IMG/VR virus record: IMGVR_UViG_3300028829_003417
Span: 1 to 27,867 of that record
From: a virus
Length of the DNA stretch: 27,867 nt
Reading direction: 5' to 3' (one strand)
Shown here: one piece after another, positions 1-27,867 of the stretch
Layout of the letters: each line of letters begins with the position of its first letter
How positions within the stretch are numbered: the first letter of the stretch is position 1
Made by a program: the position numbers and the translations under genes
Notes under the pieces: generated by a model
What the model saw: the letters and a program-made list of their open reading frames with translations, nothing else
Databases searched by the model: none
What the model was told of the DNA's origin: nothing

Positions 1-1
1 T

Positions 2-178
2 ATGATTGATGGAATTACTCTGGGCACTACTGCCGCTTCAAAAGCAGTTACTTCTGACGCATCGGGAGATACCAGTTTCTCAAATGATTTAGCAGTAGTA
101 GCAAACACAACACTAGGAACAAACGCTTCAAATACAGTTACTATTGTAGGTATACTAGACTGTGGAGCCTTCAGTTAA
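2..178 (+). CDS. C-terminal end of a small structural/fibre-associated protein (5' partial)
   Basis: An open frame enters from the left edge and stops at TAA 176-178. The first codon in this frame is an ATG at position 2, but no upstream sequence is available to tell whether it is the true start. About 58 residues are visible, rich in Thr, Ala, Ser and Asn, with no Cys cluster or membrane segment. Its end (LGTNASN, then a short hydrophobic strand, then D.GA) closely resembles the end of the next gene (IGTNASN ... DLGAL), so the two look like tandem paralogues. Short Thr/Asn-rich beta-type proteins next to a tail-collar gene are usually parts of the tail-fibre or adhesion apparatus. That role is inferred from position; I do not recognise a named family. 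Confidence 0.55.
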   Translation: MIDGITLGTTAASKAVTSDASGDTSFSNDLAVVANTTLGTNASNTVTIVGILDCGAFS

Positions 179-222
179 GAATTATATTGACCACGTAGGT
201 TAATTATGTTAGAAAGGTTATT

Positions 223-435
223 ATGAGTACAAAAGTTTCACCGTTTATGGGAGGTCTCGGAAGAGATCTAACAGATAAAATTATGATTGATACTAACGGT
301 AATGTAGGCATCAATGTAAGTAGTGCGGCAACCGTAGATGATGCCTTGTTAAACGTACAAGGTAACGTAATAATAGGAACTAACGCATCAAACGTATTTA
401 CAGTCACAGGCCAATTTGACTTAGGAGCACTTTAA
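223..435 (+). CDS. Small tail-fibre-region protein, paralogue of the preceding gene
   Basis: A 70-residue protein starting at ATG 223 after a modest purine-rich site (GAAAGG). The N-terminus (MSTKVSPFMGG) is followed by beta-prone segments with NGNVGIN and NVQGNV, a pattern often seen in phage fibre repeats of the type 'GNVGIGT'. The C-terminal IGTNASN...DLGAL matches the end of the upstream partial gene, which suggests duplication of a short structural module. It lies 10 bp before the tail-collar gene and is probably co-transcribed with it. A fibre-associated or attachment-fold role is an inference; no catalytic motif is present. Confidence 0.6.
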   Translation: MSTKVSPFMGGLGRDLTDKIMIDTNGNVGINVSSAATVDDALLNVQGNVIIGTNASNVFTVTGQFDLGAL

Positions 436-445
436 GGAGCAATAA

Positions 446-1429
446 ATGAGTACACAACTATTATTAAGACGAGGCACGACAGCAGAAAATAACTCGTTCA
501 CAGGTGGGGCTGGTGAGTTATCTGTAGATAATAACACTAAAAATGTTAGAGTTCATGATGGTTCAACAGCTGGAGGTTTTGAGATCATGCCTTCAGGATC
601 AATTCTACCTTTTGGAGGAGCTTCTGCTCCTAATGCTGCTTGGTTGCTTTGTGACGGTTCAAATGTTAATCGTACAACTTATGCTCGACTATTCGCCGTA
701 ATCGGCACTGCCTATGGTACAGGTGATGGCTCTTCTACTTTTGGTCTTCCAGATCTTCGTGACCGTGTTCCTCTAGGTAAAGGTGCTAATAACTCTACAC
801 TAGGCACAGAGACTGGTTCAGCTGCTGCCTCTTCTGTTATAACTAATGCCACAGCTAATACCGGTACTGGTACTACTGGAACAGATAACACAGGTACTGG
901 CACAACAGGATCAGGAACCTCTGGAACTAAAACAGGTCTTGTAACAGTAGCTAATGATACTGGGACCGGCACTACAGGATCAGGAACCTCTGGAGCTAAA
1001 ACAGGTCTTGTAACGGTGGCTAATGATACGGGTACTGGAACAACAGGTGGCGGCACAACTGGCTCAGAAGGTGATGGAGACTTAACAGTACCTACAGCTA
1101 CGTTTGCTACTTCAGCTAAGGACTCTTCTACTAGCACAGCAGTGACTGGGGTGACTCAGGCTGCGCATACACACTCTGTCCCTGGACTATCAATTCCAGC
1201 TTTGACAATTCCAGCTCTGGCGGTTGCTAACCACGACCATTCTGTACCGGGTCTTTCAATCCCAGCTTTGACAATTCCAGCTCTTGCTGTAGCAAACCAC
1301 GACCATTCAATTCCAGGCTTGTCAATCCCTGCTCTCAGCGTACCTGGACTCTCTATTCCTGCACTAAGCATACCTGCTTTAACAACAACCTTGCCAACTA
1401 GTGTTGTTAATTATATAATCAAAACATAA
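446..1429 (+). CDS. Tail-collar/tail-fibre protein with Mtd-like N-terminus and repetitive C-terminal shaft
   Basis: A 327-residue protein; ATG 446 follows a strong AAGGAG site. Residues 1-50 (LLLRRGTTAEN, GELSVDN, RVHDGSTAGGFEI) match the N-terminal domain known from the Bordetella phage major tropism determinant (Mtd_N). Residues about 52-115 (GSILPFGG, WLLCDGS, DLRDRVPLGKG) are a phage tail-collar domain. Residues about 130-210 are Thr/Gly-rich with 23-residue repeats. Residues about 243-312 carry 22-residue Pro-rich repeats (VPGLSIPAL, TIPALAV), each beginning with an H-x-H-S motif. The end, VVNYIIKT, is the usual tail-collar C-terminus. H-x-H motifs in phage fibres often bind iron, so each repeat may be a metal-binding turn in a trimeric shaft (inference). 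This is the likely receptor-facing fibre. There is no Mtd-type variable region with a template repeat or reverse transcriptase in view. Confidence 0.88.
   Translation: MSTQLLLRRGTTAENNSFTGGAGELSVDNNTKNVRVHDGSTAGGFEIMPSGSILPFGGASAPNAAWLLCDGSNVNRTTYARLFAVIGTAYGTGDGSSTFGLPDLRDRVPLGKGANNSTLGTETGSAAASSVITNATANTGTGTTGTDNTGTGTTGSGTSGTKTGLVTVANDTGTGTTGSGTSGAKTGLVTVANDTGTGTTGGGTTGSEGDGDLTVPTATFATSAKDSSTSTAVTGVTQAAHTHSVPGLSIPALTIPALAVANHDHSVPGLSIPALTIPALAVANHDHSIPGLSIPALSVPGLSIPALSIPALTTTLPTSVVNYIIKT
890..1063 (+). repeat. In-frame 69-bp tandem repeats (2 full copies plus a partial)
   Basis: Copies at 890-958 and 959-1027, with a truncated copy at 1028-1063, encode a 23-residue Thr/Gly-rich unit (TGTGTTGSGTSG then KTGLVTVAND). 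The two full copies differ only by scattered, mostly synonymous changes. A shorter related copy precedes them at about 857-889. Confidence 0.9.
1172..1381 (+). repeat. In-frame 66-bp tandem repeats encoding HxHS/Pro-rich units
   Basis: Copies at 1172-1237 and 1238-1303, with a degenerate third copy from 1304, encode 22 residues each: HSVPGLSIPAL followed by TIPALAVANHD. The third copy decays into shorter SIPAL/SVPGL units. Synonymous differences show that the copies are not newly made. Confidence 0.9.
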
Positions 1430-1447
1430 CTGCTAATGGAGGGTTAA

Positions 1448-1714
1448 TTGATTACTTATACAGTAAAATTCAAAAGACAAGGATCTTGGACTTTTGAAAC
1501 ACTTAAAGGCGTAAAAGAAGATGGAATTAATGAGGGCGCTCAATCTAGATTTTTTATTCTACAAGACGATTCTAGGGTAGAACTACCTGTATCGTGTTAT
1601 TTTGTTTTTAGTAAAGAGCGTTACGAGTTAATTACACAAATAAGACATAAAGAAGCTTCGCAAGCTTCTGGATCAGGAGTTCCAGGAGTACCTGCCTCAC
1701 CAGGTGCTAACTAA
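1448..1714 (+). CDS. Small protein of unknown function with Gly/Pro-rich tail
   Basis: An 88-residue protein from a TTG start at 1448. The start is supported by GGAGG at 1438-1442 with 5-nt spacing. Residues 1-65 look like a small beta-rich domain (ITYTVKFKRQGSW, FFILQDDSRVELP). The last 20 residues are low complexity (ASGSGVPGVPASPGAN). The stop overlaps the next start as TAATG, which suggests translational coupling to the oxygenase gene. I do not recognise the family. Its position between a tail fibre and an oxygenase suggests a virion-associated or enzyme-partner role, but nothing in the sequence proves it. Confidence 0.65.
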   Translation: MITYTVKFKRQGSWTFETLKGVKEDGINEGAQSRFFILQDDSRVELPVSCYFVFSKERYELITQIRHKEASQASGSGVPGVPASPGAN

Positions 1715-2298
1715 TGGCCCCTGTTAAGATTGAAAATGCCTTAACTCCTGATACTTGTGATTATCTTGTAAAGTTTATCAAAGATAATCCAAAAGCTTTT
1801 ATAAATGATGCCCAAGTGATAGGGCAGTTTAAGAACAAAACACTCAGCTATAAAATTTTACATCGAAATATGCAAGCACCGTTTGGTAGTGTTGAACGTG
1901 CTTTAAACTATGCTCGATTTCTAGGACAAACTTACATATATAAAAATTTTGGTGAACTGGCTTTTCCAGATAATACTGAATTGACCTTCTGGAATCCTGG
2001 TGATATGATGAGTGTACATTCTGATAACTCGTGGCAAGAAGATGCTCCTGATCATGTGAAAGACATGGAACATCCAACAAACTACAGAGACTATTCTGTA
2101 ATATTTTATCTAAATGATGATTATGAAGGTGGTGAGATATATTTTCCTGATCATGATATAGAAATTAGTCCTAAAAAAGGAATGGCCGTTGTTTTCCCTT
2201 CTAATGGTGATTACAATCATGGCGTGAAAGAGATAAAAAATAGCCAGCGATTCACCATCCCCGTGTGGTACTCTAAACAGTTGGTTTATGCGGAGTAG
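1714..2298 (+). CDS. 2-oxoglutarate/Fe(II)-dependent oxygenase (prolyl-4-hydroxylase-like)
   Basis: A 194-residue protein, the usual size of stand-alone phage oxygenases of the P4Hc/2OG-Fe(II) superfamily. The iron facial triad is visible: H102-x-D104 (SVHSDN) and H169 (YNHGV). R179 (SQRFTIPVW) is placed to bind the 2-oxoglutarate carboxylate. Between them are the double-stranded beta-helix core strands (YSVIFYLNDDYEGGEIYFP). Such enzymes couple 2-oxoglutarate decarboxylation to hydroxylation of a protein or small-molecule substrate. The substrate cannot be read from the sequence. The gene lies in the tail-fibre block, two genes after a Pro-rich repeat fibre, and starts on the stop codon of the preceding gene (TAATG). 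Related phage enzymes are sometimes proposed to modify nucleotides, so that alternative stays open. Confidence 0.88.
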   Translation: MAPVKIENALTPDTCDYLVKFIKDNPKAFINDAQVIGQFKNKTLSYKILHRNMQAPFGSVERALNYARFLGQTYIYKNFGELAFPDNTELTFWNPGDMMSVHSDNSWQEDAPDHVKDMEHPTNYRDYSVIFYLNDDYEGGEIYFPDHDIEISPKKGMAVVFPSNGDYNHGVKEIKNSQRFTIPVWYSKQLVYAE

Positions 2299-2300
2299 TA

Positions 2301-2606
2301 ATGGAAAATACAACCAGAGAATTAGACCGGGTGCAGAATGAGTTAGACAGACTTCATGAACGCTCTCAATCTAATAAAGCTAACATCTCTGCGCACGAAG
2401 CAGTGTGTGAAGAGCGTTATGCTCAAATAATTTCTTCTCTTGCCTCCGTGTCTGAGGAGATGAAAGTCATGCACAAAAAACTTAATGATGTAAATAATCT
2501 TGCAACTCAAGGTAAAACATCTTTAAGAACTCTTCTCTGGGTAGGCGCTTTTGTGGGTAGCGTAATAGCTACCCTTTCTGTATTAATTAGTATGTTCCCT
2601 AAGTAA
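2301..2606 (+). CDS. Coiled-coil protein with one C-terminal transmembrane segment (possible holin-like/XhlA-like)
   Basis: A 101-residue protein; ATG 2301 follows CGGAG with 5-nt spacing. Residues about 3-70 are charged and heptad-like (RELDRVQNELDRLHERS), predicting a coiled coil. Residues about 77-98 are one hydrophobic span (LLWVGAFVGSVIATLSVLI), followed by a short basic end. Size and topology resemble XhlA-type and other small one-TM lysis proteins, with the long helix on one face of the membrane. No lysin is seen beside it, so a lysis role is only a guess; a membrane-anchored accessory protein fits equally well. Its stop overlaps the terminase start (TAATG). Confidence 0.6.
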   Translation: MENTTRELDRVQNELDRLHERSQSNKANISAHEAVCEERYAQIISSLASVSEEMKVMHKKLNDVNNLATQGKTSLRTLLWVGAFVGSVIATLSVLISMFPK

Positions 2607-3853
2607 TGTCAAATTCTTTTTTCCGTCTAAATGTTGATAAACTATTAACTAAACTTCCCACCCCTGTTCAATTTAACGAATCCCAAAAAGCTATGATTGA
2701 AGGTCTAAACGAGAATAGATTTTTTGTCCATATTGCTGCTCGTAGAACAGGTAAGTCTTACGCAGCAGCTATTTTAGCTTTTGCGAAACTACTAGAACCT
2801 AATCAACAAGTAATGGTTGTAGCTCCTAATTTTTCACTTTCATCCATTATCTGGGATTATGTTACCGATCTTATAAAACAATTAGATATTGAAGTCGATA
2901 AATTTAACCAAAAAGATAAAGTTGTTAAGTTGATCAACGGTTCTATTTTCAGACTTCTTTCTGCTAACAATCGAGACTCTCTTGTAGGGCGTGCTGCTAA
3001 TTTACTTATAGTAGATGAAGCTGCCATTATACCTAATGATGAATATTTTACTAGAGATTTAAGACCCGCTCTTTCAACTTTTAAAGACTCCCGTTGTCTA
3101 TGGATATCAACTCCTCGCGGAAAAGGTAATTACTTATACAATTATTTTTTACGAGGAAGCGATCAAGAGTATGAAGATTGGGGCTCTTCAATCCACAGCT
3201 GGCGCTCTAACCCTTTACTCTCTGAGAAAGATATTGACGAAGCTAGAAAGTCTATAACACGTGCTTTATTCGCCCAAGAGTACGAATGTGAGTGGACTAC
3301 TACAGAATCTCAAATTTATGAAGCATTAGACGAAGCAAAACATATTAATGATTATGTGGGAGAACGATTTGCTGAAGTTTTAGCAGGCCTTGATGTGGGT
3401 TATAGAGATGAAAATGTTTTTGTAGTCATTGGTTTTGATGGGGAAAATTATTTTCTAATTGATGAGTACGTATCGAAAGAATCTACTACTTCTGAATTAG
3501 CTGCTGCTATCCAAGAAAAAATAGATGAATGGAATATTGATTCAATATATATTGACTCAGCTGCGCAACAAGTAAAAGCTGACTTTGCTTATGACTATGA
3601 TATATATTGTGAGAATGCAATTAAATCTGTTAATGATGGTATTAACTTTTTACAGGTATTAATTGAGTCAAATAGGCTATTCTTTGATACATTAGGTGCT
3701 TCTCATACATTTTCAGCCATGAGTTCTTATAAGTGGAATCCTAACACAGAAACACCTAAACCCGTACATGATTGGGCTTCTCACCCTTGTGACGCTGTAA
3801 GATATGCCATCTACACTCACTCTAAAATGAGTAATATTTCTATCTATGCTTAG
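2606..3853 (+). CDS. terL: Terminase large subunit
   Basis: A 415-residue protein of normal length for TerL, the ATP-driven DNA packaging motor and head-filling nuclease. ATPase motifs: Walker A AARRTGKS at residues 44-51, Walker B LLIVDE at 133-138, and a coupling motif ISTPRG at 167-172. The RNase-H-like nuclease domain shows its acidic residues in GLDVG (D263), YIDSA (D317) and the HDWASHPCDAVRY block (D389, D396). The start codon overlaps the upstream stop (TAATG). A small terminase is not visible next to it. The upstream neighbours are a membrane protein and tail-fibre genes rather than TerS, which is an unusual order. Confidence 0.95.
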   Translation: MSNSFFRLNVDKLLTKLPTPVQFNESQKAMIEGLNENRFFVHIAARRTGKSYAAAILAFAKLLEPNQQVMVVAPNFSLSSIIWDYVTDLIKQLDIEVDKFNQKDKVVKLINGSIFRLLSANNRDSLVGRAANLLIVDEAAIIPNDEYFTRDLRPALSTFKDSRCLWISTPRGKGNYLYNYFLRGSDQEYEDWGSSIHSWRSNPLLSEKDIDEARKSITRALFAQEYECEWTTTESQIYEALDEAKHINDYVGERFAEVLAGLDVGYRDENVFVVIGFDGENYFLIDEYVSKESTTSELAAAIQEKIDEWNIDSIYIDSAAQQVKADFAYDYDIYCENAIKSVNDGINFLQVLIESNRLFFDTLGASHTFSAMSSYKWNPNTETPKPVHDWASHPCDAVRYAIYTHSKMSNISIYA

Positions 3854-4517
3854 TAACGTAAGATTAATAGTTCTTAATTATAAAAGATTTGATAATGTTT
3901 TTAGTATCATCAATGCTTATAGAAATATTATGCCCATTACGGTTGTAAATAATAATACTGAAGATCATTTTCCTTATTTAGGGCAACCTATAGATGTAAT
4001 TAATAATGATACGAATTGGTTATGTATGGAGCGCTGGCATAGGTGCTTTGAGTATGACGAAGAGTTTAAACTAGTAATTGATGATGATTTATTACCGCAC
4101 CCTAATCTTGTGAAAAAAATGATAAATCTAAATTTACCTATAACAGGCGTGTATGGTAAGACAAAAGTAAGCTCATCTAACTCTTATCAACAACTTACTG
4201 ATCACTGGTGCGAAGACAAAAATGTTGACTTTCTAGTAGGGTCTGTTATTTTAGTAAAGCAAGAAGCACTAGAGGCCATTCAAGACAGTATAGAAAAAAT
4301 TGGATATCCTCAAAGAGGAGATGATATTATTATCTCCTACTTGATACGAAAAAAATATAATTTAGATTTTTTAAGATCAGTATCTGGAAAAGTGCTTAAC
4401 TTACCTGAAGGGGGTGTAGGATTAAACAAAAATCCTAATCACTATTCTATGAGATGGAACATAATAGAAAAATTTAAAAATAACTCTTGGACAGATAATG
4501 AAAGTATAGTACAGTGA
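3846..4517 (+). CDS. Probable GT-A-fold glycosyltransferase
   Basis: A 223-residue protein whose ATG lies inside the last codons of the terminase gene. The N-terminus (VRLIVLNYKR) is a Rossmann-type strand and turn typical of GT-A sugar-nucleotide binding. A DDD motif at residues 79-81 (LVIDDDLLPH) fits the metal/nucleotide-sugar DxD site, and GDD at 158-160 followed by IIISYLIRKK resembles the acceptor-side acidic motif. It would transfer a sugar from a nucleotide-sugar to an acceptor that cannot be identified here. It sits between terminase and portal, with no promoter or gap, so it is expressed with head genes. Virion glycosylation or host surface modification are both possible. Confidence 0.65.
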   Translation: MLSNVRLIVLNYKRFDNVFSIINAYRNIMPITVVNNNTEDHFPYLGQPIDVINNDTNWLCMERWHRCFEYDEEFKLVIDDDLLPHPNLVKKMINLNLPITGVYGKTKVSSSNSYQQLTDHWCEDKNVDFLVGSVILVKQEALEAIQDSIEKIGYPQRGDDIIISYLIRKKYNLDFLRSVSGKVLNLPEGGVGLNKNPNHYSMRWNIIEKFKNNSWTDNESIVQ

Positions 4518-4891
4518 ATAAATTAAAGCGTATTCCCATCAAATATATACGAGATTTTATCAAAAAAGATTATAAACTTCGTGAAGAATGTTACATATGC
4601 GGGAAGATTGATACTTTAGAATTGCATCATCTATTCAGTGTGAGCGAGCTTTTTAATAATTGGTGTGACAAAAATAAAATAACCGTAATTGAAGATGTAG
4701 AGACTATAAATACTTTAAGAGTTCAGTTTTCTTTAGATTGTGAGATTGATCTAAGTCACAAGAATTTATTTACTCTTTGTAGTGCTCACCATAAACAACT
4801 CCATAATATTTACGGACAAAGGTATTCTAATCATCTAACTCCTAAAATTAAAAACTGGTTAGATATTCAAAGGGTAAAAAATGGCAGATGA
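4514..4891 (+). CDS. HNH endonuclease-like protein
   Basis: A 125-residue protein from GTG 4514, overlapping the preceding stop as GTGA. The HNH fold is shown by a Cys pair C26/C29 (CYICGK), the catalytic H-H at 38-39 (LELHHL), the Asn of NLFTLC at 84, C89, and H92/H93 with H97 (SAHHKQLHN). The two Cys pairs or Cys/His probably hold a structural zinc. HNH proteins beside terminases, such as HK97 gp74, assist DNA cleavage during packaging; others are homing nucleases. Position between terminase and portal favours the packaging role, but it could be a selfish free-standing HNH gene. The gene overlaps the portal start by 11 nt, so it is fully integrated in the operon. Confidence 0.8.
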   Translation: MNKLKRIPIKYIRDFIKKDYKLREECYICGKIDTLELHHLFSVSELFNNWCDKNKITVIEDVETINTLRVQFSLDCEIDLSHKNLFTLCSAHHKQLHNIYGQRYSNHLTPKIKNWLDIQRVKNGR

Positions 4892-6140
4892 AAATAAACT
4901 AGGTCTTAGAGGGTGGATGGCAGAAAAACTTAATCCAGCACAACCCTCAATAGCTGCTCTTGAACCGTATGCATCCCCCGAAACTATTGTTGACTATGAG
5001 CAAGCTTATCGAGAGATTGAGGTTGTTCATCGTTCAGTTGAGATGGTTATTAATGGGTGTGTTGAAATCCCTCTTATTGTAGAGGGTAATTCTCCTGCGA
5101 AAAAAGTAAATAGAATGTTAAACCATAAACCAAATCCTTTTGAGGATAGGGTTCGTATGTTTAGGCGCGCTTTACTTGATTACATGCTTGATGGTAACGC
5201 ATTTTTTTATTATGATGGGCAAGATTTATTTTTATTACCAGCTAATGATGTCGAAGTAGTTCCTGATGCTCAAACATTTGTATCTCACTATAATTATTTA
5301 GTTCATAATCAGCAAGCAAATGATTTTTACGGTTTCGGGGCAGGAAAACAAACTCGTAAGTCAGAAGCTATTCGCTTTGAACCTCATGAGATTATACATA
5401 TTTATTCTGAGAATGAGAATTCCATTTTTCGAGGCGTATCAAAGTTAAAATCTATTTTAGGATTAATGGAAGTCTACTACTACATGATTAAATTTCAGCG
5501 CCAATTCTTCAAAAACAATGCGCTTCCTGGATTTGTTTTAACTACTGATAATATTTTATCTCAAAGAGTTAAGCAAAGGCTCTTAGAGGCATGGCGTTCT
5601 ACCTATACTACTATCTTTGATGGGGCAAGAAATCCGGCTATCCTAGATGGAGGATTAAAAATTGATAAGTTCTCTACAGTAAACTTTGATCAATTAGATT
5701 TTGAAAACTCTATTGAACGTATTCAGCAAGACATGGCAAAAGCTATAGGAGTTCCTTATGTTCTCCTTAAATCAGGTAATAATGCTAATATTGACGCCAA
5801 TCAGAAACTATTTTACCTACATACTATCTTACCTATATTAAATCAATTCTGTTCAGCTTTTGAGCACTTCTTTACTGGTGGTGTTACTATACGACCCGAT
5901 AGACTATCCGTTCCAGCTTTACAACCAGATAACAGAACACAGGCAGTTTATTACTCTACTCTGGTAAACACTGGAATTATAACCCCAAATGAAGCTCGTG
6001 AAGGATTAAGATTTCCAAAATTGGAAGGAAATGATAGTATAAGAGTACCACAAAACATCACAGGTAGCGCAACTGATGCTACTCAAGGTGGAAGACCCCC
6101 TGAAGGGGAATCAGAAAACGAGGAAGTAACTGATGAATAA
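4881..6140 (+). CDS. Portal protein (HK97 family)
   Basis: A 419-residue protein, close in length to HK97 gp3. The start is ATG 4881 with AAAGGG upstream. Recognisable portal segments are the N-terminal wing (EIEVVHRSVEMVING, LDYMLDGNAFFYYD), the clip/stem region (EPHEIIHIYSENEN, IFRGVSKL), the helical core (YYYMIKFQRQFFKNNALPG) and the conserved QDMAKAIGVPYVLL and LFYLHTILPILNQF blocks. The last 30 residues are acidic and polar, probably disordered. The dodecameric portal forms the DNA channel at one capsid vertex and docks the terminase. Its end overlaps the next start by 8 nt. Confidence 0.93.
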   Translation: MADENKLGLRGWMAEKLNPAQPSIAALEPYASPETIVDYEQAYREIEVVHRSVEMVINGCVEIPLIVEGNSPAKKVNRMLNHKPNPFEDRVRMFRRALLDYMLDGNAFFYYDGQDLFLLPANDVEVVPDAQTFVSHYNYLVHNQQANDFYGFGAGKQTRKSEAIRFEPHEIIHIYSENENSIFRGVSKLKSILGLMEVYYYMIKFQRQFFKNNALPGFVLTTDNILSQRVKQRLLEAWRSTYTTIFDGARNPAILDGGLKIDKFSTVNFDQLDFENSIERIQQDMAKAIGVPYVLLKSGNNANIDANQKLFYLHTILPILNQFCSAFEHFFTGGVTIRPDRLSVPALQPDNRTQAVYYSTLVNTGIITPNEAREGLRFPKLEGNDSIRVPQNITGSATDATQGGRPPEGESENEEVTDE

Positions 6141-8865
6141 GACATTTTATCTAAATAGTGCTTTCGAAACAAAGAGCGTAAAAAAAGGAACTAAAGCTCT
6201 CAAGATTGCAGGTTATGCAAATACAACAGCAAAAGATCGTGCTGGAGATATTGTTACTGCTGAAGCCTGGGCAAAAGGTGTTGAGAACTTTAGAAAAAAT
6301 CCTGTTATGTTATTCCAACATAAACATGATTGTCCTATCGGTCGTATTGATAAAATTACAGTCGATAAAAAAGGTATCTTTGTCGAAGGTGCAGTTAGCG
6401 AAGCAGCTGAGAAGACTCATGGTGTACAAACCCTGATCCGAGACGGTGCTTTAAAAAGTTTTAGTGTAGGTTTTCGTGTTAAGGATGGCAAATATAACAG
6501 AGAAGATGATTCAATGATGATTACTGATGTTGAACTTCTAGAAATTTCTGTTGTCTCTGTCCCTTGTAACCAAGATTCACTATTCTCAATTCGTAAATCA
6601 TTCGATTCAGATGATGAATTTAATGAGTTTAAAAAGTCTCTTAAAGAGGCTGACGAAAATGAAATCAAGATGATGCGTAAAATTAAAGCTGGAATTACTG
6701 ACGTGAGCGAAGGTCATTATCATACCGTAGAAATGGATGATGCTGGCAATGGTGTAACCACATACGCATCGCATATGGCTAACCATGCTCACAAAATCAT
6801 TGGAGGTGTTATGCTTGAGGCCGAAGGCCACACACATGATATTACAATGTTAGGTGTTCCAATTCATAATATGGAGGAGGGCGAGGTTGTAAACGAGCGT
6901 CCAATGTCTCCAACCGAGGAGGAAGCAATGAGTAACTCAAAATCTGAGGAAGCTACTGAAGAGAAGACTGAAGAAGTCATCGAAGAAGTAGCCGAAATGG
7001 AGGTTGAAGTGAAAACAGAGACTGAAGAAGTCATTGAAACAAAAGACGATGACGAAGCAGTTGAAGAAAAAACTGAAACTGATGATGTTGAAGTCAAAGC
7101 TGAAGCCGAGGAAGCTATTGAAGACGAAATGGAAAAGGATGATGAAGAGGAAGTGTTTGTAGCACGTGATCCTAATGAGTCTATCCCGTTTGTTAACTTG
7201 CTTTCTACAGACGCAAGCAAACTTCAAAATGGAGATTTAGTAAATTTCCATAATAAAATGTATAAGGTTGCTACTATCGCAACTGAGCAAAGCCCAATCT
7301 TTAAGTTTTTACAGATTGACGCTGACGGAAATGACTGTGATAATGTTCTTAATGTGAACGCAGATGAACTTTCACAAGTCGAGAAAACTCAAACAAGTGA
7401 AGAAGAAGATTCTAACGAAAGTCTGACTGAAGAGCTTCACAACATTTCTACAAAGGAGAAAGACAACATGGCTGATCAAGTCGTAGATACAATTGATCTC
7501 GAAGCTGCTAAAAAAGAAGTAGCAATCGAGACACAAAAAGAAGCACCTCGTGCTCAAGTGTCTGAGCCTCAAGTTGCAGAGCTGGTTAAAGCTACCGGTG
7601 AAGCTATCGTAAAAGAGTCAGACGCACAAGACCAACAAACTCTCGTGAAGGGCGAAGCAGAAATTGCTTACGTACCTCGCGAATCTGAGCAAGTCGCAGA
7701 ACTAAAAGCTCAGATGGAAAAATATAAGGAAGAGGTCGCATCTCTTCAACGCTCAAAGATGCAATTCCAAGAGCAGTCACGCAATGCAGCTCAGTTCTCT
7801 GAAAAAGAAATGGCTAACGCTGTTATTCTTTCAAAGTTGCTGAATCGTCGTGACCCATTTGATACAAAACTAGGTCAAAAAGTTAAAGCAGTCACATCTG
7901 TAGACCAGTTCTTGAGCAACTTCTCACAGAACATCTATACCGAGATGGAACAGCAGCTTGTAGTTGCACCTATGTTCCAGCGTATGGCAGTGGATGCTAA
8001 GACTTTCCGCGTACCAGTAGCTGACGAAGATACTGACGGTGATGTTGCAATGTTTGCTTCTGGCACATTCGCAACTGGTATTGCAGAGGCAACTCGTGTT
8101 CCTGCATCAAACCAGAACACCATCAGCGCAGTTGAGTTTACACCACATAAATTTATGGCCTCAACTCATCTCGCAAAAGACGAAGAAGAAGATACAGTTC
8201 TTCCACTCCTCGACTTCTTGCGCGCTGCAGCAACTCGTCGTTTGGCACGTGCCATCGATAAGTCAATCCTACGTGGTACAGGCGCGTTGACAGGCTTTAC
8301 AGCTTCTCCAACTAACGCTATTACAGCAGGTACAGGTTACGCATCTGTTATCGAAGGTATCACAAACCTCGCATCTGACGCATCACTCTCTGTTGCAACA
8401 GGTGGAGCAAACGATAAGGCTGATCCAACAGATATCGCAGCTGCTCGTACAGTGCTTGGTAAATATGGCTTACAGCTTGGTAACGACCTCGTGTTTATTA
8501 CCTCAATCGAAGGCTATAACAATCTTGTAACAACTTCTGATTTCCAGACTGTTGACAAGTTTGGTCCAAATGCAACTTACCTCACAGGTTCAGTTGGCGC
8601 CGTTTACGGTATTCCAATTGCTATCTCTGAGTTCATGGATAACGTTGGTGGAACAGGTCGTCATCTTGGCGCACTCGTCTACAAGCCGGGCTTCATGATT
8701 GCAGAACGTCGTGGTATTGAGATTGAGAGCGAGTATGAGCCACGCCAGCAGGTCACAGCAATGTACATGAGTACACGTTTTGACTTTAAAGCCCTCACAA
8801 CTAATAGCTCTGCAGCACTTGATTCAACTAAGTATGCATACGCTTGTGTGATTGACGCTGGTTAA
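6133..8865 (+). CDS. Prohead protease - scaffold-like region - major capsid protein fusion
   Basis: One uninterrupted 910-residue ORF. Residues about 20-155 are a U35-type prohead serine protease: catalytic His in LFQHKHD (H63, possibly H65), Ser in LKSFSVGF (S111), and an acidic residue in LLEISVVSVP (E137). Residues about 195-236 are a His-rich stretch with three H-x-H motifs. Residues about 260-445 are very acidic (TEEKTEEVIEEVAEMEVEV), like a scaffold, with a small beta-type patch at about 345-410. Residues 446-910 are an HK97-fold major capsid protein with an N-terminal delta-like helical region. Protease and capsid domains fused in one ORF are known in other phages. Here two good internal ribosome sites (before 6928 and 7468) suggest that shorter in-frame products are also made. 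The start overlaps the portal stop. Confidence 0.9.
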   Translation: MNKTFYLNSAFETKSVKKGTKALKIAGYANTTAKDRAGDIVTAEAWAKGVENFRKNPVMLFQHKHDCPIGRIDKITVDKKGIFVEGAVSEAAEKTHGVQTLIRDGALKSFSVGFRVKDGKYNREDDSMMITDVELLEISVVSVPCNQDSLFSIRKSFDSDDEFNEFKKSLKEADENEIKMMRKIKAGITDVSEGHYHTVEMDDAGNGVTTYASHMANHAHKIIGGVMLEAEGHTHDITMLGVPIHNMEEGEVVNERPMSPTEEEAMSNSKSEEATEEKTEEVIEEVAEMEVEVKTETEEVIETKDDDEAVEEKTETDDVEVKAEAEEAIEDEMEKDDEEEVFVARDPNESIPFVNLLSTDASKLQNGDLVNFHNKMYKVATIATEQSPIFKFLQIDADGNDCDNVLNVNADELSQVEKTQTSEEEDSNESLTEELHNISTKEKDNMADQVVDTIDLEAAKKEVAIETQKEAPRAQVSEPQVAELVKATGEAIVKESDAQDQQTLVKGEAEIAYVPRESEQVAELKAQMEKYKEEVASLQRSKMQFQEQSRNAAQFSEKEMANAVILSKLLNRRDPFDTKLGQKVKAVTSVDQFLSNFSQNIYTEMEQQLVVAPMFQRMAVDAKTFRVPVADEDTDGDVAMFASGTFATGIAEATRVPASNQNTISAVEFTPHKFMASTHLAKDEEEDTVLPLLDFLRAAATRRLARAIDKSILRGTGALTGFTASPTNAITAGTGYASVIEGITNLASDASLSVATGGANDKADPTDIAAARTVLGKYGLQLGNDLVFITSIEGYNNLVTTSDFQTVDKFGPNATYLTGSVGAVYGIPIAISEFMDNVGGTGRHLGALVYKPGFMIAERRGIEIESEYEPRQQVTAMYMSTRFDFKALTTNSSAALDSTKYAYACVIDAG
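6916..6930 (+). promoter_or_regulatory. Internal Shine-Dalgarno and in-frame ATG (possible nested scaffold start)
   Basis: GAGGAGG at 6916-6922 stands 5 nt before ATG 6928, which is in frame with the fused ORF (residue 266). Starting here would skip the protease and make the acidic scaffold-like region, as lambda Nu3 is nested inside gene C. Glu codons (GAGGAGG) produce such sequences by chance, so this site is weaker evidence than the one at 7468. Confidence 0.4.
7452..7470 (+). promoter_or_regulatory. Internal ribosome binding site for the major capsid protein
   Basis: AAAGGAG at 7452-7458 lies 9 nt before ATG 7468, in frame at residue 446 of the fusion. The following residues (MADQVVDTIDLEAAKKEV) look like a native N-terminus. 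From here on, Arg codons become purely CGT/CGC, as expected for a very highly expressed gene. Confidence 0.65.
7468..8865 (+). CDS. Major capsid protein (probable separate product from the internal start)
   Basis: Translation from ATG 7468 would give a 465-residue HK97-fold capsid protein. The first 105 or so residues are Lys/Glu/Gln-rich and helical with a coiled coil (about residues 517-550 of the fusion), matching the delta domain that is cut off during head maturation. The mature part likely begins near the QSRNAAQFSEKEM segment. Capsid-core hallmarks are the N-arm, the E-loop region (MFQRMAVDAKTFRVPV), the spine helix (LDFLRAAATRRLARAIDKSIL) and the A/P-domain strands ending in IEIESEYEPRQQVTAMYM. 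The upstream ribosome site and capsid-like copy-number needs argue for an independent product; if the fusion were the only product, protease and capsid would be made one to one. Confidence 0.7.
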   Translation: MADQVVDTIDLEAAKKEVAIETQKEAPRAQVSEPQVAELVKATGEAIVKESDAQDQQTLVKGEAEIAYVPRESEQVAELKAQMEKYKEEVASLQRSKMQFQEQSRNAAQFSEKEMANAVILSKLLNRRDPFDTKLGQKVKAVTSVDQFLSNFSQNIYTEMEQQLVVAPMFQRMAVDAKTFRVPVADEDTDGDVAMFASGTFATGIAEATRVPASNQNTISAVEFTPHKFMASTHLAKDEEEDTVLPLLDFLRAAATRRLARAIDKSILRGTGALTGFTASPTNAITAGTGYASVIEGITNLASDASLSVATGGANDKADPTDIAAARTVLGKYGLQLGNDLVFITSIEGYNNLVTTSDFQTVDKFGPNATYLTGSVGAVYGIPIAISEFMDNVGGTGRHLGALVYKPGFMIAERRGIEIESEYEPRQQVTAMYMSTRFDFKALTTNSSAALDSTKYAYACVIDAG

Positions 8866-8897
8866 TAGCTAATTAGTTATAAATCACTGAACTACAC

Positions 8898-8924
8898 TGG
8901 GGGAGGCGGTCAACGCCTCCCTTA
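8898..8924 (+). terminator. GC-rich hairpin after the capsid gene (terminator or mRNA-stabilising)
   Basis: GGGAGGCG at 8901-8908 pairs perfectly with CGCCTCCC at 8914-8921 around a 5-nt loop, and can be extended by two G-U pairs and one T-A pair. Only a broken T-run follows (TTAAGTCTTT). It may act as a partial terminator or protect the 3' end of capsid mRNA. It occupies most of the 78-bp gap before the next gene. Confidence 0.7.
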
Positions 8925-8943
8925 AGTCTTTAAGGAGAAAAGA

Positions 8944-9171
8944 ATGGAAGAAATTAAAGGAATGTCAGACGCAGAAGCGCGTCGTTGGTTACAGAAACAT
9001 GGTTATGGTGTTGGAGATATTGAAATGATCGTTGCAGGTGATGACCCTACAGCTGATGATGTACCCCCACCTGCACCTGTTGTTGCAGCACCAGCACCTA
9101 AGCCAGTTAAAAAAGCTGAAGCAAAACCTGTTAAAGTAGCTGTTAAGACAGCTCCTAAACCAGGCATGTAA
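8944..9171 (+). CDS. Small protein with Pro/Ala/Lys-rich tail, head region, unknown function
   Basis: A 75-residue protein with an AAGGAG site at 8932-8937. Residues 1-35 form a short helical module (MSDAEARRWLQKHGYGVGDIEMIV), reminiscent of small helix-extended-loop-helix folds. Residues about 40-75 are low complexity with alternating PAP and KPVK units, probably extended and positively charged. It follows the capsid gene after a hairpin. Candidate roles are a minor head protein or head accessory factor. I do not recognise a family. Confidence 0.7.
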   Translation: MEEIKGMSDAEARRWLQKHGYGVGDIEMIVAGDDPTADDVPPPAPVVAAPAPKPVKKAEAKPVKVAVKTAPKPGM

Positions 9172-9182
9172 GGAAATAAAAA

Positions 9183-10523
9183 ATGGTAGATCGTTTTGAA
9201 GAAGGACTAGGGAAATACCCTTATGTTAATTTAGCCCAAGTTAAGGATTATCTCAGTATTTCGTCTAGTACTCAAGATGCTAGATTATCTAATATCATCA
9301 GCTATGCTACAGGCGTAGTTGAACACTATATTGGTCATGCTATCTTAGCTAATGATTATGTAGAAGTTTTTGATGGCGGCAAAACATCTGTTATGTTGTC
9401 ACGTATACCTCTTAATAATGTTTATCAAGTTACCGAGTTTAATGGAGTTGATCATGTAGTACTAGCAGATCCAACTACTATTGGCACACCTGTAACTACT
9501 AGCACAAACGATCTACCCCTTTCATTTAAAAATGACGCACATATTAATTCTAGAATTAAGAAGTTTGGTAAATCCTCATTGGAGCTTAATATTGATGACT
9601 TTGTCTCTTCCGCTACAGTACCTGAACAATTAAAATTTGAAGAGGGTGATTTTACCATTGAGATGTTTATTCGAGTTGATGAAGAGACTATACAAGATAA
9701 CGTGATATTTTCAATTAACACAGACTCCTCAAATTATATGCAGTTACGATTATCAAATGCAAATTGTTTAGCATTTGAATCAAATATTTCTGGAGCTGCA
9801 AATGTTGTGACAGCTCCTAACGTTTTAATAGAATCACAACAATTTGCTAAACGCAGATGGGCGCATGTTGCTGTTTCCCGTAAGTTAGACGACGAAAAGT
9901 TACATTTATTCTACAATGGTAATGTAATCTCTGACGCTTCAAACGTTTACGCAGTATCAAATCATACTTTTACATCTAATGTTGAAATAGGTACGACATT
10001 CAAAGGATATATTGACGAGCTTCGTGTATCTGATAAGGCAAGATACACAGCTAATTTTACGCCTCCTACAAATAGATTTAGACCAGATGATGATACTGTT
10101 ATGTTGGTACACTTTGATGGTAAGAACGGAGATACCGTAACTAAAGATGTTCATGCAGAAACTAACGAGTATAACTTTAGCCGTGACATGGGAGAAGTAA
10201 CTCGTGACGTAGGTGCAGTAGGAGTAAGAGGTGTTTATCCAACTATTCGAAACTCTTATCCTGCTCTTACTTTATCAGGACCGCCCTCTTTCCAGCCATT
10301 TCCTTCTGGTGTCAAAGTAGATTATCGCGCAGGGTATGAGTCCAGCGATATCCCTCAAGATCTTCAAATGGCAACTCTTGATATGATTAAAATAGTTTAT
10401 AAACAAGATCAAGAGAAAAAAGGATTTTCTTTTGAAGGTGAAAGAGGAGAGAACTATTCACTATCTAGTAATTTCCCACCACATATTCGTCGTATATTAG
10501 ATTTATATAGAGTGATTCAATAA
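9183..10523 (+). CDS. Head-tail connector with an inserted LamG-like domain
   Basis: A 446-residue protein, far longer than usual connector proteins of this family (roughly 100-200 residues). Residues about 12-90 are the first half of a gp6-like connector (VNLAQVKDYLSI, LSNIISYATGVVEHYIG, SRIPLNNVYQVTEF). Residues about 376-446 are the second half (VKVDYRAGYESSDIPQDLQ, then helix TLDMIKIVYKQ). Between them, residues about 112-314 form a LamG/concanavalin-like jelly roll: SSLELN, DFTIEMFIRV, RRWAHVAVSRK, LHLFYNGN, FKGYIDELRVSDKARYT. LamG domains often bind carbohydrate. The layout suggests a domain inserted into a loop of a neck ring protein and displayed outside. The start is ATG 9183 after AAGGAAAT. 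Confidence 0.82.
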   Translation: MVDRFEEGLGKYPYVNLAQVKDYLSISSSTQDARLSNIISYATGVVEHYIGHAILANDYVEVFDGGKTSVMLSRIPLNNVYQVTEFNGVDHVVLADPTTIGTPVTTSTNDLPLSFKNDAHINSRIKKFGKSSLELNIDDFVSSATVPEQLKFEEGDFTIEMFIRVDEETIQDNVIFSINTDSSNYMQLRLSNANCLAFESNISGAANVVTAPNVLIESQQFAKRRWAHVAVSRKLDDEKLHLFYNGNVISDASNVYAVSNHTFTSNVEIGTTFKGYIDELRVSDKARYTANFTPPTNRFRPDDDTVMLVHFDGKNGDTVTKDVHAETNEYNFSRDMGEVTRDVGAVGVRGVYPTIRNSYPALTLSGPPSFQPFPSGVKVDYRAGYESSDIPQDLQMATLDMIKIVYKQDQEKKGFSFEGERGENYSLSSNFPPHIRRILDLYRVIQ

Positions 10524-11905
10524 TGGCTGTACCGAGTATATCTGGTTTTTTAACAAAGATTCAGACTCAATCAACACTCATTATTAATGGTCGTGTAGCA
10601 CATGCGAGAAAAGGTATCCTACCTTTTAACCAGGCAACTAGAATTTACAGACAAGTACAAGGCCTTTCAGGATCAAATAAGATACCCAAGGATATTAGAG
10701 CAGAGTTAGCTAGGCTAGGGTCTAAACTTAGTACTAGTGCTTTAGAAGAGCCTCTTATAAAACTATTTGGCGCACGTAAGATTGAGAGTGGCGGTGGGGG
10801 TTTCCAAGCAGACTTTAAGATCCAAGATCAAATCGCTGGGAAATTTAAAGAGACTGAGATTAAGAATATTAAAGCTGAAGCACTAGGGTTTGATGAAGGT
10901 GCGGGTTTTACAGGACTAACAAGAGATACAGTAAGTCCCATTAGTCTTGGAGGAGGTAAAGGTGTCACCATTCGATCAGGTCGTCAACAAGTAATAACAG
11001 GTTTTGATCAAGATATTGGAGAGTATGAAAAAGAAGAAATAGATGTAAGTCCATTCTATAGAGCCTTGGATAGCGCCTACAAAAAAGGAGCAAATCAAGC
11101 TGACATTGTAAAGGCTCTTGAATTAAACGATCCATCAGCACAAGCTTATAAGGCTTCTTTAACTAGTAAAGCAAGCGATATTATAATTCCCATTACAATT
11201 GGTAATAGAACAATCGTAAGATCAATTCAATTCACCTATGCAGATATGAAAAAATATGCTCTTGGAGGTAGAGGAAGTAGAGGAAAGGGAGGAAGCTTTA
11301 AACTAAAACCTGGCAAAAATGGTGCTTATTTTTTACAATTTTCCTTTTCTCAGTCTACTGTTGCAACTGCATTAAACGACATGAGCAAAGGTATAACACG
11401 AGAATTTAATGAGGGGGTTATAGGTCAAAAATTTGTGGAAGCTCTTGCAGTAACAATAGCAGGAATTGACCCTGAAACACTTAGTGCTATGAGAAAACAT
11501 CTTAAGGAGGCAGGATTTACTACAGCCTTAGAGTATTTGAGCGGATCACTTAGGGTTGCGTCAGGAGTGTTACTTCGTTCACCGAAGAAAAGGCAAAAAA
11601 ATACCCAACAAAGATATATATCTGAAGTACAACTATCTAAGATGATTCAAGAACGTCTGGCTCGTACAATGGAGCGTGCAGGTATTCCTAACCCTCCTGA
11701 TCTAAAGTATAGATCTGGTCGTTTTGCTTCAACGGTAAGAGCAATTCCAAATTATAGAAAAAGTATTATTACATATTTTTTAAATCCGATATATACTTCA
11801 CTTGAGAGTTACGGATATAATCCTGGTAGGCAGGTGGAAGTTGCTACTCGCGAGGTAGTACAGGCCTTATTTAAACAAAGATTCAATATTTTGAGAGGTA
11901 ACTAA
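10523..11905 (+). CDS. Neck-region structural protein of uncertain family
   Basis: A 460-residue protein between the connector and the probable tail terminator, coupled on both sides by TAATG overlaps. In HK97-like phages this slot holds the head closure or gp10-type neck protein, but this one is several times longer. Visible features are a Lys/Gly-rich central loop (GGRGSRGKGGSFKLK), a helix-rich second half with basic patches (RSPKKRQKN) and a C-terminal block (LKYRSGRFASTVRAIPNYR, then YNPGRQVEVATREVVQALF) that looks like a conserved virion morphogenesis motif. No enzyme motif or membrane segment is seen. The neck assignment is by position. Confidence 0.6.
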   Translation: MAVPSISGFLTKIQTQSTLIINGRVAHARKGILPFNQATRIYRQVQGLSGSNKIPKDIRAELARLGSKLSTSALEEPLIKLFGARKIESGGGGFQADFKIQDQIAGKFKETEIKNIKAEALGFDEGAGFTGLTRDTVSPISLGGGKGVTIRSGRQQVITGFDQDIGEYEKEEIDVSPFYRALDSAYKKGANQADIVKALELNDPSAQAYKASLTSKASDIIIPITIGNRTIVRSIQFTYADMKKYALGGRGSRGKGGSFKLKPGKNGAYFLQFSFSQSTVATALNDMSKGITREFNEGVIGQKFVEALAVTIAGIDPETLSAMRKHLKEAGFTTALEYLSGSLRVASGVLLRSPKKRQKNTQQRYISEVQLSKMIQERLARTMERAGIPNPPDLKYRSGRFASTVRAIPNYRKSIITYFLNPIYTSLESYGYNPGRQVEVATREVVQALFKQRFNILRGN

Positions 11906-12357
11906 TGTCATCCAGGCGAGGAAATATAGTAGATTTTTTAGTTACTAACTTAAAGAATATTAATGGTAGTACGTCTACCTATAACAATGCTTATACGTAT
12001 AATAATAATTTATTTGATAATGTTTATCGCAAGTTAAAATTTTTAGATGAGGTAAATGACTTTCCAGCACTTTACTTATCTGCTGGAACCGAAAATAGAA
12101 ACTTTAATTCTTTAAGTTTGACGGTAGCAACATTAGACGTTACTATAAGAGCATACGTATATGGAGAAGATAATTCTCAGAGCCTTGCAGATGACATGAT
12201 ACAAGATATAGAACATGTTATCTACTCGTTAGGCGATAATCCTGATAAAGGAATATTAGATATAACTATAGATAGTATTTCGACAGATGAAGGATTAGCT
12301 GCTCCTTACGGAATAGCCGAGGTAGAATTAACCGTAGTCTATAGACTAGAAAATTAA
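11905..12357 (+). CDS. Probable tail terminator/tail completion protein (lambda U-like position)
   Basis: A 150-residue protein, similar in length to lambda gpU and HK97 gp10-type tail-completion proteins. It sits directly before the major tail protein, where tail terminators are found. It is alpha/beta in pattern: N-terminal helix (RGNIVDFLVTNLKNI), strand VATLDVTIRAYVYG, helix LADDMIQDIEHVIY, and the ending strand GIAEVELTVVYRLEN. The pattern of a mid-protein strand followed by an amphipathic helix fits the gpU fold. The terminator ring caps the tail tube when it reaches the length set by the tape measure. Starts by TAATG overlap with the previous gene. Confidence 0.7.
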   Translation: MSSRRGNIVDFLVTNLKNINGSTSTYNNAYTYNNNLFDNVYRKLKFLDEVNDFPALYLSAGTENRNFNSLSLTVATLDVTIRAYVYGEDNSQSLADDMIQDIEHVIYSLGDNPDKGILDITIDSISTDEGLAAPYGIAEVELTVVYRLEN

Positions 12358-12372
12358 TAAGGAGAAAATAAG

Positions 12373-13656
12373 ATGGCATCTCTAAACCTACAGAGAAACT
12401 CCGAGGTGTTTTTGTCAACCGTTGACTTGATTAACGGTGCTGCAGTCACTTCAATGACTCCAACTAACACATGGAAACTTGAAGTTCTCGCTGGATTCGC
12501 GGTAACTTCATCATCTGCGACTCAGGATATTACTTCACTGGAATCAGGAACTAGTCCTGATCGTTCGCAACAAAGATTTAATACAGCTATTAACCCTGTA
12601 GACTGGAACTTCCAAGTCTATTTACGTCCTACTGACGTAAACACAGGAGCAGCTGGTAATACAACTACAGCCCTTACTAACGCCACAGGTAACGTAAAAC
12701 CTGTTGCTGATTGGTTTATGTGGCAATCACTAGTTTCAAGCACTAAAGTAGCTGACGGAACTGAAGAAAATTCTGTTTGGGAAACCGGCGGAAAGCTACA
12801 GACTAAAACTACTTCAGCTGGTACAGGTTCACACGCGTCAACCTCTAACTTCTCAACTGCTACTGAAAACCATATGTATTTTAAACTTGATAACGTTATT
12901 TATCAGGTATCTAATGCTACTGTTAATGGTGCAACTGTTGATGCTGGTATCGAAGAAATCGCTACGACAACATGGACAGGCTTTGGTACTACTATGAAAG
13001 AACTTACTGGAACAGTTCGCAATAATGCTGTTTCAGTGTTTGGTGGGATTAAAAATGATGGCTCAAGTGTCACAGCCAACTCAAATGTTCATACACTTGA
13101 CCATACTGCTGTAGCTGAAGCATCCTACCATCCATTTGGACAAATGAACGTTGCAGGAGCTATCGGAACTAATTCATTCATCAAGAATCGTTTGAGTGCT
13201 ATTGAGTTCCATCATAAAGCAACTGCTACTGCGTCAGATGAGAAGTTTACCTTCCCAGTTACATCGCTATCATTTGATTACAATAACAACATTACTTACT
13301 TGACACCTGAAGAACTTTCAGCTCTAAACGAGCCGATTGGTCAGTTTACAGGAACTCGCGCAGTCACAGGTTCAGCTACTATGTATCTCCGTAGCGGAGA
13401 CCTTGAATCAGCTGGGTTCTTACGTAACATTTCAGAAGATTCACGTACTTCTTCTGCTCAGACATCAAACGCTAATTTGATTGTCGGAGGAGCTACTGCT
13501 CCTTATGTTGCTTTCCAACTTGACGCAGTTCAATTTGAATTCCCATCTATCGCTACTGAAGATGTGATTTCTATGACTGTTAACTTCGTTGCTCAAGAAA
13601 CCACCGCCAATAAAGGTGATGGTGGAGAAGTAACTATCTTTGCTAAGAAAGCTTAG
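12373..13656 (+). CDS. Major tail (tube) protein
   Basis: A 427-residue, Thr/Ser/Asn-rich beta protein with a strong AAGGAG site (12359-12364, 8-nt spacing). Its place between the tail terminator and the frameshifted chaperone pair is the standard position of the tail tube subunit. Low Cys content and long beta segments (FDYNNNITYLTPEELSAL, YVAFQLDAVQFEFP, VISMTVNFVAQ) fit a tube protein. At 427 residues it is longer than lambda gpV (246), suggesting an extra surface domain, perhaps the Thr/Gly/Ser-rich middle. Arg codons are mostly CGN, unlike most neighbours, consistent with high expression. It is followed by a structured non-coding leader (13661-13787). Confidence 0.85.
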   Translation: MASLNLQRNSEVFLSTVDLINGAAVTSMTPTNTWKLEVLAGFAVTSSSATQDITSLESGTSPDRSQQRFNTAINPVDWNFQVYLRPTDVNTGAAGNTTTALTNATGNVKPVADWFMWQSLVSSTKVADGTEENSVWETGGKLQTKTTSAGTGSHASTSNFSTATENHMYFKLDNVIYQVSNATVNGATVDAGIEEIATTTWTGFGTTMKELTGTVRNNAVSVFGGIKNDGSSVTANSNVHTLDHTAVAEASYHPFGQMNVAGAIGTNSFIKNRLSAIEFHHKATATASDEKFTFPVTSLSFDYNNNITYLTPEELSALNEPIGQFTGTRAVTGSATMYLRSGDLESAGFLRNISEDSRTSSAQTSNANLIVGGATAPYVAFQLDAVQFEFPSIATEDVISMTVNFVAQETTANKGDGGEVTIFAKKA

Positions 13657-13660
13657 TAAC

Positions 13661-13787
13661 TAATGTTTCTGAGGGGGAACATTAACTTTTTAACCAGAAG
13701 AATGCCCACTACTTGCGATTCAAGGTCCCCCCTCACCTTAGAGAAGCAGATCCGTAGTGGGCATTCGTTTATCCTAGAGGGGAAAAC
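13661..13787 (+). promoter_or_regulatory. Structured RNA leader with two hairpins able to form a kissing loop, upstream of chaperone G
   Basis: Hairpin 1 pairs TAATGTT (13661-13667) with AACATTA (13678-13684); its loop shows GAGGGGG (13671-13677). A perfect 13-bp stem joins 13700-13712 (GAATGCCCACTAC) to 13754-13766. Inside it, AAGGT (13722-13726) pairs with ACCTT (13735-13739), exposing the loop CCCCCCTC (13727-13734). Loop CCCCCTC (13728-13734) is exactly complementary to GAGGGGG in hairpin 1 (7 bp). The same loop also matches GAGGGG at 13777-13782, the Shine-Dalgarno of the next gene (ATG 13788). This suggests a choice between a kissing loop and masking of the ribosome site. The pairing is read directly; the switch is inference. 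Confidence 0.75.
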
Positions 13788-14219
13788 ATGAGTAAAATTT
13801 CAAAACTAATTGCCAAAGAGACAACAGCTTGGGTAGAATTTCCAGACATTGACGGGTTTGAAGTAAATCTTCGCTTTTTATCACGCGAAGATCTAATGAA
13901 AGTTCGTAGTCAAGCTCTTACCTTTAAATTTAATAAACGTACTCGTCAACGAGAAGAAGAAGTTGATAACGAGCGTTTTCTTGAAGGCTATAGTGAAAAA
14001 GCTATTGCAGGATGGAAAGGTCTTAAAGCTAAACATCTTCCGGTTCTTTTACCTGTTGACATTTCTGCAATGGACGCTAACGAAGAAATCGAATATAGTA
14101 GTGAAGATGCAATTGAGCTACTAAAAAATTCAACTATTTTTGATCAATTTGTTACCGACTGTATGAATGACTTTGAGCAATTCTCTAAGAAAAAAGCCGA
14201 GGACAACTCAAAAAACTAA
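13788..14219 (+). CDS. Tail assembly chaperone, short form (lambda G-like)
   Basis: A 143-residue protein, matching lambda gpG (140). It follows the major tail protein and precedes the tape measure, and it ends on a frameshift site, all hallmarks of the G/GT chaperones that coat the tape measure during tail assembly and recruit tube subunits. The N-terminal part (WVEFPDIDGFEVNLRFLSREDLMKV) resembles gpG-type proteins; the end is Lys/Glu/Asn-rich (KKKAEDNSKN). The Shine-Dalgarno GAGGGG at 13777-13782 has 5-nt spacing and can pair with the upstream RNA loop, so translation may be controlled by that structure. Confidence 0.85.
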   Translation: MSKISKLIAKETTAWVEFPDIDGFEVNLRFLSREDLMKVRSQALTFKFNKRTRQREEEVDNERFLEGYSEKAIAGWKGLKAKHLPVLLPVDISAMDANEEIEYSSEDAIELLKNSTIFDQFVTDCMNDFEQFSKKKAEDNSKN

Positions 14220-14584
14220 TAGACTACCTTCGCAATAGTTTTTTTGGCGGAGGTATGAGTCAAGATCAGTACATTGATATGTGTGAGCAGATGGGTTGGG
14301 AAATTAATGAAAACGATATTCCTAAAGATCCTTCTGTTTTCGCACCTGAAGTTCAACAAGCTCTTATGCTATTAAACATTCTTCCTGATAAGTGGGAGGG
14401 AAATAGTGGAACTTGGTTAGGTAAAGACTACGCAGGTTTAGAAGCTATAATGAATATTTATGAGATTATAGACCGTAGACTTGTGTTTGATTTATTTCAA
14501 GTAGGAGAGAGTGAACTTGGTAAGTATTACGCTCAAAAGCAAAAAGAAAGAGATTCGCTAGCAAAAGCGGCACGAGGACGATAA
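13788..14584 (+). CDS. Tail assembly chaperone G-T fusion made by -1 frameshift
   Basis: Reading G through AAC at 14214-14216 and resuming at 14216 in the -1 frame gives a 265-residue protein (143 + 122), close to lambda gpGT (279). The junction peptide reads about SKN-LIDYLRNSFFGGG before joining MSQDQY. In lambda the G:GT ratio is essential; GT binds the tube protein through its T domain while G coats the tape measure. The same mechanism is expected here from gene order, length and signal. Frameshift efficiency cannot be read from the sequence. Confidence 0.88.
14210..14255 (+). promoter_or_regulatory. Programmed -1 frameshift signal (A_AAA_AAC slippery site plus hairpin)
   Basis: The last codons of G read TCA AAA AAC TAA, giving the heptamer A_AAA_AAC at 14210-14216 in the correct phase right before the stop. 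A hairpin follows after 8 to 9 nt: ACCTTCGC (14226-14233) pairs with GCGGAGGT (14247-14254), one G-U pair, 13-nt loop, with an extra T-A pair at the base. After the slip the -1 frame is open and runs without stops into the ORF beginning at 14255. Confidence 0.92.
14255..14584 (+). CDS. T domain of the tail chaperone (frameshift extension)
   Basis: The second ORF encodes 109 residues from ATG 14255, helical and acidic/aromatic (YIDMCEQMGWEINEND, LEAIMNIYEIIDRRLVF), ending in a basic tail (LAKAARGR). The only good ribosome site, GGAGG at 14249-14253, abuts the ATG with about 1-nt spacing and is buried in the frameshift hairpin, so independent initiation is unlikely. It is better read as the T part of G-T. 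The tape measure starts directly after its stop. Confidence 0.8.
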   Translation: MSQDQYIDMCEQMGWEINENDIPKDPSVFAPEVQQALMLLNILPDKWEGNSGTWLGKDYAGLEAIMNIYEIIDRRLVFDLFQVGESELGKYYAQKQKERDSLAKAARGR

Positions 14585-17500
14585 GTGGCTGGTCAAAGAA
14601 TTAAAAATATTATTGAAACCCAATTTACCGAAAAAGGTGCAAAAAAGGTTGCACAAAGCACGGGGCAAGTTGGGCGAGCTCAGACCCGTCTAGGACAAGC
14701 TTCTGCTTCTGCAGGTCGTGCTTTTGCTGCCCAAGCTAATGGGTTAGGTGGTTTAGTATCGGCATATGCGGGTGCAGCAGCTACTGTTTTTGCTATCACA
14801 GCAGCCTTCCAAGCACTTAACCAAGCTGCTCAAACTGCCCAGGTTGTTGAAGGACTAAACGCACTTGCCACAACTGTAGGGACCACGGGTTCAGAAATTC
14901 TAAAACGTTCTCAAGAAGTTACCAGAGGGTTAGTCTCTATCAGAGAGACGGCTGAGAGTGTCAACATCGGCTTATCTGCTGGTTTTAATCAAGATCAAAT
15001 ACTTGAACTACAAAAAGTTTCCCTTGGAGCTTCCAGAGCACTTGGAAGAACTCTTACCGATGCATTAACACGTGTTACTCGCGGCGCTGCAAAACTTGAG
15101 CCAGAATTGTTGGATGAATTAGGTATATTTGTTAAGATTGATCCTGCTGTAGAATCCTACGCAGCAAAACTTAACAAAACAGCTACAAGCTTGACCGATT
15201 TTGAGCGTAGGCAGGCTTTTGTGAATGCGATTATTGATCAAGGTACAGCAAAATTTTCTATAATTGATACGACTTCTGGTAACGCTCTTGAATCGTTACA
15301 AAGATTAGCAACAGTAATTGTTGATCTAGGTGCTAAGGTCGGGGGAGCTCTTGCTAATTCTATAACACCGTTTGCTGACTACATATCAGGTGATTTAGGT
15401 AATACTTTAGCTGTTTTTGGTATTCTTGCAAGAACTGTTTTTGGAAGTGCTCTAGGAGTAGCTATTGGAGGTATTAAAGGCGCCACTGAATCCGCACAAG
15501 GACTAGCTAATGCCTTGGGGGAACGAGCACTAGGAGGAAATGCTGAGAAGCAAGGCATAGCGTTTGGTAAACTAGCTCTTGCTACAGAAAAATTAGATTT
15601 AAGATATATCACAGGAAGTAGATCAGCAGCTAAATACACAAAAGAGTTGATTAGACAAGCTAGAGAAGGAACTTTAGCAGTTCAAGACTTGTCTCGCCTT
15701 CAATCAAGACTAATAAAATTAAGAGATGAAACTAAAAAAGGTACTGATAGATATCTTGAGTATGATGCAGCTCTGAAAAAAGTACGAAGAGCTCAAGCTG
15801 CTACAGGTAAAACTAGCTTACTACTAGCTAACGGTTTGAGTAGGGCGTCAAAAGTATTTGGCTTAGTAGGTGTAGGTATTGCCTCTGTTTTACGTGGTAT
15901 TACTTCTTTTATTACTGCTATATCTGTAGCACGACTTGTATTAAAACCTTTTACTGATGCTCTTGGAATTACTGATGAGATTGACGATTTTGTAAAAACT
16001 ATGTTTAATTTAAGTTTACGACTGTTTGGAGTAGATGACGCTTCCAGAGCAGCAAAAAAAGGTTTTGACGGTCTTGCCTCTTCTTTACTAAGTGCTAATG
16101 AAATTTTTCAAAGTCTACCTGATAAAATACTTGTAACTAAAAATGCTTTGTTTGGACTAACCACTCTTACTAAAGAATTAACTAAGCAAGACTTGGCCAA
16201 AGAGTTCTCAGACCTATTAGAAAACCTCGGTGACCCAGATGCAATTGATGATTTTAGAGATAAATTCAAAGGATTAACTTTTGAAGCAAAACAAGCATTA
16301 GAAGCGATTGTAAATGAAGCTTTACGTTTTCAGGAAGTTTTCCCTAGAAGTTCAAAATTAGTTTCTGCTAGTCTAGGAGAAGTGAATAGACAAACAGGAG
16401 TAGCAGTAAAGTCGTTAGCAGACTATTTATTTGTCCAAGAAGAAATTGCTAGACAAGGACTAGGAATGGCCTTTCAAGGTGCTGCTGGTCTTGACGGTGG
16501 TAATGTAGTTCAATTTAACCTTGCATTAGCAGAGACTGGTAAAATTCTATCATTTCAAACTGGAGACACTGAACGAATTAATGATCTTATAAAGGAAGGC
16601 AATCTCGCTGAAGCAGAGCGTCTCACGATTGGTGCAGGTATTTTAGGTTTCCTATCTCAAGAAGCTAAGTTTAGAGCAGATCTTGAGGAGGGAAATTTAA
16701 ATGCAGAACAGTTGAAAAAAACTGAGTCAGCTCTTCAAGCAACTTTAAACAATCTCTTAGAAAGAGCTAAAAAACTTGGTGATGGGATTCTAGAGACACA
16801 AATTAGAAATGTAGCAGCAAGTCAAAATCGACTTACAGCAGAAACTGAGATACAAACACAACAAGATTTATTTAATAAACGTATAAGAAAAGATTTTTCT
16901 GCACAACTGGCACAGGCGGGTAAGCTTAATGGGTTAGCTAGCGTTAAATTACAATTAGCTACAAGTCAATCAGAGATTAATAGAAATCAATTAGATCAAA
17001 TTTCAGCTATTTTAAAGGCCGATAAAAATACTACTAAAGAAAAAACTCTTCAAGAGACTGTTTCTAAGGTTGCTGCAGGACTAGTATCTAAGCAGCTACA
17101 AGACATTAGAAAAATTAGAGAAGAAGAAGAAAAACGTCTTAACACCTTACGAAAGCAGCTAACAGTTTTAGAAAAACAAAGCACTGTTAAAGATAGCCAA
17201 AGGGATCTTAAAGCTTTACAAGAGCAAAATTCCATTGCGCAGAAACAAGCTTCTAGCGCAGAGCAGTTGCGTAAAGCAGAAGTAGATCTTAATAAAATTA
17301 AGCGCCAAGAGACAATAAAGGCTCTTGAAGATCAAGCAGATTTACAAAAATCTCTTTTAGATAAGCGTTCAGGATTATTTTCTGAACAACAACTTCAACA
17401 ATTAAAAATTGAAATAGATGAAAAAACTTTAGCAGCTTTACGTGCTGAGACTGCAAAACAAATTACTGAACGTAGAAACGATTTAGCAAAAGAGATTGAA

Positions 17501-19540
17501 CTTATTGACGATAAGGCCAAAGCGGATATAATTGTTTTAAATCTCCAAAGAGATATTGCGGAACAACAAGCAGCATTAGAACTTGAAAAAATTAAACAAG
17601 ACGGTATAAAATTTGATCTTGAACAAAAGCTCCGTGATCAGAGAGTAAAAGAATTAGAAGTACAATCTAACATATTCAAAGACTTTATAGGTGATTTTGC
17701 AAGGTTGTTAGCAGGTCTTTCGGCGGATATTAGGATTGCGACCGATCCATTAATTAAAAAGCAAATAGAGGGTGGAGCTAGTATTGATAATATACGCGAG
17801 GGACTTGTTGATGCCGGTATAGAAACTGTAACTCCTCAATTAAGTAAGGGGTTAGATACTTCTATACTCAAAAAGCAGCAAGATGATATAAAAGCTGCTT
17901 TCGATAAAATTACAGATTTACGCATTGCAGAAATTGCTAAAGAAGAACGTGCCACCGAAGAGTCAATCGATAGAAGAATAGATGCAGTTAGAGAGCAAGC
18001 CGATGCTGAATCTAAGATTAAAGCTCTTGTTGCTGAGAAAGATATTCTAAGTTTACTATCAACTGTCTCAGCTCGTGAGCGTGTGATTGCTAAGGCTAAG
18101 GATATGAATGCTTCTCTAAGCACAATGGAAGTTTTACAAATTTCTGTAGCATCAAATCTTAGACAAGGCTTAACAGGCGCCTTTGAAAATCTTAATCAGC
18201 AATTAATTGAGGGTACGCTCACAATGGATTCAATCGGTAACACTTTTAGAGATATGCTTGGTGGGATGATGAAAGCTATTCAGCAAGAAGTTTTCGCTAC
18301 TACTATTGCTAAACCTGTAGCTGCTGGTATATCTGGCTTCATAGGAAGTCTATTCGCAGGTGGTGGACCCGTCCACATGGCTGGCGGGGGTGTAATGAGA
18401 CGCGACCGAGTACACGCAATGCTAGAGCCTGGCGAGTTTGTTATGCGTAAAGAAGCTGTTAAGCGCATTGGTATGGACCAACTTCAAATGATGAACTCTG
18501 CTATTCCAGGCGGTAAGATGGAGATGATTAAGGGTCAACCTCATATGCAAGCATACATCACTCCTGGTGAAGCCTCTATCCTTAAAAAACTAGGCGGAAG
18601 TGGTGAGACGTACAAAGGATTACCTGCATTTGCTGACACTGGTGGAGATGTTGACAGTGTAGGCCATGGAATGAACGAGGGTCAAACTTCAGGTAATCCC
18701 GGAGGTGGTACTTCAAACATGGGCGGCCCAGGTCCTAATAACCCTGGTTTTGGTCAGCTTGGTGCAGATAAGTCTCCGAGCGCTCCTGGAGGATCACATT
18801 CCGCACAAAGTGATGGAATGGTTGCAGCAGCTCGTGGATTCATGGCCAGAGGCTTTACAAACAACCAAACAATTGCTGGATTGGTTGGTATGAATTTAGG
18901 TCTTGATAGGAATTCGATAGATAAAGATACTATTGAAACTGATATGAGAGATACAGAGCGAGCTGCTAATGATGCAAAAGGCAAGGGTAAGGGTGATAGT
19001 TTCGTGGGGAGAGCTATTGCAACTGCTATTGATGCCCTAGTAGGATCTGTGCCTGGCGTAGGAGGGCTACACGCAGCACAAGGGTTTGTATCAGGAAATA
19101 CTATTGGTAGGGGTATAACAGGGCACGAACCTTTTGGTGCTAGGGGATTGGTTGACTCAATTAGTGGTATGTTTGGTGATAATCCAAGTGATAGCGCTAG
19201 CGACGAAGAGATGGCTTCTGGTGGTATCGTTCGTATGGCCCAAGGCGGTCGCGTTAATCAAATGAGAGACCGCGTACCTGCACTTCTTGAGCCTGGCGAA
19301 TTCGTCATTCGCAAACCAATGGCTAAAGCTATTGGTGGAAAGGCACTTGGAGCAATGAATGCAACTGGAAGCGTGTCACCTGGTAACGTTTCTGTTAATA
19401 TTAACAATCAAGGTTCACCTAAAGGAGCTACTGTTTCAGCCCCTCGTATGAATGGTGATAAAATGATTATTGATGTTATAACTCGTGATCTTCGTAACAA
19501 CGGTTCTATAAGAAAATCTCTAAGAGGTGGTAATTACTAA
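14585..19540 (+). CDS. Tape measure protein
   Basis: The largest gene, 1651 residues, from GTG 14585 (GAGG 7 nt upstream) right after the chaperone stop. Hydrophobic segments lie near residues 54-78 (GLVSAYAGAAATVFAITAA), about 271-305 and about 421-456 (LVGVGIASVLRGITSFITA), as in tape measures that insert in the membrane for DNA delivery. Residues about 670-1040 are long Gln/Lys/Glu-rich coiled coils. The C-terminal part is Gly-rich and carries the motif DRV.A.LEPGEFV.RK twice (LEPGEF at 1280-1285 and at 1568-1573), common in tape measure C-termini. No lysozyme or peptidase domain is recognised inside. The protein sets tail length, is coated by G/GT and is ejected with DNA. Confidence 0.95.
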   Translation: MAGQRIKNIIETQFTEKGAKKVAQSTGQVGRAQTRLGQASASAGRAFAAQANGLGGLVSAYAGAAATVFAITAAFQALNQAAQTAQVVEGLNALATTVGTTGSEILKRSQEVTRGLVSIRETAESVNIGLSAGFNQDQILELQKVSLGASRALGRTLTDALTRVTRGAAKLEPELLDELGIFVKIDPAVESYAAKLNKTATSLTDFERRQAFVNAIIDQGTAKFSIIDTTSGNALESLQRLATVIVDLGAKVGGALANSITPFADYISGDLGNTLAVFGILARTVFGSALGVAIGGIKGATESAQGLANALGERALGGNAEKQGIAFGKLALATEKLDLRYITGSRSAAKYTKELIRQAREGTLAVQDLSRLQSRLIKLRDETKKGTDRYLEYDAALKKVRRAQAATGKTSLLLANGLSRASKVFGLVGVGIASVLRGITSFITAISVARLVLKPFTDALGITDEIDDFVKTMFNLSLRLFGVDDASRAAKKGFDGLASSLLSANEIFQSLPDKILVTKNALFGLTTLTKELTKQDLAKEFSDLLENLGDPDAIDDFRDKFKGLTFEAKQALEAIVNEALRFQEVFPRSSKLVSASLGEVNRQTGVAVKSLADYLFVQEEIARQGLGMAFQGAAGLDGGNVVQFNLALAETGKILSFQTGDTERINDLIKEGNLAEAERLTIGAGILGFLSQEAKFRADLEEGNLNAEQLKKTESALQATLNNLLERAKKLGDGILETQIRNVAASQNRLTAETEIQTQQDLFNKRIRKDFSAQLAQAGKLNGLASVKLQLATSQSEINRNQLDQISAILKADKNTTKEKTLQETVSKVAAGLVSKQLQDIRKIREEEEKRLNTLRKQLTVLEKQSTVKDSQRDLKALQEQNSIAQKQASSAEQLRKAEVDLNKIKRQETIKALEDQADLQKSLLDKRSGLFSEQQLQQLKIEIDEKTLAALRAETAKQITERRNDLAKEIELIDDKAKADIIVLNLQRDIAEQQAALELEKIKQDGIKFDLEQKLRDQRVKELEVQSNIFKDFIGDFARLLAGLSADIRIATDPLIKKQIEGGASIDNIREGLVDAGIETVTPQLSKGLDTSILKKQQDDIKAAFDKITDLRIAEIAKEERATEESIDRRIDAVREQADAESKIKALVAEKDILSLLSTVSARERVIAKAKDMNASLSTMEVLQISVASNLRQGLTGAFENLNQQLIEGTLTMDSIGNTFRDMLGGMMKAIQQEVFATTIAKPVAAGISGFIGSLFAGGGPVHMAGGGVMRRDRVHAMLEPGEFVMRKEAVKRIGMDQLQMMNSAIPGGKMEMIKGQPHMQAYITPGEASILKKLGGSGETYKGLPAFADTGGDVDSVGHGMNEGQTSGNPGGGTSNMGGPGPNNPGFGQLGADKSPSAPGGSHSAQSDGMVAAARGFMARGFTNNQTIAGLVGMNLGLDRNSIDKDTIETDMRDTERAANDAKGKGKGDSFVGRAIATAIDALVGSVPGVGGLHAAQGFVSGNTIGRGITGHEPFGARGLVDSISGMFGDNPSDSASDEEMASGGIVRMAQGGRVNQMRDRVPALLEPGEFVIRKPMAKAIGGKALGAMNATGSVSPGNVSVNINNQGSPKGATVSAPRMNGDKMIIDVITRDLRNNGSIRKSLRGGNY

Positions 19541-21132
19541 TGGCAACTTTTCCCAATGATGCAACAGCACCTATTACAGCGTATCCCGTAACTGCGACTG
19601 TAACGTACAGTTCTACAGCTGCTCAAACATATTTTAATTTACCTGCGACAGTTTCGTTTGCAGGGGAAGTAGCTGCTTTTTCTGACGGAGTATTACAAGC
19701 AACTGACTCTTACGCTTTATCAAACGCAGGACAAAGCATATCATTTGCCCTGGCACCTAGCGCTTCTAACTTAACTCTTCAAACAGTATCAATTCCTGCA
19801 AAATTTAGAACTACCCGTTCAACTTTTACTACTCTTGCTGTTGAATATAGTAATACTTCTACTCAGATTATTGATTCAAATACCTACCTAATCAATGCTA
19901 ACACTGAATCTTTTGCACTACCCGCTGGTGCTAACACTGATTCTGTAGCAGAATTACAAGTATATGTATCTGGTATTTACCAAGCACCTACTGCCTATAC
20001 GTACCCTTCAACTGTTCTAGGATATAATGGAATTGATATAGGTGATAATACTGCTACTAAACTACTTTTAAACTTTGTTAGTAATCTTACTGACGAAAGT
20101 CCATACGCAAAAACAGTTACTTCAAGAGGAACGACCGCGTATTCATCTAATACACTTACTTTTTCTGGTACTAACTCATTAGAAATTCCTTCTCATCAAG
20201 ATTATGATATACACATTGGTGACTTTACTGTAGATACCCACTTCAGCTTAGATGCAGGAGCAAAAATGGGATCTAACCAAACATTAATGGCAAGATATCA
20301 AGATGCAGATGATTACTATTTCTTAAGAGTAGTAGGCTCTAACTCTAATGTTGGTTTTGTATCAAGTGTAGGTGGTAGTATAACTGAGTTGTATGGAGGT
20401 AATGTCAATGCTGCTACATCTTATCACGTAGCCTTGTCCTATGAAAGAACCACTGAAAACCTTCGTTTGTATGTCAATAATGTATTAGTAGATCATGGAA
20501 ACTTCGTAAGAGGTTCAACAGCTTCAGGACCTCTTCAACTTGGTAATGCAAATGTTGTAGGCGAGATGGTTGACGGTTCGATGAGTTTCTTCAGATACGC
20601 AGCAGCTCCAAGATACAAAACAGCTAGTATTCAACCAATTGCTTCACCTTTTGGTCAGCACGATCGGATGACTGTTATATCGGGAGCTCCTCTAGGGGCA
20701 ATCAATTCCGCTGACCAGCTTTCTGTAAGAGTGTATGATTCTACCACCGAGACCATTGATAGATTTACTTCTATGTCAGATCGTAAACCTGATAAAGGTA
20801 TCGGTTCTACTAGAGAGTTTGGTACAGTAAAGTTCATGTCACAGGCTGGTTATGAAAAAAGAAGACTTAAATCAAGAAGATCAAAAAGAGCATATGACCT
20901 TACCTATTCGACCGTTACGGGAGTCGAGAAAACAGCTATTGAAAACTTTTATGTAGCAAGAAGCGGAGAGTTTGAGTCTTTTAGTTTTGATTTATCTCAT
21001 ATTAACGAGACCGGTACTATAACTGTAAGATTTGATGGACCTCTAACTGTTGAACAAACATACTCAAACGGTAACAGATTAATTGATAATTTTTATAGCG
21101 TGTCATTCAAGCTACAAGAGGTATTTGATTAA
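19540..21132 (+). CDS. Distal tail protein, lambda M-like C-terminus with LamG domain
   Basis: A 530-residue protein starting on the tape measure stop (TAATG). Residues about 1-165 contain two beta modules with a shared pattern (V.AFSDGVLQ..DSY and LQVYVSGIYQ.PTAY). Residues about 172-372 are a LamG-like jelly roll (TKLLLNF, NSLEIPSHQDYDI, FTVDTHFSLD, SYHVALSYERTTENLRLYVNN). Residues about 420-530 resemble lambda minor tail protein M (FGTVKFMSQAGYEKRRLK, AYDLTYSTV, EKTAIENFY, ending VSFKLQEVF). Lambda gpM is only about 109 residues, so most of this protein is an added N-terminal surface region, probably for attachment to host glycans. It lies directly before the L-like gene, as in lambda. Confidence 0.8.
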   Translation: MATFPNDATAPITAYPVTATVTYSSTAAQTYFNLPATVSFAGEVAAFSDGVLQATDSYALSNAGQSISFALAPSASNLTLQTVSIPAKFRTTRSTFTTLAVEYSNTSTQIIDSNTYLINANTESFALPAGANTDSVAELQVYVSGIYQAPTAYTYPSTVLGYNGIDIGDNTATKLLLNFVSNLTDESPYAKTVTSRGTTAYSSNTLTFSGTNSLEIPSHQDYDIHIGDFTVDTHFSLDAGAKMGSNQTLMARYQDADDYYFLRVVGSNSNVGFVSSVGGSITELYGGNVNAATSYHVALSYERTTENLRLYVNNVLVDHGNFVRGSTASGPLQLGNANVVGEMVDGSMSFFRYAAAPRYKTASIQPIASPFGQHDRMTVISGAPLGAINSADQLSVRVYDSTTETIDRFTSMSDRKPDKGIGSTREFGTVKFMSQAGYEKRRLKSRRSKRAYDLTYSTVTGVEKTAIENFYVARSGEFESFSFDLSHINETGTITVRFDGPLTVEQTYSNGNRLIDNFYSVSFKLQEVFD

Positions 21133-22706
21133 TGAGCGCTAGGTCTTATGATGTAATTTTAACTGTAAACAGTGTAACTAATTTTGAATCTAAAAATGTA
21201 GTTATAGGCGTAACTACAGGCACTACAGGAGTTATTGCAAACGTTGATGCGTCAACTAATACTCTTAAAGTAAAATTAAATAATGTGTTACAAGAGTTTA
21301 AATCAAGTGAGACTATACGATCTAATATTATAACTTTATCTACCTCAGCTAATGGCGCCTTAAATACCACTTCTTTACCTTTTCAATCAAACACAATGTC
21401 AGGTAATACAACTACTGCTACAGCTACTATTTCTGCTATAGCACCTAGTAATTTCAAAGCAGCAAAAAACGCTTTCGCACAGAATCCAATAGTTAGGTTA
21501 TATACGTTGTATTACCCAGGTGAATGGTATCCTCCAAATGCGGCGGGCAATCCCACCGGTCAGGGAGAGGGCAGGGCGTGGCCAAACAATTTTCCACTTA
21601 GATTTGCTGAAGTAGTAGGTGATTTAACATCTGATATTTTATATAACGTATCATATAATTCTTTGTCGTATATTCCTTTCCCTGTCAATATGTCAACACT
21701 CGCACAAGGTACTGAGGGCAAAATTGACGAACTTACTTTAGATATTTTTAATGTAGACAATATCATAACCTCTGTTGTAGAAGACCCTTTTTTAGCAGGT
21801 AATAACATATCTAATTCAGTTGTTGCTACTGTTAATGGAGAAGCAGTTCATGGGATTGATCCTAGAACTTTAAATGCTAATCCAGCAGATGTAGGATCAG
21901 TAGGTGATGAAGCTTTTGATACTCTTACGAGAGCAAGAGCTAACGGTCTAGCATACAGTGCTTCAATTGAAGGAGTATATGGTAAAGCTAATGCTTCTTT
22001 TGATAGAGATCAAACTCTTTCTGTAGGAGGAGAGTGGGTTGAGCAGAAACTTGATACTAGAGATTTACTTGGCGGGGTAGTTGAGATTAAAACTACATTT
22101 GCTAATTTTTTAGATTATTGGCCTGAGTACAGTAAAATTGAAAGTGTTAGATCAAATGTTATTGAAGTTTACAATGCACTGCCCTATAGAATAGGTGATA
22201 ATGTGTTTGCTCAAGAGGGCACGCTTGAGGCTACAATTCAATCTATTGAGGATAATGCACTCATCTATTTATCAAACGAGTTAGAAAGTACTACTAGTGT
22301 TGGTTCTGCATTATATATTGTAAATAATGAAAAAGATGGCGAATCTTATATAGAGGATACCTTTAAAATAGATCAATTAGAAGGACTGAGTGAATCTGTA
22401 GCATCATTTAACTTAATTTCTTGGTTACAATACTTTAAATTACAAACTCCTAAGAGAAAATTTTATAAAAATACGTGTCAATGGACGTATAAAGGAGAAG
22501 AGTGTCAGTATCCTGGCCCGGGCGGTTTAGCTATCCCTGGCACAAGTCTTACCTCTAATTCTAACCCCATTGCAGCTAATAACCAGACCGCCTCTAGCGC
22601 CTCTGGCGATGTTTGCGGTAAGTCTATAATATCTTGCCAAATTAGAAATAATCAACAACATTTTGGCGGCTTCCCTGCAACAGGCAGAACTGTTCCAATT
22701 CAATAG
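21132..22706 (+). CDS. Tail tip protein, lambda L-like, with probable [4Fe-4S] site
   Basis: A 524-residue protein starting on the previous stop (TAATG), with AGAGGT 8 nt upstream. L-like segments are RFAEVVGDLTSDILYNVSYNSLSYIPFPV, split here as NVSYNSLSYIPFPV and EGKIDELTLDIFNVDN, DTRDLLGGVVEIK, and the C-terminal KRKFYKNTCQWTYKGEECQ block. Four Cys (C449, C458, C495, C502) form the only Cys set. As I recall, the Fe-S cysteines of lambda gpL are 173, 182, 205 and 212; the first and last spacings (9 and 7) are identical here, while the middle gap is longer by a Gly/Ser/Asn-rich loop. Residues 1-110 and about 335-410 are additions absent from the 232-residue lambda protein. Confidence 0.85.
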   Translation: MSARSYDVILTVNSVTNFESKNVVIGVTTGTTGVIANVDASTNTLKVKLNNVLQEFKSSETIRSNIITLSTSANGALNTTSLPFQSNTMSGNTTTATATISAIAPSNFKAAKNAFAQNPIVRLYTLYYPGEWYPPNAAGNPTGQGEGRAWPNNFPLRFAEVVGDLTSDILYNVSYNSLSYIPFPVNMSTLAQGTEGKIDELTLDIFNVDNIITSVVEDPFLAGNNISNSVVATVNGEAVHGIDPRTLNANPADVGSVGDEAFDTLTRARANGLAYSASIEGVYGKANASFDRDQTLSVGGEWVEQKLDTRDLLGGVVEIKTTFANFLDYWPEYSKIESVRSNVIEVYNALPYRIGDNVFAQEGTLEATIQSIEDNALIYLSNELESTTSVGSALYIVNNEKDGESYIEDTFKIDQLEGLSESVASFNLISWLQYFKLQTPKRKFYKNTCQWTYKGEECQYPGPGGLAIPGTSLTSNSNPIAANNQTASSASGDVCGKSIISCQIRNNQQHFGGFPATGRTVPIQ

Positions 22707-22714
22707 AGAGTGAT

Positions 22715-23905
22715 TTGACCAAAAATCAAAAAATTAAAGGCTGTATACTTCCTTGGATGCATCTATTTGGCGCTATAAGTGGAGAGTATAGAGCATGCTG
22801 TCATGTGGAATTTTTAGATGACGAATCAACCGTATTAGGCAATCATAAGCAAACTTTAGATGAAGTCTGGAACGGAGAATCTTATCGCAACATCAGACAG
22901 CGATTTTTAAAAGGAGATATCCCGGACGGCTGTAAGAAAGTATGTTATGATAGAGAAGTTCATGGAGATAGTATTAGCAATAGGCAACAAGTTAATAAGA
23001 GATTTAAGAAAAAAGCTTACTTACAAGATTTAACCAACGACGACGGTAGCCTGCCTAATAAACCCTCTTATTTAGATTTACGTTTTGGCAATCTGTGTAA
23101 TTTTAAATGCAGAACCTGCGGTCCTAATGCTTCGACAAGTTGGTACACAGACTGGCCGGATAACAAACTAAGTTCTGTAGTAGACTATTATTCTGATAAC
23201 GAAGCTGTTTGGTCTAGCTTCCCAGAATATTTATCTGAGTTAGAAGATGTTTATTTTGCTGGAGGAGAACCTTTTGTACAAGAAGGTCATTATAAATTAC
23301 TGTTTAAATTGATAGAACTAGATTATGCTAAAAATATTAATCTTCAATATAATACTAACCTAAGTTATACCAAGTTTAAGAAGTATGATCTTGAAGATAT
23401 ATGGAGTAATTTTAAGTCTGTAGATCTTTGGCCTAGTATAGATGGTTTCGGTACTAGGGCAGAATATACTCGAAAGGGATTATCTTGGAAAACTTTTGAA
23501 GCAAACGCGCTTTATTTTAAGAAACACATTTCAACATTTAGTTGTGTAATTAGTTTGTATAGTATTACTTCAATGCCTGATTTAATTCTTTGGTGTAAGA
23601 AGAACGGATTCAATTATTATGGTAATATACTTAATGGCCCAGAAAGGGTTAATCTCAAGTGTTTACCTAAAGACTGTAAAAAACAAATAGTTGAACTTTA
23701 TAAACGTTTTGTCATAAAAAACAAAAATATACTATCTCCTCATGATTTATCTCAGATAAAGAGTTGGCTGTCTTATATGAATGGGGGAGATCTTTCTGCA
23801 CTACTCCCAGAATTCAAACGTGAACAAACACGTTTAGACTTATTACGTAATGAGTCCTTTGAATCGATCTATCCAGAATATGCTTCATGGTACAAAAATA
23901 TTTAA
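22715..23905 (+). CDS. Radical SAM enzyme with twitch/SPASM-like auxiliary cysteines
   Basis: A 396-residue protein from TTG 22715, 8 nt after the L-like stop; the ribosome site is weak (GAGAG). The radical SAM [4Fe-4S] motif Cx3Cx2C is complete at C128, C132, C135 (CNFKCRTC), followed by GGEP at 183-186 for SAM binding and SIDG at 241-244. N-terminal cysteines C10, C28, C29, C73 and C77 (CILPWMH, ACCHVE, CKKVCYD) fit an auxiliary Fe-S cluster of the twitch/SPASM type, permuted to the N-terminus as in 'twitch domain-containing radical SAM' proteins. SPASM/twitch enzymes mostly modify peptides or proteins. The substrate here is unknown. The gene overlaps its downstream neighbour and is embedded in the tail-tip operon, so it is expressed during virion assembly. 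Confidence 0.9.
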   Translation: MTKNQKIKGCILPWMHLFGAISGEYRACCHVEFLDDESTVLGNHKQTLDEVWNGESYRNIRQRFLKGDIPDGCKKVCYDREVHGDSISNRQQVNKRFKKKAYLQDLTNDDGSLPNKPSYLDLRFGNLCNFKCRTCGPNASTSWYTDWPDNKLSSVVDYYSDNEAVWSSFPEYLSELEDVYFAGGEPFVQEGHYKLLFKLIELDYAKNINLQYNTNLSYTKFKKYDLEDIWSNFKSVDLWPSIDGFGTRAEYTRKGLSWKTFEANALYFKKHISTFSCVISLYSITSMPDLILWCKKNGFNYYGNILNGPERVNLKCLPKDCKKQIVELYKRFVIKNKNILSPHDLSQIKSWLSYMNGGDLSALLPEFKREQTRLDLLRNESFESIYPEYASWYKNI

Positions 23906-24276
23906 GTTTAAGACATGAGTACGGTAATGTAGACTGTATCAGGCTAATTAAAAATTTCTATAACCAAGAGTTAGATTTAGACTTTCCTCTTCCAGATTAT
24001 CCTCCCTCAAGAAAATGGTTAAAGCTATACTCAACAGACTTTGTAGATAGTTGGGCAGAATCCTGCTTTAGAAAAGTTAATTTGACGGATGCTCAAAACT
24101 ATGATGTAATAACCTTTAAGTCTAATAAAACTAATTTGATTATTCATTTTGGTTTATTCTTGCAACCAACAAAAATGCTTCACATTGAGGAGGGGGGTTT
24201 CTCATGTATACAAACAATATCACCAGAATGGTGGCAATGTATACACTCATTCTATCGACATGACAAAATGGTATGA
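23887..24276 (+). CDS. NlpC/P60-like protein 1 (paralogue of the next gene)
   Basis: A 129-residue protein overlapping the radical SAM gene by 19 nt. It has a catalytic-type Cys (VDCIRL, C17) and His (IIHFGLFL, H87) in the order of NlpC/P60 papain-like peptidases. Its segment VDCIRLIKNFYNQEL...FPLPDY aligns with IDCVNLLRLVFKQEL...VPLASY of the following gene, so the two arose by duplication. Compared with its partner it lacks most of the loop before the Cys and has a shorter central part. In lambda the NlpC/P60 domain of gpK is a tail-tip peptidoglycan-cutting module. Whether this copy is active cannot be told; the third catalytic residue is not evident. Confidence 0.7.
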   Translation: MVQKYLSLRHEYGNVDCIRLIKNFYNQELDLDFPLPDYPPSRKWLKLYSTDFVDSWAESCFRKVNLTDAQNYDVITFKSNKTNLIIHFGLFLQPTKMLHIEEGGFSCIQTISPEWWQCIHSFYRHDKMV

Positions 24277-24700
24277 TAACTACGTAGGATTTCCTTTTAA
24301 ACATTTAGGAGATGATCCTACTAAAGGTATTGATTGCGTTAATCTATTGCGCTTAGTATTTAAACAAGAGTTGCAAATTCATGTCCCTCTTGCGTCTTAT
24401 GATTTTTGCAATATAGTAGACGAAGACTGGTTTAATAAAACAAGCGATCAGTTTTTTGAAGAAGGCATTAAGACTAAACAAGATAATTTTGGATGGAATA
24501 AAGTTTTAATACCCAAACAATTTGATATATTATTAATGAGTGTCGGAAGCACCAATGTTACTAATCATTGCGCTATGTATGTAGGCGAAGGTAAAATTTT
24601 ACAAACTATGTTTAATCGTGATAGCGCTGTATACCCGTACAAAACATGGTTTAAACAATATACTACAGGAATTTACAGATGGAAAGATTTGCCAAGCTAA
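24260..24700 (+). CDS. NlpC/P60 family tail-tip peptidase (lambda K C-terminal-like)
   Basis: The frame is open further upstream, but ATG 24260 is the sensible start: it gives 146 residues beginning MTKWYDNYVGFPFKHLG, the family's usual N-terminus, and overlaps the previous gene by 17 nt. The nucleophile Cys is C26 in GIDCVNLL and the His is H103 in NHCAMYVGEGK; an Asn/Arg further on (FNRD, about 119-121) could complete the site. The end ITTG-like strand with GIYRW is typical. The protein probably opens host peptidoglycan or processes tail-tip proteins. Its sequence overlaps the JAB gene start by 22 nt. Confidence 0.82.
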   Translation: MTKWYDNYVGFPFKHLGDDPTKGIDCVNLLRLVFKQELQIHVPLASYDFCNIVDEDWFNKTSDQFFEEGIKTKQDNFGWNKVLIPKQFDILLMSVGSTNVTNHCAMYVGEGKILQTMFNRDSAVYPYKTWFKQYTTGIYRWKDLPS

Positions 24701-25050
24701 AAGAAGACATGAACAATCATGCTTTAAGAGACTACCCAAACGAGGCAGTTGGTATTATTACAAAAGATTTTAAATATGTTCCTTGCCAAAATATCAGTGA
24801 CTATCCGAAAACAACTTTCTGGTTAGACCCTAAAGACTTGATAAAACATGATGAAAATATCTGGGGCATATTTCACTCTCATCCAGGCGATGAAAATCCA
24901 ATTCCAAGTAAGGATGATAAAATTGGAGCAGCTTTTCAAGAGTACAAATTTTTAGTTGGTTTCAATAATAAATTTTACATATACTGGTATAATGATCGTA
25001 TAGACGCGCTTATGTTTGATAAGCTGGAGGAAAAACACTTTGTTAAGTAA
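24679..25050 (+). CDS. JAB/JAMM (Mov34) metallopeptidase-like tail protein (lambda K N-terminal-like)
   Basis: A 123-residue protein; ATG 24679 follows ACAGGA with 8-nt spacing. The JAMM zinc site is present: E22 in YPNEAVGII, then H66-S-H68 with S77 and D80 (HSHPGDENPIPSKDD). In lambda, this domain is the N-terminal half of gpK followed by NlpC/P60 in one chain. Here the domains are separate genes in the opposite order, the peptidase first. JAMM proteases cut isopeptide or peptide bonds; in tail tips the substrate is not established, and the neighbouring I-like protein has an N-terminal ubiquitin-like fold in this family. Overlap with both neighbours indicates coupled translation. Confidence 0.88.
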   Translation: MERFAKLKEDMNNHALRDYPNEAVGIITKDFKYVPCQNISDYPKTTFWLDPKDLIKHDENIWGIFHSHPGDENPIPSKDDKIGAAFQEYKFLVGFNNKFYIYWYNDRIDALMFDKLEEKHFVK

Positions 25051-25768
25051 GATTATTGTTCATTCTGCTTATAGCAAGCTTTTTACACAAAAGGTTTATG
25101 AAGTTGATGTCGTAAGATATGCTGATGTACTAGTATATCTAACTTCTATGCACACAAAATTTCGTAACTATGTAAAAAGTGTTGATAATGGTTTGATTGA
25201 TGAAACTTATTGTCTACTTAATAAAGATAAAGAAATTATTACTCAAGACGACTTATTCATTAGACGAGTAAAAGAAGATGACTGTTTTTACGTTGTACCT
25301 AATTTTATGGGTGGTGGCGGAAAAAATACTAAATTCCTTATAATGGCCGCTATGCTAGCAGTTGCGACAGGTCCTGCAGGTATGGGTATGTGGGGCTCTG
25401 GGGCAGGAGGAGCGGCAGCAGCAGCTGGAGGTGCAGGTGCCATGTCTTCAGGTGCAGGTATTGCTCCTCATGTTGCAGGAGAGATTGGTGCATCTCAACT
25501 TGGTGCGGCAGGAGGCTTTAGTTTAGGTTCTATGGGTACTACTCTAGCAGTTAACGCAGGACTAGCTCTTGTAACTTCAATGTTTACTAAGAAACCTTCT
25601 GACATTAAGCGTACAGATCAAAACTCAAGACAAAATAATATGTTTGGCTCTCTCAAAAATACAATAGATAGCGGTACTCCTATAATGCTAAATTACGGAC
25701 TATTCAGAGTGGCAGGTCACTTTGTTAGTGGGTATCTAGATACCACAGACCATGATGCAAGCTCCTAA
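25040..25768 (+). CDS. Tail assembly protein, lambda I-like
   Basis: A start at TTG 25040 is preferred: GGAGG at 25026-25030 stands 9 nt before it, giving 242 residues beginning MLSKIIVHSAYSKLF. An in-frame TTG at 25016 would add 8 residues but has no ribosome site. Residues about 1-90 are the beta-grasp/ubiquitin-like part (FTQKVYEVDVVRYADVLVYL). Residues about 95-175 are Gly/Ala-rich and hydrophobic (KFLIMAAMLAVATGPAGMG), as in lambda gpI. The end GTPIMLNYGLFRVAGHFVS matches the conserved gpI ending (lambda pattern: G.PVPL.YGRM.VG..V.S). gpI-type proteins are needed to build the tail tip before J but may not stay in the virion. It overlaps the J start by 17 nt. Confidence 0.82.
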   Translation: MLSKIIVHSAYSKLFTQKVYEVDVVRYADVLVYLTSMHTKFRNYVKSVDNGLIDETYCLLNKDKEIITQDDLFIRRVKEDDCFYVVPNFMGGGGKNTKFLIMAAMLAVATGPAGMGMWGSGAGGAAAAAGGAGAMSSGAGIAPHVAGEIGASQLGAAGGFSLGSMGTTLAVNAGLALVTSMFTKKPSDIKRTDQNSRQNNMFGSLKNTIDSGTPIMLNYGLFRVAGHFVSGYLDTTDHDASS

Positions 25769-27867
25769 TGGCCCTCAAGATATTGAAGTAAGCGATTCTT
25801 CTATTGATGATCTTATTAACTTAGACGGCGATGGCGGCGAAAAAACAAGTGATTTTAAAACACTAAGTAACCCTGGTACAACTACACAAGCTCCTCTTAA
25901 AAAATTTACTCCTCAAAATTTTGCTTCTCCTGTTAATCTTAAAAAAGGAAATATCGATGGAGTTCCTGAAAGTAAGGTAATTCTTCAGGATACTAGTGCG
26001 TTTGCATGGGATGCTATTAGATTTTTATTTGTATGTAATTCTTTATTCCAACAAGATGATCAAGGTAATGTGTCAGGACACTCTTTAACTGTTCAAGTGC
26101 AGATGTTTGATAGAGCAGGTCAACCTTTAGTATATCCCACAGGGCATTCAAAGGCTGGTCAGTTAATCTTAATTACAAAAACAATCTCTGGTAAGACTAA
26201 TGTTGCCTATAAGTTTGATGTCACTGTGGAAATTCCAGATTCGCTACAAAGTACTGATGGTTATAAATTTTCAGTAGAAAAAAGCTCAAATGAGAGCGGT
26301 GATTCAAGAATTAATTCTAACGTTCAGATCATCGGCTGGGCAGAAATAGAAAGAGCTCCGCAGTCTTATCCAAGAACTGCACATATTGGGTATGCTCTTA
26401 AAGCTATTAATGAGCATGTAGGACAAATCCCTACTTTTACTTCAATGGTAAAAGGTTTAATTGTCAAAGTCCCTTCAAATTATAATCAACCTATTTTAGA
26501 AAGTGGAGAAATTGATTGGAGACAGGTAGAGGTTCCCGGTCTACCTTCTCAAGGTTTTTATATAGGTACTCAAGGTTATAGATTACAAAAAAGTGGAAGT
26601 ACTGCACTTACTGATCCTAATCCTCAAATATATGTAGGAACGTGGGATGGTTCGTTTGTATATTCTTGGACCCAGAACCCAGTCTGGATTATTTACGATA
26701 TCTTAACAAATAAAACTTATGGATTAGGTATCGAAGAAGATAATATAGATAAGTATAAGTTTTATCAAGTAGCTCAGTATTGTGACGCATGTGATGAAAT
26801 TACGGGTAAATTTCAAGGAGTAGATGGTTTAGCTGATGGTAGTTATCGTAATAAACCAAAAGGATTTAATCCAGGTATCATTAGGACACTCTTAACAGGT
26901 TTACCTAACGGTACACCCATCAAAGAGCGTAGATTTATTTGTGATATGCAAATTTCAGATGTACAGCCGACAATGGATATTTTGAATACGATTGCAGCAT
27001 CTTTTAGAGGCACTATAGTATATTCGTTTGGTAAATTATCCCTCGCCGTAGATCAGCCTAATCGATATCCCACAATGATTTTCAATGAAACTAATATTAA
27101 AGATGGTTCTTTCTCTATCAGTGGAGGCAGAGAGAGTGACATGATTACAGGGGTCGAAGTTAGTTATGTTGACCCTAGAAATCATTATAAAAGAGAAACT
27201 GTAAGAATTGATACTGACGATAAAAATGATGGTTCAGATCGTTCTACCATTGAAAATGTTATTAGTCTCGATCTACAAGGAGTTACTCGAAGAAGTCAGG
27301 CACTTAGATATGCACAGTACCATATCGCGGCTACAAAGTATCTCAGAAGAACTATTTCATTTACTACAAGCTTAGAAGCTTTATCCCTAGCTCCTGGGGA
27401 TGTTATATCTGTCTCTCAGAATATGACAGGAGTAAATTATGGGTTCGGAGGAAAAGTAGCTAATAATTCTGCTGTAGGTGCGGCTAATCCTAATGTAACT
27501 CTAGAACATTTTACTTTTCCAGCTATTACAGATGCAGTATTTACCAATAACACTTATCCTGTAGCACTACGCATTATCAAACAAAAAAATGATAGAATGG
27601 ATCTATATATAGTTAGTAATAATGCTCCTGATTATCAATTTATTGGCACAGATAATGTATCAGTAGGTGCTGATTTAATTATGCTTACTGTCAGGGATAG
27701 ATTTAACCCAATTACTGGCGCCTTAGTAAACATTGAAACTGATGGATGGTTAGCTAATGATGCCCCTGAAAAAGGTGATTTGTGGAGCTTGGGAGAATGG
27801 GTATCTCCTGGAGATTTAGGTACTAATAAGGCAGGTAAACTCTTCACCGTGGCAGAAATTGAAAGAG
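25752..27867 (+). CDS. Tip attachment protein J-like (3' partial)
   Basis: An open frame without stops from ATG 25752 (or the adjacent ATG 25755) to the window end, about 705 codons. It was identified by direct translation. J hallmarks: AHIGYALKAINE...VKVPSNYNQPIL, IYVGTWDGSF, NPVWIIYDILTNKTYGLG, ERRFICDMQISD, TMDILNTIAASFRGTIVY, GVEVSYVDPRNHYK, GVTRRSQALRYAQYHI and LAPGDVISVSQN. These match the lambda J order (NYNP, GIWDGTF, WCLWDML..RYGMG, CNAYL). J is the central tail fibre and receptor-binding protein; the C-terminal receptor domain lies beyond the window. No good ribosome site precedes it, so it is probably translated by coupling with the I-like gene. Confidence 0.9.
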   Translation, partial: MMQAPNGPQDIEVSDSSIDDLINLDGDGGEKTSDFKTLSNPGTTTQAPLKKFTPQNFASPVNLKKGNIDGVPESKVILQDTSAFAWDAIRFLFVCNSLFQQDDQGNVSGHSLTVQVQMFDRAGQPLVYPTGHSKAGQLILITKTISGKTNVAYKFDVTVEIPDSLQSTDGYKFSVEKSSNESGDSRINSNVQIIGWAEIERAPQSYPRTAHIGYALKAINEHVGQIPTFTSMVKGLIVKVPSNYNQPILESGEIDWRQVEVPGLPSQGFYIGTQGYRLQKSGSTALTDPNPQIYVGTWDGSFVYSWTQNPVWIIYDILTNKTYGLGIEEDNIDKYKFYQVAQYCDACDEITGKFQGVDGLADGSYRNKPKGFNPGIIRTLLTGLPNGTPIKERRFICDMQISDVQPTMDILNTIAASFRGTIVYSFGKLSLAVDQPNRYPTMIFNETNIKDGSFSISGGRESDMITGVEVSYVDPRNHYKRETVRIDTDDKNDGSDRSTIENVISLDLQGVTRRSQALRYAQYHIAATKYLRRTISFTTSLEALSLAPGDVISVSQNMTGVNYGFGGKVANNSAVGAANPNVTLEHFTFPAITDAVFTNNTYPVALRIIKQKNDRMDLYIVSNNAPDYQFIGTDNVSVGADLIMLTVRDRFNPITGALVNIETDGWLANDAPEKGDLWSLGEWVSPGDLGTNKAGKLFTVAEIER

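Follow-up and report, generated by a model that had tools for sequence, protein, structure and literature searches.

Translation of neighbouring genes can be coupled through a hairpin that occludes the ribosome-binding site (RBS) and hides the downstream start until the upstream ribosome opens it. In the long-range pseudoknot of rpmI-rplT (L20) and in other ribosomal-protein operators, an upstream segment pairs with the Shine-Dalgarno (SD) region of an internal gene and represses it, and in the SAM-II/SAM-V and preQ1 riboswitches the SD is sequestered by a pseudoknot. In repZ, an upstream hairpin loop pairs with a downstream complement and thereby exposes the RBS of the next gene, the opening being helped by termination in the upstream frame. 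This repZ-repY pseudoknot switch of ColIb-P9/IncB was reportedly described by Asano & Mizobuchi in 1998, a study listed among the references of PMC10724649.

In the current study, we analysed IMG/VR virus record IMGVR_UViG_3300028829_003417, a stretch of 27,867 bases (the window), and the gap in it between the genes for the major tail (tube) protein (MTP) and the tail assembly chaperone G. Tail assembly depends on tube protein being far more abundant than the chaperone, and the G/GT frameshift is the main known means of regulating this ratio. A conserved RNA lying exactly between MTP and G would be a further control point for the ratio. It would, in addition, be a bistable kissing-loop/RBS device taken from nature, of use to RNA engineers, and phage annotation gains an RNA family backed by covariation.

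Results

The MTP stop codon occupies 13654-13656 and the ATG of G is at 13788, leaving a gap at 13657-13787 of 131 nt, the length given in the initial annotation. The features of the locus are as follows.

12373..13656, + strand: major tail (tube) protein gene (MTP); PHROG 3575 'major tail protein', E 1.4e-47
13661..13684 (arms 13661-13669/13676-13684), + strand: P1 hairpin, which presents UGAGGGGG; compensatory changes in 6/6 counted pairs
13670..13680, + strand: P1 strand pairing with L4, UGAGGGGGAAC; in the window 8 bp, a mismatch and 2 bp
13700..13712, + strand: 5' arm of P2, 13 bp; 11/13 pairs changed on both sides, 98% of cells paired
13713..13753, + strand: core, comprising P3 (UUGC/GCAG), internal loops, a UUC/GAG-type helix, P4 (AAGG/CCUU) and a 3' bulge before P2
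13727..13735, + strand: L4, apical loop rich in C, CCCCCCTCA; pairs with P1 and has complementarity to the SD
13754..13766, + strand: 3' arm of P2; pairing in the type I alignment
13777..13782, + strand: Shine-Dalgarno GAGGGG of chaperone G; 6 bp of complementarity with L4
13788..14219, + strand: tail assembly chaperone G; PHROG 313 'Tail assembly chaperone', E 2.9e-13

Downstream of G lie a second chaperone frame and then a tape measure protein of 1651 aa. At the end of G (14209-14219), a slippery A AAA AAC is followed by UAA and the second chaperone frame is open in -1; this is the usual G/GT programmed frameshift. The AAAAAAC was kept in nearly all relatives examined, the few exceptions being truncated or out-of-frame reads. 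The nearest cultured kin of MTP and the chaperone are T5-like phages (Demerecviridae), whose top-scoring matches share 37% identity with the chaperone and about 29% with the tail protein. Elsewhere in the window, a single ORF of 910 aa (6133-8865) joins Prohead protease (Peptidase_S78) and HK97-type capsid domains through a long acidic linker, and a tail collar protein (446-1429) carries an N-terminal Mtd_N (major tropism determinant) domain with G/T-rich and VPGLSIPAL repeats. A 2OG-Fe(II) oxygenase (1714-2298) and a radical SAM/SPASM protein (22715-23905) are both encoded inside the virion-structure region.

The initial annotation had read the gap as a kissing-loop RNA, and the sequence check agreed with its parts: GAGGGGG at 13671-13677, within P1, a perfect 13-bp stem (13700-13712/13754-13766), the loop CCCCCCTC at 13727-13734 and the SD GAGGGG at 13777-13782. 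The small hairpin that it placed inside the stem does carry this loop, but on a longer and irregular arm made of P3, the UUC/GAG-type helix and P4, and a conserved 3' bulge separates P2 from P3. Likewise, the loop-loop pairing is real but not of the 7 bp proposed, since P1 and L4 pair in the window over 8 bp (UGAGGGGG/CCCCCUCA), followed by an A·C mismatch and 2 further pairs. In most type I relatives this helix reaches 11 bp, and among all relatives up to 11-12 bp. P1 begins 5 nt past the MTP stop codon. The unpaired core bases AGCAGAUAU are conserved. The minimum free energy (MFE) of the gap is -49.3 kcal/mol; shuffled sequences average -33.9 (sd 4.0; z = -3.85), and 0/200 of them fold as well as the native one. 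A hairpin on the SD (UCCU..GGGGA) drawn in the MFE fold was rejected, as it is not conserved among relatives.

This architecture recurs between the same two genes in related loci of IMG/VR contigs, which gave 114 distinct gap sequences. All of them (114/114) share P1 with GAGGGG, a long P2, a P3/P4 core, L4 with apical CCCCUC and a G-rich RBS; the gap varies from 119 to 159 nt and its flanking genes are always MTP and G. At least five core variants could be distinguished, namely type I, which includes the core of the window (n = 84), and types II (n = 14), III (n = 9), IV (n = 3) and V (n = 4), in which the core sequence differs and the topology is kept. In the loci L277, L280, L281, L288, L291, L299, L301 and L302-L339, the segment from P2 to L4 has been swapped for unrelated sequences (AACAA..GUUGA types and others), and P1, P2, L4 and the G-rich RBS are retained. 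A covariance model (CM) built on 39 type I sequences recovered types II-V at E 1e-13 to 8e-3. Across seven long related records it gave one significant copy each in 6/7; the seventh, of 61.5 kb, had no match when the whole record was searched and showed the same element at E 1e-4 on its locus alone.

The carriers of the element are a large group of uncultured marine phages. A scan of all viral contigs with the type I core pattern returned the MTP-G junction as the sole genuine site, and the other pattern matches (1 viral contig and, in bacterial genomes, 5 contigs), which are without the flanking genes, were dismissed as chance. A sixth bacterial match, L261 (JALQUZ010000068.1), is a short, low-coverage contig of 5.2 kb in an Ilumatobacteraceae MAG with both the tail protein (87%) and the RNA element; it is probably a mis-binned viral contig or a hint at the host. 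The CM found no match in the whole genomes of the cultured T5-like phages Ceto, 234P7B and KEY, where a minor tail gene sits between MTP and the chaperone. The MTP-G gap of Ceto was accordingly rejected as a counterpart of the RNA, because that gap is a gene. A blastn search against cultured phages yielded just spurious matches of 19-29 nt. On the cultured T5-like genomes searched, the element is not part of the Demerecviridae (T5-like) tail module.

The covariation analysis of the type I alignment supported the fold. Over the 36 proposed pairs, 95.4% of cells were paired, compared with 42.6-51.2% when the partners were slid, and 21/36 pairs had changed on both sides (11 in P2, 6 in P1, 3 in P4 and its flank, and 1 in the kissing helix). 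The covariation score was reached by 0/500 shuffles. In an R-scape-like test with a phylogenetic null over 8,911 column pairs, the true P2 pairs ranked first at E 0.05-1.2, values that are modest because the sequences are related. The G·U pairs in P2 greatly outnumber the A·C combinations (60 vs 8), indicating that the selected molecule is the sense (+) strand RNA. A DNA-level function or an antisense RNA is ruled out by this excess.

The kissing helix was paired in 99.7% of cells, with 7 invariant pairs and a variable position 8 (G-C 21, A-U 11 and G-U 6 of 39). On the chaperone-gene tree, 12 positions of P1:L4 were tested and gave 8 double compensatory events, compared with 1-2 for slid partners, and the native P1:L4 duplexes beat 5000/5000 permutations (0/5000 equal). 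The complementarity of the two loops thus co-varies, and the element is a loop-loop (kissing) pseudoknot RNA. Its presence in 114/114 distinct gaps, the compensatory changes in P1, P2, P4 and the kissing helix and the recovery of diverged types by a model of one type bear out the kissing-loop RNA first proposed, so that both the RNA family and the kissing pair are well supported.

The RBS of MTP is AAGGAG at every readable start among the relatives. The chaperone SD is non-canonical: of 91 that could be read, 73 are GAGGGG, 13 GAGGG, 4 GAGG and 1 AAGGGG. In seven related records, GAGGGG with ATG shows no enrichment at other genes: there are 21 sites vs 14 for a reversed-pattern control, and on our reading 4 of the 21 are the chaperone itself. 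In the type III gaps (L313-L325; AAAGGAGAGGGGAAAATG), a canonical AAGGAG stands next to a separate, retained GAGGGG before the chaperone start. At least 6 contiguous SD:L4 pairs can form in 109/114 sequences, whereas the control pairing of the MTP RBS with L4 gives 3-5.

The initial annotation had L4 compete for P1 and the SD and looked to compensatory changes in both pairings. For the loop-loop pairing these were found, as described above. For the loop-SD pairing the complementarity is conserved, but a search for SD:L4 covariation gave 2 double events, with permuted pairs equally good in 4693/5000, and in one divergent subgroup (about 10 type I sequences) the SD is reduced to GAGG or GAGGG, leaving 4-6 bp with L4. 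The scope for compensatory SD changes is limited, since 16S rRNA binds the SD as well. The SD:L4 complementarity is therefore conserved as sequence, and a function of the pairing is putative.

Rfam 15 gave 0 matches at gathering score in the window and none at E ≤ 10 on 13640-13800, riboswitches and self-cleaving ribozymes included. The Rfam matches to the type II sequence L299 were rejected as chance, the best having E 2-9, far below gathering; among them, the freshwater-2 RNA (RF02980) scored 14.3 bits vs the 49.9 required, and its aligned helices cut across P2/P4 and contain broken pairs. Among the papers searched, no element of this kind was found either, in line with the earlier statement that none is known to be described at this position in phages.

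Discussion

On balance, we lean towards a cis-acting structured RNA of a new family that would gate the translation of chaperone G, with L4 partitioning between P1 and the SD. Translational control as such is likely on the comparative evidence, and it is plausible that the RNA tunes the chaperone level against the tail protein level, as had been suggested at the outset. From sequence comparison we infer all functions of the element, including the switching step and its direction.

In the proposed gate, the SD would be free and G translated when L4 is bound to P1, and G would be repressed when L4 is bound to the SD. A ribosome terminating at the MTP stop would open P1, because the 5' arm of P1 starts right past this stop. 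The opened 3' strand of P1 could then pair with L4 along 8-11 bp and leave the SD exposed, so that chaperone synthesis would depend on, and be kept below, tail-tube translation. The positive sign of this coupling is the least certain step, and the opposite sign would be possible.

The geometry is consistent with such a gate. The G-run of P1 starts 8-24 nt past the MTP stop (median 14), and the footprint of a terminating ribosome places the 5' arm of P1 under the ribosome or at its edge. In types I and II, the match between P1 and L4 runs beyond the loop into the P1 3' arm (8-12 bp), and the full match can therefore form only with P1 open. In nearest-neighbour duplex models, which leave out kissing-loop geometry, tertiary structure and three-dimensional constraints, P1:L4 and SD:L4 are near balance in type I when P1 has to be melted (+1.0 ± 3.0 kcal/mol). 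With P1 already open, the modelled energies favour the P1 strand:L4 pairing in types I, II, IV and V; with P1 closed, the estimate favours SD:L4 for types III-V, which would give the lineages different set points. Taken together, the modelled energies and the geometry would fit a release of the chaperone RBS by tail-tube translation.

The uneven evolution of the two L4 pairings is also what a structural insulator would leave behind. The kissing RNA would then merely separate the heavily translated MTP from G, blocking read-through or re-initiation and keeping G low, and the SD match would be a by-product of a weak G-rich SD. P1:L4 is universal and co-evolving and SD:L4 is not, the SD decays to GAGG in a subgroup that retains the kissing helix, and the element occupies the entire gap. 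However, GAGGGG recurs as the SD time and again, in place of a mixture of weak SDs, and type III retains GAGGGG even beside AAGGAG, which makes the insulator an unlikely explanation, if the strongest of those weighed against the gate.

The core raises a different question. Its unpaired bases are invariant within type I (CUUGCRA, AGCAGAU), more than pairing requires, and the 3' bulge is retained across types, as might be expected if the core and kissing loops were the binding site of a small molecule or a phage protein (tail-tube or chaperone) and binding moved L4 from one partner, P1 or the SD, to the other. Such an autoregulatory or ligand-sensing element is nevertheless improbable, since the core is wholly replaced between types I-V, which would be unusual for a fixed small-molecule pocket, and no Rfam riboswitch matches. 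The conservation of AGCAGAUAU still suggests a bound protein or ligand, beyond what the gate model needs.

An equally improbable reading is that P2 and a U-rich tract act as a leaky terminator or protect the mRNA 3' end behind the abundant MTP, reducing downstream transcription or stabilising the upstream mRNA. Types II-V often have 4-7 U after P2 (7 U in type IV), but in type I, the window included (GUUUAUCCUA), the median longest U-run in the 10 nt after P2 is 3, and the co-evolving kissing helix and the SD match would be left unexplained. A GC-rich stem directly followed by a U-tract, as in an intrinsic terminator, is not present in all members; the terminator scan, with its loop limit of 3-8 nt, was blind to P2. 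Leaky termination may add to the effect in types II-V, not in the window. Chance hairpins in an intergenic gap have a negligible probability, given 114 distinct gaps that conserve the element with compensatory changes and a type I CM that recovers the other types.

Returning to the gate, a broader and more tentative proposal is that these RNAs form a new class of phage RNA switch, built around a single C-rich apical loop for which an upstream kissing hairpin and the SD of the next gene compete. Ribosomes leaving MTP would open the hairpin and thus meter the chaperone, and the core would have been replaced several times while the G/C/G three-way logic was kept.

Comparison with Known Systems

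The coupling of neighbouring genes through RBS-occluding hairpins resembles the proposed gate in that an upstream ribosome would open the structure, but the phage gap of 119-159 nt holds a conserved multi-helix kissing RNA in place of a simple hairpin that overlaps both stop and start. As in SAM-II/SAM-V and preQ1, a pseudoknot would form on the SD; unlike these riboswitches, the phage element is without an Rfam match to E 10, has a much longer kissing-loop architecture and is variable in its core sequence. With rpmI-rplT it would share the pairing of an upstream segment with the SD region. There the repressor is the protein L20, whereas in the phage element a second RNA partner, P1, would compete.

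The repZ-repY switch is alike in that loop pairing would expose the next RBS and upstream termination would aid the opening. Compared with a repZ-like SD-sequestering switch, the phage RNA has the conserved loop-SD complementarity but not the compensatory loop-SD changes, and the shared function is putative. The two also differ in context, since repZ involves a plasmid replication leader peptide and an antisense RNA, whereas the phage element follows a full structural gene and has no evidence of an antisense RNA. Moreover, the phage element carries the sequence complementary to both partners in the apical loop itself, and it is unrelated to repZ in sequence. Based on these comparisons, the best reading is to file the element as a new RNA family, a variant of translational pseudoknot control.
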